Below are positions 1 through 64,000 of a stretch of 64,000 nucleotides of DNA, piece after piece; within the stretch, counting starts at the first letter, position 1, and every line of letters begins with the position of its first letter. Source of the stretch: an uncultured Clostridia bacterium (GTDB lineage: Bacteria; Bacillota; Clostridia; Oscillospirales; Acutalibacteraceae). The DNA lies in assembly GCA_947632045.1 (NCBI GenBank), contig CANRNQ010000008.1, positions 1-64,000 on the forward strand, in the 5' to 3' direction. Below the pieces are notes generated by a model that saw only the letters and a program-made list of their open reading frames with translations, was not told where the DNA came from and ran no database searches. The position numbers and the translations under genes are program-made.

Positions 1-737
1 TTGCTGCTCGGCTCATAAGCATAAATGCTTTTGCCCTTGGAAGTTACCTCTGCGGCTTTTACTGCAATCGGAATTTTCGTTTTATATATCCTGATTACAC
101 TTCCGAAGTTGTCACGAATTGCATCCACCGTGCTTTTGGCAAGGTTCGTCCTGCTATCAACAAGCGTAAGCAAAATACCGTCAACAGACAAGTTAGGATT
201 GGTATGTGACTTCACTTTGGAAACTGTCTGTAAAAGCTGCGTCATTGCTCTTGCAGGCAAATACTGCGCCTGAACAGGAATAACAACGCTGTCAGCCGCC
301 GTTAATGCATTTAGCGTCAGCATACCGAGTGAAGGTCTGCAATCAATCAGAACATAGTCATAGCCGGACTTCACCTTACTCAGATAGTTTTTCAGAATAT
401 TCTCACGGCTCATTGCCGTAACAAGGTACATTTCCAACGCTTCCAGGTCTGTATTGGAAGGTATCAGGTCAACACCTTCGTTATGATGAAGTATTCCGCT
501 TGTAGCATCTGTGCTGTCGTCACGGATTACATCATGCATTTTTGTAGCAAGAGTAACAGGTATCTCATCAACCCTCTGCCAGCCCAAACAAGCGGTTAAA
601 TCGCCTTGTGGGTCGCAGTCAACAAGAAGTACCTTTTTGCCCTGCATAGCCAATCCAATACCCAAATTCATTGTGGTTGTCGTCTTTCCGACACCGCCTT
701 TCTGATTGCAGATAGCAATAGTTTTGCAGTTTGGCAT
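1..737 (-). CDS. ParA/Soj-family partition ATPase, C-terminus cut by window edge
   Basis: Reverse-strand translation from ATG at 737 reads MPNCKTIAICNQKGGVGKTTTTMNLGIGLAMQGKKVLLVDCDPQGDLTACLGW..., with deviant Walker A KGGVGKTT and a DCDPQG motif. RBS AAAGGAGG is upstream. It is open to position 1, so it is absent from the ORF track. Confidence 0.95.
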   Translation of the reverse strand, partial: MPNCKTIAICNQKGGVGKTTTTMNLGIGLAMQGKKVLLVDCDPQGDLTACLGWQRVDEIPVTLATKMHDVIRDDSTDATSGILHHNEGVDLIPSNTDLEALEMYLVTAMSRENILKNYLSKVKSGYDYVLIDCRPSLGMLTLNALTAADSVVIPVQAQYLPARAMTQLLQTVSKVKSHTNPNLSVDGILLTLVDSRTNLAKSTVDAIRDNFGSVIRIYKTKIPIAVKAAEVTSKGKSIYAYEPSS

Positions 738-790
738 TCGTTTTCCTCCTTTCAAATTTTGTCACGGTGCATTAAGGTTTTTACACCGTA

Positions 791-1002
791 ATAGCTGTCC
801 TGCAAAAACAGCTATGTAACTTTTCCGCCGTACTTGTCCTCAACACCCCCGGCGGATAGATAAATCTATCTGGGACTTCATTAAGTAACGGTCTGCTTTA
901 CCGTTGCACGGGAATCGCACCCCTCGAAGGAACTCTTCGAGCTGCGTACAGGAGTATCATTGTCATTCTGACTGTCATCGCCATATCAGGGGCAACCTGA
1001 TA
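791..1002 (-). promoter_or_regulatory. Structured 5' leader upstream of parA with several short hairpins
   Basis: Perfect inverted repeats: ATAGCTGT/ACAGCTAT (791-798/808-815), GATAGAT/ATCTATC (855-861/864-870), AACGGT/ACCGTT (887-892/900-905), CTCGAAG/CTTCGAG (923-929/935-941), TATCAGG/CCTGATA (984-990/996-1002). No convincing ORF. Confidence 0.4.
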
Positions 1003-1232
1003 CTTGCAGGCGGAGTTAGCGCTCACTTTCAAATTGGAAAGGTCGTGGCGTACCGCTGCTGTGGCTTATGCTTTTGCACATCATCAGAATTAAAGTCTTA
1101 ATGAAGTGTATATTCAGTTGTCAAAGTTCAGCGAAAAGGTCTTTCCGATTGCTCGAAAAAATAACCTCTTCACCTATTTGGACAAAGGGTACCCATTTGT
1201 CAGGGTATTTTTAAAAATTTTTTCAAAAAAAA

Positions 1233-1258
1233 TACCTACTCCAATAACCGAGTAGGTA
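1233..1258 (-). terminator. Intrinsic terminator downstream of the small ORF at 1274-1461
   Basis: TACCTACTC/GAGTAGGTA stem followed on the minus strand by a T-rich run. Confidence 0.7.
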
Positions 1259-1273
1259 GACACTATAATATAT

Positions 1274-1461
1274 TCATTTTTTGATGCGAATTTTTATATT
1301 CTTTTTCTTGGCTGAAATTAAACGAACAAGCAAGTCGTCAACAACATCTGTATATTTACCTGCTTGTATAAAATTGTTTTAAGTTCAATTAAACTATGAA
1401 TTACCTGGCTGTATTCATCGTCGGTAAGATATAAATGATAATTCGAATTTTTCATATTCAT
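1274..1461 (-). pseudogene. Small mobile-element-type ORF with an apparent -1 nt frameshift
   Basis: Frame 1 reads MNMKNSNYHLYLTDDEYSQVIHSLIELK; after the A-run at 1377-1380 the next frame continues NNFIQAGKYTDVVDDLLVRLISAKKKNIKIRIKK*. The combined protein resembles a small conserved ORF common on Firmicutes integrative elements. Confidence 0.6.
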
Positions 1462-1743
1462 TTCACCTCGCCAAATAATAATAACGACTATTGACATTTC
1501 TGTAAAACATGCGATAATAAAAAAGAATTAACACGAAAAGCAACAGTTTTATTTGGCAGTTTATTGTTTGATTTGATGAATATTGGTCGGCAGTTTGTTC
1601 CACCATTTGTTACGGCAAATAATCGTTAAAATCTCGTAGCAGATGAAAAATGTTAAGCATTATCAACAAATTCACTATACTGATTAATGTTAAAAATCAA
1701 CAAAAATTTAGGGGTGTTTTCACTTAAAACTCTATCAGAGCCG

Positions 1744-1788
1744 CTCCAAAACCGCGTGCCGAGGGTTCAAGTCCTTCTGCCCCTGCCA
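1744..1788 (+). other. 3' fragment of tRNA-Trp, probable attachment-site (att) core
   Basis: CTCCAAAACCGCGTGCCGAGGGTTCAAGTCCTTCTGCCCCTGCCA matches anticodon loop (CCA), variable region, T-arm and acceptor-CCA of bacterial tRNA-Trp. The upstream bases (AGCCG) do not pair with ACCGC, so the 5' half is missing. Confidence 0.75.
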
Positions 1789-1818
1789 AAAAGAAATCGG
1801 CCGCGCTGCGGTCGTTTT
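1766..1818 (+). repeat. Direct repeat copy 1: tRNA T-arm/acceptor plus hairpin cassette
   Basis: TTCAAGTCCTTCTGCCCCTGCCAAAAAGAAATCGGCCGCGCTGCGGTCGTTTT; near-identical to 1987-2037. The 3' 31 nt recur near 19.98 kb. Confidence 0.85.
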
Positions 1819-1986
1819 CTTTACAAAGATAGAGCCTTACACCGAGGTGCGCGGAGCGTGCCGGGCAACGCCGCCGAGCGCGCCCTGTGGGCGAAACAGC
1901 GAGGCGGGGTTGGCGCAGCGGTCGAAAAATGTCCGCGCCCCAAGCGGAAACATTTTTCGGGCACCGCAAGAGGGGTTGCCTGCAAC

Positions 1987-2037
1987 TTCAAGTCCTTCTG
2001 CCCCTGCCAAAAGAAATCGACCGCGCTGCGGTCGTTT
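1987..2037 (+). repeat. Direct repeat copy 2: tRNA T-arm/acceptor plus hairpin cassette
   Basis: TTCAAGTCCTTCTGCCCCTGCCAAAAGAAATCGACCGCGCTGCGGTCGTTT; differs from copy 1 by one A and one G/A. Confidence 0.85.
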
Positions 2038-2097
2038 CAGACTGTAGAAAAACCCGAAATCCGATGCTGCCGGATTTCGGGTTTTTCTACAGTCTGA
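2037..2097. terminator. Long perfect hairpin (27-bp stem, 7-nt loop), possible bidirectional terminator
   Basis: TCAGACTGTAGAAAAACCCGAAATCCG (2037-2063) is the reverse complement of 2071-2097. Confidence 0.7.
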
Positions 2098-2150
2098 CCA
2101 CAGCACCCATAACATATGGATGCTGTGGTTTAAAATATGTAACACTGAGA

Positions 2151-3440
2151 TTAATCGACCTTATCTGCTTTCAAAACTGCGTTAAGCATAACTGTTGCAC
2201 CGCTTGTGCAGTGTTCAGGATAAGAAAATTCCGGTTCACAATGTGATAATCCATCTTTAGACTGAACAAATATCATTGTGGTTGGAATCATATAGGCACA
2301 GAACTGAGCATCATGACCGGCGCCTGAGTGAATATACTGATGAGATACGCCTATTTCTTCTGCAGCTTCTTTTACATATGAAACAAGCTCTTTATCCCAA
2401 TAAACGGTATCTCTGTTCCAAGCCTTTTCCACTTCACATCTGCAACCGTTCCATTCCTTTTCGGCGCAGGACTTTACAATGGCAAGAACCTTTTCAAGCA
2501 CTTCAGGCTTCTCATGCCTTGCATCAATAGAAAAATCAAAGAAGTCCGGTACACAGGTATGTACGCATGGATGACATACAACCTCGCCGGTTGTGTACAC
2601 TAAATCCGATATACCTAACTTATCAATTTCTTCGTGAATATAGCAAAGAGCTAACGAAGCTGCATAGAACGCATCTCTTCTCTTTGGCATCGGAAATGTT
2701 CCTGCATGAACTGTCTGTCCGTAGAATCTAACTCTGTAGTTAAACATACCCAAAACACAATCAACTACACCGATATCGTTTCCTGCATCTTCAAGAATCG
2801 GACCCTGTTCAATGTGAGTCTCAAACATACACTTGTAATTATCAGGTGAGATTCTATACTTTTTATCTCCTTTATAACCTGATTTTTCAAGTGCTTCACC
2901 AAAGGTTGATTTGTTATCAAGAATAGATTTCGATTTCATCATATCCTCAAATTTAAACTTTCCTCTGATATCCTCCGGAAGATAATCATAACAAATAATT
3001 CCTGAACACATCATAGCCGGCGGATATAAAGAACCTTCCTCGTTAGTCCAAATCATAGCTGTTAGAGGATGTTTATGTGGAATATTCTGCTCAACTACAG
3101 TTTCTAAAACCTCCATAGCTGACATAACACCCAATATACCATCATAGTTACCACCATTTTTAACTGAATCAACATGAGACCCCATAACGATTCTTTTTAA
3201 TGACGGATCGCTGCCGTTAATAGTAGCATACATACAGCCTACATCATCGACCTCGATAGTTGCCCCAATAGCGGTCATTCTTCTCTCAAATTCATTTCTT
3301 GCCTGCAAGGCTGCCGGCGAAAGTGAATACCTCGTAATGCCACCGTGTCCTGCATCGCCAAACTGTGAAAAGGTTGCAATTTTATCCTTCATTCTTTCAA
3401 GACTGCATTTATACATATTGTATATCTCCTTTACTGCCAT
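2151..3440 (-). CDS. Zn-dependent hydantoinase/carbamoylase-family amidase (N-carbamoyl-beta-alanine / allantoate amidohydrolase type)
   Basis: M20-like motifs GSHVDSVKNGGNYDG, MIWTNEEGS, ETHIEQGPILE, HSGAGHDAQ. Confidence 0.9.
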   Translation of the reverse strand: MAVKEIYNMYKCSLERMKDKIATFSQFGDAGHGGITRYSLSPAALQARNEFERRMTAIGATIEVDDVGCMYATINGSDPSLKRIVMGSHVDSVKNGGNYDGILGVMSAMEVLETVVEQNIPHKHPLTAMIWTNEEGSLYPPAMMCSGIICYDYLPEDIRGKFKFEDMMKSKSILDNKSTFGEALEKSGYKGDKKYRISPDNYKCMFETHIEQGPILEDAGNDIGVVDCVLGMFNYRVRFYGQTVHAGTFPMPKRRDAFYAASLALCYIHEEIDKLGISDLVYTTGEVVCHPCVHTCVPDFFDFSIDARHEKPEVLEKVLAIVKSCAEKEWNGCRCEVEKAWNRDTVYWDKELVSYVKEAAEEIGVSHQYIHSGAGHDAQFCAYMIPTTMIFVQSKDGLSHCEPEFSYPEHCTSGATVMLNAVLKADKVD

Positions 3441-4588
3441 AACTTATTATAAATTGATTTTACATTGTCAACGGTACATTCTTTTATCGTATTTGCCGGT
3501 GAGCCGGAATTAATTGCATCCTGTGCCATCTTATCCACGACAGCCATAAAGTCGGTTCTTTTTATTCCGTATTCACTCAATGTTGGTACCCCGCATTCTT
3601 TACACAGCCATTCTATACCCTCAATGAATTTATTAGACGCTGTAACGTCATCATCTGTCAAATCAGCAGCACCACAAGCTCTGCCTAATTGAGCAAATTT
3701 ATTATAAGCACCATCCACTGCAAATCTAAAACATTCAGGTAATAGCATTGCATTGCTTAACCCATGCGGAATATGGAACAAGGCCCCTATAGGTCTGCTC
3801 ATGCCATGAATAAGGGTAACTGATACATTGTTAATGCAAATTCCCGCTTCAAGCGCGGCAATAGCCATTTGATTTCGGGCAGCTATATCTCTTCCGGTCT
3901 TACATACGATTGGAAGATATTTGAAAATTCTGCTAACTGCCGATAACGCCAATACATCTGTCAATGGCTGAGCTTTTTTTGAAGTAAAGCTCTCGGCTGC
4001 ATGACAAAAAGCATCCAGACCCGCAGCTACAGTAATTGATTTTGTAGATGTAACAGTAAACTGTGGATCCACTAATGCATAATCAGGAACAAGACAATCT
4101 CCCGCAAGAAGCATTTTTATATTTCTTTCTGTATCTGTAATTACAGTAAATTTTGTAGCCTCACTACCTGTACCCGCTGTTGTTGGAATAGCTGCCATAG
4201 GATAATTGCACTTCTCTATTGTTTTACCTAAATAGTCAAAGATTTTACCGCCATTTGATACAATAGCATTAATCGCCTTCATTGAATCAATAGGACTGCC
4301 GCCTCCAAATGCTATCATAAAATCAAAGCTGCCATTAGTCTTGAAGCATTCAACGCCAGCCTCTATCATTTTGTCAGTTGGCTCGCCGCAGATTTCCGAA
4401 AACACTTTGTATTCTATACTAAGACTGTCAAGAAAATCTGTAACCGGTGTAAATATTTCAAGATTTACCACAGTTGGTCCTGTCACAATAAATGCTCTTT
4501 TTCCAAGTCGGGCAATATCAGGCCGAGCCCTTTCCAAGGCATTATAACCAGTAAATACTTTTTTTGGCATTGCAAATGAATATCCCAT
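3431..4588 (-). CDS. Iron-containing alcohol dehydrogenase
   Basis: Motifs FGGGSPIDSMKAI, PTTAGTGSEAT, GLDAFCHAAES, HGMSRPIGALFHIPHG. Confidence 0.9.
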   Translation of the reverse strand: MGYSFAMPKKVFTGYNALERARPDIARLGKRAFIVTGPTVVNLEIFTPVTDFLDSLSIEYKVFSEICGEPTDKMIEAGVECFKTNGSFDFMIAFGGGSPIDSMKAINAIVSNGGKIFDYLGKTIEKCNYPMAAIPTTAGTGSEATKFTVITDTERNIKMLLAGDCLVPDYALVDPQFTVTSTKSITVAAGLDAFCHAAESFTSKKAQPLTDVLALSAVSRIFKYLPIVCKTGRDIAARNQMAIAALEAGICINNVSVTLIHGMSRPIGALFHIPHGLSNAMLLPECFRFAVDGAYNKFAQLGRACGAADLTDDDVTASNKFIEGIEWLCKECGVPTLSEYGIKRTDFMAVVDKMAQDAINSGSPANTIKECTVDNVKSIYNKLWQ

Positions 4589-4598
4589 AACTTACCTC

Positions 4599-5921
4599 TT
4601 AAAGTGTTTTATCAACCTCTGATAAAATTTCATCAACCTTCGTCATTTCTTCCTTAACCTGTTCCGGCGTAATAATTAGCGGCGGTGAAACAAAAATCAT
4701 ATTTTCATGACTGTATGTCATAAATCCCTTTGATTTAAGCATACCTACAATTTTGCCCATAACTCCATCCGGATCTTTGCCATATGGTACAAGCGCTTCC
4801 TTTGTCGTTTTATCCTTAACCAGCTCAATTGACGAGAATAAGCCGATATATCTTACATCACCAACGCAAGGATGATTAGACTTTAGCTTTTCAAGCTCAT
4901 CGGCTAATACCTTGCCGGATTTATTTACATTCTCAAGTATATTATTCTCCTTATAGAAATTTAAAGTTGCAACACCCGCGGCGCAGGCAAGAGGATGTCC
5001 ACTGTATGTAAGTCCGCATGACAGCTGATTATCATCAAAAAATTCTGCAATTTCAGTTGACACAGCCACACCGCCAAGCTGAACATAACCAGAGGTTACA
5101 CCCTTTGCAAAGGATACTAAATCAGGCTTTACATCAAAGTTTTCAAATGCAAACATTTTACCTGTTCTGCCAAACCCGGCCATTACCTCATCGCAAATCA
5201 TTACTATTCCGTACTTATCGCACAGCTTTCTAACACCCGGCAAATAACCCTTCGGAGGAATAATTACACCGTTTGAACCTGTTATTGTTTCCATTACAAT
5301 ACAAGCAATGTTATATGGGTTTTCATAGTTGATCTGTTCCTCAAGCTTTGCAAGATAATAACTTGCAGCAGCCTCCTCTGATTCAAATTCAATAGGTTCA
5401 CGATAAACGTAAGGATCAAAAAACTTTACAAATCCCGTAATACCCGGCTCTAATGGGTATCGTCTTGGCTCACCTGTAAGATTGCCCGCGCCAAACGAAG
5501 AGCCGTGGTAGCTTCTATATCTCGAAAAGACCTTTTGTCTGCCGGTGTACATCTTTGCGATTTTTATTGCGTTTTCATTTGCATCAGCACCGGCATTGGT
5601 ATAAAAAATTTTCCCAAAGTTATCCGGAAGTAAATCAATTAACATTTCAGAGAGCTCTGCTCTTGGCTCTGAGCCGTATGCAGGTGAGAGATAACAATAT
5701 TTATCAACCTGCTTTTTGATTGCTTCCTGAACCGGAACACAGTTATGACCTATATTTAGATTTACAAGCTGGGCAGACATATCTGAATATCTGTTTCCAT
5801 CGAAATCCCACATATAAATTCCGTCAGCCTTTTCGATAGGAATAGGATTAAGACCCCTTTGCTTTGACCATGACTGCAGACAGTATTTAGTTTGTTTTTC
5901 CTTTATTTCTAAACCATTCAT
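4599..5921 (-). CDS. Class-III PLP aminotransferase (omega-amino acid / beta-alanine type)
   Basis: Motifs DEVMAGFGRTGKMFAFE, KGVTSGYVQLGGV, SYHGSSFGAGNLTG. Confidence 0.9.
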   Translation of the reverse strand: MNGLEIKEKQTKYCLQSWSKQRGLNPIPIEKADGIYMWDFDGNRYSDMSAQLVNLNIGHNCVPVQEAIKKQVDKYCYLSPAYGSEPRAELSEMLIDLLPDNFGKIFYTNAGADANENAIKIAKMYTGRQKVFSRYRSYHGSSFGAGNLTGEPRRYPLEPGITGFVKFFDPYVYREPIEFESEEAAASYYLAKLEEQINYENPYNIACIVMETITGSNGVIIPPKGYLPGVRKLCDKYGIVMICDEVMAGFGRTGKMFAFENFDVKPDLVSFAKGVTSGYVQLGGVAVSTEIAEFFDDNQLSCGLTYSGHPLACAAGVATLNFYKENNILENVNKSGKVLADELEKLKSNHPCVGDVRYIGLFSSIELVKDKTTKEALVPYGKDPDGVMGKIVGMLKSKGFMTYSHENMIFVSPPLIITPEQVKEEMTKVDEILSEVDKTL

Positions 5922-5942
5922 ATAATAGCCTCCATAAAATCA

Positions 5943-7406
5943 TTATCTTATTTTAGGAAATCGTTTTCCTTTGCTAATCGCACTAACAGGACATACAAGC
6001 ATACATAGCTGGCATCCTACGCAATTTGGATTAAGCGATACCTTGCGCGATTCGCTGTCCCAATCAATAGCTTGATGACCGGCGTCATAACAGCTTAAAT
6101 AGCACCTGCCGCAGCCTATGCACTTTTCGTTATCAAAAATCGGAGTTTCAATCGTACTACGATCCAGCTTATCTGCGGTTACAATATTTTCTATCGCTAT
6201 ACCCCTGAAATCTTCGATTGATTTATAGCCTTTCTCGGCCATATACGACTTCATACCGCTGATCAGATCATCAATTATTCTATATCCGTACTGCATAACC
6301 GCTGTCGTAATTTGGACATTTCCACATCCAAGCAATATGTACTCTACTGCATCCTTCCAGCTTTCAATGCCACCGATTCCACTTAGCGGTATGTCCTTTA
6401 GTTTTGGACAAGTCGCCATATCGTGAATAAATCTAAGTGCAATAGGCTTGACTGCTTTTCCGGAGTATCCTGAGACTGAGCTTTTTCCACTAACCTCCGG
6501 TTTTGAGCAGTTGTTATCAAGATTAATATCCGTAATACTTTTTATAGTGTTTATAGCTGCAATTCCGTCTGCTCCCGCCTTTACAGAAGCATAGGCCGGT
6601 ATTTCCATATTGCCTAAGTTTGGCGTCATCTTGCTTAAAACAGGCACTCCGGAATTTTTCTTTACTATCTTTGTGTAATGGGCAACAAGCTCAGGATTTT
6701 GTCCTACATCTGAGCCCATCCCCTCTGCCGCCATCTGTGGACAGCTAAAGTTACACTCGATAATATCGCAGAACTCTGAAAAGGTCTTTGCAAGATATGC
6801 CCATTCTTCATCGTTTTGACCCATAATAGACGCAACAATAACCTTGCCCGGATAGTCCTCCTTGAGCTTTTTTAGATAGTTTATATTCTCCTGCAAGCTA
6901 TGATCGGAGATTTGTTCAAGGTTTCTAAAGCCGATAAACGGAGTCCCCTCTTTACCATTGGCGAAAAATCTTGGTGAAACCTCGTCCGGAATATAGATAC
7001 CTACAGTTTTGAACACTATACCTGCCCATCCCATATCAAGAGCCTTTGCACACATCTCGTAATTTGATGCTACAACAGATGAAGATAGAAAAAACGGATT
7101 TTCACACTTAACCCCCATAAAATCAATAGAAAGATCAACATCGTCAGCCACCAAGGGCTCTATCATTTCATCTGACATTTTCTTTAGCTCACGAATCCTA
7201 ATCGGCATATCAGGATGTATGCAGGCTCTTTCGCAAGCACCACAGGCTACACAATCGGCCATAAAATTTGGTGCATTGTATGTATTTTCAAATCTAAGGC
7301 TTCTTATAAATTTATCCGGTTGCTGTCCAAGGTTACAAGCATTTGTACAAGAAGCATCGTGACAAAGCAAACATCTTGCGGACTCTTGAGAGAAAGTAAA
7401 GCTCAT
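5943..7406 (-). CDS. preA: Dihydropyrimidine dehydrogenase PreA-like, with N- and C-terminal Fe-S segments
   Basis: PreA core (SIDFMGVKCENPFFLSSSVVASNYEM, ECNFSCPQM). C-terminal CIGCGRCYLSC...CVGCQLCMLVCP. N-terminal CLLCHDASCTNACNLG...CVACGACERACIHP. Start taken at MSFTF. Confidence 0.9.
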   Translation of the reverse strand: MSFTFSQESARCLLCHDASCTNACNLGQQPDKFIRSLRFENTYNAPNFMADCVACGACERACIHPDMPIRIRELKKMSDEMIEPLVADDVDLSIDFMGVKCENPFFLSSSVVASNYEMCAKALDMGWAGIVFKTVGIYIPDEVSPRFFANGKEGTPFIGFRNLEQISDHSLQENINYLKKLKEDYPGKVIVASIMGQNDEEWAYLAKTFSEFCDIIECNFSCPQMAAEGMGSDVGQNPELVAHYTKIVKKNSGVPVLSKMTPNLGNMEIPAYASVKAGADGIAAINTIKSITDINLDNNCSKPEVSGKSSVSGYSGKAVKPIALRFIHDMATCPKLKDIPLSGIGGIESWKDAVEYILLGCGNVQITTAVMQYGYRIIDDLISGMKSYMAEKGYKSIEDFRGIAIENIVTADKLDRSTIETPIFDNEKCIGCGRCYLSCYDAGHQAIDWDSESRKVSLNPNCVGCQLCMLVCPVSAISKGKRFPKIR

Positions 7407-7433
7407 AACATCACTCCTAAAAACCTTCAATAC

Positions 7434-8801
7434 TTATTTTGTTTTATGTCGGTGTGGCGCTCTCTTTATGAATTTGCCCATACCTTTCTCACCAACGAAC
7501 TCACCATTATCATATACCAGATGTCCTCTAAGATATGTTTGCACAGGGTAGCCGTGAATTGCCTTGCCTTCCCAAATGGTATGATCATAATCAGAATGCA
7601 TATTATCAACTGAAATTGTAAAGTTTTTATCCTTGTCGTATAATACAATATCGGCATCCTTGCCAATGTCAAGGGAGCCTTTGCTTGTACATCCAAAGAT
7701 GCTGGCCGGATTAGCGCAGCAGATTTCAACTACCTTGTTAAATGAAATTACACCATCATTAGCCTTTCCAAGCATATACGGGTACATATTTTCAATACCG
7801 GCGCAACCATTAGGAATTTTTGTAAAGTCATCCTTACCCCAATCCTTTTCGTGCTGTTGGAATGGACAATGGTCGGTAGCAATAGTATCAATGTCGCCTC
7901 GCTTAATAGCTGCCCATAGAGCATCCTGCGACTCCTTTCCTTTCATCGGAGGAGAGCATACAAAGTTTCTGGCATCATCTCGTTTATATACATCTGATGT
8001 AAACTCTAAATACTGAGGACAGGTCTCGGCATATATGGCATAACCTTCTTGTTTTGCTTTGGTAACAGCCTCTACACCCTGTTTATTTGCCAGATGAACT
8101 ATATATAAGGAAGTATTAAGTGATTTTGCCCACTGAATTGCTCGCTCGTCCGCCTCGCCCTCAACCCATTCCGGACGAGAAGCATAATGATACCAGGCGT
8201 CAGTTTTGCCTTCAGATATGAACTTTTTGCAAAGCATATTTACCATATCGTTGTTCTCGGCATGAACCCCGATTAATGCACCACAGCTTTTTGCCTTTTC
8301 CAACACCTGATAAAAAACACCGTCGGTTACACCAAAATCATATACCATAAACACCTTAAACGAAGATACGCCATAATCTACCGCATCCTTCATTGTGTTA
8401 ATTAAGTCTCCATGTACATCCTTTACTCCAATATGAAACGCATAATCCGAGGCTGCTTTTGGGGCACAAAGTGCATCTCTTCGTTTGATGGTATCGACCA
8501 TGGACTCATCAAAATCCTGAAGTGCAAAATCAAAAACTGTAGTTGTGCCGCCGCACACAGCCGCTCTTGTACCGGCGAAGTAATCATCCGCAGAGATTGT
8601 ACCGCCAAACGGCATTTCTAAATGCGTATGCGCATCAATAGCACCGGGAAGTACAAGCTTGCCTGATGCATCCACTGTTTTTGCGTTATTGTCGCATAGG
8701 TTTTCACCTATAGCAACAATCTTTTCGTTTTCTACGCCAATATCAGCCTTGTAGGTCTGTGTAGGTGTGACAATAGTACCATTCTTAATTATTAAACCCA
8801 T
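7434..8801 (-). CDS. hydA: Dihydropyrimidinase / D-hydantoinase
   Basis: Motifs VLPGAIDAHTHLEMPFGG, SFKVFMVYD, GVHAENND, TIATDHCPF. Start MGLIIKNG with RBS AAAGGAGG. Confidence 0.93.
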   Translation of the reverse strand: MGLIIKNGTIVTPTQTYKADIGVENEKIVAIGENLCDNNAKTVDASGKLVLPGAIDAHTHLEMPFGGTISADDYFAGTRAAVCGGTTTVFDFALQDFDESMVDTIKRRDALCAPKAASDYAFHIGVKDVHGDLINTMKDAVDYGVSSFKVFMVYDFGVTDGVFYQVLEKAKSCGALIGVHAENNDMVNMLCKKFISEGKTDAWYHYASRPEWVEGEADERAIQWAKSLNTSLYIVHLANKQGVEAVTKAKQEGYAIYAETCPQYLEFTSDVYKRDDARNFVCSPPMKGKESQDALWAAIKRGDIDTIATDHCPFQQHEKDWGKDDFTKIPNGCAGIENMYPYMLGKANDGVISFNKVVEICCANPASIFGCTSKGSLDIGKDADIVLYDKDKNFTISVDNMHSDYDHTIWEGKAIHGYPVQTYLRGHLVYDNGEFVGEKGMGKFIKRAPHRHKTK

Positions 8802-8822
8802 AACAATTCCTCCTTTATGTTT

Positions 8823-8868
8823 AGCCTGATTCAATAGTCAAAGATACATTTGGCTATTGAATCAGGCT
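8823..8868 (-). promoter_or_regulatory. Strong intercistronic hairpin directly upstream of the hydA RBS
   Basis: AGCCTGATTCAATAG/CTATTGAATCAGGCT (15 bp, extendable inward), no U-tract. A second hairpin TTCAATTCG/CGAATTGAA lies adjacent. Confidence 0.55.
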
Positions 8869-8921
8869 TCAATTCGCCCCTTTAGGACGAATTGAAACCT
8901 ATTTTGTGATTAGAAGAAAGC

Positions 8922-10076
8922 TTAATCAACGCCGTTGCTCGCTGCCCATTCATTTTTATAGACAAGAACAAGACCTGAACGCTGGAAGACCTGAGCAACC
9001 TCTACAAGATCCATACCGCTTGCGTTTGCACTGATAAGGTTAGATACCCATGTTACGCCAAAATCAACAGTACCATTTGAAACGGCTGTTGTTTCACCAA
9101 CATCGCCACCGCCCGGAACAATATCGCTATCCTTAACATCTAAGCCGACCTCCTTATAGTAGCCCTTGTCAAGTGCAACATAATATCCCATAAACTGTGC
9201 ATCCGGCAACCACTTAAGCTGAATGGATACCTCCTTCTTTTCCGGCTTAAATGAAGGTGTTTCATTGCTATTTAAAAGCTCGATAACATCTTTGATGAAT
9301 GTATCATTATAAACATCTTCCGTTGTCATATTCTTTAGTTTATCTGCAGCAGTTGAATCATCTAAAACCATATATTTCTTACAAAGGTCAAGCGTCTGCT
9401 GTACTGCGTTCTTATCGATTGAGCCATATGCGCTTGAGTCAACCGTGTTGCCGCTCATATCAGTTGAAACCAGCTTTGCGGACTCATCAGCCATATACGC
9501 CTGATGGTCAGGGGATACAGAAGAGCCATATTTGTAACAGATTTCAGCAGCTTCTTTTGTATTTGCACATGCATATGCCCAACCCTTCATAGAAGCATAT
9601 ACAAACGCCTTAACTGTTTCCGGATTCTTTTCCGCAAAGTCTTTTGTACAGAATAGCATGTCCTCAAGCATTGCCACGCCTTCTTCATTCATATCAATAA
9701 CTGATACTGTATCTCCGTAATTATAGCCGCCATCGTAGCTGTTCTTTACAAGACCAAGCTCGTTATATGTCATTGCCGATGCAAGCAAAATTTCATCTGT
9801 GTCGAAGCCGTCCATATCGAATGCCTGAGATATATATGATGTATCGTAACCATACTTCCGTAATAGCGCCTGAATTTCATACTCGTTGCCAAGACCCCAG
9901 TTACCTACTGCACCTTCCGCAGCAGCCATAAGCTTAGCTGTTTTGCTTTCGGCTGATGTTGAGGCATCGGAGGAAGCGCTTGAAGATGTATCGCCGGAAC
10001 ATCCAACAAATGACGCAGATGCCATTAATGCCGCCGTCATTAGTGCTAATACTTTTTTTGCATTTTTCTTTTTCAT
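8922..10076 (-). CDS. ABC transporter substrate-binding lipoprotein, NMT1/THI5-like
   Basis: Lipobox signal (SASFVGCSG); IQLKWLPDAQFMGYYVALDKGYYKEVGLDV typical of NMT1/SsuA/ThiY-like proteins. The ORF-track protein, read on the minus strand, lists this segment toward its C-terminus. Confidence 0.85.
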   Translation of the reverse strand: MKKKNAKKVLALMTAALMASASFVGCSGDTSSSASSDASTSAESKTAKLMAAAEGAVGNWGLGNEYEIQALLRKYGYDTSYISQAFDMDGFDTDEILLASAMTYNELGLVKNSYDGGYNYGDTVSVIDMNEEGVAMLEDMLFCTKDFAEKNPETVKAFVYASMKGWAYACANTKEAAEICYKYGSSVSPDHQAYMADESAKLVSTDMSGNTVDSSAYGSIDKNAVQQTLDLCKKYMVLDDSTAADKLKNMTTEDVYNDTFIKDVIELLNSNETPSFKPEKKEVSIQLKWLPDAQFMGYYVALDKGYYKEVGLDVKDSDIVPGGGDVGETTAVSNGTVDFGVTWVSNLISANASGMDLVEVAQVFQRSGLVLVYKNEWAASNGVD

Positions 10077-10122
10077 AATAATACTCCTTTTTCCAAAAAA
10101 TATAGAATTTATATGTAAGAAC

Positions 10123-10956
10123 CTACTGCTTTTGGCGGTTCTTTAACATAACTGATTCAAAAATCATAAGCACTACAAATAATGTTATGCCAAGCAAACA
10201 TGCTATTGCTATATATGACCATGCTGCTGAATACTGACATTTTAAAATAGTATCTCTGATCATTCTGCCAAGACCCGGACAAAATGTTGCAGAACCCTCT
10301 CTGGTATCAATAAAGTATTCTGATACCAACGCACTGATTACAGAAATCGGAACTGAAACTCTTAGTGCCGTAAAAATATAAGGAACGCTGTTCGGCAGCC
10401 TTAGCTTTACAAAGGTTACCCTTTTACTGCTTGCGTAGGATTTCATCATATCGGTTGAAAATGGCGGAAGCTCAGTAAGTCCTCTAAATGCATTTATGCT
10501 CATTGAAGCCATACAAAGCATCATAACAACTAAAGCCTTTGCTGCCATTCCTCTGGTACCTATGTCAGTTGAAACGTGCTTGCACAAATTATTGAATATA
10601 GGAGCTAATGCGACTATGGGAACCGCATTAAAACAGCTTACTAATGTTATTCCGCCGCCGCCCCATTTGGTAAAGATACTGGCAATAACTGCAACGGCAT
10701 AACCAAGAGCTGAACCTACCGCCAAACCGATTAATGTAGGAACAGTAGTTATCCAAAGGTTACCCATAAGCTTTGTGATGTTTTCTCCGATAACGCTTGC
10801 TATCTTTGATGGAACAGGTAAAACATCTGTTGACGTATTCATGATTGAGTGCAGAATTTGAGTTTCCCACAGCACAAATATTATTACACCAAAAAGCACC
10901 GGATACATAACAGAAGAAATCATTCTACACTTTCTGGATTTTAAAAAATGTCTCAT
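10123..10956 (-). CDS. ABC transporter permease (SsuC/TauC/ThiX-like)
   Basis: Multispanning BPD-type inner-membrane protein, 4-nt overlap with the next permease. Confidence 0.87.
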   Translation of the reverse strand: MRHFLKSRKCRMISSVMYPVLFGVIIFVLWETQILHSIMNTSTDVLPVPSKIASVIGENITKLMGNLWITTVPTLIGLAVGSALGYAVAVIASIFTKWGGGGITLVSCFNAVPIVALAPIFNNLCKHVSTDIGTRGMAAKALVVMMLCMASMSINAFRGLTELPPFSTDMMKSYASSKRVTFVKLRLPNSVPYIFTALRVSVPISVISALVSEYFIDTREGSATFCPGLGRMIRDTILKCQYSAAWSYIAIACLLGITLFVVLMIFESVMLKNRQKQ

Positions 10957-11792
10957 CCCTTGTCACCCCTCTTTAACTTTCTGTTTATTCTTTGCAGAGG
11001 AGATACCATATTTTCTATCATACCCATTAAATAAAAGCTGAAAATACCTACCGCAGCAGCTGCTATCACTATCTCCCAGAAAACATATATAGTTGTATTG
11101 TGCTTTAATGATTGAGACAATGCACAACCCAAGCCGCCGTCACCCTGCAGGGTATCAACAAGAATAGAAGCTGTAATTGCCATAGGTGCTGCTGTTTTTA
11201 ATCCTGTAAAGAAATAAGGAATACAGGTTGGGAACATTAGCTTCCAATATGTAACCGGGATTTTTGCGGCGTAATTAAACATTAACTGCTTTTGCTCCGT
11301 AGAAACAGACTTGAATCCTGCCAATGTATTTGCGGAAACAGGATAAAAGGTGAGTATAGCGGCAATTACCATTCGGCTTATTCCTATATCTCCTGTGAGT
11401 GCCAGAATAATTGGCGCCAAACCTAAAATTGGAATTACCTGAATAAGCATCAGGTACGGAAAAGCCACCTTTTCAACAATGTGACTTAAATTCATTAGTA
11501 AAGCTAGAATGAATCCTGCCGATAGACCTATAAGAAAGCCTATACCCGCCCTGGAAAGAGTAGCGCCGCAAGCCTCAAGAACTACCTGAAATGGAGTTTG
11601 CGTTGCTGTGGTTAGGTTAGTATCAAAAAAGGATGCGAATATCTGCCACATATGAGGGAGTATATACTCCGGATTTTGTATTTTAGGATTGTTCTCAACT
11701 AAAAATGCACCAAATTCCCAAAGCAGAAGAAATCCAATAATCCAAACCGAAGTAACCAGCCATTTTGGAGGGAACTTATGTTTTTTCCTCAT
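10953..11792 (-). CDS. ABC transporter permease (SsuC/TauC/ThiX-like)
   Basis: Paralogous BPD-type permease, same operon. Confidence 0.87.
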   Translation of the reverse strand: MRKKHKFPPKWLVTSVWIIGFLLLWEFGAFLVENNPKIQNPEYILPHMWQIFASFFDTNLTTATQTPFQVVLEACGATLSRAGIGFLIGLSAGFILALLMNLSHIVEKVAFPYLMLIQVIPILGLAPIILALTGDIGISRMVIAAILTFYPVSANTLAGFKSVSTEQKQLMFNYAAKIPVTYWKLMFPTCIPYFFTGLKTAAPMAITASILVDTLQGDGGLGCALSQSLKHNTTIYVFWEIVIAAAAVGIFSFYLMGMIENMVSPLQRINRKLKRGDKG

Positions 11793-11794
11793 AA

Positions 11795-12595
11795 CTACAC
11801 CTCCTCAAAGCTATTTCTAACTTTTAATACCAGCTGATTGAAAGCGACGTCTGTTTTCATTTCCGGCACTCTTGGTCGAGGCAGGGTTTCGTTTACATCA
11901 ATTATTGCTGATACTCTGCCGGGATGAGGAGATAAAACAACAATCTTGTCAGATAAATATACTGCTTCCTGAATATTGTGTGTAACAAATACAACAGTTT
12001 TATGAGTTTTTCTCCAGATTCTAAGAATGTCCTCGTGAAGCTTTTCCTTAGTGAACTCATCAAGTGCTGAAAATGGCTCGTCCATAAGTAATATCTCAGG
12101 ATTGATTGCCAATGCCCTAGCTATACCTACTCTTTGCTGCATACCACCCGATAGCTGTTGTGGATAATGGTTGGCAAAATCTGAAAGATTTACAAGACCA
12201 AGCATCTTGGTGCTTCTTTCTCTTCTATCCTCTTTCTTCCACTTCATTATTTCAAGGGGAAGTTCTACATTTTTCTGGACTGTTCGCCAATCAAAAAGCA
12301 CCGGCCGCTGGAACACTATGCCGTATCTTTGCTTTAGGCGAGCATCCTTTGGAGTTGTTCCGCCTACAATAACATTACCCTCTGTAGGATGAAGCAAATC
12401 TGCAATTATATTAAGAAGAGTAGATTTTCCACATCCGGAAGGGCCTAACAGTGCAACAAATTCGCCTTTTTTTACTTGTAGATTAATATCGGTAAGAGCC
12501 TTTACATCAGTACCATTATCCGCCTGATAGGTCATACTTACGTTTTCTATTGATATTTCAATATCATTTTTAACAGGTTCTTTGATATTTTCCAT
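11795..12595 (-). CDS. ABC transporter ATP-binding protein (nitrate/sulfonate/taurine type)
   Basis: GPSGCGKSTLL, LSGGMQQRVGIARAL, LLMDEPFSALD, VTHNIQEA. Start taken at MENIKEP. Confidence 0.92.
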   Translation of the reverse strand: MENIKEPVKNDIEISIENVSMTYQADNGTDVKALTDINLQVKKGEFVALLGPSGCGKSTLLNIIADLLHPTEGNVIVGGTTPKDARLKQRYGIVFQRPVLFDWRTVQKNVELPLEIMKWKKEDRRERSTKMLGLVNLSDFANHYPQQLSGGMQQRVGIARALAINPEILLMDEPFSALDEFTKEKLHEDILRIWRKTHKTVVFVTHNIQEAVYLSDKIVVLSPHPGRVSAIIDVNETLPRPRVPEMKTDVAFNQLVLKVRNSFEEV

Positions 12596-12670
12596 TTCAT
12601 GTCCTCCACACCGATTAATGAAATAATGCAATTTCAAACTTGCAATATTGCATTATTTAGCAAAAACAAA

Positions 12671-12700
12671 AAGGTGCTTTATACTAAGATAAAGCGCCTT
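12671..12700 (-). terminator. Intrinsic-terminator-like hairpin in the 5' leader of the ABC/pyrimidine operon (attenuator candidate)
   Basis: Minus strand AAGGCGCTTTAT-CTTAGT-ATAAAGCACCTT followed by TTTGTTTTTG, ~75 nt upstream of the ATPase start. Confidence 0.65.
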
Positions 12701-12908
12701 TGCTTAACTACAACTATCTTTTTGCTGATTTGAGAATATCACCGCAAAGCCCAAAAGTCAATGATTGTTGCAACAAATGGTTCAAAGATACTACTTGATA
12801 ATTCGATATAATTACTAACTACCTAAAATTAATTATTTAATGCTCTTAATTATCCATTTTGCAGGATTTGTATTGCTAAATTTCATTTTTGTGTTATAAT
12901 CAAGTAAA

Positions 12909-13682
12909 ATGATATCAAGAAATGAAGGCATATATATGATAAATAACAGCATATGGATAGTCCTCAACTCGTTGGTATATAAGATTTACAGTATTGACAA
13001 TCTTTATGAGATGAGAAACATATTTCTTGTACAGCTTAAAGAAATCATAGATTTTGACAGTGGCACCTTCATACTCAGTTCTTCAAGTGATACACATAAG
13101 TTGGTAGATTATGTTACATATAATTATCCGGAGACTGAAATTGAGTTTTATATTAATAATCAAAAAGATCTTGATTACTCGGAAGGTATCATGTTTTCCG
13201 GAAAAAGCATGGTATACAGAGCAAGTGATTTGATTTCCGAAAAGGTGAGGGTTGCCACCGAATACTACAAACAGATATACGCAAAGAATAATTGGCATTA
13301 TTCACTTCATCTTAACATAATATACAAAGATATTTTTTTAGGTACAATTTCATTATTCAGACAAAAAGGCAAAGATGACTTTACATATGAGAACACATTT
13401 GTTCTTGACGTACTCAAAGATCATCTTGCCTTATGTTTATATAAAAAGAGGAACAAAGCAGTACATTTTTCGTCACAGGACATTCGAGATTGCGGACAAA
13501 AGTATGGGTTGAGTCGCAGGGAAATATGTGTTTTAAAAAGACTTGTTACAGAAAAAACTGTTCAAGATATTTCCGAGGAACTGGTTATTACTACAAACAC
13601 TCTCAGAAAGCATATTAGCAGTATATATAAAAAGATGGGTATAAGCAGCAGAATACAGCTGTTTGATAAGATTAACAACTAA
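12909..13682 (+). CDS. LuxR-family transcriptional regulator (GAF-like N-terminus, C-terminal HTH)
   Basis: C-terminal LSRREICVLKRLVTEKTVQDISEELVITTNTLRKHISSIYKKMGISSRIQL; divergent from the operon. Confidence 0.88.
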   Translation: MISRNEGIYMINNSIWIVLNSLVYKIYSIDNLYEMRNIFLVQLKEIIDFDSGTFILSSSSDTHKLVDYVTYNYPETEIEFYINNQKDLDYSEGIMFSGKSMVYRASDLISEKVRVATEYYKQIYAKNNWHYSLHLNIIYKDIFLGTISLFRQKGKDDFTYENTFVLDVLKDHLALCLYKKRNKAVHFSSQDIRDCGQKYGLSRREICVLKRLVTEKTVQDISEELVITTNTLRKHISSIYKKMGISSRIQLFDKINN

Positions 13683-13716
13683 GCTTTGCTATAAGTAAAT
13701 TTAAGGAGGACTAATT

Positions 13717-14319
13717 ATGAAGCATTTCGTTATTACCATAGGAAGAGAGTATGGTAGTGGAGGTTGTGAGATTGCCAAAAGACTTTCAAAGCTGCTTAAT
13801 GTAGAATACTATAACAACTACTTTGTTGATACCGCAGCGATAAAATTAGGGGTTACATCAGAAGCAATAGCTAAGCTCGATGAAAACCCGGATAAAAAGT
13901 TTATTAAGGACTTTGCCTCTCCTAATACAAAGGGTACTCCATCAAAAATTAAAGCAAAGGATGTTTATGAGCTGCAGAAAAAACACATTAAAGAGCTTGC
14001 CGAAAACGAGTCATGCATTATTGTTGGCAGATGTGCAGACTATATTCTAAGAGATAGAGATGATGTAATGAATATCTTTATTTACTCTCCGTATGAATAC
14101 CGAATCAGGCACATTATCGAAAGAGAAAATTGTACTGCTCAAGAGGCATCTGAAAAAATAGCACATATCAACAGGTGCAGACATAACTATCATAAGCTAA
14201 TCACAGGCAGCGTCCGTGGCGACAGAAAGCTAAGGCATATACTCATTGACTCAAGCTTTTTAGGCATCGAAGAAACAGCTGATATGCTTTATGAAATTAT
14301 TAAAAAGAAGTTTTCTTGA
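13717..14319 (+). CDS. Cytidylate-kinase-like family protein
   Basis: ITIGREYGSGGCEIAKRLSKLLNVEYYNNYFVD; SCIIVGRCADYILRD. Confidence 0.85.
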   Translation: MKHFVITIGREYGSGGCEIAKRLSKLLNVEYYNNYFVDTAAIKLGVTSEAIAKLDENPDKKFIKDFASPNTKGTPSKIKAKDVYELQKKHIKELAENESCIIVGRCADYILRDRDDVMNIFIYSPYEYRIRHIIERENCTAQEASEKIAHINRCRHNYHKLITGSVRGDRKLRHILIDSSFLGIEETADMLYEIIKKKFS

Positions 14320-14410
14320 TTTTCATTATCCTCCTCTATAAACAAAATAGGTAATCATACCTCTTTTATTTGATTCTATATTAACAAACAATCATTTTTG
14401 TTTCTATAAA

Positions 14411-14459
14411 AGAAAAGCCTCATAAATGGTAATTGCACTTACGCCATTCATGAGGTTTT
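14411..14459. terminator. Bidirectional terminator between convergent genes
   Basis: AAAAGCCTCATAAATGG ... CCATTCATGAGGTTTTT. Confidence 0.75.
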
Positions 14460-14470
14460 TGGTATTATTA

Positions 14471-15433
14471 TTATTGTTCACTATTCTCTGCTTTTCTGAT
14501 TATTGTGTAATCATCAGTCAGCTTAAAAAGTATTTGATTTGTGTATACAAGCTGTTTGTTGTTCATGAAGAAAACGTTTCCGTATTCCGGAGCTTTAATT
14601 TCCGCAAGTGTTTTCCCTTCATATGGATCAATTATTTTTGATATTACTTGTCCCTTAGAAACACTGTCACCCACCTCGCAAAGAGGTTGAAATATGCCTG
14701 CTATCGGAGTCTGAATGTCATACATTTCGTCTGCATTTATGACACTTGAATTATAGCCTCTGTGCATAGAGTAGTTTATGATTCCTGTTTGCGATAGGAA
14801 ATTAAGCACCGCATATACACCGATCATAGCCGAGTTTTCATCGAGATTTGCCGTTTCGTGAGTGTAAACCGAAAATGCCTTAGTACCCCACACCTGCCAG
14901 TTATAGTTTAGTGTAGTTGTATCAAATGGACGAGGATTTCTTTTTACTATATATTGCAGCCCAAACTTTTTCGCATCCTCAATACTTGTGTTTTCTGTCA
15001 TCATCATTCTTACATGCGGCAAGAATCTACCGGACATAAAGAATGATGCAAATTGAATACCATATTTGTAATCATTGATTTTTTCAAATACTCCGCCGGC
15101 AATTCGTTGTGTGGTTTCTCCTAAAGCGTAACCGGGGAACATACGGTTAATGTCGGTGTTATCAGTAGGCCAAAATCGTTTTTCAATGTTCATTGACGAG
15201 GTATTAATTGATGGTATTACCATAATGCTCTTACCATCATTTATAAGACCGGCCTTTTCTATTTTCTTTAGAGTTTTTACCAACAATCCACAGGTGAAAA
15301 GCTGTTGAATTTCATTGCCTCGTGTACTGCCAACAACACAAACGGATTTTTCACCCTCGCCAAACTGATAGCCTGTAACCCTCATATCATCACGATACAG
15401 GTTTTTCATCTCATACAGAATAGTCTTTTTCAT
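14471..15433 (-). CDS. Succinylglutamate desuccinylase/aspartoacylase-like protein, putative pseudoenzyme
   Basis: Aligns with the neighbour at 15430-16374, but the HGDE-equivalent reads STRGNE and the DIHAS-equivalent reads IQFAS. Confidence 0.75.
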   Translation of the reverse strand: MKKTILYEMKNLYRDDMRVTGYQFGEGEKSVCVVGSTRGNEIQQLFTCGLLVKTLKKIEKAGLINDGKSIMVIPSINTSSMNIEKRFWPTDNTDINRMFPGYALGETTQRIAGGVFEKINDYKYGIQFASFFMSGRFLPHVRMMMTENTSIEDAKKFGLQYIVKRNPRPFDTTTLNYNWQVWGTKAFSVYTHETANLDENSAMIGVYAVLNFLSQTGIINYSMHRGYNSSVINADEMYDIQTPIAGIFQPLCEVGDSVSKGQVISKIIDPYEGKTLAEIKAPEYGNVFFMNNKQLVYTNQILFKLTDDYTIIRKAENSEQ

Positions 15434-16374
15434 ATCTCATCATCCCTTTCAAGAATCCTCGCAATAAGCGAACCCTCGTCACATATTGGATATTCTCTTA
15501 AAGTAAATAGTATGCCATCGCAGGGGGATGTGATTTTATCAAGAATCTCGCCTGTTAGCGGGTCTACTATATCACCTACATAATCACCTTTTTTTAGCTT
15601 TCCCCAGTGCTTTGTGGCAGGAATAAACACACCTGCCGAGGATGCGTTAATAAAATTAACCTCAAAATCCTCATCATATGATACTATAGATTCACACACC
15701 TTATTTACTTCACCCGTCCACATTCCAAGCTCTTTCATTGTGTTTAGAATGCCATCAACAAGCTGGTTACCGTAGCTTTTGGTAATTCTCATACCAACTC
15801 CCATTTCTACAACAAGAGTTGGTGTACCGATATCATTTAAAGAATATGCAAGGGTACTTTCAAGCACAGTAGCGGCACTATGCACCCAGATAAAATTGAC
15901 ATTCATCATTTTGGCAAGAGGAACAAGCTCGTCCTTGGTGAGCTCATTTATTCGTATCTGCGGAATTTCCATAAGGAATATATTGCTTGCATGAATATCA
16001 ACGCACAAAGCACTACCCTTAATATCCTCCACTATTTTATGTGCCAAATAATCAGCCATTATACCATTCTCTGAACCGGGGAATATTCTGTTCATATCAA
16101 GGTCAAAGGCCGGAATACCTCTTGTTATAGAGTCTATGCCTAATGGATTAAGCGCCGGGTATATATCAACAATACCTTTCAGACACTCCGGATTGTTCTT
16201 TATTCTTCGGTTAAGCTCGTAGCAGATATACTGACCCTCAAGCTCATCTCCATGAGTACCCGTTACAATACTGATTCTTTTTTCGTTGCCCGTAGGATTC
16301 AGCGGCACTATTCTCTCTTTTTTTATAACCAATTCCTCGTCAATTGGAAGATTTACTGACGCTACCTTTATCAT
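15430..16374 (-). CDS. Succinylglutamate desuccinylase/aspartoacylase-family M14 metallohydrolase
   Basis: GTHGDELEG and CVDIHASN zinc-ligand motifs, VVEMGVGM. Start taken at MIKVAS. Confidence 0.85.
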   Translation of the reverse strand: MIKVASVNLPIDEELVIKKERIVPLNPTGNEKRISIVTGTHGDELEGQYICYELNRRIKNNPECLKGIVDIYPALNPLGIDSITRGIPAFDLDMNRIFPGSENGIMADYLAHKIVEDIKGSALCVDIHASNIFLMEIPQIRINELTKDELVPLAKMMNVNFIWVHSAATVLESTLAYSLNDIGTPTLVVEMGVGMRITKSYGNQLVDGILNTMKELGMWTGEVNKVCESIVSYDEDFEVNFINASSAGVFIPATKHWGKLKKGDYVGDIVDPLTGEILDKITSPCDGILFTLREYPICDEGSLIARILERDDEI

Positions 16375-16405
16375 CTTTCTACTCCTTATAAATATAGTAA
16401 ATAAA

Positions 16406-16428
16406 AAGCAGAGGGTGTGCCTCTGCTT
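16406..16428 (-). terminator. Intrinsic terminator after the transglutaminase gene
   Basis: AAGCAGAGG/CCTCTGCTT stem with U-run on the minus strand. Confidence 0.75.
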
Positions 16429-16453
16429 AAGTAAACTAAAAGCGGATGCATTT

Positions 16454-17293
16454 TTATGCGGTATGCTGTGTAACAAGAACAGATATTGTCTGCTGCTGTA
16501 AAGCTGAGTCCTTAAATATACCTTTGTTTACACTGCAATCTGCTGCATCTCTACCTGAGGATATTTTAATGTAATTTTTGTCAACTAATAGATTATTTGT
16601 CGGATCAAAGCCATACCATCTTTTATTCGAGAGCACCTCAACCCATGCATGAGTTTCACCCTCCCCGGATATCATTCCTACACAATATCTTGTTGGAATA
16701 TTGCGAAGTCTCAGAAGCGAAAGCATTATGTGTGAATAATCCTGACAAACCCCACACCTATTCTTTAACGCATACTCGGCTGTTGTCCCAACATCAGTTG
16801 AGCCTTTTTTGTATTTCATATCCTCGTGAAGTCTTCGCATTATATCAAGCGCGGTATTGTAGTTGTTTTCCAAATCAACATTCAAGCTTTCGCTGTAATT
16901 ATTTATGCACTCATAAGGCATGGTAAGCTTTGTCTGATATTTGAAAATGCCGTTCTGCACTTCATCTTCGCCTGTATCTTCAAATATTTCCATATCGGTA
17001 ATAGCAGTACCTGCGACCTCTACATCAAATTTGTTGTGTTCTGAAAATATACTGCCGCTCAGCACAATGTTGCCAAAGGAATCATAATGTGTGGTGAAAT
17101 TTTCTTCGCTGTTTATTTTAATGCCTATACTTTCAACTATCTGTCTTTGATTGTTGCAGGGAACACATTTTAAGGTAAAGTGGTGGTCTATAATATCTGT
17201 ACTGAAATCATTATGAAGTTTATAAGTAAAATCTAATTTATTGATAAAAATCTTCCTCTCATATTTGAAGGTTAAATATATCTTATTATACAA
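16454..17293 (-). CDS. Transglutaminase-like family protein
   Basis: Catalytic triad motifs GVCQDYSHIM (Cys), THAWVEV (His), YGFDPTNN (Asp). Confidence 0.9.
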   Translation of the reverse strand: MYNKIYLTFKYERKIFINKLDFTYKLHNDFSTDIIDHHFTLKCVPCNNQRQIVESIGIKINSEENFTTHYDSFGNIVLSGSIFSEHNKFDVEVAGTAITDMEIFEDTGEDEVQNGIFKYQTKLTMPYECINNYSESLNVDLENNYNTALDIMRRLHEDMKYKKGSTDVGTTAEYALKNRCGVCQDYSHIMLSLLRLRNIPTRYCVGMISGEGETHAWVEVLSNKRWYGFDPTNNLLVDKNYIKISSGRDAADCSVNKGIFKDSALQQQTISVLVTQHTA

Positions 17294-17336
17294 CTAAAAC
17301 ACCGGCAATTCAAATATGCAGAGACTATAATTTCGG

Positions 17337-18002
17337 CTATTCAAACAATTTGTAAAACAACAGCTTGCCAATGCTGTAATCAAAGTTAGGTTCTTGAAGC
17401 ATAGTTTTCAGTGTATCAAGAGCAATGGCGTTATGCTTCATGCCTATTTCATTTATTCGATTTTCCATTTTGGTAATTTCTCGGTAAATCACGTCTGTTG
17501 GTTTATCAATACTTAAATATAGATAAACCCTTTCAATTCGTTTACCGGCTCTGAGGGCGGCCTTTATTATCTGGTCATCCACCCTGTCATCCACACAACC
17601 CCAAAAGCCCATAATATGATCTACAACCGAATACAAATCCCAAACAGATGAATCTTTACTTTTTGCCCTCTGCATATCGTAAATTGCAAGCTGAATATAT
17701 GCCATGGTTTCGGTATCAATGTAATCACGCATAACAACTGCATTATCATAGGCTCTGTTAAGATTGCTTATTATTGAATTATAGTTGTTTTCGTTGTATG
17801 GAAAATCCTCAATAAAGTGCTTTGCATCATTGTAAACTTCCGGAATATCAATTCTTTTACACAAGTCCTTGTAAAAGGTATCATTTCCGTCTATGTAAGT
17901 ATCTAACCCCTCAAAGAAAATATGAATGGTGGAATTCACCCTTTCCGTGTATCGTCCAAGCCAGACAAGCCTGTCAAGATTTTCTAATGTGATAATACCC
18001 AT
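17337..18002 (-). CDS. Alpha-E domain-containing protein (COG2307)
   Basis: LENLDRLVWLGRYTERVNSTIHIFFEGLDTY; overlaps the ATP-grasp gene by 19 nt. Confidence 0.88.
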   Translation of the reverse strand: MGIITLENLDRLVWLGRYTERVNSTIHIFFEGLDTYIDGNDTFYKDLCKRIDIPEVYNDAKHFIEDFPYNENNYNSIISNLNRAYDNAVVMRDYIDTETMAYIQLAIYDMQRAKSKDSSVWDLYSVVDHIMGFWGCVDDRVDDQIIKAALRAGKRIERVYLYLSIDKPTDVIYREITKMENRINEIGMKHNAIALDTLKTMLQEPNFDYSIGKLLFYKLFE

Positions 18003-19297
18003 GTATCTTTAAATCCTCCTCCTTGAGAGCTGTTTACTATAAATGAATCAGGTATTCTTGAAAATCGTGTCAATCCGGACTTCCATACCTTAACATCTTT
18101 GCCATACAAAACAAAAGCTCGCAGGTCTGCTTTTCGTGGCACACGCTCTCCGTTTTCAAAAATATCTATATCCTTAAAGTCTATAACCTCTTGAGCAATA
18201 AATCTTCTTGGCTCAGATTTAATCATTGCAATAAACGTTTCTTTTTCTTCCTTTGTCAGCTTGCTGCCAAAAACAACACCGTATCCACCAGCCTCTGCAA
18301 CATCCTTAATAACCAGATTGTCAAAGTTATCGAGCACATATTTTCTGTCGTCCTCAAAGAAAGGAAGATAGGTCGGCGCATTATTTGTCAGACAATCTTC
18401 ACCCAGATAATACTTAATCATCTTAGGCACAAAATAATAGATACCCTTATCATCAGCAATACCGTTACCGGGGGCATTCAGCAGAGCTACATTGCCCTTT
18501 TTGTAGGCGGTAAATATGTGTGGGATACCAATCAAGCTATCCTCCTGAAAAGTCATTGGATCAAGGTATTCGTCACTGATTCTTCTGTAAACAGCTCCAA
18601 CTCTCTGTTTTTTACCATTGTATCCCAGATGGTAAAGATTATCATTTTCAACCACGAGGTCACTTCCTGTACACAGAACAGCACCTGTTTGCTCCGCAAG
18701 GTAGCTATGCTCAAAGAATGCGGCATTGTATCTGCCGGGTGTAAGAATGACATTAATTCCACCCTTGTTTACATAGTTCATTGTTTCCCGAAGCAAATCT
18801 GCGTAATCTCGGTTATCCTCGATTGAATTTCTGATAAAGGTTTCCGGTGAGCTTCTGCGGCAAAATTTTCTGGCAATCATAGGATATGATGCACCGGAAG
18901 GTACTCTTAAATTATCCTCTAAAATATACCACTTACCATCCTTGCCCTCTACCAAATCTATTCCGGAGATATGACTAAAAATATCTTTTGGCGGACATAT
19001 CCCATCGCACTGCTTCAAAAATCCCTTTGCTGAATACACAAACTCCTCCGGAATAATTCCATCCCTTACAATACTTTTCGCTCCATAAATATCCTTTAAA
19101 AACAGGTTGAGTGCAGTTACTCTTTGTTGCAGTCCCTTTTCAAGCATATCAAAATCTGATTTTGTAATTACTCTCGGTACAGGGTCAAACGGAAAAAGTT
19201 GTTCGTTAAATATTCCGTTTTTATAAATGCCAAACTTTACTCCATAACGAGCCAAAAGCTCATTTACGGTATCGGCGTAACTGTACAAAGCTTCCAT
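17984..19297 (-). CDS. Circularly permuted type-2 ATP-grasp protein (COG2308)
   Basis: GRYNAAFFEHSYLAEQTGAVLCTGSDLVVENDNLYHL; LVIKDVAEAGGYGVVFG; DLRAFVLYG. Confidence 0.9.
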   Translation of the reverse strand: MEALYSYADTVNELLARYGVKFGIYKNGIFNEQLFPFDPVPRVITKSDFDMLEKGLQQRVTALNLFLKDIYGAKSIVRDGIIPEEFVYSAKGFLKQCDGICPPKDIFSHISGIDLVEGKDGKWYILEDNLRVPSGASYPMIARKFCRRSSPETFIRNSIEDNRDYADLLRETMNYVNKGGINVILTPGRYNAAFFEHSYLAEQTGAVLCTGSDLVVENDNLYHLGYNGKKQRVGAVYRRISDEYLDPMTFQEDSLIGIPHIFTAYKKGNVALLNAPGNGIADDKGIYYFVPKMIKYYLGEDCLTNNAPTYLPFFEDDRKYVLDNFDNLVIKDVAEAGGYGVVFGSKLTKEEKETFIAMIKSEPRRFIAQEVIDFKDIDIFENGERVPRKADLRAFVLYGKDVKVWKSGLTRFSRIPDSFIVNSSQGGGFKDTWVLSH

Positions 19298-19331
19298 AAT
19301 TCTTCCTCCTTTTCACATATAAATAAAAAGG

Positions 19332-19367
19332 CGACGGACAAGAAAGTATGAACATCCTTGTCCGTCG
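19332..19367 (-). terminator. Terminator-like hairpin in the 5' leader of the ATP-grasp operon
   Basis: CGACGGACAAG/CTTGTCCGTCG (11 bp). On the minus strand followed by GCCTTTTTATTT and then the RBS of the ATP-grasp gene. Confidence 0.6.
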
Positions 19368-19377
19368 TTATGTAAGT

Positions 19378-19406
19378 ATAATATCATTTCGCAGATGAAA
19401 AGTCAA
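19378..19406 (-). promoter_or_regulatory. Sigma-70 type promoter of the ATP-grasp operon
   Basis: Minus strand TTGACT-N17-TATTAT. Confidence 0.6.
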
Positions 19407-19974
19407 GAAATTTGCAAGATTTATATCGTTTCCTGCAACGCTCAAAAGAATTATTAAGATTATCTCAATTATAATATGAATTATTGCATGATTTTCATTA
19501 TATTCTTGCATATTTTGATGCTTGTTGATAATGCAGGTTATTCTGTTTCATTAATATGGATTTGAAGCTTTTGTTCTTTTCTTTTACTATAATTTCATTA
19601 ATCAGCAGTCTTATATTTGCATCACTTATAGCCCCTCTTCAATGATTTGTTCAATAAGTTCAATGATACTCTTTCATTGCTCACAGCGAATATTGTCAGC
19701 CCGGCAAAGATAATAATGCTAACGAGGAAACATTAAGCAAGCTGACAAAAGAAAGCCTTGAAAAAAGCACGACGGCAAGGTGAGTGAAAATTCTCCTTGC
19801 CGTCGCTCTTTAAAATTGAGGCAAATGTAATATCTGTATCTTATTTGTAATTCTCCCTTATGCTATTATTCTACGAAGAAATTAAAAGAATCACAAATGT
19901 GCGAGTGAGAAATGTGTGTAACTGCCGATAAAACCTATATGAAAATAAGTCCGTTATTGACACTCGTACAAAAA

Positions 19975-20006
19975 AGAAATCGGCCGCGCTGCGGTCGTTT
20001 TTTTCA
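19975..20006. terminator. Hairpin/terminator cassette copy 3
   Basis: AAAAAGAAATCGGCCGCGCTGCGGTCGTTTT, identical to 1788-1818; the hairpin is just downstream of the SDR stop codon. Confidence 0.75.
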
Positions 20007-20741
20007 TTAAATTACAAAACCGCCGTTTACACCGAGCACCTGCCCCGTTATAAACGAGGCGCGCTCGCCTGCCAAAAACACTGCGGCGTTCGCTATATCC
20101 TCCGGAGAGCCGAGCCGCTGAATGGGGGTTTCCTCCTTCAGAGCCTCAAGCTCCTCCTCGGTGTACTCCCCGAGCATATCTGTTTTTATCACTCCGGGAG
20201 CTATCGCGTTCACCCTTATGCCGCTCAGAGAAACCTCCTTTGCAAGCGCCTTTGTCAAGCCGATAACGCCCGCCTTTGCCGCCGAATAAGCGACCTCGCA
20301 GCTCGCGCCGATTTGCCCCCACATGGAGCTTATGTTTATTATACAGCCCTTGTGCCGTCTTATCATATGGGGCAAAACGGTTCGGCAGTAATTGTAGCAG
20401 CCGGTGAGATTTGTCGATATTATTTTATTCCAATCTTCGGGCGACACGTCGGTAAAAAGCGCGGTTGAGGAAATCGCCGCGTTATTTACAAGAATGTCTA
20501 TTTGTTTGAAGCGCCTCATAACGCTATCGACGACATTTACCGCACCGTCATAGCTTTTAACGTCCGCCTTAAAGGAAACGGCGCTTGCGCCGAGCCGCTT
20601 TGCGCGGCTTACTACGTCCTCGGCACAGTCTGTGCGCTCGTTATATGTTATAGCTAAGTCATAGCCCTCCTCAGCAAGAGCAAGAGCCACAGCCGCTCCT
20701 ATTCCCCGTGAGCCACCCGTTACTATCGCGCATTTTGACAT
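20007..20741 (-). CDS. SDR-family oxidoreductase, 3-oxoacyl-ACP reductase-like
   Basis: VTGGSRGIGAAVALALAEEG, NNAAIS, YSAAKAGVIGLTKALA. Start at MSKCAIV. Confidence 0.9.
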   Translation of the reverse strand: MSKCAIVTGGSRGIGAAVALALAEEGYDLAITYNERTDCAEDVVSRAKRLGASAVSFKADVKSYDGAVNVVDSVMRRFKQIDILVNNAAISSTALFTDVSPEDWNKIISTNLTGCYNYCRTVLPHMIRRHKGCIINISSMWGQIGASCEVAYSAAKAGVIGLTKALAKEVSLSGIRVNAIAPGVIKTDMLGEYTEEELEALKEETPIQRLGSPEDIANAAVFLAGERASFITGQVLGVNGGFVI

Positions 20742-21033
20742 ATTTTTTCTCTCCCTTTTAAGCGACGCGCGCCGTTTGTCTATGAGCCATGTTTTAACAG
20801 GATAAAAATAAAAGTTTTTGCCCGCCTTTTTCCAAAAGGCGGCAGAGGAGAAGGGGGCAGCGCCCCTTGTCGCAGTCCGCAGGCCGCGAAATTCCCCGCG
20901 TTTCAAAGCGCAGGAGAAGTGAGAAGCCCTCGCCGGTTGCTCCCAAAAAAGTAGAGTTCCTTGTAAAACTAATCAAGGCTGATATATCCTTTTTAAGAAT
21001 TTGTGCGCGCCGCTTTAAACGGCGCGCAATTTT

Positions 21034-21762
21034 TTATTTTACTTGCCCTCTTATCTGCCCGAGCACCTCGCCTATCGGCTCGCGTATGACGAGGTCGGCG
21101 CGACTGTCAAACGGGGTTTTCGACTTGTTTATCAGCACAAGATGCTTTCCCCTGAAATAGTTCACAAAGCCCGCGGCGGGATATACGTTGAGCGAGGTTC
21201 CTCCGACAATTAAAAGCTCCGCGCCCATTATCGCGCTCACGCTCTCCTCTATCGTCTGCTCGCACAGGCCCTCCTCGTATAAAACCACATCGGGCTTTAT
21301 CCGCCCTCCGCATTCGCACCTCGGCACTGTGCTGCTGTCTTTTATTGCCTCAAGCCCGTAGAATCTGCGGCAATCCTCGCAGTAATTTCTGAGCACCGAG
21401 CCGTGCAGCTCCAGTACACGCTTGCTGCCTGCCGCCTGATGCAGGCCGTCTATATTCTGCGTTATAACCGCCTTGAGCTTTCCTTCGCGCTCAAGTGCGG
21501 CGAGCGCAAGGTGAGCCGCGTTTGGCCTGGCGTTGGGATAGAGCATTTTATTTCGGTAAAACCTGAAAAATTCCTCCGGATTTTTTTCATAAAAGGTATG
21601 GCTGAGTATGACCTCCGGAGGAAAGTCATACTGCTGATTATAGAGTCCGTCCGTGCTGCGGAAGTCCGGTATTCCGCTCTCAGTAGAAACACCGGCGCCG
21701 CCGAAAAAGACTATATTGTCGCTCTCGTCTATCCATTCTTTGAGCTGCTGTACTTCGTTCAT
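21034..21762 (-). CDS. NAD-dependent protein deacylase, SIR2 family
   Basis: FFGGAGVSTESGIPDFRS, ITQNIDGLHQAAGS, ELHGS, CxxC zinc motifs. Confidence 0.95.
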   Translation of the reverse strand: MNEVQQLKEWIDESDNIVFFGGAGVSTESGIPDFRSTDGLYNQQYDFPPEVILSHTFYEKNPEEFFRFYRNKMLYPNARPNAAHLALAALEREGKLKAVITQNIDGLHQAAGSKRVLELHGSVLRNYCEDCRRFYGLEAIKDSSTVPRCECGGRIKPDVVLYEEGLCEQTIEESVSAIMGAELLIVGGTSLNVYPAAGFVNYFRGKHLVLINKSKTPFDSRADLVIREPIGEVLGQIRGQVK

Positions 21763-22181
21763 TCTGTTTTCGCCTCTCCTTCGTCCGACTTCTGCTCGCG
21801 CAGCCTTTTTTCTCTCTCCTTCTTTCTGAGATATTCGGCTATTCTATCCTCGTCATATAGCACAAGGTCGCGGTAGCCCGCGAGCGTTTCGTTGTGGTGT
21901 CTAAGCTCATGCACAAGCACGCGCCTTAGCTGCTCATAGTAAAGCTCCCTTGGTCTGTTGCCGTAAATTTTAGCGAAGGAGCCGTAATATATTTTTATAA
22001 GTACGCCTATTGACGAGCGCGAGTATTCGCCCATTATGTAAAGGTCGTTGTCGACTGCCTTTGGGTGTATCTTGTACTGCGGCAGCAAAATGATGCCGCC
22101 GCTAAGCTCGCGGAACAACGGCTCCGGCAGCGTATCTGTTATCTCGTCAAGCATTTCCTTTGTTTCGTCAATGGTAAACAT
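21759..22181 (-). CDS. Metallopeptidase family protein (predicted Zn protease)
   Basis: VLVHELRHHNE motif in a small protein; overlaps the sir2 start. Confidence 0.8.
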   Translation of the reverse strand: MFTIDETKEMLDEITDTLPEPLFRELSGGIILLPQYKIHPKAVDNDLYIMGEYSRSSIGVLIKIYYGSFAKIYGNRPRELYYEQLRRVLVHELRHHNETLAGYRDLVLYDEDRIAEYLRKKEREKRLREQKSDEGEAKTE

Positions 22182-22192
22182 TCAAAATCGCC

Positions 22193-23296
22193 TCAGTCCA
22201 GAAAATCCTTTAGCTTTTTGCTCCTGCTTGGGTGGCGCAGCTTTCTGAGCGCCTTCGCCTCGATCTGTCTTATTCTCTCTCTTGTAACGTCAAATTCCTT
22301 TCCTACCTCCTCGAGCGTCCTCGATCTGCCGTCCTCAAGCCCAAATCGCAGCCTCAAAACCTTTTCCTCCCTCGGCGTGAGCGTGTCCAGCACCTCGTCG
22401 AGCTGTTCCTTTAAAAGCGTATGCGAAGCCGCGTCCGCCGGCGCGGGAGCGTCGTCGTCCGGAATGAAGTCGCCGAGATGGCTGTCCTCTTCCTCGCCTA
22501 TCGGCGTTTCAAGCGACACCGGCTCCTGCGCGACCCTCATTATCTCCCTGACCTTGTCAACCGGCATATCAAGCACATCGGCGATTTCGTCGGCTGTCGG
22601 CTCATGTCCGTTTGTGTGCAAAAGCTGGCTCGACACCTTTTTCACCTTGTTTATCGTTTCAACCATATGAACCGGTATCCTTATCGTTCTCGCCTGGTCT
22701 GCTATCGCTCTTGTTATAGCCTGTCTTATCCACCATGTTGCATAGGTGGAAAATTTAAAGCCCTTTGTGTAGTCAAATTTTTCAACGGCCTTGATAAGTC
22801 CAAGATTTCCCTCTTGAATAAGATCCAAAAACTGCATACCTCTGCCGAGATAGCGCTTAGCTATGCTGACAACGAGTCTTAAGTTGGCCTCTGACAGGCG
22901 CTTTTTCGCCGCCGAATCTCCCTGCTTTATTTTTATTGCGAGCTCGACCTCTTCATCGGGAGAAAGAAGCGGAACTCTGCCTATTTCCTTTAAGTAAACC
23001 TTTACCGGATCGTCTATTGCGACGCTGTCGGCGTTTACGTCTTCAACGGCCTCATCTTCGACCTCTTTCTCGTCAATCTTGATATCCTCGATAGGAACGT
23101 CCTCAAAATCCTCGACTATAGTCACGTTCATTTGCTCGAGGCTGTCGTAGAGCTTTTCAATTTGATCCGGTTCAAAAACCACTTCGCCCATCGCGTCAAA
23201 GATTTCCTTTGTGCTTATCTCTCCTTTTGATTTGGCAAGATCTATTATCTCCTTAATGATAGTCTTTTTGTCCGGTGACGTCTGCAAAATAGCCAT
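22193..23296 (-). CDS. rpoD: RNA polymerase sigma factor RpoD
   Basis: [59 protein letters not shown]; region 4.2 [20 protein letters not shown]. Confidence 0.98.
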
Positions 23297-23361
23297 CTGT
23301 ATCTTTCCTTTCTTTCCCCGTGGTTTTTTCTGGCAGATCGCGTATACACGGGCTTATTCCC

Positions 23362-25125
23362 TTATTTTTTCTGCTGCTTGAGCTTTTCGAGGTATTTTTC
23401 TATATCGCTTATATCGGCGCTTGCCGCGTTTTCCGCCGTTATCCTGTCGTTTTCTGAGAGTATCACTCGTATGCAGTCGTCGCGAGCCGCGACGGAGTTT
23501 ATATTCCCCCCGAAAGATGCAAGCATTCCGGCAATTTTTCCGTTTTCTTCTACGGTAAATTCCCCCGAGATATCCGAGGGCATTATATTTCTGCCGTCGA
23601 GCGCTCTCTCGGTTATTATACCGTAAACTCGCCTGTTGAACGACGTTACAAGCTTTTCCGGCGGCAGCAGTTTTGCGATCTTTGCCGCCTCACCCGGATT
23701 ATTTATGATATAAGCTATCAATGCCTCCTCCGCTCTTGCCGCCCTGAGATTTGCGGCCTTCTCGGAGTTCACCCTGTCGTCCCTGCCGGAGGCGACGGTC
23801 TGAATATCTCTAAACTGCTTTTTTGTCCTTTCTCGGACATTTTTCTTTCTGTAACCGTTTATCTGGCGCAGCACCGATTCTTTGCTAACTCCGGTTTCAT
23901 CGCTAAGCCTTCCCGCGTAGACCTCCGCCTCTATCGGGTTTTCAAGCTCAGACAAAAGTCGAGAGCAATCGGTGAGATAGGCAACGACCTGGCTTTGCTC
24001 GGTCAGTATATATTTTTGCTTTATCTTCTGTATTCTGTACTCTATATCGTTTCCGCTCTTTTCAAGGAGCCGTTCAAAACGCTCGCGACCCTTGTCGCCG
24101 TTTTCCCTTATAAATTCGTCTGGGTCCTTTGCTCCCGGCACGGATATCACCCTTATGTCAACTCCGGCGCTCCTCAAAAGCTCTATCGCTCTCTGCGCCG
24201 CCTTTTGACCCGCCTCGTCGGAGTCGTAGCAAATATATACCTCGTCGGCATAGCGCTTCATAAGCATTGCCTGCTCGCGCGTAAGCGCCGTTCCGAGCGT
24301 TGCTATTGCAGAGGTGAAGCCCGCCTGGTGCAGAGCTATTACGTCCATATATCCCTCGCAGAGTATAAGACTGCGGTCGCCGCCCTTTGCGAAGTTCAGC
24401 GCAAAGAGATTCGTGCTTTTTTTAAAAACGGGCGTATCGGAGGTGTTGAGGTATTTCGGCTTTTGGTCCGTCATTATCCTGCCGCCGAAGGCTATGACGT
24501 TCCCCCGTAGATCTATTATGGGGAACATCACTCGGTTGTAAAACCTGTCGGATATGCTGCCGTTTTTGTTTTGATATACAAGGTTTGCCGCGACCAGCTC
24601 CTGCGGCTTGAAGCCCTTTGATTTCAAATAATCGACAAGGGCAAAGCGTTTGTCCGGGCTGAAGCCCAGTCCAAAGTGCTTTATGGTTCTCTCCGAAAGG
24701 CCTCTTCCGCGCAGATATTCGAGTCCCTCCTTGCCCTCTGACGTATAAAGCGTCGAATAATAAAACCGCCCCGCCTCGCGGTTCGCCTCGAAGATTCTTC
24801 TCCGCAGCTCGCTCAGGCTGTTGTCGTATGAGCTTTCAGGCATTTCCATTCCGGCTCTTTGAGCCAGCAGCTTGACAGCGTCTATATAATCGAGGTTTTC
24901 TATTTTTCGTATGAAGGTTATCACGTCGCCGCCCGCTCCGCAGCCGAAGCAGTAAAACGAGCCGTTTTCGGGATATATGTTAAACGACGGCGTTTTTTCG
25001 CTGTGGAACGGACAGAGCCCAACGAGATTGCGCCCGCGTCTTTTTAGAGTTACATACGACGAGGCTATGTCGGATATATCGCTCCTCAGCTTCAGCTCGT
25101 ATAAAAAATCGTCCGGTAACGGCAA
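23362..25125 (-). CDS. dnaG: DNA primase
   Basis: N-terminal CHC2 zinc finger (CPFHSEKTPSFNIYPENGSFYCFGCGAGGDVI) and Toprim EGYMDVIALHQ. Confidence 0.98.
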   Translation of the reverse strand: MPLPDDFLYELKLRSDISDIASSYVTLKRRGRNLVGLCPFHSEKTPSFNIYPENGSFYCFGCGAGGDVITFIRKIENLDYIDAVKLLAQRAGMEMPESSYDNSLSELRRRIFEANREAGRFYYSTLYTSEGKEGLEYLRGRGLSERTIKHFGLGFSPDKRFALVDYLKSKGFKPQELVAANLVYQNKNGSISDRFYNRVMFPIIDLRGNVIAFGGRIMTDQKPKYLNTSDTPVFKKSTNLFALNFAKGGDRSLILCEGYMDVIALHQAGFTSAIATLGTALTREQAMLMKRYADEVYICYDSDEAGQKAAQRAIELLRSAGVDIRVISVPGAKDPDEFIRENGDKGRERFERLLEKSGNDIEYRIQKIKQKYILTEQSQVVAYLTDCSRLLSELENPIEAEVYAGRLSDETGVSKESVLRQINGYRKKNVRERTKKQFRDIQTVASGRDDRVNSEKAANLRAARAEEALIAYIINNPGEAAKIAKLLPPEKLVTSFNRRVYGIITERALDGRNIMPSDISGEFTVEENGKIAGMLASFGGNINSVAARDDCIRVILSENDRITAENAASADISDIEKYLEKLKQQKK

Positions 25126-25210
25126 AATATCGCCTCCTGTTTTGCGGCGTTTCGCCGCTTGAATAATATTCGCAAAGCACGCTCGTCTGTGGTTTTCGCC
25201 GGAATTATCA

Positions 25211-25439
25211 GCTGCCGCGCGGTATGCTTAGGCAGCTTTGAGCGTGCGTTTAAAATTCGGGCGGCGACCGGCGCGGCGCAGCCGCGCGGAAAAAACGCGG
25301 CATAACGAGAGTGTGATTTTATAAAGGGTAAACCGCCGCCGCGTTTTTTCGCACATTTCCGCCGGAGGCGGAAATGTGCCGGTCGCCGCCCGAATAAGTC
25401 TGGCTAAGGCAGATAATAAAAACGCGACGACGCGGCAGC
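25211..25439 (-). repeat. Dispersed nested inverted-repeat element, copy A
   Basis: GCTGCCGCG/CGCGGCAGC (25211-25219/25431-25439); core TTCGGGCGGCGACCGG/CCGGTCGCCGCCCGAA (25256-25271/25379-25394); AAAAAACGCGGC/GCCGCGTTTTTT (25290-25301/25338-25349); hairpins GCGCGGC-GCA-GCCGCGC and GCACATTTCCGCC-GGA-GGCGGAAATGTGC. Orientation opposite to the other copies. Confidence 0.9.
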
Positions 25440-25472
25440 CGGGTATGAGCTTCAACCCCGCAGCGAACCGTC

Positions 25473-26474
25473 TTAAAGCTTTTGCCAGAATTTCGGTATA
25501 AATAAATTTTCATAGGTCTGCACCGCAAAGTGATCCGTCATTCCCGCGATGTAATCACAAACCGCGCGTTCAACACCCTCGCTGTCGGCTATCGCTTTAA
25601 GCTCGCCGTCAAGCAGCTCCGGATGCTTTGTATAATAGTCATAAAGGCTTTCTACAAGATGAGGCACCTTCTTTTCCTCTGATTTAGCGTATTCGCTCTT
25701 GTATACGCAGTCAAACATATATTTATGCAGGGCGTTGAAGCACTCGAAAAAATGCTTGTCCATCTTTATCTCCCCGCCGACGCTGTTCTCGACCACGTTT
25801 ACAACCATTGAATTTATTCTCTCGCTCGTCGTAGAACCAAACGCTTCTATAAATTCCTTCGGCAGATCCTTCTCGCTTATCGCTCCTGCCCTTATAGCAT
25901 CGTCTATATCGTGATTTATATAGGCTATCCTGTCGGCCGTTCTCACTATTCGTCCCTCAAGGGTGTCGGCCTCTTTTCCTTTTGTGTGGCAGAGTATACC
26001 GTTTTTGACCTCGTATGTAAGATTAAGCCCCGCACCATTCTTTTCTAGCCTCTCCACGACTCTCACGCTCTGCTCAAAATGCCTGAAGCCGCCCGGGTGC
26101 AGATCATTCAACGCCCGCTCACCGGCATGGCCAAACGGAGTGTGCCCCAGATCGTGCCCAAGAGCTATTGCCTCTGTGAGATCCTCGTTGAGATCGAGCG
26201 CACGGGCGATAGTACGAGCTATCTGCGCAACCTCAAGCGTATGAGTGAGCCGCGTTCGGTAATGGTCGCCCTCGGGAGAAAGAAAAACCTGGGTCTTGTG
26301 CTTGAGCCTGCGGAACGATTTGCAGTGTATTATTCTGTCGCGGTCGCGCTGGAACGCTGTGCGCATAGGCGACGGCTCCTCCGGTCGCTCTCTGCCGCGG
26401 GAATTTTTCGAGAGGCAGGCAAGGCTTGAAAAACGCCTTTCTTCCCAATAACAGATTTTTTCATTTATCGTCAT
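25473..26474 (-). CDS. dgt: Deoxyguanosinetriphosphate triphosphohydrolase-like (HD domain)
   Basis: SFRRLKHKTQVFLSPEGDHYRTRLTHTLEVAQIARTIARAL; GHDLGHTPFGHAGE. Confidence 0.93.
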   Translation of the reverse strand: MTINEKICYWEERRFSSLACLSKNSRGRERPEEPSPMRTAFQRDRDRIIHCKSFRRLKHKTQVFLSPEGDHYRTRLTHTLEVAQIARTIARALDLNEDLTEAIALGHDLGHTPFGHAGERALNDLHPGGFRHFEQSVRVVERLEKNGAGLNLTYEVKNGILCHTKGKEADTLEGRIVRTADRIAYINHDIDDAIRAGAISEKDLPKEFIEAFGSTTSERINSMVVNVVENSVGGEIKMDKHFFECFNALHKYMFDCVYKSEYAKSEEKKVPHLVESLYDYYTKHPELLDGELKAIADSEGVERAVCDYIAGMTDHFAVQTYENLFIPKFWQKL

Positions 26475-26771
26475 TATACCGCTTCCTTTTGCCGTCGGCA
26501 GGCAAGATGAGGCTTTTGATAACCCTTTTTCGCCGTAAATCGTTTATTTTCGCGTAGATTTATATGCTGTCAATATAATATACCTGATTATTTAAAAATA
26601 TCCTCTTATTTTTTGAATTTTTTTTGCTAAAACAAAGAAGTAGGGCAGTTTTTGATTCACCATAAAGGTCAAGCGGCGATTTAAAGCCCTGTAAAATAAT
26701 TTTCCAAATCAAAAGCCCTTTACATAATATTGGACAGCCTTGGGAATTATTTATAAAAGGGGATTTGATAT

Positions 26772-28121
26772 ATGTTAAAACTCAGAAAACGACAGATTGT
26801 AAGAATAGTCAGCTTCGCCGCCGCAGTTTTATTGCTGATAAGCGCAGCGTGTGTTTCGGGCTTTTCAATAGCAAGCAGGTACCGTTCGGCAATAGAGCAC
26901 GGTTATCAGATGGCACTGTCCGAATTATCAGACTATATGACAAGCATACGGTCAACGCTTGAAAAAGGCCTGTACGCAAATACGGGCACTTCAAGGCTTT
27001 CCCTCGCGGCAAAGCTGTCAAACGACTGCACCGGAGCAAAATCGGCTCTTGAACGGTTGCCGGTATCGGTAGACGAGGCTCAGCAGCTTCAAAAGTTTTT
27101 GTCGCAGGCGGGCGATTTTTCGGTCAGTATGATAAATTCCGCCGCAAGAGGATACGAGTTCTCGGCACAGAGCAGAGACAGTCTTGAGTCTCTGTCAAAA
27201 TATGCCGACAATGTAGCGCCGATAGTTGAGGACCTCTCGGCTCGGTACGGCGACGGTGAAGTGCCGCTCGGCATTGACGAGAGCATCGCCGACAAAGCTT
27301 CAGTCAACGCCCGCCGCGAGTTCGTTCTTGACGCGGATTTCAGCGAAATAAACGAAAGCTTCACGAGCTATCCTACTCTTATTTACGACGGACCCTTTGC
27401 CGACAGCGTACAAAATCGAGAGAGTATATATCTTGAAGACTTTTCCGAGTGCGAACAGTCCGATGCAAAAGCAAAGGCGGCGGAATTTCTCTCTGTGAGG
27501 GATGAAGCGTTAAAGCCGCTTGAACCGATAGAGGGCAATCTTCCCGCCTACGCCTTTTCCTTTGGTGAAAGCGGATATATAACCGTTACGCGTAAGGGCT
27601 GCCGCGTGTTGGAAATGAGCGAGGGGCACGGAGATATAAAGGCAAGGCTTAAGTACGATTCCGCGCTTGAGCGCGCCGCCGCTTTTCTCGAAAAGCAGGG
27701 CTATAAAAATATGAGGGAGAGCTATTACGCGATAAACAATAACGTGTGCGTTATTAATTTCGCCTATGTTCAGGACGAGGTTATTTGTTATCCGGATTTA
27801 ATAAAGGTGGGCATATCGCTCGAGGACGGGAGGATACTCTCATACAGTGCGGAAAATTACCTTATGAACCACTGCATCAGAACGTCGCAGCCATATCTTT
27901 CGCCCGCCTCGGCGCGACTCAGTCTCAGCCCGTATCTGACCGCCGGAGAGCCGCGCCTTGCGATAATTCCGGTGGAGAACGGTTATGAATATCTCTGCTA
28001 TGAGTTCGTTTGCAAGGGCGTAGACGATGAAGACATTCTCGTTTATATCAACTGTGAGACGGGACTTGAGGAGCAGATACTGATACTTTTAAAATCCGAT
28101 AGTGGGGAGCTGACTGTGTGA
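26772..28121 (+). CDS. ypeB: Germination protein YpeB-like
   Basis: N-terminal TM, SIASRYRSAIEHGYQMALSELSDYMTSI and C-terminal PepSY-like repeats characteristic of YpeB. Confidence 0.82.
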   Translation: MLKLRKRQIVRIVSFAAAVLLLISAACVSGFSIASRYRSAIEHGYQMALSELSDYMTSIRSTLEKGLYANTGTSRLSLAAKLSNDCTGAKSALERLPVSVDEAQQLQKFLSQAGDFSVSMINSAARGYEFSAQSRDSLESLSKYADNVAPIVEDLSARYGDGEVPLGIDESIADKASVNARREFVLDADFSEINESFTSYPTLIYDGPFADSVQNRESIYLEDFSECEQSDAKAKAAEFLSVRDEALKPLEPIEGNLPAYAFSFGESGYITVTRKGCRVLEMSEGHGDIKARLKYDSALERAAAFLEKQGYKNMRESYYAINNNVCVINFAYVQDEVICYPDLIKVGISLEDGRILSYSAENYLMNHCIRTSQPYLSPASARLSLSPYLTAGEPRLAIIPVENGYEYLCYEFVCKGVDDEDILVYINCETGLEEQILILLKSDSGELTV

Positions 28122-28123
28122 TT

Positions 28124-28352
28124 TTTGGCTGCCGCGACTGCGCCTCGCTTGTTTTGAGAGAGACTATGCGGGCGGCGACCGGCTGATTTACGCCGGTGGC
28201 GAAAATCAGCTTAAAACGCGGCGTCTGACCGTTTTTACACAGGCAGCCTTCTATTGCGCCGCGTTTTGCGCGCGGCCTGCGGCCGCGCAGGTCGCCGCCC
28301 GCCTAGGCTATGGCTAAAGCACACAGTAAAAACGAGCCGAACGGCAGCCAAA
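28124..28352 (+). repeat. Dispersed nested inverted-repeat element, copy B
   Basis: TTTGGCTGCCG/CGGCAGCCAAA (28124-28134/28342-28352); GCGGGCGGCGACC/GGTCGCCGCCCGC (28168-28180/28290-28302); AAAACGCGGCG/CGCCGCGTTTT (28213-28223/28257-28267); hairpins CTGATTTACGCC-GGT-GGCGAAAATCAG and GCGCGGCC-TGC-GGCCGCGC. Confidence 0.9.
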
Positions 28353-28484
28353 TCAAGTCCTGCCATACGATGCGTGTCAAAACGCGATTTCTTAAAAATA
28401 TATTAAGAAAAATCACTCAGCCGCTTTTCTATTTTTTACCTATGTGCTATAATGAATTAAAATATTATGCAAAGGAGAATCGCG

Positions 28485-28643
28485 ATGGATAAGTATGTAT
28501 GCGAGCCCTGCGGCTGGACATATGATCCGGCAGAGGGCTGCGAGGAGCAGGGCATAGCTCCCGGAACAGCGTTTGAGGATCTTCCGGACGACTTTGTCTG
28601 CCCGATATGCGGAGCAGGCAAGGAAGAGTTCACAAAGGAATAA
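28485..28643 (+). CDS. Rubredoxin (52 aa)
   Basis: [52 protein letters not shown]; two CxxC motifs. Too short for the ORF track. Confidence 0.95.
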
Positions 28644-28918
28644 ACCCGATAAGGCGTCGACAAACACAATCGTTTTTCAATGCCGCAGCAGCCTTCGGCT
28701 CCGTTCAGACGGCGACTCCGTGGGCTGCTTTTTTACCCTGCGCTTTGTTTAAGACCCCAACATATTTTAAAATATAAAAATTTGGTAAATTTATCAAAAA
28801 ATCAATTGGCAGATACTTGCACAAAGGCAGAATATGGTATAAAATTATATGGTAAATGTTAATTTATTCACAAACCAAGAGTGGATAAATAATGCACATA
28901 GAAAGGATGTATTTTTCA

Positions 28919-30133
28919 ATGAATTTTTTAAGCAAGGTATCCGTTGACGACATCAACGTAAACGGAAAAAGAGTACTCGTGCGCTGCGACTTCAACGTTC
29001 CCCTCAAGGACGGAGTTATCACGAACGACAACAGAATCCAGGCTGCTCTTCCGACTATAAAGAAGCTCATCTCGGACGGCGGCAAGGTAATACTCTGCTC
29101 TCATCTCGGCAAGCCGAAGAATGGTCCGGAGGAAAAATTTTCCCTCGCTCCGGTAGCGGTAAGACTATCCGAGCTTCTCGGTCAGAACGTAGTATTCGCG
29201 AACGACGACGAGGTAGTCGGCGAAAATGCAAAGGCGGCTGTTGCAGCTATGAATAACAGCGACGTAGTTTTACTTCAGAACACACGCTTCAGAAAAGAGG
29301 AAACAAAGAACCTCGAGCCGTTCAGCTCAGAGCTTGCCTCCCTCGCGGACGTATATGTAATGGACGCGTTCGGCAGCGCCCACAGAGCGCACTGCTCCAC
29401 CGCGGGCGTAACGGATCACATCAAGGATACGGCGGTAGGCTATCTTATGCAGAAGGAGATAAACTACCTTGGCAACGCGGTTGAAACTCCGGTAAGGCCG
29501 TTTGTAGCTATCCTCGGCGGCGCAAAGGTTGCGGATAAGCTCAACGTAATTTCAAACCTTCTCGAAAAGTGCGACACACTCATCATAGGCGGCGGTATGG
29601 CTTATACCTTCTTAAAGGCAAAGGGCTATGAAACAGGCACGTCGCTTGTTGACGATACAAAGGTTGACTACTGCAAAGAAATGATGGATAAGGCGGAGAG
29701 CCTCGACAAGAAGCTCCTGCTCCCGATAGACACGACGATAGCCGCAAGCTTCCCCGAGCCGATTGACGCCGAGATCGCGGTTGAGAACGTACCGTCGGAC
29801 GCTATTCCGGCTGACAAGATGGGACTTGACATAGGCTCCGAAACGGCTAAGCTCTATGCCGATGCGGTTAAGTCTGCCAAGACCGTCGTATGGAACGGCC
29901 CCATGGGCGTATTTGAGAACCCAATTCTCGCAAAGGGCACCTTCGCCGTTGCGCAGGCTCTTGCGGACACCGACGCAACGACTATAATTGGCGGCGGCGA
30001 CAGCGCGGCAGCTGTCATCCAGCTCGGTTTTGCCGACAAGATGAGCCACATCTCAACGGGCGGCGGCGCGTCGCTTGAGTATCTTGAGGGCAAGGTTCTC
30101 CCGGGAATTGCCTGCATAGCCGACAAGAAATAA
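28919..30133 (+). CDS. pgk: Phosphoglycerate kinase
   Basis: [46 protein letters not shown]. Start with RBS GAAAGGA. Confidence 0.98.
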
Positions 30134-30148
30134 TTTCGACAGAAAAAC

Positions 30149-30378
30149 GGGCTGTCGCGTTACCCCGCTTTTACCCTGTGCGGCGGCAAACCCGTTCGGG
30201 CGGCGACCGGCACCTTCCCGCCTCCGGCGGGAAGGTGCAAAAAACGCGGCGAAAAAGTTTTTCAGACAGGGGCAGACCCTTTGCTCGCCGCGTTTTTCCG
30301 CGCGGCTGCGCCGCGCCGGTCGCCGCCCGAACTATAAATACCGCTCAAAGCAGTCGAAAAGCACAGGCTCGACAGCCC
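30149..30378 (+). repeat. Dispersed nested inverted-repeat element, copy C
   Basis: GGGCTGTCG/CGACAGCCC (30149-30157/30370-30378), CCTGTGC/GCACAGG (30175-30181/30361-30367), GTTCGGGCGGCGACCGG/CCGGTCGCCGCCCGAAC (30194-30210/30316-30332), AAAAACGCGGCGA/TCGCCGCGTTTTT (30240-30252/30285-30297); hairpins GCACCTTCCCGCC-TCC-GGCGGGAAGGTGC and GCGCGGC-TGC-GCCGCGC. Confidence 0.93.
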
Positions 30379-30499
30379 TGCCCCGATGCGCGTACATACA
30401 AGAAAACAGGAAAAGCGCGGAGCTCAACAACAAGCAATGACGGGGAATAAAATATAAAAACAAGAAGAAAAAATCACTCACCGAAAGGAAGAACTAATA

Positions 30500-31267
30500 A
30501 TGAATAAGGCTGTAAGAAAGGCAGTAATTGCCGGAAACTGGAAGATGAATAAGACGCCGAAGGAGGCAAAGGAGCTTCTGAGCGCCGTTGCTCCCCTCGT
30601 AAAGGAGGCGGACTGCGAGGTTATCGCGTGCGTGCCGTTTGTAGATTTGCAGACAGCCATTGAAGCTACCGAAGGTACGAATATAAAGATAGGCGCTGAG
30701 AACTGCCACTGGGCGGAGAGCGGTGCTTTCACGGGTGAAATTTCAGCCCCGATGCTCAAGGAGATGGGCGTAGAGTATGTAGTGCTCGGTCACAGCGAAA
30801 GAAGGCAGTATTTCGGCGAAACCGACGAAACCGTAAATAAGAGAACAAAGGCGGCGCTCAACGCGGGACTTAAGCCAATCGTCTGCGTTGGCGAGCTTCT
30901 CTGGGAGAGGGAGTGCAATATTACCGAGGAGGTAATAGCACGTCAGATAAAGCTCGACCTTTGGAACGTTTCCGCGGAGGAGCTTAAAAATATAATAATC
31001 GCTTACGAGCCGGTATGGGCTATCGGTACGGGTAAAACCGCCACAGCGGAGCAGGCGGAGGAGGTCTGCGCCTTTATCCGCGCAACTCTTGCAAAGCTGT
31101 ACGATCCCGCCGCAGCGGAGGCTGTTACAATCCAGTACGGCGGCTCAATGAACGACGGCAACGCCGACGAGCTTCTCGACAAAACGAACGTAGACGGCGG
31201 ACTTATCGGCGGAGCCTCTCTCGTTGCGGAAAAATTTGCGGCTATCGTAAAGGCGGCAAGTAAATAA
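30500..31267 (+). CDS. tpiA: Triosephosphate isomerase
   Basis: VIAGNWKMNKT, VVLGHSERR, AYEPVWAIGTGKTA, YGGSMN. Confidence 0.98.
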   Translation: MNKAVRKAVIAGNWKMNKTPKEAKELLSAVAPLVKEADCEVIACVPFVDLQTAIEATEGTNIKIGAENCHWAESGAFTGEISAPMLKEMGVEYVVLGHSERRQYFGETDETVNKRTKAALNAGLKPIVCVGELLWERECNITEEVIARQIKLDLWNVSAEELKNIIIAYEPVWAIGTGKTATAEQAEEVCAFIRATLAKLYDPAAAEAVTIQYGGSMNDGNADELLDKTNVDGGLIGGASLVAEKFAAIVKAASK

Positions 31268-31292
31268 TCAAAAGAAAACGGAGATAATAAAA

Positions 31293-31817
31293 ATGACAAA
31301 AGAGCAAGTTGCAAAGAAGATTTACGAGCTTTCACACATAACGGGCAAGTTTCTGCTACGCTCCGGACAAATCTCGAACGAGTATTTTGACAAATACCTC
31401 TTTGAGGCTGACCCCGGTACGCTCATCGAGATAGCAAAGATAATGTCAGACCTCATTCCGGAGGAAACCGAGGTCATCGCCGGACTTGAAATGGGCGGAA
31501 TACCGGTTGTAACGGCGCTCTCCCTCGATACGGGTATACCTGCGGCCTTCGTCAGAAAAAAAGCGAAGGAATACGGCACCTGCAAGCTCGCGGAGGGAGC
31601 CGACGTTGAGGGCAAAAAGGTGCTGATTATCGAAGACGTCGTTACGACGGGCGGAGCGATAATCGACGGCGTGAGAGAGCTAAGGAAAAAGGGCGCTGTT
31701 GTTGAGAATGTTTTGTGCGTTATCCAAAGAGCAGACAAGGCGACGGATATACTCGCCGCGGAGGATTTAAAGCTTATCCCCGCATTCACAATGGATTACA
31801 TCAAGGCGCAAGTTTAA
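31293..31817 (+). CDS. pyrE: Orotate phosphoribosyltransferase
   Basis: [28 protein letters not shown] motif [13 protein letters not shown]. Confidence 0.93.
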
Positions 31818-31830
31818 GGAGAATGAGAAG

Positions 31831-33345
31831 ATGAAAAAACCCGTAGCATTGATAATAATGGACGGCTTCGGAAACGGCGAAAAAAACCGTGGCAACGCGA
31901 TATACGACGCAAAAAAGCCAAATCTTGACAGGCTGTTTTCCGAAAACCCGCTCACGCAGATAGGCGCAAGCGGACTTGACGTTGGACTTCCCGACGGACA
32001 GATGGGAAACAGCGAGGTAGGACACACAAATATAGGCGCAGGCAGGATAGTGTATCAGGAGCTGACGAGAATAACCAAGGCGGTCAAGGACGGCGACTTT
32101 TTTGAAAATCCCGAATTTGCCAAAGCGGTAAAGAACGTAAAGGACAACAACTCGGCGCTTCACCTCTTCGGGCTGCTTTCCGACGGCGGCGTTCACAGCC
32201 ACAACACGCACCTGTACGCGCTTTTGGAGCTTGCAAAAAGGAGCGGACTTGAAAAGGTGTACGTCCACGCATTTCTCGACGGCCGCGATGTTCCGCCGAG
32301 CAGCGGAGCCGATTATGTTGCCGATTGTCAAAGCAAGATGGACGAGATAGGCGTGGGAAAAATAGCGACGGTTATGGGGCGCTATTACGCAATGGACAGA
32401 GATAACCGCTGGGAAAGGGTCGAAAAGGCCTACTCCGCCATGGTATACGGCGAGGGTGTAAAGGCCGACGACGCGGTCGAGGCGGTCAGAAAGTCGTATA
32501 AAAACGAAGTGACCGACGAGTTCGTTATTCCGACTGTGTGCGAGGAAAACGCAACGATTGGTGCAAACGATTCGGTGATATTTTTCAACTTCCGTCCGGA
32601 CAGAGCCAGAGAGATAACGCGTTGCTTTGTCGACCCCGACTTTTCCGGCTTTGAGAGGAAAAAGGGCTTTTTCCCGCTCACATACGTTTGTATGACCCAG
32701 TACGACGCTACTATGCCTAACGTCGAGGTCGCCTTTAAGCCTCAGTCGCTCAAGAATACAATGGGCGAGTACATCTCGGATAAGGGCATGACCCAGCTTA
32801 GGATCGCCGAAACCGAAAAATACGCTCACGTTACGTTTTTCTACAACGGCGGCGTAGAAAAGACCTACCCCGGGGAGGACAGGGTCCTTGTAAACTCCCC
32901 CAAGGTAGCGACATATGATATGCAGCCCGAGATGAGTGCATATGAGGTGGCGGATAAATGCGTCGAGCGCATTTTGAGCGGCGAATACGATATGATAATT
33001 CTCAACTTTGCAAACTGCGATATGGTAGGTCACACCGGAGTGCTCGACGCTGCTGTAAAGGCTGTCGAGGCGGTTGACGAGTGCGTAGGCAAAGTCACGG
33101 ACGCAGTGGCAAAAATGGGCGGTGTATCGCTTATAACGGCAGACCACGGCAACGCCGATAAGATGATAGACGCCGACGGAGAACCCTTCACGGCGCATAC
33201 GACGAACCTTGTTCCCTTCTGCGTGGTAGGGTATCCCTGCAAGCTGCGTTCCGGCGGCGTTCTTGCGGACATAGCTCCGACAATGCTGAAAATAATGGGA
33301 CTTCCTCAGCCGGCAGAAATGACCGGAAAGAGTATTATAGAATAA
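31831..33345 (+). CDS. gpmI: 2,3-bisphosphoglycerate-independent phosphoglycerate mutase
   Basis: [49 protein letters not shown]. Confidence 0.97.
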
Positions 33346-33539
33346 AAACAGGCTGCAAAAACAGCCGAACGGAAAACGACTGCAAGGAATCCAAAGGGAT
33401 ATTCTTGCAGTCGTTTTTATTATATAAATGATGAAAAGTCAATCAAAATATATTACGCCATATCAATATTACGGGCGGAAATTTCAAAAGGGCAAGCCCT
33501 TAACCCCGCATATAGGCTTTTTGCCCCGAGAAAAGCACA

Positions 33540-34214
33540 TTATCCGTCAAGCTGCTCATTCGCCTGTTTACAAAGCTCCCTCAACGTTTCTATCGCTATC
33601 TTTGCATCGGCCGCCTTAAACACTCCAGTTCCGGAAACAAATACTTCGCCGCCGGCCGCTGCGGCCTCTGATATGGTCGCTTCGTTTATTCCGCCGTCAA
33701 GCTCAAGCAGCACCTTCGCGCCCTGTCTTTTTGCCTCGTTCTTTATCTCTCCTATTTTAGGCAGCATATTAGCCATAAAGGATTGGCCGCCAAAGCCGGG
33801 CTCAACGGTCATAACAAGCACCATGAATATTTCCCTTAAATACGGGAAAACAGCGCTTGCCGGAGTATTGGGTTTTATCACAAGTCCGGGCTTTATGCCC
33901 CGGGCTTTAATTTTTTCTATGGTTTTTTCAATATTGGAGCGGCTTTCCACATGAAAAGTAATTATGTCCGCGCCCGCATCCGCAAAGTCGTCAATATAAT
34001 CTAAAGGGTTTTCGATCATAAGATGCACGTCGAAGGGCAGTGACGAATACGGTCTTATCGCTTTTATCACAGGAGCTCCGAATGTTATATTTGGGACAAA
34101 ATGTCCGTCCATCACGTCGAGATGTATATAATCCGCTCCGGCGTTTTCCATACGCCGCGTTTCGCTGCCCATAACGGCAAAATCGCACGAAAGTATTGAG
34201 GGCGCTATTTTCAT
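33540..34214 (-). CDS. rpe: Ribulose-phosphate 3-epimerase
   Basis: MKIAPSILSCDFAVMG, HLDVMDGHFVPNITFG, VEPGFGGQSF, ELDGGIN. Confidence 0.97.
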   Translation of the reverse strand: MKIAPSILSCDFAVMGSETRRMENAGADYIHLDVMDGHFVPNITFGAPVIKAIRPYSSLPFDVHLMIENPLDYIDDFADAGADIITFHVESRSNIEKTIEKIKARGIKPGLVIKPNTPASAVFPYLREIFMVLVMTVEPGFGGQSFMANMLPKIGEIKNEAKRQGAKVLLELDGGINEATISEAAAAGGEVFVSGTGVFKAADAKIAIETLRELCKQANEQLDG

Positions 34215-34263
34215 ACAAATCATTCCTTTCATTTTCAGAAATTTTGCGCGGCGCAGAGCATAA

Positions 34264-34398
34264 GGCGGCGACCGCTTTCCGCCGCCCCTTACGGGGCGAC
34301 GGAAAGCAAAAAAGGCGGCGCGCAGCTTCCCTACAAAGGGATGCCATGTTCTGCCGCGTTTTTTGCGCGCGCCCTGCGGGCGCGCACCGGTCGCCGCC
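34264..34398 (+). repeat. Dispersed nested inverted-repeat element, copy D (core)
   Basis: GGCGGCGACCG/CGGTCGCCGCC (34264-34274/34388-34398); AAAAAAGGCGGC vs GCCGCGTTTTTT with one mismatch; hairpins GCTTTCCGCCGCCCC-TTAC-GGGGCGACGGAAAGC and GCGCGCCC-TGC-GGGCGCGC. Extra hairpins follow at 34400-34455. Confidence 0.82.
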
Positions 34399-34443
34399 CA
34401 AAGCCTTCGGCTTTGTGCCGGCCTCCGGCCGGCACAGCGCGGG

Positions 34444-37400
34444 CTATGCCCGCTGTATCAACGGCGCAATTATTGAAGCCGCAGCCCAGAATACAATGTA
34501 AAGCAGTAAATCGAGTCCGCTGAGCCCTGCCAAGCCGGCAAACAGAGAAACTATTCCGGCTATCAGCACTCCGAGAGCTACCGCTATTATTTGAATGATT
34601 ATCGCTATTGAGATATTATCCCTGATTTTTATGCAGCCGCTTATGGCTCTTGCAAGCGAATGAAGCTTGCCCTCGGTCGATATAAGGGCGCGCGCGGCCT
34701 CGTCTTTGCGCGACATCTCATCTTTACAGATGTTTCCGAGTGTTGTCGGCAGTATTTTTATGCTTCTGATAAATATTCTGAAATCCTTTGCGACCTTAAG
34801 CTGAGATACATTCGGGTCGGCGGTTCTTATTAATATAGTTACACCGTTATTTTCGAGGCGTTTCAACTCCTCGGCAAGCCTTCTGTCCGCCTGATAATCT
34901 GTAACAAGCATGGCAACAAGCTGTCCCGCATTTGCAAGATAGGTTATGCTGTTTGTCTTGCTCTTCATTGAGCTTTCCTCAAAGTCGACGCTCGGCAGAT
35001 TTATCGAATATTTTGCCATCAGCTCGCGATTGCCAAGCAACAGGCGTTCTCCATCTACCCAGCTGACTATGCCCTTGCCGTCCTCATATTTAACGCTTTC
35101 CACCGCCGGAAGCTGCTCGCATTTTTCGCTTATAACATCTTCAAACATATAGGTCATCGGGGTGTTGGCTATCTTCATCACAGCCGCCGCATTCAGTAGG
35201 GCCTTGTCTATATTGTAGGCATTGAAGGTCTTGACCGCAAGAAGCTGAACGCTGCCCCTCGGATAAAGCTCGCGGCTGTCTATCATAACGGCTCTCGTGT
35301 CGGCAAATTGCTTAACGGCCGGATATCCTATCACCATCGCCCTGTTGGCGAGAGTATCTGAGCAAAGCTTTTTCATCGGAATATTTACCGCAAGCAGGCA
35401 GCACATGGGCACGCCCATGCACGCAACAAGCGAAAACGCCGACAGAGCCGTGGAAACCGAGGCGGCGGATATTCCGCATATTACCGCGACAAGCACAGCG
35501 ACCACGGTTGTTATGGGAGCCATAAACGACGCGGTGCGCTCGCTCGGGTCTGGCATATACGAAAAGCGCAAAAAGCCCTTTAAAAATCTCGTTCTGCTTT
35601 GCAGAGCAACAACGGGCTTGTCTGCATTTGTTTTTGAAATCATCTGCCTTGAAATATCCTCGTCGCCGAATATTCTCGCGGCGTATTTTCTGTTTGGCGA
35701 AGATACGAATTTGAAATTGTCCCTTATTCTTCTTACAATGCAGAGCTTGCCAAGATTATTTAACAGCAACGCCGTTATAGCAAGTATGGAGTAAAGATGC
35801 AATCCGCCGTTAAAGAAGGTCTGCGGCTCAAAGAACGATACGATTCCTTGAACAACACAGCCGGCAGTTGCAACCGCGGCCGCCGTGTCGGAGTTTCCCT
35901 TGAAGGCCAAAAGCGGCTTCAGCCCGCCAAAGACTGTGCTGTGGCAGAGCACTGCGGAAGCGACGAGCAGTATAAGGCTGACGAGGCAGGTCATAAGGTC
36001 GGAATTTGGTATGTTGTTTGTAAGGACAGACGGAGCGCAGCGCTGAATTATATGCATGGCAAGCATTATAAGAAATATTACTCCGAGCGCGGCACAGCGA
36101 AACGCGACCTTGCGATTGTCGTAATTTATTTCGGCTCTTATCGCCCTTGCGTCCGACGGCTTTTCATAATCGTCTATCTGCTGGCCGCCCTGACGGTTTA
36201 TGTTTGTCTGCTCTCTAAATTCAGAGAAATCCGCGCTGTTTTCCACCTCGCCAAACAAAACATCCTTGAGCGAACGCCTTGCGCCGGTGCTTTGGGGCTT
36301 TTTCTGCTCGCTGTTATTCTCGTTTTGAACAGCCTCTTCTCCTGTGGAAGGCAGGCCCTCCTTAACCGCCTTGGATACCTCTGAATTGACCTCGGGCGCA
36401 ACTATCTCGCTCGCCTTTGGCTTGTATTTTGCCTGTCTTATGTACTCTTCGTACTCTTTGCGCACCACGAGCTGTAAATCGTCGTTCGCAAGGCTGATTT
36501 TTTCTACGTTTGATTCATGTATATATTTAGGAATTACCTTTCCGTTTACAAGCTGTCTGCCGTCAACCTCGTCTATTTTGACGGCTGTGCTCGACGCCTC
36601 CTCAAAGGTCACGGCAGCGCCGTCCGAATTTGCTTCATTCTCAAGCGTCGCTGCGGCTGCGGCTCCTTCTTCGTTTTCTTCCGGTGCAGCAGCTTCCTCT
36701 TGGTCATTGTCCTGGCTCTGCGCATTTGCAGCCTCGTCGGTATCGGTCTGCGGCTCGTTTTGAATTTCCGGCTTTTCCTGAGCCGCCTCTTCCTCCTTAT
36801 TTTCATTTTCTCCTGTGGCCTCTACTGTATCTGATACATCAAGGTCATCGAGCTCGTCATTAGGTGATTCTCCGTTCCAAAAGCTCTTGAGTCTTCCTAT
36901 GAAGCCGCGCTTTTTCCTTGGAGATTTTCTAATAATCTCTATTGGGGCGTCCGGCCCCTCTGTGATAATGTCGGCTGCGGCTTCTTCATTGTGCAGTGCA
37001 CCAAGCTCTTTGCCGTCGGCAAGCGGTTTGTCTGCGCCCGCCGCAGCGTCAGAGCTATTCGTGATATCCTCCGCTTCACGCTTTTCGACGGTATCCTCCG
37101 CTTTTTTCTCCTCACGCTCGGCATCGACTTCGGCTTTGGGAATCTCTTCTTCATCGTATTCCCCGCCGTCGCTTTCTGCTTCTTCCTCTTTTTCGTCTTC
37201 TTCAACGCCGTTTTCGCCGTAAAACTCCCTCGAGGGATCTATCACCGTCAGCACGGGCTTTTGCGGCTCGACATTTTCATCTTCAAAATCTGCGTCTATC
37301 GTAAGCTCGTCTTCGTCCGAGAACTCATCCTCGTCGTCATAGCTGTCGTCCTCATTCCATATGCTCTTTATCTGCTCTATCGGAGAGCTTTTTCTAAGCG

Positions 37401-38850
37401 GCACAATCTCTGCGTCCTCCGCGTCATCCTCCGTATAGCTTCCATATTCGTCCTCGTTGTCAAGCTCGTTGTCACTCTCGTGGAAAGGGGTAAAAAAGGA
37501 TTTTATTCTGCCCCTCATCGCGGCGAAAAAGCCTTTGGATTTATTGTCGTCGACGGTAGCCTCATCGTGATATTCCTCGGAGCTCTCGGCTTCCTCGTCA
37601 TTTATGCTCTGCATATGCTCCTTCGGGGCATAGTCTGAGAGGTCGTCATATTTAACGCTCGGCTTTATCCAGTTAGCGTTATCCGCCTTTTCCTCGGCGT
37701 TTACCTCCTCTTCCGTCACAGAGGCGTCTCCGTTTTTGATATCGTCGCCATTCCAAAAGCTCTTTATTTTTGAGAACACAGATCCCTTACTCTTTTTGTC
37801 TGCGTCCTCCACTCTCGGTTCATCGGCTTCGGCTTGTTCCGTTTCTTCCTCATCGAAGGCTGAGTCCGTCTCGGTATCTTCGTCTATATTTTCATCAGGC
37901 GCGGTATCCGTATTTCCTTCTGTTTCTTCCTCCGCCTCAGGCTTGATTTCATCGGCGTCACGCTCAAAATTCGCCCCGCTTTTTGCCTTTTCATCAAATA
38001 CAGACGGATCGAAATTTTCGTCAAAATGCTCCTCGAAATCCTCCGAGCCTGTCCAAAACGCCTTTATTTTATGCCAAAAGCCGCCCTTTAATTTTTCCTC
38101 CGGCTCTCTTTCAAGCTTTGGTTCCTCTTTGGGCTCATATGGTTCTTCTTCAGGTTCGGGCTCTTCTTCAGGTTCAGGCTCTTCTTCAGGTTCGGGTTCT
38201 TCTTCAGGTTCGGACTCTTCTTCATGTTCCGGTTCTTCTTCAAGCTCCGGCTCGACTTCAAAGTCCTCCAATTCTTCTTCGAGGTATTCCGGTTCCTCCG
38301 CAAGATCTTCCGACTTTTCTAACTGCTCATCATCGGCGGGAGAATAGCCTTCATAATCAGGCGGATAGTCAAGCTCCTCGTACCGATTGTTTTGCTCGTC
38401 ATTATCATCATTATATGTATCATCGTACGACTCATCATAAGCTTCTTCCGCTTCACCGCCGTCATAATCGAAATTTTCGGCGTCGTCTGCTTCGTTGTAC
38501 TCCGGCGCAGTCTGTACGTCGTTATCGTAGAAAAAGTTGTAGTTCTTATTTAAATCCGAGCCTTTGCTTTTTTTATTTTTCTTGCTCCTTTTGGTTTTTT
38601 CCGCTTTATTTTTCTTTTTTGACTTCGGCTCTTTTTTCGGCTCTTTGCCGGGCGACGCCGCCTCTTCAAGGCGTATGCTCTCCATAAGCTCGGCTATTCT
38701 TTGTGCCTCTTCGCTTTTAGCCGCTTTTGGCTGCTGTATCTGAGCCGTGAGCTGAGAAATATCTATTGCTTCCTCCTCCGCAGAATAGTTGTCCTGCGCA
38801 GATACGATTTTCTCGCCTTTATTCTTGAGAATATCCTTTTTTCGACTCAT
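34444..38850 (-). CDS. Large acidic-tailed, degenerate P-type-ATPase-like membrane protein (1468 aa)
   Basis: ~900 aa acidic/low-complexity N-terminus. C-terminal membrane region shows P-type ATPase layout (MIDSRELYPRG at the DKTGT position, VDGERLLLGNRELM, ADRRLAEELKRLENNGVTILIRTADPN). Confidence 0.7.
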   Translation of the reverse strand: MSRKKDILKNKGEKIVSAQDNYSAEEEAIDISQLTAQIQQPKAAKSEEAQRIAELMESIRLEEAASPGKEPKKEPKSKKKNKAEKTKRSKKNKKSKGSDLNKNYNFFYDNDVQTAPEYNEADDAENFDYDGGEAEEAYDESYDDTYNDDNDEQNNRYEELDYPPDYEGYSPADDEQLEKSEDLAEEPEYLEEELEDFEVEPELEEEPEHEEESEPEEEPEPEEEPEPEEEPEPEEEPYEPKEEPKLEREPEEKLKGGFWHKIKAFWTGSEDFEEHFDENFDPSVFDEKAKSGANFERDADEIKPEAEEETEGNTDTAPDENIDEDTETDSAFDEEETEQAEADEPRVEDADKKSKGSVFSKIKSFWNGDDIKNGDASVTEEEVNAEEKADNANWIKPSVKYDDLSDYAPKEHMQSINDEEAESSEEYHDEATVDDNKSKGFFAAMRGRIKSFFTPFHESDNELDNEDEYGSYTEDDAEDAEIVPLRKSSPIEQIKSIWNEDDSYDDEDEFSDEDELTIDADFEDENVEPQKPVLTVIDPSREFYGENGVEEDEKEEEAESDGGEYDEEEIPKAEVDAEREEKKAEDTVEKREAEDITNSSDAAAGADKPLADGKELGALHNEEAAADIITEGPDAPIEIIRKSPRKKRGFIGRLKSFWNGESPNDELDDLDVSDTVEATGENENKEEEAAQEKPEIQNEPQTDTDEAANAQSQDNDQEEAAAPEENEEGAAAAATLENEANSDGAAVTFEEASSTAVKIDEVDGRQLVNGKVIPKYIHESNVEKISLANDDLQLVVRKEYEEYIRQAKYKPKASEIVAPEVNSEVSKAVKEGLPSTGEEAVQNENNSEQKKPQSTGARRSLKDVLFGEVENSADFSEFREQTNINRQGGQQIDDYEKPSDARAIRAEINYDNRKVAFRCAALGVIFLIMLAMHIIQRCAPSVLTNNIPNSDLMTCLVSLILLVASAVLCHSTVFGGLKPLLAFKGNSDTAAAVATAGCVVQGIVSFFEPQTFFNGGLHLYSILAITALLLNNLGKLCIVRRIRDNFKFVSSPNRKYAARIFGDEDISRQMISKTNADKPVVALQSRTRFLKGFLRFSYMPDPSERTASFMAPITTVVAVLVAVICGISAASVSTALSAFSLVACMGVPMCCLLAVNIPMKKLCSDTLANRAMVIGYPAVKQFADTRAVMIDSRELYPRGSVQLLAVKTFNAYNIDKALLNAAAVMKIANTPMTYMFEDVISEKCEQLPAVESVKYEDGKGIVSWVDGERLLLGNRELMAKYSINLPSVDFEESSMKSKTNSITYLANAGQLVAMLVTDYQADRRLAEELKRLENNGVTILIRTADPNVSQLKVAKDFRIFIRSIKILPTTLGNICKDEMSRKDEAARALISTEGKLHSLARAISGCIKIRDNISIAIIIQIIAVALGVLIAGIVSLFAGLAGLSGLDLLLYIVFWAAASIIAPLIQRA
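38141..38252. repeat. 18-bp-period coding minisatellite (E/P repeats)
   Basis: Repeated tcttcttcaggttcggg units encoding EEEPEP x ~6 in the 1468-aa protein. Confidence 0.85.
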
Positions 38851-38871
38851 ATATCATCATCCCTTTCCGCG

Positions 38872-39621
38872 TTAAAAATCCTGTCTTTGCCTTGCAAATT
38901 CATACATAAGCACCCCCGCCGCAACCGAGGCGTTCAGGGAATTTATATGTCCGCTCATCGGCAACGAAAGAATGCAGTCGCATTTTTCTCTAACAAGCCT
39001 CCCAAGGCCTCTGCCCTCGTTGCCTATCACGAGAGCCGCCGCTCCCCTCAGGTTCGCCTTATAGTAGCACTCTCCGTCCATATCCGCACCGTATATCCAT
39101 ACTCCGTGTTCCTTCAGCTTATCCATCGTTTGAGCTATATTTGTTACCCTCGCGACCGGAACATACTCCACAGCGCCCGCCGATGATTTATCAACGGCAA
39201 AGCTGAGCCCGACGCTGCGCCTTTTTGGAATTATCACTCCGTGCGCTCCGCTGCATTCCGCCGTTCTTATTATTGCACCGAGATTGTGTGGATCCTCTAT
39301 TTCGTCTAAAATTATAATAAACGGCGGTTCGCCTCTCTCTTCTGCGACTGCGAGAATATCCTCTACGCTTGAATAGTCCTTTACTGCCGCAAAACCGACT
39401 ATGCCCTGATGAGTGGCTCCCGCGCACAGGCTGTCAAGCTTTTTCGCGTCCACCTCTTTTATTACTACTCCCGCTTCCTTTGCTTTAGCTATTATCGGTC
39501 TTAAGGACGACGCGCCTTTAGCAACGAAAATCCTGTCAAGCGGTCTGCCGCTTCTGAGCGCCTCCGACACACAGTTGCGTCCTATTATAAGGTCGCTGTT
39601 ATTTTTACGGTTATCTTCCAT
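38872..39621 (-). CDS. rlmB: 23S rRNA (guanosine-2'-O-)-methyltransferase RlmB/TrmH family
   Basis: IIGRNCVSEALRSGRPLDRIFVAKG; DEIEDPHNLGAIIRTAECSGAHGVIIPKRRSVG; LVIGNEGRGLG. Confidence 0.95.
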   Translation of the reverse strand: MEDNRKNNSDLIIGRNCVSEALRSGRPLDRIFVAKGASSLRPIIAKAKEAGVVIKEVDAKKLDSLCAGATHQGIVGFAAVKDYSSVEDILAVAEERGEPPFIIILDEIEDPHNLGAIIRTAECSGAHGVIIPKRRSVGLSFAVDKSSAGAVEYVPVARVTNIAQTMDKLKEHGVWIYGADMDGECYYKANLRGAAALVIGNEGRGLGRLVREKCDCILSLPMSGHINSLNASVAAGVLMYEFARQRQDF

Positions 39622-39987
39622 ATTCTACCCCCGCGACGGTGCTTATCTGGCGGTTTAAGCGCAAAAATTACGCAAAGTCCCAATTATTTATTATTATACC
39701 ACAGTGCAGCAAAAAAGTAACTATTTTTTTAAAGAATAGTTGATTAAAATTTTAAAAACCGGCAATCTCGACATTTTACTTATGCAAAATTACCTATCTT
39801 GCGCGGCATATTTGATAATCCATTTTGGGCACGTTATGGGCGTTAATCGATTAATAGTTAGAGCAATTAAATAATTTTCAGAAATTTTGCTTTTTTTCTC
39901 TCTTGCTCTTTATATTTTCAGGAAAATAATGTATAATATATGGGTAAATCCCAAAAGGGAAAAGAATTAGAAAACGGAGTGATAAAA

Positions 39988-40854
39988 ATGCCATTGGTAA
40001 ACGCAAAAGAAATGCTCACCAAAGCAAAGGAAGGCCACTATGCGGTCGGTCAGTTTAACATCAACAATCTTGAGTGGACAAAGGCTATTCTGCTCACAGC
40101 GCAGGAGCTCAGCTCGCCCGTAATTCTCGGTGTTTCCGAGGGCGCGGGAAAATATATGTGCGGCTACAAGACCGTGGTAGGTATGGTAAACGGTATGCTT
40201 GAAGAGCTCAACATAACGGTTCCCGTAGCGCTTCATCTCGACCACGGCTCGTATGAGGGTGCTAAGGCTTGCATAGAGGCAGGCTTCAGCTCGATTATGT
40301 TCGACGGCTCGCATTACCCGATCGACGAGAATGTTGCAAAGACCAAGGAGCTTGTTGCTATCTGCAACGAAAAGGGCCTTTCGATTGAGGCTGAGGTAGG
40401 CTCTATCGGCGGCGAAGAGGACGGCGTTGTAGGTATGGGCGAGTGCGCCGACCCCAAGGAGTGTAAAATGATTGCGGACCTCGGAGTTACTATGCTCGCC
40501 GCGGGCATTGGCAACATTCACGGCAAATACCCCGAGAACTGGCCGGGACTCAGCTTTGAAACGCTCGACGCAGTTCAGCAGCTCACCGGAAAGATGCCCC
40601 TCGTTCTTCACGGCGGTACGGGAATACCGGCTGATATGATAAAGAAGGCGATAAGCCTCGGCGTTTCAAAGATAAACGTAAACACAGAGTGCCAGCTCGC
40701 TTTTGCCGCCGCGACAAGGGAGTATATTGAGGCAGGCAAGGATCAGCAGGGCAAGGGCTTTGACCCGAGAAAGCTCCTCGCGCCCGGCTTTGAGGCTATC
40801 AAGGCGACTGTAAAGGAAAAGATGGAGCTGTTCGGCTCGGTAGGCAAGGCTTGA
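39988..40854 (+). CDS. fba: Fructose-1,6-bisphosphate aldolase, class II
   Basis: GHYAVGQFNINNLEW, HLDHGSYEGAKACIEAGFSSIMFDGSHYP, LHGGTGIP. Confidence 0.97.
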   Translation: MPLVNAKEMLTKAKEGHYAVGQFNINNLEWTKAILLTAQELSSPVILGVSEGAGKYMCGYKTVVGMVNGMLEELNITVPVALHLDHGSYEGAKACIEAGFSSIMFDGSHYPIDENVAKTKELVAICNEKGLSIEAEVGSIGGEEDGVVGMGECADPKECKMIADLGVTMLAAGIGNIHGKYPENWPGLSFETLDAVQQLTGKMPLVLHGGTGIPADMIKKAISLGVSKINVNTECQLAFAAATREYIEAGKDQQGKGFDPRKLLAPGFEAIKATVKEKMELFGSVGKA

Positions 40855-41007
40855 TCGAGCTTGAAACGGCGGCGTCTGCCGCTTAAAGCGAAGGCTGTAT
40901 TATAAAGATAAACGACTGCAAGGATATCCTTTCGGATCCCTCGCGGTCGTTTTTTTAGTGCTTGTTTTTTACATTCCCTTTTTAAAACCATAAAATTATT
41001 TATCGGA

Positions 41008-42072
41008 TTAAATTTTGCTTGCCTTAATAACAAAAAGCACAGGCATTTTTCTTGCCTTGATGCTAAATTCGCTGTTTTCAGACTTGAGCAGATTTTCGTC
41101 GGAATCTTCTATTATCTTCTCTATTTTAAAACCGCTTTCAGAAAGAGTGTTGATATATGTGCTTAGCTTTCGATTTGACAGCATTATTTCTTTTCCACCC
41201 ATATTTGCCGAATACCATTTTTCATCAAAGTAAGAATTTCCGAAAATATATTTGCCGTTTTGCTCATAGACGCATTTGTGAATTGGATGTGACCAACTGA
41301 AAACAAATTTGCCGTCTTTTTTTAGATAGGAGTGAATAAGCGAAAAGGTTTTTTTCAGATCGGTACTCCAACCAATTCCAAAAACAGAATATACTAAATC
41401 AAAGTAGTTGTTAGGAATTTCCCCTTTTTTCTCCATTGGTACGCATATTAGTTTTGCCTTTATTCCTTGGGAGCTGAGAAAAATTTTGCTGCGCTTTAGT
41501 TGTTTTGGCGATATATCTATACCCCATAATTCTTTAGCGCCTTTGTCATGGACATATTTTATCGATCGACCGTTGCCGCACCCGATTTCAAGAGTCCGTT
41601 TGTTGTGTAAGTTGCCGAGCAAGCCGAGGCGATCCTCGGTAGTAAATCCTCCATAGCTTGGCAACGCTGTTGAGCCGAGAAATTCACTGCCTATCGTGTC
41701 CCAAAATTCAGTGTTTGCGCAGTGGATATTGTCAACGCAATAGTCAACGTCAGAAGCGCTGCCGATAATTTGTCCTCCGACAATATTGTTTTTTACATTT
41801 TCCGCTTGCTGTACGAGCGAGATTATATTTTCCTCTGCCTTTAATATGTAGTCATCTCGGCTGAGCCGTGTTCCGGAAAACAATTCGTTGAGAGTAATGC
41901 CGAGGACGGAGCATAATGTCGGCATAATTGATACTTCCGGCATACCATTGCCGCACTCCCATTTGCTTATAGTTTTATCGCTTACTCCTAAAACTTCGGC
42001 AAATTCTCGTTGAGTCATATTGCGTTCTTTTCTCAACTCAGAAATGAATTTACCTATTTTTATCTGATCCAT
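41008..42072 (-). CDS. XRE-family HTH fused to class-I SAM methyltransferase
   Basis: N-terminal GKFISELRKERNMTQREFAEVLGVSDKTISKWECGNG; C-terminal TLEIGCGNGRSIKYVHDKGAKELWGIDISP. Confidence 0.88.
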   Translation of the reverse strand: MDQIKIGKFISELRKERNMTQREFAEVLGVSDKTISKWECGNGMPEVSIMPTLCSVLGITLNELFSGTRLSRDDYILKAEENIISLVQQAENVKNNIVGGQIIGSASDVDYCVDNIHCANTEFWDTIGSEFLGSTALPSYGGFTTEDRLGLLGNLHNKRTLEIGCGNGRSIKYVHDKGAKELWGIDISPKQLKRSKIFLSSQGIKAKLICVPMEKKGEIPNNYFDLVYSVFGIGWSTDLKKTFSLIHSYLKKDGKFVFSWSHPIHKCVYEQNGKYIFGNSYFDEKWYSANMGGKEIMLSNRKLSTYINTLSESGFKIEKIIEDSDENLLKSENSEFSIKARKMPVLFVIKASKI

Positions 42073-42209
42073 AAATTATTCCTCCGAGAAATTTCATTGA
42101 CTTAATTATATATGAACGAAAGAAAAAACTCCACCCACAGAAAGTAGAGTTTTGTTTTATTATGTATTGTACAGACGTTTTAAATTTATTAATTTTGCGC
42201 TATGACGCG

Positions 42210-42440
42210 GCTGCCGCAGTATTGGCTTTACAGGCTTGATAGGGAGCGTGAGTTCGGGCGGCGACCGCACATTTTCGCCTGCGGCGGAAATGTGCCGAAA
42301 AACGCGGCGGCGGGGCAGGGCTGTCGTTTACGCGCAAAAAATCCTGCGCCGCCGCGTTTTTCCGCGCGGCCGCAGGCCGCGCGGGTCGCCGCCCGAGCCG
42401 CCTTATCAAGCACACAGTAAAAACGGGAGAATGCGGCAGC
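42210..42440 (+). repeat. Dispersed nested inverted-repeat element, copy E
   Basis: GCTGCCGCA/TGCGGCAGC (42210-42218/42432-42440); TCGGGCGGCGACC/GGTCGCCGCCCGA (42254-42266/42384-42396); AAAAACGCGGCGGCG/CGCCGCCGCGTTTTT (42298-42312/42347-42361); hairpins GCACATTTTCGCC-TGC-GGCGGAAATGTGC and GCGCGGCC-GCA-GGCCGCGC. Confidence 0.92.
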
Positions 42441-42531
42441 ATCAGCGAGCCGCAAAAGCAATACCCCGCGCAAAAGGAAAAGGCTCCCATATGCTCAGCA
42501 TACGAAAGCCGTTTGAACTGACATCTGATTA

Positions 42532-42765
42532 TCAGTCGATCTCAACCATAACCTTTGTGTTGTTTCTGATTGCCGCGCTGCGTGCGATGGTGCGGATAGC
42601 CTTGGCAATTCTGCCCTGCTTACCGATGATTCTTCCCATGTCGTCCTCAGCAACGTGAATGTGATAAACAATAACGCCCTCTTCATTCGGCTCGTCCTTG
42701 TCAACACTAACCTGTGTCGGGTCCTCAACAAGACCCTGTGCGATAACTTTAAGCAAATCCTGCAT
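42532..42765 (-). CDS. khpA: KH-domain RNA-binding protein KhpA
   Basis: VAEDDMGRIIGKQGRIAKAIRTIARSAA; directly downstream of rpsP. Confidence 0.92.
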   Translation of the reverse strand: MQDLLKVIAQGLVEDPTQVSVDKDEPNEEGVIVYHIHVAEDDMGRIIGKQGRIAKAIRTIARSAAIRNNTKVMVEID

Positions 42766-42787
42766 AAAAGCTTCTCCTTTCAATTAA

Positions 42788-43033
42788 TTATTCGATGATA
42801 TTGTTTTTCTTTAAAAGAGCCTTAACGGTGTCGGTGGGCTGAGCGCCCTTTTTGATCCAGTCCTTTACCTTTTCGCCGTCAATCTTAAGCTCTATCGGCT
42901 CCTTTACCGGATTGTAGTAGCCGACCTCCTCAATAAAGCGCCCGTCTCTCGGGTATCTTGAATCCGCGACTACTATGCGGTAGAACGGAGATTTTTTTGC
43001 ACCCATGCGGCGGAGTCTGATTTTAACTGCCAT
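42788..43033 (-). CDS. rpsP: 30S ribosomal protein S16
   Basis: [42 protein letters not shown]. Confidence 0.98.
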
Positions 43034-43164
43034 TTTATTCACCTCCAAATCCAGTGATTTTATATCTTCACCAAATATCTTTATTTTTAAAAGCCGGTCG
43101 CAAGGTCTGCTCAGGAAATTCCATCAAGCCATGCCCCGATTTAAAGATTTGGCTGAATATCTGT

Positions 43165-44532
43165 TTACATTCCCATAGGGTTCATCGGGCCGCCAAGACC
43201 GGGAAGTCCGCCCTTGAACATTCTCCTTTTCTTGCCCTTGCCGTTGAACTGCTTCATCATCTTCTGCATCTGTTCAAACTGCTTTATAAGACGGTTTACG
43301 TCCTCGACCTTCATTCCGCAGCCCGAGGCAATCCTCTTTTTGCGCGAGGCGTTCATAATATCCGGCTTTTCGCGCTCCTCGCGGGTCATAGACAGGATTA
43401 TTGCGGCGTTTCTGTCCATAATCCTGTCGTCTATATCAATGTCGTCGAGCTGCTTCGATATGCCGGGCAGCTTCGAAAGTATACCTTTTATAGGACCCAT
43501 TTTCTTTATCTGCATAAACTGGTCGAGCAAATCGTTATAGTCGAATTTGTTTTTTGCCATCTTTGCGGCGAGCTCCTCGGCCTTTTTCTGGTCAAGCTTG
43601 CTCTCGGCCTCCTCTATAAGAGTGAGAACGTCGCCCATGCCGAGTATGCGGCTCGCCATTCTGTCAGGGTGGAAAACCTCAAGGTCGCTGAGCTTTTCAC
43701 CGGTTCCGGCATACTTTATCGGCTTGCCGGTGACGGCTCTTACCGACAGAGCCGCGCCGCCTCTTGTGTCGCCGTCGAGCTTTGTCAGTATCACGCCGGA
43801 AATTTCAAGCAGGTCGTTAAAGTTCTTCGCCACGTTTACGGCGTCCTGACCGGTCATCGCGTCAACCACGAGGAAAATCTCGTTTGGATTGACCTCTCTC
43901 TTTATATTTTCAAGCTCCTTCATTAGAGCCTCGTCTATGTGAAGTCGTCCGGCTGTGTCGAGGATAACGATGTCGTTGCCGTAATCCCTCGCGTGTCTGA
44001 CCGCTTCCCTTGCGATTTTCACGGGATTTTCCGTTCCCATTTCAAAAACGGTCGCTCCCGCCTTTGAGCCGACCACCTTTAGCTGTTCGATGGCCGCGGG
44101 GCGGTAAACGTCGCAGGCGGCGAGCAATGGCCTGTGTCCCTGACCCTTGAGCATCATCGCGAGCTTTCCGGCGTGGGTCGTTTTTCCCGAGCCCTGAAGT
44201 CCGCAGAGCATTATAACCGTAGGCGGCTTCGACGCGGTCTGGAGCTTTGACTGCTGACCGCCCATTAGCTCTGTGAGCTCCTCGTTTACAATTTTTACTA
44301 CCATCTGCGCGGGAGTCAGGCTCTCCATAACGTCCGAGCCGACCGCCCTTTCTGTCACCTTAGCGGTGAAATCCTTGGCTACCTTGTAGTTTACGTCCGC
44401 CTCAAGAAGCGCAAGGCGAACCTCGCGCATGGCTTCCTTAACATCGCCTTCGGTCAGCTTGCCCTTTGAACGCAGCTTTTTAAACGCGTTGCTTAGCTTT
44501 TCAGACAATCCTTCAAATGCCAAGAAAATCAT
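43165..44532 (-). CDS. ffh: Signal recognition particle protein Ffh
   Basis: GLQGSGKTTHAGKLA, DTAGRLHIDEALM, GDTRGGAALS, C-terminal M domain. Start at MIFLAFEGL is likely; 44553 is an alternative. Confidence 0.97.
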   Translation of the reverse strand: MIFLAFEGLSEKLSNAFKKLRSKGKLTEGDVKEAMREVRLALLEADVNYKVAKDFTAKVTERAVGSDVMESLTPAQMVVKIVNEELTELMGGQQSKLQTASKPPTVIMLCGLQGSGKTTHAGKLAMMLKGQGHRPLLAACDVYRPAAIEQLKVVGSKAGATVFEMGTENPVKIAREAVRHARDYGNDIVILDTAGRLHIDEALMKELENIKREVNPNEIFLVVDAMTGQDAVNVAKNFNDLLEISGVILTKLDGDTRGGAALSVRAVTGKPIKYAGTGEKLSDLEVFHPDRMASRILGMGDVLTLIEEAESKLDQKKAEELAAKMAKNKFDYNDLLDQFMQIKKMGPIKGILSKLPGISKQLDDIDIDDRIMDRNAAIILSMTREEREKPDIMNASRKKRIASGCGMKVEDVNRLIKQFEQMQKMMKQFNGKGKKRRMFKGGLPGLGGPMNPMGM

Positions 44533-44539
44533 CCCTTCA

Positions 44540-44896
44540 TCATTGTTTTTCAAGCAGGGCGTCCGCGGCGTCTATGACCTCAGCCGCCCTTATCCGTATA
44601 TTCTCGCTGTCGCTCAGCTCATATATATCTGCGCCGAGCCGTTTTATCCTCTCAAGTCCGCTCATCATTCCTTCAAAGCGGCTGTAAAGTCCGAGCTTTT
44701 CCTCCATATCCAGTAAGGCGCTCTCCGTGCGCTTGATTATATCGCGCACCGCCTGACGGGTTATATTCATTTCCTGCGCTATTTCGGCAAGAGAGCAGTC
44801 GGCGTTGTAATAGCACTCGACCGCCGTCCTCTGCTTTTCGGATAGCAGCTCGCCGTAAAAATCGAGCAGGAGAGAGATTTTGTAGTCCTTTTCCAT
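44540..44896 (-). CDS. ylxM: YlxM/p13-like DNA-binding protein (UPF0122)
   Basis: LLLDFYGELLSEKQRTAVECYYNADCSLAEIAQEMNITRQAVRDIIKRTE, adjacent to ffh. Confidence 0.93.
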   Translation of the reverse strand: MEKDYKISLLLDFYGELLSEKQRTAVECYYNADCSLAEIAQEMNITRQAVRDIIKRTESALLDMEEKLGLYSRFEGMMSGLERIKRLGADIYELSDSENIRIRAAEVIDAADALLEKQ

Positions 44897-45010
44897 AGCA
44901 CATCCGTCCTGCTGTAAAGTTTTTTCCTTTACACCTGTGTTATTGTACTATATCCGCGCCCGATTGTCAACCTAAAATTTATTTTTCCCGTACCGAGTCA
45001 TCGTAAGCGT

Positions 45011-45475
45011 TCATATGTGAATTATGTTCGTCATTATTCCCTTGTCCGTTATGTCTATTATCCCGTAGCTCGACATCCAGCCGTGAATACTGCCGGGATT
45101 CATAATGTATAAGCCGTCCTCGTACTCGTTGAGCGCATTGTGCGTGTGGCCGAACAGAAGAATGTCGGCTCCTCTACGCCGCGCCTCGTTCTTTATCATG
45201 GAATATCCGCTCTTTACGCTGTAGGCGTGTCCGTGCGTATACATAATTTTTTTGCCGCCGAGAGTTATTGTTTCCTCAATCGGCAGAGTTGAGCCCCAGT
45301 CGCAGTTTCCCTTGACGCTGTAAACCGCCTTGTCGGGAAAGTCGCGGCGAAGATTTTCCGACTCCCGCTCTCCGTCGCCGCAGTGTATTATGACCTCCGC
45401 GTCCATATGCGCGAGCACAGCGTTTCTCACCGAGTTATAGTCGCCATGCGAATCCGAGATAACCAAAATTCTCAA
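45011..45475 (-). CDS. YfcE/MJ0936-family phosphodiesterase
   Basis: MRILVISDSHGDYNSV, IHCGDGERE, VKGNCDWG, LFGHTHNA. Confidence 0.93.
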   Translation of the reverse strand: MRILVISDSHGDYNSVRNAVLAHMDAEVIIHCGDGERESENLRRDFPDKAVYSVKGNCDWGSTLPIEETITLGGKKIMYTHGHAYSVKSGYSMIKNEARRRGADILLFGHTHNALNEYEDGLYIMNPGSIHGWMSSYGIIDITDKGIMTNIIHI

Positions 45476-45790
45476 GGCTACGCCTCCTTATTACAGCTTA
45501 AAAGTAAAATAGTATTTAATCCTAACGAAAAAGTATTTTTTCTGTCAAAATCGGGCTTATCGCGAAGCAGAATATTCATCATTATTCTACTATACAAATG
45601 AAAAAAATCAAGCGTTAATTTGTCAAAATTTTGACTGAATGTAAACAAGGATTATTGTTGCTTGTTTCAGCTCGGAGCCGATTTTTATATTATACTTGCA
45701 CGCAGCTAATAAAAGACGGGGCGCGCCGTTATTTTTTTCAATCTGCGCTCATATACATTTGTTAAAGTTCTATTTTCAGGTGGTGTTCTT

Positions 45791-46039
45791 TTGAATAATA
45801 ACAACAATTTTGACGAATTACTCAGACGCGCCGGCGAAAGCATGGGGACCTCTCCAGATAAGCTTGAACAGGCGGCAAAAGACGGCAAGCTCGGCGGCTT
45901 GCTGAAGGGTATGGACAAAAATACGCTTACACAGGTTGAAAAAATACTGAAGGACAGAGAACAGACGGAAAAAATACTTAATTCGCCGCAGGCGCAGGAG
46001 CTGATGAAAAAGCTGAAAAAGAAAAGAGGGAGCGACTAA
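45791..46039 (+). CDS. Small uncharacterised protein (82 aa, TTG start)
   Basis: Upstream gene of a tightly packed three-gene cluster; helical, KKLKKKRGSD tail. Confidence 0.65.
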   Translation: MNNNNNFDELLRRAGESMGTSPDKLEQAAKDGKLGGLLKGMDKNTLTQVEKILKDREQTEKILNSPQAQELMKKLKKKRGSD

Positions 46040-46411
46040 GTGGACGATTTTTCCGACCAAATATCAAAGATATTGAACGACCCGCAGGCAATGGAGCAAA
46101 TCAAGAGTATGGCGGGAATGCTCGGCGCACAGCAAGGCCATGAGCCGCCGCAGCCGCCTCCTCAGCCGCAGGCGCCGCAATATGGCTCTGCAAACGGCGG
46201 CAATATGATCTCGCCGGAGATGCTCGGCGCTATGAGCAGGATTATGCCGCTTTTGTCCGAGTACAAAAGGGAGGATAACGGCACGCGGCTTTTGGCGGCG
46301 CTGCGCCCGTTTTTGAGCCGCGACAAGCAAAAGAAGCTTGACGAGGCGACAAGAATGCTTCAAATGATGCGTTTTTTGCCGATGATAACGAAGCTCGGCG
46401 GAATGGGGTGA
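46040..46411 (+). CDS. Uncharacterised protein (123 aa)
   Basis: MDDFSDQISKILNDPQAMEQIKSMAGMLG...; starts 1 nt after the preceding stop. Confidence 0.7.
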   Translation: MDDFSDQISKILNDPQAMEQIKSMAGMLGAQQGHEPPQPPPQPQAPQYGSANGGNMISPEMLGAMSRIMPLLSEYKREDNGTRLLAALRPFLSRDKQKKLDEATRMLQMMRFLPMITKLGGMG

Positions 46412-46412
46412 T

Positions 46413-46775
46413 ATGATGCCGCAGAATATCAGCGACCCGATGCAGCGCGAGGCTGTCAGGCGAATGCAGGAGCTGCACGGCAGGGCGACAAAAAGGCCGC
46501 CTGAAAGGCAGCCGGAGAATAAGGAAAACGAAAGAGATGAAGCGCCTAAGGAAAACGTCGGGAAGGAGCTTGATGGTAGTCTTATCGGCGGAGGCGATAT
46601 CGAGCCGAAACCGCCGCAAGGTGAGAAGCCATTTTCGCCGGGAGCTTTTCCGGCGGAGCTGAAAAATCTGCTTGAGGATCGCGACCAAGGTCTTATTCTG
46701 ATACTGATAATTCTCCTTATGGGGGAGCAAAGCGATACCAGTCTTCTTATGGCTCTCGTGTATTTGATTTTGTGA
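46413..46775 (+). CDS. Uncharacterised protein (120 aa) with hydrophobic C-terminus
   Basis: MMPQNISDPMQREAVRRMQELHG...DQGLILILIILLMGEQSDTSLLMALVYLIL; starts 1 nt after the preceding stop. Confidence 0.7.
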   Translation: MMPQNISDPMQREAVRRMQELHGRATKRPPERQPENKENERDEAPKENVGKELDGSLIGGGDIEPKPPQGEKPFSPGAFPAELKNLLEDRDQGLILILIILLMGEQSDTSLLMALVYLIL

Positions 46776-46790
46776 GGCTCGCTTTTGGGG

Positions 46791-47012
46791 GCGGCGGCCG
46801 ATTGCCCGCTCATAGTTATAGCGGGGCGGGATAGAGCCGGGCGGCGACCGTTCCGCGCCTTCGGCGCGGAACCGAAAAACGCGGCGGGCGGGGCAGCAGG
46901 CAGCATTTCTCAGGCAAATCCCTGCCCCCGCCGCGTTTTTCCGCGCGGCTGCGCCGCGCGGGTCGCCGCCCGAAACATACCTCTCAGGCACAAAGCGTAA
47001 ACGAGCCGCCGC
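46791..47012 (+). repeat. Dispersed nested inverted-repeat element, copy F
   Basis: GCGGCGGC/GCCGCCGC (46791-46798/47005-47012); CGGGCGGCGACC/GGTCGCCGCCCG (46838-46849/46961-46972); AAAAACGCGGCGGG/CCCGCCGCGTTTTT; hairpins GTTCCGCGCC-TTC-GGCGCGGAAC and GCGCGGC-TGC-GCCGCGC. Confidence 0.9.
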
Positions 47013-47109
47013 AAAGCGCCATAAATTTTTTTAAATATTCATGCCTTTGTAATTTATTTTCTCCGAAAATGTGTTATAATATAGAAAATAAATTATCGGA
47101 GGAAGAACA

Positions 47110-47622
47110 ATGAATAGAAAAATAATCGCCCTGCTGCTTGGCGGGTTTATGCTCGCGGGATTGCTCGCGGGCTGCTCAAACACTGATAACGGATCCTCGT
47201 CGCCGGATAAGCAAGGCTCGTCTGAGAGCGAGAGCTACGACCTTTCGGCTGAGATGAAAAAGATGACCGATCAGCTTACTAAGACGGACGATTCGGCAAA
47301 CATCGACCTTGATACCCTCAACAACTTTTTCTCGTCCGTCGCAAAGGCGAAGTACACGGTGCGCGGAGTGGCGTCAAATTACAACTGCGACGAGTACAAC
47401 GGCTACACAATAGCCATGGTAACTCTGACAAACAACGACGTTAAATACATGGTAAGCCTTGCGGAGAAGGACGAAACGATAAAAGACGGAGAATACTTAG
47501 AGGTTCAAGGCGTTCTCGGCACAGGCATATCGGCAGATATGCAGCAGGGATATGCGACGTTTTCGCTTTCAAAGGCGGAGATATTGGATCGCGGCGACGC
47601 GGTAAAGACAAAGATGAAATAA
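47110..47622 (+). CDS. Lipoprotein with OB-fold (tRNA_anti-like) domain
   Basis: Lipobox LAGLLAGCSN; TVRGVASNYNCDEYNGYTIAMVTL...LEVQGVL typical of tRNA_anti-like lipoproteins. Confidence 0.75.
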   Translation: MNRKIIALLLGGFMLAGLLAGCSNTDNGSSSPDKQGSSESESYDLSAEMKKMTDQLTKTDDSANIDLDTLNNFFSSVAKAKYTVRGVASNYNCDEYNGYTIAMVTLTNNDVKYMVSLAEKDETIKDGEYLEVQGVLGTGISADMQQGYATFSLSKAEILDRGDAVKTKMK

Positions 47623-47875
47623 ATTACATATTCCCGCGCTCGGAGCGCGGGATTTTCTTCGTTAATTTTCGACAAAAAACGCGCTAAAAAGGTTGACATT
47701 TATGCGGGCATATAATAAAATAATTTAGTATAATCCGGTCGTAAGCTGCAAAAAACTCTTGGGGGTAAGCGCAGTCGAGGCTTGATTAAGCGGAATTAAC
47801 AAATCCCGCAGCAATAAAAAGGTGTTCAGCAAGCGGCGGCTTGCGAATACCGCAAAGGAAAGAGAGGCAGTTATT

Positions 47876-48685
47876 ATGGACGATTTTTCAAGTATAATTG
47901 AAGTATTTGAAGATCTCGGCAAGGGCAACGCTTCTTTGGGTATAGCGATAGCCATTGTGGGAATCCTTATCTGCGTTATGGGCGTAATCGCGTTGGTAGT
48001 AAGCATCGTGCTTGGCGTAAAGTACTACAAGTACAACCGGCGTGAAAACAGCGCTCATCTCACGGGCGAGGAAACCGCAAGGAGGATCCTTGACCAAAAC
48101 GGCTTGCAGAACATCAAGGTTAAGTCGGTCGGCTCAATGCTGTTCGGCAACAGCTACAGCCACTATTTTAAAAAGGTAAGGCTTAGAAGGCGCACAAAGG
48201 GAAAAACAAGCGTAGCCGCGCTCGCTATGGGCGCGCAGAAATCCGCGCTTGCGGTTCTCGATAAAGAGGGCGATCCGGATATGAGAAAGCGCGTAAGGCT
48301 TTCCCCGTTTATAACGCTCGGACCGTTGGCGTTTATCCCGCTCATCGTAATCGGAGTCGTTGTTGACATTTTTCTTCTCAATTCTCAGGGCTGGTTCTTG
48401 ATAGCGCTTATATGCATCGCGATGCTCTTCTATTTGTTTTCTCTGATTCTGTCTATTCTGACATTGAAAACCGAGAAAAAAGCCCAGCAGAGGGCATATG
48501 AGCTTCTCCGCGCCGGAGGAATGGCGACTGAGCAGGAGATAGAAGACTTAAAGAAGCTCTTTAAGCTCTATAATATCCAATACATAAACGATATTATAAT
48601 CTCGGCTCTCGAACTGCTTTATTACGTTTTGCAGATAGTTGCCGCAGCTCAGGGCGGAAGCAGCAGCAGCTCGTCAAACAACTGA
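47876..48685 (+). CDS. YugP-like (Zn_peptidase_2-like) membrane protein lacking HExxH
   Basis: LTGEETARRILDQNGLQNIKVKSVGSML, TSVAALAMGAQKSALAVLDKEG at the expected HExxH position, C-terminal hydrophobic segments. Confidence 0.6.
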   Translation: MDDFSSIIEVFEDLGKGNASLGIAIAIVGILICVMGVIALVVSIVLGVKYYKYNRRENSAHLTGEETARRILDQNGLQNIKVKSVGSMLFGNSYSHYFKKVRLRRRTKGKTSVAALAMGAQKSALAVLDKEGDPDMRKRVRLSPFITLGPLAFIPLIVIGVVVDIFLLNSQGWFLIALICIAMLFYLFSLILSILTLKTEKKAQQRAYELLRAGGMATEQEIEDLKKLFKLYNIQYINDIIISALELLYYVLQIVAAAQGGSSSSSSNN

Positions 48686-48810
48686 TGGCAGTAAAACAAA
48701 CCGCTTAGAAAAAAATAAAGATAAAAAATGAAAAGCAAAGCTCCCGAACAGACTGAATTTCCGTTCGGGAGCTCTTTTATATTTGTGCAAGAGAGTCGCG
48801 CTGCGAACCG

Positions 48811-51558
48811 TTATGCGGCGCTCTGCCCGGAAGCTATTTCATTGTAATCTACGGTAAACACTCTGTCCTCGGTTATCGGCCCACTATATATTTGCCGCAG
48901 CAAACCCATGGGACCGGCTGTGTCGTCCTCTATCCAGATTATAATAGACGAAATATCCATCGGGTAAAAGTATCCTTTGGCTGTTCCGCTGTTATCGCTT
49001 GTGCTCTTACACTCTACGGTTCTTCCGGTGTCGGGATCTGTCTGAGCCACAACTCCTGCCCATACGCAGTCATCGGGCGCGTTTTGCAGGACGATATCAA
49101 CCGCTATCGCTCCGTCGGGCTTTTCATAGCCGTCCCATGAGGTCGTGTCGTTGTCGAGCTGAGCCTTGTCGAAGATGGCGTTTACCGTGTCGATGTATTG
49201 CGACAGGCCGTTGCGCTTGAGCGAGTAGTCTACAAGTCCGGCAACCTCCCTGTATCTGCTTTTCGGCGTGAGAAGATACAGAGTGTCCTTCCAGACCTTG
49301 AAATTATCCGCTATGCTTATTCCGCTTTGCGACATTTGATAGCACACATAGGAGAGAACGGAATTATTCGTGTGTACTCCGCCGTGGTCGTCTACGGTCC
49401 CGCTCGGGAAGCGCGAATTCATTTCATAGAAGACGTCGCCCACAAACTCGGGCTGAGCAAACATATGCGGATTAGCCATAGAGCGTATCGGCGTTCCCGA
49501 CTGCTCGCTTATATACCAGTTTACAAAATCGGAATTGTCCGGCTCTAATTGCATCTCAATGAGATTTCCGAGTATATCGGCATATCCTTCCTCAACCGCG
49601 CCGGTGTCGTTGAGGTAAGCTCCGGAATCGTTATACGACTTTCTTATTCCGTGAGAGAACTCGTGTGCGGCAACGTCAAGAGATGTGCTTATTGGGTAGC
49701 TGCTGAACGCAAAGCAGCCAAATCCGCTGAAGGTTGACAAAAAGCCGGCGTTGTTCTGCTCCATTCCGCCTATCGAGTAACCGAAGCCTACGGCTATCGG
49801 TATACCGTTGCCGTCGAGAGAGTCGATGCCGTGAGCCTTATAAAAGTCGTAAATCTTTCTCATGTTTTCAAAAGCGGTGACATATACCGGGTTGATATCG
49901 CCGCTGTTTTCAAAGGTGTAAACATAGAAATCGGGTACTACGGAGCCCGGGGTGTCAAAGTAAGTCTTTTGCGAGTCTACGCACAATATCTTTCTCTCCG
50001 TATCAACAAAGTAATAGCCCGACTCGTTCCTTGCCACAGGCAGTACGACCTCTTTGCCGAAGCTGTCGGTGAAGGTCATATTCTGAGTTTCAACGTTAAA
50101 GTAAACGTCGTTGTCATATTCGCCGCTGTCGGCGTCAATGCTCGATATCGACACTATATCGAGAACGTCGCCCTGTTGAACGCTTACAAACAGCTTAAAA
50201 TATTTGTTCATATCGGCGGACTGCTGGTCCTCGGTTTTGTTGCGCTGTAAATAAAACTCCCAGCATACGTTGTTATTATGTACGGATAGCTCCGACTCCT
50301 GTCCTATGTCAAGGAGAGTAAAGCCGTTCTGCTCGCTGTAATTCGCGGCAATCTCCCTTGCCTTCTCGGAGGATACATTTATATCGTCCTCGGAAACGTC
50401 CACCATTGTCGCGGTGGGGTCTATCGAGCTTGAAAGGCAGAGTGTGTTGCCGTCCTTGTCAACGCCTATCTTTATGAACGCGTCGGACACCGTTGCAAGC
50501 CCCTGCGTTTGCGCGAAGGTGTAATATGTATCACCGTTGTCCGTAACGTCGGTTCTTACGGGATTTATCGTTATAGGATTTCCATTTACATTCAGAAGCG
50601 TCTTAACCGCTTGGAAAGAGCTTATTGCGGTCTCCCAGTTGGTGACCTTGTAGTCCGTGTATCGTCCGTTTATGAACGACACCTCGTTTGAATCTCTGTA
50701 TCTGAGAACAGCCGCGTCGCCGTTGTTGAGAGCCTTTATATCAGCCTCGGTGTTGTCGTGTATCTCCGGCTGTTCGGGGAATTCCACCGTGAGGGTAACC
50801 GTTACAGTTTCACTGCCGAGTTCAAGCTCCAGCTTGTCCTCTATAACGGTATATGCGCTCTCGTCGGCGGCTTTTGCGCTCAGCATCGGCATTGATACCG
50901 CCAAAACGGACGAGGCGAGGGTGAAGCAGAGCATAATGGACATCATGCGCCTGTTCTTTTTTACTATCACGAGAACCGCCGATGCGGAAACGAGAAGTAC
51001 AGCGATGAGCAGTGCAATCACACCGAAGAATGAATCGTCGCCCGTGGCAATGGTGCTTTGCTGTACGGTCTTGCCGTCCGTGACGGTCGTACCGCCGGGT
51101 TTACTGTTGTCCTTGCTGTTATCCTTGCCGCTGTCGGACGGGGACGTTGAAGGCTGAGTCGGTTCGGGATTTGTCGCCGCGCTTTTCGTGGCGGGCTCCG
51201 TCGCGGCGGGAGTAGTGTCGGAGGCGGCCTCCGACTTCAGGGAAATGTTAGCCGTCAGGCTGTCGCTCTGTTCGGATTTTAGTGAAACGCCGGTTTTCTG
51301 AGTATCGCCGGAAAGCTCCGCGTTGTCGGAAACGGAGAGCTTGTAGTTTACGCCGTCTATGTCGTAATAGTTGGCGTTTTTGACCGTCGCGGTAACGGTC
51401 GCCCCGCTGTCTGTTTGAGAGTCCGCGGTGACCTCGCCGCTTATTCCGTAGGATACTGTCGCGGCGGAGGCCGTGGACATACCCGTGAAGAGCATAACGG
51501 AAACGAGAAGCAGAGAGGCTGCGAGCTTAGCCAATTTTGATTTTGCTTTTTTCGTCAT
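48811..51558 (-). CDS. M4 (thermolysin)-family metallopeptidase, composite precursor, paralog 1
   Basis: Signal peptide; TM segments at GDDSFFGVIALLIAVLLVSASAVLVIVKKNRR; AAHEFSHGIRKSYND and EEGYADILGNLIE. Confidence 0.9.
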   Translation of the reverse strand: MTKKAKSKLAKLAASLLLVSVMLFTGMSTASAATVSYGISGEVTADSQTDSGATVTATVKNANYYDIDGVNYKLSVSDNAELSGDTQKTGVSLKSEQSDSLTANISLKSEAASDTTPAATEPATKSAATNPEPTQPSTSPSDSGKDNSKDNSKPGGTTVTDGKTVQQSTIATGDDSFFGVIALLIAVLLVSASAVLVIVKKNRRMMSIMLCFTLASSVLAVSMPMLSAKAADESAYTVIEDKLELELGSETVTVTLTVEFPEQPEIHDNTEADIKALNNGDAAVLRYRDSNEVSFINGRYTDYKVTNWETAISSFQAVKTLLNVNGNPITINPVRTDVTDNGDTYYTFAQTQGLATVSDAFIKIGVDKDGNTLCLSSSIDPTATMVDVSEDDINVSSEKAREIAANYSEQNGFTLLDIGQESELSVHNNNVCWEFYLQRNKTEDQQSADMNKYFKLFVSVQQGDVLDIVSISSIDADSGEYDNDVYFNVETQNMTFTDSFGKEVVLPVARNESGYYFVDTERKILCVDSQKTYFDTPGSVVPDFYVYTFENSGDINPVYVTAFENMRKIYDFYKAHGIDSLDGNGIPIAVGFGYSIGGMEQNNAGFLSTFSGFGCFAFSSYPISTSLDVAAHEFSHGIRKSYNDSGAYLNDTGAVEEGYADILGNLIEMQLEPDNSDFVNWYISEQSGTPIRSMANPHMFAQPEFVGDVFYEMNSRFPSGTVDDHGGVHTNNSVLSYVCYQMSQSGISIADNFKVWKDTLYLLTPKSRYREVAGLVDYSLKRNGLSQYIDTVNAIFDKAQLDNDTTSWDGYEKPDGAIAVDIVLQNAPDDCVWAGVVAQTDPDTGRTVECKSTSDNSGTAKGYFYPMDISSIIIWIEDDTAGPMGLLRQIYSGPITEDRVFTVDYNEIASGQSAA

Positions 51559-51836
51559 GTTTCTTTGATCGTCCTTTCAAAATTAATGAAAATCCGCAGT
51601 ATCACGGGCTTTTTGAGCGTGACGCTACGGTAAAATAATAACATAGTTTTAATATTGGGTCAATATTATGAAGGCTTTCGTGCTGTTTTTAGGCAGAGAA
51701 AAAATAATAGAAAAATATTGTGGATAATGAACAATATGTAGTCGTAACATTTATATATATATTGCGGTATAATATCAACCATAAGCCTTTTCTATAAGCT
51801 CCCTTGTACAACAATCCGCCCGGTAAGATTAAAAAA

Positions 51837-51872
51837 GACGGAGAACCGCCGCTGAAAAATAACAGCGGCGGC
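51837..51872. terminator. Hairpin between the two M4 genes
   Basis: GAACCGCCGCTG...CAGCGGCGGCTC inverted repeat. Confidence 0.55.
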
Positions 51873-51906
51873 TCATATTGCTTTATATCTTTTACGCTAA
51901 TGCCGA

Positions 51907-54603
51907 TTATGCGGCGGATGTTGTGGGAACCGTGTTAAAATCCACGGAGAATGACATGTCCGCGCTCAATTCGTCTTCGTAGACAGCGGAAGCGCGATAT
52001 TCGTCGCCGCGCTGGAACCCATATACGACCGCGACTTTTGTTCCCGGATACAGGTATCCCTGAGCGACATTGTTTTTGTCATGAGTCAGATACATTGCCG
52101 TTATACCGCCCTGTGGGGACCGCATTATTATCGTTCCCGCCCAAACGTAATCGTCCGGAACGTTTGTCGCGCTGAGAGTAAGCTTTACGGCTCCGTCGGG
52201 GCGGTCATAGCCGTCCCATGAGGTGGTGTCGTTTTCAAGATGCGCCGCGTCAAATATAGAGTTTACGGCGTCGAGCTTGTCGGCAAAGCCGAGTCGCTTC
52301 ATTGAATACCTGACCATCTCTGCGATCTCTTTAAATTCGCTTAAAGGAGCAAGCGTGTATATGGTGTTCTTCCATATTCTGAAGTTGTCCTCAAGGCTTA
52401 TTCCGTTTTGAGTCATCTGATAGCAGGTGTAGGAGAGAACCGAGTTGTTTGTATGCGTACCGCCGCGGTCGTCGATATTATTGCCGTCGGTGTATAGGGA
52501 ATTCATCGAGTAGTAAACATCGCCTATATACTCGGGCTGATGATAGCTGTGCGGATTTGCCATGCAGCGCACCGGCGAGCCGGACTCCTCACCCAAAAGC
52601 CAGGTTTCCATATCCGCGTTTTCGGGGTCGATAGTCATTTCGATCAGGTTTCCGAAAATATCGCCGTATGACTCCTCGATAACTCCCGTATTATTAGCAT
52701 ATGTTCCCGCGCAGTTGTACGAGTTCCTTATCGCGTGTCCGTACTCGTGCGCCGCCGTATCAATGGCGATGCTGACGTCCGTTTTACCGAACTCGAAGCA
52801 GCCGAAGCCGCCCGTATTTGAAACATAGCACGCGCCCGAGCTCTCTTGTCCGGCGGCGATATAGCCGTAGCCGACGGCGAGCGGAATACCCATGCCGTCT
52901 ATCGAGGTTATACCGTGCGCCTTGTAAGCGTCGTAAACCCTTCTCATGTTTTCAAAAACGGTGACGAGAATGGGGTCGGCGCTGTCGATTCCGTCAAAAT
53001 GGTACGGATATACGCCAAGCAGAATATCCTTATCCGTGTCGTATGAGGTTTCGGTATCGATGCAGATTATTTTACGCTCTGTATCGACAAAGTAGTATCC
53101 GTCGCTGTCATGTGCGACAGGCAGCTCGACGGTTTTGTTAAAGCGGTCGGTGAAGGTCATATTTTGAGTTTCAACATTAAAGTAAACGTCGTTGTCATAT
53201 GCGTCGCTGTCGTAGTCGTCTATGCTTGAAACGGATAACGTGTCGAACACCTCTCCCGTTTTGGCGTTTATATAAATTTTCAGATATGCGTTCTCTGTTT
53301 CCGAGGAAGCGTTTGATTTCAGGTAGAACACCCAGCAGACGGCAAGATCACCGTTTTTATGTATAACGGGATTCTGCGCGTCGTAAGCGAGATTATAGCC
53401 GTTCTGTTCGCAGTAATTTTCGGCGATTTCCTTTGCCTTATTCTGGGATACCTTAATGTCGTCCTCCGAAAGCTCCGCCATTGTCGCGTCGGGGTCTATC
53501 GAGCTTGAAAGGCAGAGAGTGTTGCCGTCCTTGTCAACGCCTATCTTTATGAATGCGTTAGACACTACCGCAAGACCCTGAACCTGCTCGAAGGTGTAAT
53601 AAGTGTCGCCGTTTTCGGCAACGTAGGTCTTTGCGGGATTTACCGCTATACCATTTACATTCAGAAGTGTCTTAACCGCTTGGAGGGAGCTTATTGCAGT
53701 CTCCAAGTTGGTGACCTTGTAGTCAGTGTATCGCCCGTTTATGAACGACACCTCGTTTGAATCCCTGTACCTGAGAATGGTCGCGTCGCCGTTGTTGAGA
53801 GCCTTTATATCAGCCTCCGTGTTGTCGTGTATCTCCGGCTGTTCGGGGAATTCCACCGTAAGGGTAACCGTTACCGTTTCACTGCCGAATTTAAGCTCCA
53901 GCTTGTCCTCTATAACGGTATATGCGCTTTCGTCGGCGGCTTTCGCGCTCAGCATCGGCATTGATACCGCCAAAACGGACGAGGCGAGGGTGAAGCAGAG
54001 CATAATGGACATCATGCGCCTGTTCTTTTTTACTATTACAAGGACAGCCGAGGCTGAAACGAGAAGTACGGCGATGAGCAGTGCAATCACACCGAAGAAC
54101 GAATCGTCGCCCGTGTCAATGGTGCTCTGCTGTACGGTCTTGCCGTCCGTTACGGTCGTGCCGCCGGGTTTGCTGTTATCGGACGGAGACGTTGACGGCT
54201 GAGTCGGTTCGGGGTTTGTCGCCGCACCTTCCGTGGCAGGTTCCGTCGCGGCGGGTGTCGTGTCGGAGGCGGCCTCCGACTTCAGGGAAATGTTAGCCGT
54301 CAGGCTGTCGCTCTGCTCGGATTTAAGCGAAACGCCGGTTTTCTGAGTGTCGCCGGAAAGCTCCGCGTTGTCGGAAACCGAGAGCTTGTAGTTTACGCCG
54401 TCTATGTCGTAATAGTTGGCGTTCTTGACCGTTGCGGTGACGGTCGCCCCGCTGTCGGTTTGAGAGTCTGCGGTGACCTCGCCGCTGATTCCGTAGGATA
54501 CCGTCGCGGCTGACGCCGTGGACATACCCGCGAAGAGCATAACGGAAACGAGAAGCAGAGAGGCTGTGAGCTTAGCCAGTTTTGATTTTGCTTTTTTCGT
54601 CAT
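51907..54603 (-). CDS. M4 (thermolysin)-family metallopeptidase, composite precursor, paralog 2
   Basis: N-terminal ~370 aa near-identical to paralog 1; AAHEYGHAIRNSYNC and EESYGDIFGNLIE. Confidence 0.9.
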   Translation of the reverse strand: MTKKAKSKLAKLTASLLLVSVMLFAGMSTASAATVSYGISGEVTADSQTDSGATVTATVKNANYYDIDGVNYKLSVSDNAELSGDTQKTGVSLKSEQSDSLTANISLKSEAASDTTPAATEPATEGAATNPEPTQPSTSPSDNSKPGGTTVTDGKTVQQSTIDTGDDSFFGVIALLIAVLLVSASAVLVIVKKNRRMMSIMLCFTLASSVLAVSMPMLSAKAADESAYTVIEDKLELKFGSETVTVTLTVEFPEQPEIHDNTEADIKALNNGDATILRYRDSNEVSFINGRYTDYKVTNLETAISSLQAVKTLLNVNGIAVNPAKTYVAENGDTYYTFEQVQGLAVVSNAFIKIGVDKDGNTLCLSSSIDPDATMAELSEDDIKVSQNKAKEIAENYCEQNGYNLAYDAQNPVIHKNGDLAVCWVFYLKSNASSETENAYLKIYINAKTGEVFDTLSVSSIDDYDSDAYDNDVYFNVETQNMTFTDRFNKTVELPVAHDSDGYYFVDTERKIICIDTETSYDTDKDILLGVYPYHFDGIDSADPILVTVFENMRRVYDAYKAHGITSIDGMGIPLAVGYGYIAAGQESSGACYVSNTGGFGCFEFGKTDVSIAIDTAAHEYGHAIRNSYNCAGTYANNTGVIEESYGDIFGNLIEMTIDPENADMETWLLGEESGSPVRCMANPHSYHQPEYIGDVYYSMNSLYTDGNNIDDRGGTHTNNSVLSYTCYQMTQNGISLEDNFRIWKNTIYTLAPLSEFKEIAEMVRYSMKRLGFADKLDAVNSIFDAAHLENDTTSWDGYDRPDGAVKLTLSATNVPDDYVWAGTIIMRSPQGGITAMYLTHDKNNVAQGYLYPGTKVAVVYGFQRGDEYRASAVYEDELSADMSFSVDFNTVPTTSAA

Positions 54604-54977
54604 GTTTCTTTGATCATCCTTTCACAGTTAATAAAAAATTCGCAGTATCACGAGCCTTTTGGACGTGACGCCACGGTAAAATAATAACATAATTTTAATA
54701 TTTGGTCAATATTATGAAGGCTTTCGTGCTGTTTTTAGGCAGAGAAAAAATAATAGAAAAATATTGTGGATAATGAACAATGTGTAGCCGTAATATATAT
54801 ATATATATATATTGCGGTATAATATCAACCATAAGCCTTTTCTATAAGCTCTCTTGTACAACAATCCACTCGGTAAGATTAAAAAAGCAGAGAACCGCTG
54901 CCATTATTTTTAGCGGCGATAAAAAGAATGAAAATACAAAACGGCTGCGCAATCTTAAAACAACGCAGCCGTATAGA

Positions 54978-57383
54978 TCAATCTCTGTATTCTTCGATTT
55001 CAAATACCTCAAACACGTCGCCCTCTTTAAGGTCGTTAAAGCGTTCAAGCCCGATTCCACATTCGTAGCCGGCGGCTACCTCCTTGACGGAATCCTTGAA
55101 CCTTTGAAGCGAGGATATTGTGTCCTCGGCGATAACTATGCTGTCGCGCACAACGCGAACCCCGGCGTTTCTCGCAACCTTTCCGGAAAGCACATAGCTT
55201 CCGGCGATAAAGCCGACATTCTTCACCTTTATGACGTTTCTGCACTCGGCGCGGCCTATCTCTACCTCTCGCGTCTTTGGCGCGAGCATTCCCTTCATTG
55301 CGGACTCTATCTCCTCTATGCAGTCGTAGATGACCCTGTAAAGGCGCATATCAACGCCGTCACGCTTTACGTTTTCAGCCGCAACAGCGTCGGGACGCAC
55401 GTTAAATCCGACGATTATCGCGGACGACGCCGACGCAAGCATTACGTCGGACTCGTTTATCGCGCCCACTCCGCCGTGGATAATATTTACCCTTACCTCG
55501 TCGTTAGAGAGCTTTTCGAGCGACTGCTTCACGGCCTCTACCGAGCCCTGAACGTCGGCCTTTACTATTATCTTAAGCTCCTTTATCTCGCCGAGCTTCA
55601 TCTGGTCGAAAAGATTATCGAGCGTTACCTTTGTCTGCTTTGAGAACTGCTCCTCTTTAATACGGTTCTTTCTCTGCTCCACAAGCTCTCTCGCAAGGCG
55701 CTCGTCGGATACAGCGTTGAATATATCGCCGCCGACCGGCGCGTCGTCAAGTCCGGTTATCTCGACCGGTATCGAGGGGCCGGCCTCCTTTACTCTTTCG
55801 CCCTTGTCGTTAGTCATAGCCCTGACTCTGCCGACGGACGTGCCGGCAACCACTATATCGCCGACCCTGAGCGTGCCGTTTTGGACGAGCATGGTCGCTA
55901 TCGGGCCTCTGCCCTTATCGAGCCTTGCCTCTATGACGGTACCCTTTGCGCTTCTGTCGGGATTGGCCTTTAGCTCCTTCATATCGGCCACAAGGGTAAC
56001 CATTTCAAGCAGCTCCGGTATGCCCTCCTTGGTCTTTGCCGAAACCGGAATACACGGCACGTCGCCGCCCCATTCCTCCGGTACAAGCTCGTACTCTGTG
56101 AGCTGCTGCTTTACGTTCTCGGGGTTTGCCCCCGGCTTATCCATTTTATTTATCGCAACTATTATAGATACATTCGCCGCTTTAGCGTGGTTTATCGCCT
56201 CTACCGTCTGCGGCATTATGCCGTCGTCCGCCGCAACTACAAGTATCGCTATATCGGTCACCTGAGCTCCTCTCGCCCTCATTGTGGTGAAGGCCTCGTG
56301 ACCCGGCGTGTCAAGGAAGGTTATGTCCCTGTCGTTTACCTTCACCCGATAAGCTCCTATATGCTGAGTGATTCCTCCTGCCTCGCCCGAGGTGACGTTT
56401 GAATGTCTTATAGCGTCGAGCAGCGAGGTCTTGCCATGGTCAACGTGACCCATAACTACAACTACCGGCGCCCTTGAGATAAGGTTGTCGTCGTCGTCCT
56501 CGCTGTCGTCGATTATCCTCTCCTCGATAGTAACAACGACCTCTTTCTCGACCTTTGCGTGAAATTCCATTGAAACAAGCGCCGCCGTATCGTAGTCTAT
56601 AACGTCGTTCACCGCTGCCATTGTGCCCATCATCATAAGCTTTTTAATGACCTCGGCGGCGGTCGCTTTAAGGCGCAGCGCAAGCTCGCCCACCGTTATC
56701 TCGTCGGGTATTGTAACGGTTATCGGCTTTGCCTTTCTCTCGGCGGCTATCCGCTTGAGCCTCTCCTGCTCTGTTTCCCTCTTGCCGCTCTTCTGCTTTC
56801 CGCGCCGCTGAGAGCGCTGGTTTATCTTCTGCTTTTGAACCGTGTTCTCGTTTCTTATCTTCTCTGACGCAAGACGGTCGTATTTTTCGTTGTATCTTTC
56901 GATATCAACGACGGCCGCGCGCGTGTCGATAACCCTTTTTTCTCTCTTTCTCGGCTGTATCGGCTCGGGCAGCTGCTCCTTTGCCTTGCTCTCCGGAGTC
57001 TGCGCTGCTTCCTGCTGTCTGTCCGCCTTTAATTCCCTGTTGTTTTTGCTGTCTTTGGCCTGCTTTTGCTGTTTTTTGTCGGCTTCGGCCTGCTTATTGC
57101 CATCGGCGCTGCCTTTTGTCGACTTGTTCTCGCTCTCGCGAGCCTGCTCCTTTTCAAGCCTGCTCTCTTCGATAGCCTTATCTCTTTGGGCAAAATACAG
57201 GTCAAAGCTCTCGAGCGCGTTCTTTTGAGTGTAGTAATCGAATACTACGTCAAGCTCATCCTCGGTGAGCGCAGTCATATGCTTTTTTGTGTCGCCGAAA
57301 TATTTTTTTAAAAGCTCGACAACCTCCTTGCTGGGAACATCAAAATCCTTTGCGACCTCATGAACTCTGTATTTAATTAACAT
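54978..57383 (-). CDS. infB: Translation initiation factor IF-2
   Basis: [45 protein letters not shown]. Confidence 0.98.
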
Positions 57384-57706
57384 AAAATGCATTCCTCCCC
57401 ATTATCTTTGCCCGAAAGCTCCATAATCTTTTTCGCAAAGCCCGCGTCGCATATACTTAATACGGCGCAAAGCTTTCCAAGTGAAACGCCTAATTCTTCT
57501 TTGCTGTAATCAAGAGTTATCGCCCTTACGCCGCACTCATTAGCGACATTTAAAATATCTCTGCGCGTTCTTTTTGATATATCGCTCGCAAAGGCCACGA
57601 GCTTCGCCTCGCCTTTTAACACGGATTCCCTTACGGGGTCGCAGCCTATCGCCGCCTTGCCGGCTCTGCGGCACAGTCCAAGCAGAGATAAAAGTCTGTC
57701 ATTCAA
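57377..57706 (-). CDS. ylxQ: L7Ae-family ribosomal protein YlxQ
   Basis: [46 protein letters not shown]; infB-nusA context. Confidence 0.92.
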
Positions 57707-58001
57707 TGTGCCTCAGCTCCTCCTCTATTGCGTCAAAGACCTCGCCCGGTATTTTGCACGAAAACGCTCTTTCAAAACGCCTCGCCTTTTTTGCAAGGCG
57801 AATACAATCGGCGTTTCTGCAAACATACGCCCCTCTGCCGGCTTTTTTTCCGGTGAGGTCAAGGCTTACGCTTCCCTGAGAGATCACGTTGCCGTCGTCA
57901 TCCTTGACGTCAGGCGCTTTGACCACTCTGACGAGCTCTTTTTTCGGCTTCATTTCGCCGCAGCCCGTGCATTTTCGCATGGGAATCTTTTTTTGACGCA
58001 T
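57699..58001 (-). CDS. ylxR: YlxR family protein (RnpM)
   Basis: MRKCTGCGEMKPKKELVRVV...GRGAYVCRNADCIRLAKK. Confidence 0.95.
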   Translation of the reverse strand: MRQKKIPMRKCTGCGEMKPKKELVRVVKAPDVKDDDGNVISQGSVSLDLTGKKAGRGAYVCRNADCIRLAKKARRFERAFSCKIPGEVFDAIEEELRHIE

Positions 58002-58029
58002 ATTGTTTTCGCCCCTTTGACGTATATTA

Positions 58030-59283
58030 TTACTCGGTGACCTCGTCTTCGTTTTCCTCAAACAGCTCGTCTTCGTCGAGCATCTCGTCCTCATAAAGCT
58101 CTTCGTCTTCGTCGAGCATCTCGTCCTCGCCGAGCTCTTCGCTCTCGACTATTTCTTCGGATATATCATCCTCGGCGTTTTCATCGTCCGGCTCTGTCGT
58201 CTTACCCTTTTCGCTAAACAGATCGTCGTCCTCTTCGCCATAGAATCCGCTTTCGGGTCTTATGTCTATCTTCCAACCCGTGAGCCTTGCTGCGAGCCTT
58301 GCGTTTTGACCCCTGTTGCCGATAGCGAGCGAAAGCTGCCCGTCGGGCACGCTCACCCTGCACGCTCTTGAGCCGTCGTTTGCTACCGTGACGCTGACTA
58401 CCGTAGCCGGTGAAAGAGCCGCCGCGATAAATTTGGCGGGGTCCTCGTCGTATTCTATTATATCTATCTTTTCGCCGCCGAGCTCGTTTACTATGGCGCC
58501 GACCCTTGCGCCCTTTGCGCCTATGCAAGCGCCGACCGCGTCAACATCCTTATCCTTGCTGCAAACCGCAAGCTTTGTTCTTGAGCCCGCCTCTCTGGAA
58601 ACCGACTTGATCTCTACCGTGCCGTCGTAAATCTCCGGCACCTCCGCCTCGAAAAGGCGCTTTACAAAATCTGGGTGGGTTCTTGAAATTATCGCCCTCG
58701 GACCCCTTTCGCTGTCCTGAACATCGGCTATATATACCTTGATGTGGTCGCCCTCGGTAAAGGTTTCATTTCCGACCTGTTCTCCGCGCGGAAGCACCGC
58801 CTCCGCCTTGCCTATTCTAAGCGTAACAGCGCCGCTTCTTTGATCCACTCTCTCTACGACCGCAGTTACAAGCTCCTGATTTTTACTCTGGAACTCTTGA
58901 AGCATCTGTCCCTTTTCGCCGTCGCGTATTCCCTGGCGGATTATACTTCTCGACGTGTTTATTGCTATTCTGCCAAACTCCTTTGGGTCGAGCTTAAAGC
59001 CGACCTTGTCGCCTATGTTGTAATCTGCGCTCATCTCCCGCGCCTGTTCAAGCGAGATCTCGCTGTTTGGGTCAAAGACCTCTTCGACTACCTCCTTATT
59101 GAGATAAACGTCGAAGTCCTCCTTTTCCTTGTCGATAACGACTGTGACGTCCTCGTTTCCCCCATAGGTATTCTTGCAGGCTACAACAATAGCCCTCTGA
59201 ATTTGAGAAAGCATATAGTCAACCGATATTCCTCTCTCCTTTTCAAGCTGCGTGAGAGCCGCGTATAATTCCTTCGTATCCAT
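58030..59283 (-). CDS. nusA: Transcription termination/antitermination factor NusA with acidic tail
   Basis: S1 and KH domains (DAVGACIGAKGARVGAIVNELGGEKIDIIEYDEDPAKFIAAAL); ~75 aa acidic C-terminus. Confidence 0.97.
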   Translation of the reverse strand: MDTKELYAALTQLEKERGISVDYMLSQIQRAIVVACKNTYGGNEDVTVVIDKEKEDFDVYLNKEVVEEVFDPNSEISLEQAREMSADYNIGDKVGFKLDPKEFGRIAINTSRSIIRQGIRDGEKGQMLQEFQSKNQELVTAVVERVDQRSGAVTLRIGKAEAVLPRGEQVGNETFTEGDHIKVYIADVQDSERGPRAIISRTHPDFVKRLFEAEVPEIYDGTVEIKSVSREAGSRTKLAVCSKDKDVDAVGACIGAKGARVGAIVNELGGEKIDIIEYDEDPAKFIAAALSPATVVSVTVANDGSRACRVSVPDGQLSLAIGNRGQNARLAARLTGWKIDIRPESGFYGEEDDDLFSEKGKTTEPDDENAEDDISEEIVESEELGEDEMLDEDEELYEDEMLDEDELFEENEDEVTE

Positions 59284-59330
59284 TTTCTCATTCTCCCTTT
59301 CCGTATGAGATATAAAAGTATTGCTGTATA

Positions 59331-59804
59331 TTACATATCAAAGTCATCGAGCTTTATATATACCGTATCCTTTTTTGCTATATCATAAAGCTCGCCGTCT
59401 ACGTTTATTTTCACGCTTGCCTTGTCGCTTTTCTCAAGCACTCCGGAAAATTCCTTGCCGCAGCCCTCGATTGGTCTTATCATCTTTACAAGCACAGGGC
59501 TGCCGATAAATTCACGGAAATGCTCCTCGGTTCTGAGCTCTCTTTCCACCCCCGGAGATGAAACCTCGAGGCAGTAGCTTTGAGAGATCGGATCGGCGTC
59601 GTCGAGCGGCTGATCTATGGCTCGGCTGACCGTTTCGCAGTCGTCTATCGTTATTCCGTTTTCGCTGTCGATAAATATGCGCAGATAATACTCCGCGCCC
59701 TCCTTGACAAAGCGAACGTCCCAAAGCTTGAGCCCCAGTTCTTCTATTATGGGCTTTACGACGGCTGTTACCGTTTCGACCGTATTTCCGCCCTTTTTGG
59801 CCAT
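59331..59804 (-). CDS. rimP: Ribosome maturation factor RimP
   Basis: IIEELGLKLWDVRFVKEGAEYYLRIFIDSENGITIDDCETVSRAI; upstream of nusA. Confidence 0.96.
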   Translation of the reverse strand: MAKKGGNTVETVTAVVKPIIEELGLKLWDVRFVKEGAEYYLRIFIDSENGITIDDCETVSRAIDQPLDDADPISQSYCLEVSSPGVERELRTEEHFREFIGSPVLVKMIRPIEGCGKEFSGVLEKSDKASVKINVDGELYDIAKKDTVYIKLDDFDM

Positions 59805-59997
59805 AGGAAACACCTCCTTAAAGATCGTTCCAAACAGAAAGGAGCGGGTTCGTTTCCCACTCCTTAAAGATTTTGCTATACTCAACATTGCTTATTATAC
59901 CACGCTGCGGAAATTTATGCAAGCATTATTTTTGTTCAGGCGAAAAGAGCTGCGATTTTAGGTTTAACAAGTCGGGCGCGGTGCTTTTGGCGGCTGA

Positions 59998-60216
59998 GCT
60001 GCCGCATTTTCCCGCTTTTGCTTTGTGCGGAAGGGGCTTGTTCGGGCGGCGACCGGCGCGTTTCCGCCGCAGGCGGAAACGCGCAAAAACGCGGCTGCGC
60101 ACATACACGAGCAGAGAAAGCCCTACCCTGCCGCGTTTTTCAGCGCGGCTGCGCCGCGCGGGTCGCCGCCCGAACCCCTTCGCGCCCAATGTGACTGCGA
60201 CAATCAGTGCGGCAGC
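59998..60216 (+). repeat. Dispersed nested inverted-repeat element, copy G
   Basis: GCTGCCGCA/TGCGGCAGC (59998-60006/60208-60216); AAGGGG/CCCCTT; GTTCGGGCGGCGACC/GGTCGCCGCCCGAAC (60040-60054/60161-60175); AAAAACGCGGC/GCCGCGTTTTT (60085-60095/60130-60140); hairpins GCGCGTTTCCGCC-GCA-GGCGGAAACGCGC and GCGCGGC-TGC-GCCGCGC. Confidence 0.92.
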
Positions 60217-60256
60217 CCCCTGTCGCGCGCTGCATACTTGCTGTATTTCCTCTATA

Positions 60257-61807
60257 TCATCTTGTCCTTAATATCACCATCGACTGCGCGCCAAGCTCTA
60301 TCTTGCCGCCCACAATCGAAGCGGAGCCTATCTTAAACACGCTTTCCCCTGCACACTCAAGCGGCGTACACACAGCCTCGCCCTTCGGATTCACGGCTAT
60401 AATAAACGAACCGCGCCTGTATATAAACGGATACCCTCCCTTTTCGGCATATACCACCTCAAAGTCGCCGTCTGCGCCAAGCTCCGCGTTCTCCCTGCGG
60501 AGCCTTATGAGCTCCTTTACCGTTTCGTATATCGAGTCAGGTCTGCCAGTCTGGTTTTCAACCGTCGGTGCGTCCGGAGCCGTATCTATCGGAAGGTACA
60601 GCTTGTCGCTGTCCGCGTCCGAAAAGCCGAGATTTTTGCCGCCGCTCCACTGCATGGGCGTTCTTGAGCCTGTGCGGCTGAAGCCGCCCTCCTTGCTCGG
60701 CAGATTTTCTATATATCTCATTCCTATCTCGTCGCCGTAATATATAAACGGCGCCCCGGGCATCGTCAGTATCGTCGCATAGGCGAGGCGTATTGCTCGG
60801 TCGTCAAGAGTTCTCGTCATTCGCGGCACATCGTGGTTTCCGGTTATAAAGCTGATGTATCCGTTGCCGCGCGTCTTTTCAAGCGCCCTTGTATACTCCT
60901 CGGTGAATACCGTTATATCGCCCCTGCCGTCCTTGCAGTAATAGCTCTCGTCCTGCCCCGTTTCGTAGTTCATGTACCGGAACATGGTCGAATAGCCGTT
61001 GCCCCTGTGGTCAAGGTAAAAATCGCAGTGAAAGCCCGCGTCGTTTATCGCACGTTCGGGGTCGCACCATTCCGACACAAGCGCGGCTTCGGGGTATTCC
61101 GTATCGAGCATTTCCCTTATTCCGCGCCATATACGCGCGGTGGGTCTTTTGTCGTCGTCGTTCTTGACAAGGCTGTCCGCCATATCGACGCGGAAGCCAT
61201 CGCAGCCGAGGTCAAGCCAGAAGCGCATTATATCCTTGAGCGCCTCTATCGTTTTCAGACAGTCGGGGTGATCCGTCGAAAGCTGCCAGTTAGGGTGGGT
61301 TACCTTTGCAAAGCCGTAGTTCAGCGCCGGCTGCGAGCTAAAATAATTGACAAGGTAGTTTCCGTCGCGCTCGCTTATGCCGCACATGAGTCTGTACTGC
61401 GGCGGAGCCTCCCACACGCTGTCCGTCCATATATAGCGGTTTGAGTATTCGTTTTGCCCGTGCCTTTGGCTCTGTTTGAACCACTCGCACTGATCCGAGG
61501 TATGACCCGGAACAAGGTCAAGGATTATTTTTATCCCCATTTCGTGCGCCGTTTTGAACAGCTCGACAAGGTCGTCGTTCGTGCCGTATCTCGGGGCAAC
61601 CTTTTTGTAGTCGCGCACGTCGTAGCCGCCGTCCATAAACGGCGAGTCGTAGACGGGATTGAGCCATATCGCGTTGCAGCCGAGCTGCTTTACATATTCG
61701 AGCTTTTTTATTATTCCTTGAATGTCGCCTATACCGTCTCCGTTTGAATCATAAAAGGACTGTGGGTAAATTTCGTAAAAGATTGCGTTTTTTAGCCAAT
61801 CAGGCAT
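60257..61807 (-). CDS. GH13-family alpha-glucosidase/alpha-amylase
   Basis: NAIFYEIYPQSFYDSNGDGIGDIQGI, GFRVDMADSLV, SEWCDPE, TGNHDVPR. Confidence 0.95.
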   Translation of the reverse strand: MPDWLKNAIFYEIYPQSFYDSNGDGIGDIQGIIKKLEYVKQLGCNAIWLNPVYDSPFMDGGYDVRDYKKVAPRYGTNDDLVELFKTAHEMGIKIILDLVPGHTSDQCEWFKQSQRHGQNEYSNRYIWTDSVWEAPPQYRLMCGISERDGNYLVNYFSSQPALNYGFAKVTHPNWQLSTDHPDCLKTIEALKDIMRFWLDLGCDGFRVDMADSLVKNDDDKRPTARIWRGIREMLDTEYPEAALVSEWCDPERAINDAGFHCDFYLDHRGNGYSTMFRYMNYETGQDESYYCKDGRGDITVFTEEYTRALEKTRGNGYISFITGNHDVPRMTRTLDDRAIRLAYATILTMPGAPFIYYGDEIGMRYIENLPSKEGGFSRTGSRTPMQWSGGKNLGFSDADSDKLYLPIDTAPDAPTVENQTGRPDSIYETVKELIRLRRENAELGADGDFEVVYAEKGGYPFIYRRGSFIIAVNPKGEAVCTPLECAGESVFKIGSASIVGGKIELGAQSMVILRTR

Positions 61808-61924
61808 ATTGATCCCTCCGTGTTATCTTTATTTATTGCATTGCTGGAGCTGTTTCTCGTTTTTATTCGTCCGGCAAAAATTTTTGATTGACAAAATAGT
61901 CCTTGTAAATAAAATCCGATTTAT

Positions 61925-62725
61925 TTAAAGCAGCAGCCGCTCCGCGTTTTCGTGCATCATCATTTCCTTGAGCCTGTCGGACAGCGGAAGCTCCATTATG
62001 TCGCGAATAGCCTTGGCTTGGTCGTCCCACGGCGAATCGGTCCCAAAGAGTATATGGCTCGGGTCTGTTTCCTTATATATTCTTATCAGCTTATCCTTAT
62101 CCATCTGCGGCTGGCCGATGGAATAGCTCGTATCAATATATATTTCTTCATGACCGACAAGGTATTCAAGCACGTCGTCGTTATAGCGATAGCCGCCGGA
62201 ATGTGCGCAGATTATCCTCGCGCCCTTAAGCTCCGGCAGAACCCGCGCAAGCCGCCTTGGGGTACTTCTGTGCAGCTCGGGAAACGACACGTCCATACCG
62301 CTGTGTATTGTTATAATAAGCCCCATATCCGCCGCCGCGCGCATAAGGGCCACCGTTTCATCGTCGTCAATAAAAACTCGCTGAAAGTCGGGGTGAAGCT
62401 TTATGCCCTTCAATCCCGCCTTTTTTATCCGCTCAAGCTCCGAGATAAAATCCGTATCGTGCGGGTGCACCGAGCCGAATGATACAAGCCCCTGTATCTT
62501 ATTATTCTCAAAGGCGCAGTTATTTATCGTATGGCTGTTGCCCGGCTTTACGGCAATTGGCATAAGCACGCTCTCACTGACTCCCGCCCTTTTCATTGAC
62601 GACAGCAGAGCTTCATTCGTGCCGTCAAGCACCGCCTTGGCGCCGCTCGATTTTTCAAGCGAGCCTATTGCCCCGGGGGCTAACTTGTGCGGAAAGGTGT
62701 GCGTGTGGAAATCTATTATTTTCAT
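61925..62725 (-). CDS. Amidohydrolase family protein (COG2159-like)
   Basis: MKIIDFHTHTFPHKLA, GIKLHPDFQ, IICAHSGGYRY, ILFGTDSPW. Confidence 0.9.
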   Translation of the reverse strand: MKIIDFHTHTFPHKLAPGAIGSLEKSSGAKAVLDGTNEALLSSMKRAGVSESVLMPIAVKPGNSHTINNCAFENNKIQGLVSFGSVHPHDTDFISELERIKKAGLKGIKLHPDFQRVFIDDDETVALMRAAADMGLIITIHSGMDVSFPELHRSTPRRLARVLPELKGARIICAHSGGYRYNDDVLEYLVGHEEIYIDTSYSIGQPQMDKDKLIRIYKETDPSHILFGTDSPWDDQAKAIRDIMELPLSDRLKEMMMHENAERLLL

Positions 62726-62970
62726 AACATCAGCTCCAAGTATATCCTTATTGTAATATTATACCATACCGCCGCATTTACAGCAACAAGGCGCTTTGCC
62801 GTTTATTTAAAATTTCTGTGTGTCGGTTAATTTTGACTTCCAGCAAAACTTTCTTGCACACTTGACCGCAGAATAATATTATAATAACAAGAGCACCTTT
62901 GCACCCGCCCGACATTACAATTCACCCTCGACCCCCTCGGGTGCAGATTTTAGGTATCGGGAGGACAACA

Positions 62971-63549
62971 ATGATTATTGAGCAATTAAGCGGCGTCCGC
63001 CTTGTTATTACGCTGTCGCAGGACGATATGAAGGGCTTTGCCCTTGACTATACCAATATATTTTTTGAGGACGAAACATTTAAAAAGGTATTAAGGCGGC
63101 TTATAAAGCTCGCTCAGGAGCGTGTAAGTATTTCAATAAAAAATAAAACTCTGTTCGTCGAGGCCATTGAACGCTTAGGCGGGTGTATACTTGTGATAAC
63201 AGTTCTGCCGAAGCGCGGAAGCTCCGGACGCAGATATAGGCTAAAATACAGCAACTGCCCCGTTATGTTCAGCTTTGAAAATACCGATTCTCTGACGGAT
63301 TGTATGGCTCAATTATACAAAAACGGTTTTCGCCTGCTGCGCGGAGAGATTTTTTCAACCCAGGACGGCTATAAATTTATAGTACGGCCGTGCCAAAGCA
63401 GAATCAGCCGCGTGCTCGGAGTTTTGTCCGAATATTCCGTCGGCAAAACGGAGAACGAAATAAAAATAGCCGAGGTGCGCGAGCACGGCAGGCCGCTTGC
63501 GTCAGGGCTTCCCGTTATGAAAATCGGCAGCGTTTTCGCCGTTAAATGA
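62971..63549 (+). CDS. MecA-like adaptor protein
   Basis: MIIEQLSGVRLVITLSQDDMKGFALDYTNIFFED...LFVEAIERLGGCILVITVLPK; second half RYRLKYSNCPVMFSFENTDSLTDCMAQLY. Start preceded by GGGAGG. Confidence 0.75.
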   Translation: MIIEQLSGVRLVITLSQDDMKGFALDYTNIFFEDETFKKVLRRLIKLAQERVSISIKNKTLFVEAIERLGGCILVITVLPKRGSSGRRYRLKYSNCPVMFSFENTDSLTDCMAQLYKNGFRLLRGEIFSTQDGYKFIVRPCQSRISRVLGVLSEYSVGKTENEIKIAEVREHGRPLASGLPVMKIGSVFAVK

Positions 63550-63780
63550 CGATTTGTTTTTTATAATAAAGCTCCGCTATTTTTCTTTCGGGCTTAGTCG
63601 CTTAAGTCGAGCGTCTGCGCAATATGTTTGCGGTCAGCGAAACTCAAAACAAAGGTTTTTGACAACGCGGTGAAAGAACAGGCTTCTTGTAAAAAAATTA
63701 GCGGCATATAGTTAAAAATACTTTTTTAATAAGTTGAGGCAGCTATCAGTCTGAAACTGAAAGCCGCCTCTTTTATATCT

Positions 63781-64000
63781 TTATATCTTAGTTTTTTTCT
63801 CTATTATATCAACGGTTTCGTCGAGATACGCCGCGCTGAAAAGCTCAATGGTGCCCGTGTCGGCGCATTTTGAAACCTCGGCGTCTATCGGCATTTTGCC
63901 TATAAGGTCAACTCCGAACTCCTTCGCCACACTTTCTATGCGGCTCTCGCCGTAAATACTATGCTTTGCGCCGCAGTCGGGGCAAACGTAATAGCTCATA
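63781..64000 (-). CDS. Mrp/NBP35-family P-loop ATPase, C-terminal part; N-terminus beyond window
   Basis: MSYYVCPDCGAKHSIYGESRIESVAKEFGVDLIGKMPIDAEVSKCADTGTIELF. Confidence 0.9.
   Translation of the reverse strand, partial: MSYYVCPDCGAKHSIYGESRIESVAKEFGVDLIGKMPIDAEVSKCADTGTIELFSAAYLDETVDIIEKKTKI

Follow-up and report, generated by a model that had tools for sequence, protein, structure and literature searches.

A module consisting of a COG2308 ATP-grasp ligase, a COG2307 alpha-E protein and a transglutaminase-like (TG) protein was reportedly predicted to be an amidoligase system by Iyer et al. in 2009, as cited in PMC6376114, and to our knowledge its reaction has been without an assignment ever since. 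In Pseudomonas putida and Burkholderia cenocepacia, the three genes share an operon with the gene for Anbu, and this operon is controlled by NtrC and induced by nitrogen limitation (PMC5491218, PMC7801951). We analyzed a window of 64,000 nucleotides from an uncultured Clostridia bacterium in which the same three proteins are encoded in the same order. The operon described here has the ligase module and nitrogen-limitation control in common with the Anbu operon, but its hydrolase slot is occupied by an unrelated zinc M14 pair (M14a and M14b), and an RNA leader replaces NtrC. Compared with the amidoligase module as it is known, it has a short alpha-E protein, the added M14 pair and an ANTAR-type leader. 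Proteins of the proteasome family that includes Anbu and HslV (PF00227) are absent, at the cut-off, from the bacterium's own genome and from 22 of the 23 other operon genomes.

The five ORFs are all encoded on the minus strand. The first (17984..19297) encodes an ATP-grasp ligase of 437 aa (CP_ATPgrasp_1/2; Pfam CP_ATPgrasp_2, 451 bits), which is a close homologue of PDB 3n6x and whose ligase-motif residues are invariant in 79-80 of 80 homologues. Its 3' end is overlapped by the alpha-E gene (17337..18002), with a median gap of -18 nt in the relatives' loci. The alpha-E product is a short form of 221 aa (Pfam Alpha-E, 53 bits) that covers profile positions 7-160 of 294 and keeps the ER motif (E in 74/76, R in 76/76). 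The TG protein (16454..17293; Pfam Transglut_core, 70 bits) has an intact catalytic Cys/His/Asp triad in 78/78 sequences; because its homologues begin at residue 15-17, the true start is probably near 17245-17251, at a non-ATG codon (ATT or ATC). These three genes adjoin on one strand, as in the COG2308/COG2307/TG module.

M14a (15430..16374; Pfam AstE_AspA_cat, 73 bits) is a metallo-amidohydrolase of the AstE/AspA family, and its start is the ATG at 16374 rather than the TTG at 16476. It has the fold, zinc ligands (H41, E44 and H128) and catalytic Glu (E190) of the known members (DoeB/EutE, CphZ and aspartoacylase), with the catalytic residues kept in 96/96 sequences. The AlphaFold model has a pLDDT of 88.7, and a fold search placed it nearest to amide hydrolases that include DoeB and the beta-Asp-Arg hydrolase CphZ. 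What distinguishes M14a from the known hydrolases is the tandem gene beside it, which encodes a dedicated pseudoenzyme paralogue. The ATG of that paralogue, M14b (14471..15433), overlaps the M14a stop, and its relationship to M14a is supported by a tree and by the Pfam match (AstE_AspA_cat, 32 bits). M14b retains the M14 fold (pLDDT 83.1, with CphZ among the fold-search matches) and the D-x-NRxFPG substrate-binding motif. In contrast to M14a, it has Arg38 in place of a zinc His (84/84) and Tyr or Phe in place of the catalytic Glu (84/84), and the second His is lost. The preliminary description of two tandem deacylases was thus mistaken: judged by its residues, M14b is a conserved pseudoenzyme, and M14a alone is predicted to be catalytic. 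The two proteins probably form a complex in which M14b would supply structure or a carboxylate-binding site. A deeper-branching version also exists, in which the M14b-type paralogue still carries zinc ligands.

The analysis confirmed the five genes and showed them to be a single conserved operon. When 84,980 species genomes were searched, the order ATP-grasp, alpha-E, TG, M14a, M14b was found in all of the best 80 loci (71 complete and 9 truncated at contig ends). Spacing between the genes is tight or overlapping in the relatives' loci, and the same order also occurs in other classes. In unbiased surveys of genomes other than the bacterium's own, every genome with a close ATP-grasp or alpha-E gene also had the M14 pair, in 16/16 cases for the taxonomic order and 11/11 for the class, an association well outside what chance would give (hypergeometric P ~8e-22 and 5e-19, values that ignore shared ancestry). 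The preliminary description had reported the five genes, and the ORF coordinates and Pfam families agree with it. It had also treated the amide-forming and amide-cleaving genes as one set, which the fixed order and the co-occurrence strongly support; since every surveyed genome with a close ligase gene has the M14 pair, the idea that the M14 genes are not conserved with the ATP-grasp module fails. Its interpretation did not hold throughout, because it had also suggested partial separation by a terminator-like intrinsic hairpin between TG and M14a (16406..16428, minus strand). This hairpin is real but rarely shared, being present in 4 of the 52 loci with a sufficient gap (own locus counted). 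In 60 of 80 relatives, TG and M14a are at most 20 nt apart, and so the hairpin does not show functional separation.

The distribution of the operon is patchy, and it is missing from 5 congeners. The M14 pair occurs without the ligase in six genomes of one genus and in two further genomes (G480 and G552), so a cycle of making and cutting is not obligatory. Extended operons add an amino-acid importer, a PuuD-like Peptidase_C26 protein and a GABA transaminase. A Cytidylate_kin2 gene (13717..14319, plus strand) is a recurrent neighbor, found at 9 of 106 loci examined.

The 5' leader of the operon, which the preliminary description had not seen, places it in nitrogen metabolism. The leader contains a terminator hairpin (19332..19367, minus strand), the 5' arm of which is overlapped by an ANTAR-type hexaloop, GGAC-AAGGAT-GTTC (19350-19363). 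Known ANTAR antitermination leaders (eut, nas and ami) likewise precede nitrogen genes and have an A1/G4 hexaloop that overlaps the 5' arm of the terminator, and the hexaloop found here is close to the eut ANTAR 13-mer AGCAANGRRGCUY (PMC3369931). The leader shows covariation, with 95.7% of pairs kept and 91 double changes (0/500 shuffles). A C(A..G..)G hexaloop overlapping the terminator was found in 48 of 84 leaders and in none of the shuffles; the mini-hairpin with A1 and G4, which excludes the terminator, keeps 93.8% of its pairs (0/500 shuffles). A candidate promoter, TTGACT-17-TATTAT (19378..19406, minus strand), ends some 10 nt ahead of the leader hairpin; it is a 10/12 match with a TG extension, in a region where the total of promoter matches equals that expected by chance, and is placed likewise in the relatives' leaders. 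The difference from the known ANTAR leaders is that a single hairpin (P2) is seen, directly after the predicted transcription start. There is no clear sign of the other, first hairpin (P1), and most leaders have little room between the predicted promoter and P2. A gene for an ANTAR protein is present in 20 of 22 operon genomes, including the bacterium's own, where it adjoins carA and has no leader nearby; in one genome (G311), leaders are present and the ANTAR gene was not detected.

A model built from the ATP-grasp leaders only also matches sites at glnA, GSIII, amtB, gltB, urease, ICDH and amino-acid importers. Same-genome sites are those of glnA-ANTAR, GSIII, amtB-PII, gltB, citrate synthase-ICDH, a Na/Ala symporter and amino-acid ABC operons. 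Such gene types account for 17/17 readable non-cassette sites at E 1e-4 or better. Among fetched sites at E 1e-4 to 0.01, about nine precede genes without a nitrogen link (e.g., obgE and rhamnulokinase), and matches in this range are therefore mixed. Within the window, the ATP-grasp leader itself scores only 21 bits, and the best match (12664..12705, minus strand; 39 bits, E 2.3e-7) lies upstream of a neighboring nitrogen operon (2151..12637, minus strand). That operon, for reductive pyrimidine or hydantoin degradation, encodes an M20 amidohydrolase, an Fe-ADH, a class III aminotransferase, a PreA-like dihydropyrimidine dehydrogenase, a dihydropyrimidinase and an NMT1-type ABC transporter. Exact copies of the window's leader hairpin were not found elsewhere in the genome, and no leader of this kind was found upstream of the M14 pairs that stand alone in genus g86. 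Rfam gave no matches around the operon, and its sole match at eleven leader loci was the ureB sRNA at a urease gene. Through its leader, membership of the operon in a nitrogen-starvation regulon is well supported, and it is apparently switched on together with nitrogen-scavenging genes.

The model that we favor, with some reserve, is a nitrogen-starvation-induced pathway that makes and hydrolyzes a small amide or isopeptide conjugate, with M14a/M14b in the slot of the Anbu hydrolase. When nitrogen is sufficient, the leader terminator would halt transcription; when it is short, an ANTAR response regulator would hold the hexaloop hairpin and allow readthrough, alongside glnA, amtB, gltB and amino-acid importers. 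Assisted by alpha-E as its accessory subunit, the ATP-grasp enzyme would link an amine or amino acid to a carboxylate, probably that of glutamate or aspartate, and the TG-like enzyme might transfer or trim the acyl group. Family chemistry suggests that M14a would cut the resulting amide or isopeptide; it would probably do so in complex with the non-catalytic M14b. As a result, nitrogen-rich small molecules would be conjugated, held or channeled, and later released as a nitrogen source, with M14a/M14b replacing the Anbu hydrolase of the proteobacterial and cyanobacterial module. The Puu gamma-glutamyl-polyamine pathway is likewise a nitrogen route of glutamate ligation, hydrolysis and transamination, and PuuD-like and GabT-like genes lie near the operon in some loci. 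However, the ligase here is an ATP-grasp enzyme (CP_ATPgrasp) rather than the glutamine-synthetase-like PuuA, and the hydrolase is of the M14 type.

Other readings of the same genes are less probable. The ATP-grasp and TG enzymes could build an isopeptide or small polymer as a cyanophycin-like nitrogen store that M14a/M14b degrade; the fold matches of both M14 proteins to CphZ, strong in the case of M14a, and the nitrogen regulon fit this idea. We consider it unlikely: in sequence, CphZ is only weakly similar (26 bits, confined to the C-terminal part) and is outscored by DoeB-like proteins, the ATP-grasp protein is of the circularly permuted 3n6x type, and stores usually form when nitrogen is plentiful, but the regulon seen here looks like one induced by starvation. 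There is somewhat less to be said for protein tagging, in which a peptide or amino acid would be attached to proteins by ATP-grasp and TG and removed by M14a/M14b. Such a role has been suggested for the module that carries Anbu (PMC6376114), and the TG triad is intact, but 23 of 24 operon genomes have no proteasome partner at the cut-off, the genes nearby encode small-molecule importers, Peptidase_C26 and GABA transaminase, and no tag ORF is conserved.

A comparably small chance attaches to the ligase module and the M14 pair being two independent nitrogen-scavenging units that have no substrate in common and share one promoter because each contributes to nitrogen supply. The M14 pair does stand alone in several genomes, lies in G480 behind a GABA transaminase that has the same leader, and is about 25 kb from the ligase module in G228; against this, the gene order, which is invariant in 80 loci from many genera and recurs in other classes, is stricter than shared regulation requires. 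That the operon matures a RiPP whose precursor went undetected is very improbable and already largely refuted. Graspetides are products of ATP-grasp ligases, and TG weakly matches a lasso B2 family (below the cut-off), but neither an exporter nor a leader peptidase is ever constant, and scanning of more than 80 loci revealed no conserved precursor or tag ORF near the operon. The short peptides that recurred were mainly the beginnings of the operon genes themselves, and on this point the preliminary description, which had seen no precursor peptide ORF, was borne out.

A more far-reaching version of the conjugate pathway can be put forward only tentatively. It would be an undescribed nitrogen-scavenging pathway of gut Clostridia, in which an ATP-grasp/alpha-E/TG complex forms an amide and an obligate enzyme-pseudoenzyme M14 heteromer releases it, under a single-hairpin ANTAR attenuator common to glnA, amtB, gltB, urease and pyrimidine degradation; the pseudoenzyme may have arisen stepwise, losing the catalytic Glu first and the zinc ligands later. 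The enzyme-pseudoenzyme pair and the deeper-branching version with zinc ligands provide an evolutionary series. The operon is conserved in hundreds of gut bacteria, including many culturable ones (Mediterraneibacter and Butyrivibrio), and the ligase module gains a fixed hydrolase partner and a nitrogen-starvation regulon. Mediterraneibacter glycyrrhizinilyticus An427 and Butyrivibrio sp. YAB3001 are carriers that have been cultured. In proteobacteria the module goes with NtrC and Anbu, in Clostridia with an ANTAR-type leader and M14; this convergence of two unrelated regulators and two unrelated hydrolases on one module makes a role in nitrogen metabolism a concrete hypothesis.

All five genes lie on the minus strand of the window, as the preliminary description had them, and Pfam backs each one. 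In order of transcription they encode an ATP-grasp protein (17984-19297) whose alignment with PDB 3n6x covers the full length, an alpha-E protein (17337-18002), a transglutaminase-like protein (TG, 16454-17293) that matches 3isr, and the two AstE/AspA-family proteins M14a (15430-16374, with its start corrected to the ATG at 16374) and M14b (14471-15433). The TTG start of TG at 17293 is doubtful, because its homologues begin at a point that reads ATT or ATC in the window (17245-17251).

When 84,980 species genomes were searched with the M14a profile, at least 548 relatives were found. The best 80 of these loci, for the most part in Lachnospiraceae and in gut bacteria resembling Ruminococcus, share one gene order (ATP-grasp, alpha-E, TG, M14a, M14b), which is complete in 71; in the other 9 it is cut short where the contig ends. 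The genes overlap or are almost contiguous across loci, with median gaps of -18, 14, 2 and -3 nt in gene order. These 80 loci were picked by similarity, and so the order-level and class-level surveys, with the own genome excluded, are the fair estimate of frequency; the genomes counted are related to one another and do not represent independent events. At the order level, the M14 pair accompanies the close ATP-grasp gene in 16 of 16 genomes; one further genome, G254, has a 42% identical ATP-grasp gene and lacks the pair. Of 390 other genomes of the class, 14 have M14b and 11 have alpha-E, the 11 being a subset of the 14. The probability of such co-occurrence by chance is about 8e-22 (order level) and 5e-19 (class level) when related genomes are counted as independent. 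The neighbourhood proposed at the outset is thus conserved, and its distribution is patchy, with the M14 pair found in none of five congeners. The terminator between TG and M14a (16406-16428), earlier taken to suggest partial separation, is real in the window but recurs little, being present in only 4, window included, of the 52 loci whose gap is long enough. In two distant lineages, alpha-E and TG are fused in one protein (L177 7486-9024 (+) in G562; L174 6061-7962 (-) in G857), which supports a physical complex.

Both M14 genes had been described as deacylase-like, a reading that fails for M14b. M14a keeps H41, E44 and H128 as zinc ligands and E190 as catalytic residue in every one of 96 sequences. 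In all 84 M14b sequences, Arg replaces the first zinc His, and Tyr or Phe the catalytic Glu; the second His is also lost, and the zinc Glu and the D-x-NRxFPG substrate-binding motif are retained. Because two zinc ligands and the catalytic Glu are gone, M14b is classed as a pseudoenzyme, with activity unlikely, though not impossible. AlphaFold models of both proteins (pLDDT 88.7 for M14a and 83.1 for M14b) match AstE/AspA-family structures, the closest being 3cdx, 2qj8, DoeB and CphZ for M14a, and CphZ and DoeB for M14b. Two genomes from another class of the phylum, G985 and G1006, carry a related operon with a full-length alpha-E and an M14b in which the zinc ligands are intact and the catalytic Glu is Met. 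M14a forms a single clade in the tree (support 100/99), and M14b, including these two copies, forms one group with moderate support only (79/57). Read together, the residues and the tree placement suggest that M14b decayed stepwise, losing the general base first and the zinc site later. One M14b (G318, L176 5669-7204 (-), 511 aa) is a fusion protein with a SAM-dependent methyltransferase-like domain at its C-terminal end, and G272 has a second, lone M14a-like gene (L037 7298-8242 (+), 47% identical) without M14b.

Of 86 loci, 43 have a terminator-like hairpin 13-136 nt 5' of ATP-grasp (none in shuffles); in the window it is at 19332-19367 (-). In an alignment of 41 leaders, 95.7% of cells are paired with 91 double changes, a result equalled by 0 of 500 shuffles. 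The 5' arm also carries GAAC-AAAGGC-GTTC, a sequence conserved beyond the requirements of pairing, which folds as a small hairpin, mutually exclusive with the terminator, with a six-base loop whose first base is A and whose fourth is G. The pairs of this hairpin themselves covary (93.8% paired; 0 of 500 shuffles), and 48 of 84 leaders have it overlapping the terminator (none in shuffles). The window copy is GGAC-AAGGAT-GTTC (19350-19363). Judged by its sequence, the small hairpin is the ANTAR hexaloop described by Ramesh et al. 2012, closely similar to the eut 13-mer AGCAANGRRGCUY (PMC3369931). A second terminator-like hairpin (GCGACGGCAAGG...CCTTGCCGTCG, 19765-19815 (-)), about 450 nt 5' of the leader, shares its stem sequence and has no clear hexaloop. 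Seven loci (L073, L088, L091, L111, L122, L128 and L131) have two or three tandem leader hairpins 5' of ATP-grasp, which could be a source of the missing second ANTAR hairpin.

The leader belongs to a nitrogen regulon. A covariance model built from ATP-grasp leaders alone was searched in 22 operon genomes, and found, besides the operon's own leaders, 18 sites at E of 1e-4 or better, one of them at a contig end. The remaining 17 are 5' of glutamine synthetases (glnA followed by an ANTAR protein, 3; GSIII, 3), amtB (2), gltB, citrate synthase-ICDH, a sodium/alanine symporter (2), amino-acid ABC transporters (4, two running on into the operon itself) and the second operon of the window. Weaker sites include further glnA, amtB, GSIII and ICDH genes and a urease, among unrelated genes. 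Within the window, the model matches best at 12664-12705 (39 bits), the leader of that adjoining dihydropyrimidinase/PreA/aminotransferase/ABC operon; the ATP-grasp leader scores lower (21 bits). In G932 and G1006, which belong to other classes of the phylum, ATP-grasp likewise has the leader on its 5' side, and in G480 the leader precedes a GABA transaminase-M14a-M14b operon. Genes for an amino-acid ABC transporter, a PucR-like regulator, GABA transaminase, M14a and M14b are consecutive there (L179 366-7742 (+)). The operon is probably under ANTAR control; ANTAR proteins are encoded in 20 of the 22 genomes, own genome included. The own genome's ANTAR response regulator (L280 4010-4594 (-), contig C7) is beside carA, not glnA, and no leader of the operon type was found near it. 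Elsewhere in the window, an NMT1-type binding protein (8922-10076 (-)) matches the end of its profile with its N-terminal half and the start with its C-terminal half; the gene may be permuted, may consist of two truncated halves, or may have been misassembled locally.

Homologous ATP-grasp/alpha-E/TG genes are down by log2 6-9 in a Burkholderia ntrC mutant (PMC5491218), and nitrogen limitation raises PP_2686-2688 of Pseudomonas putida 11-15 fold (PMC7801951). Of 24 operon genomes, 23 yielded no proteasome-type gene at the family cut-off, which argues that Anbu has been replaced. Recurrent neighbours embedded in the operon encode an amino-acid importer, Cytidylate_kin2 (also in the window), an ArAE/FUSC-type membrane protein, and a hydrolase of the Peptidase_C26 type that is a relative of gamma-glutamyl-GABA hydrolase. 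The likeliest cycle for the operon is one in which a carboxylate would be joined to an amine by ATP-dependent conjugation, presumably through an amide bond, TG would transfer or trim the conjugate, and M14a together with M14b, probably as a complex, would hydrolyze it. The GABA transaminase and PuuD-like neighbours hint that the conjugates may be of gamma-glutamyl or related amino-acid type.
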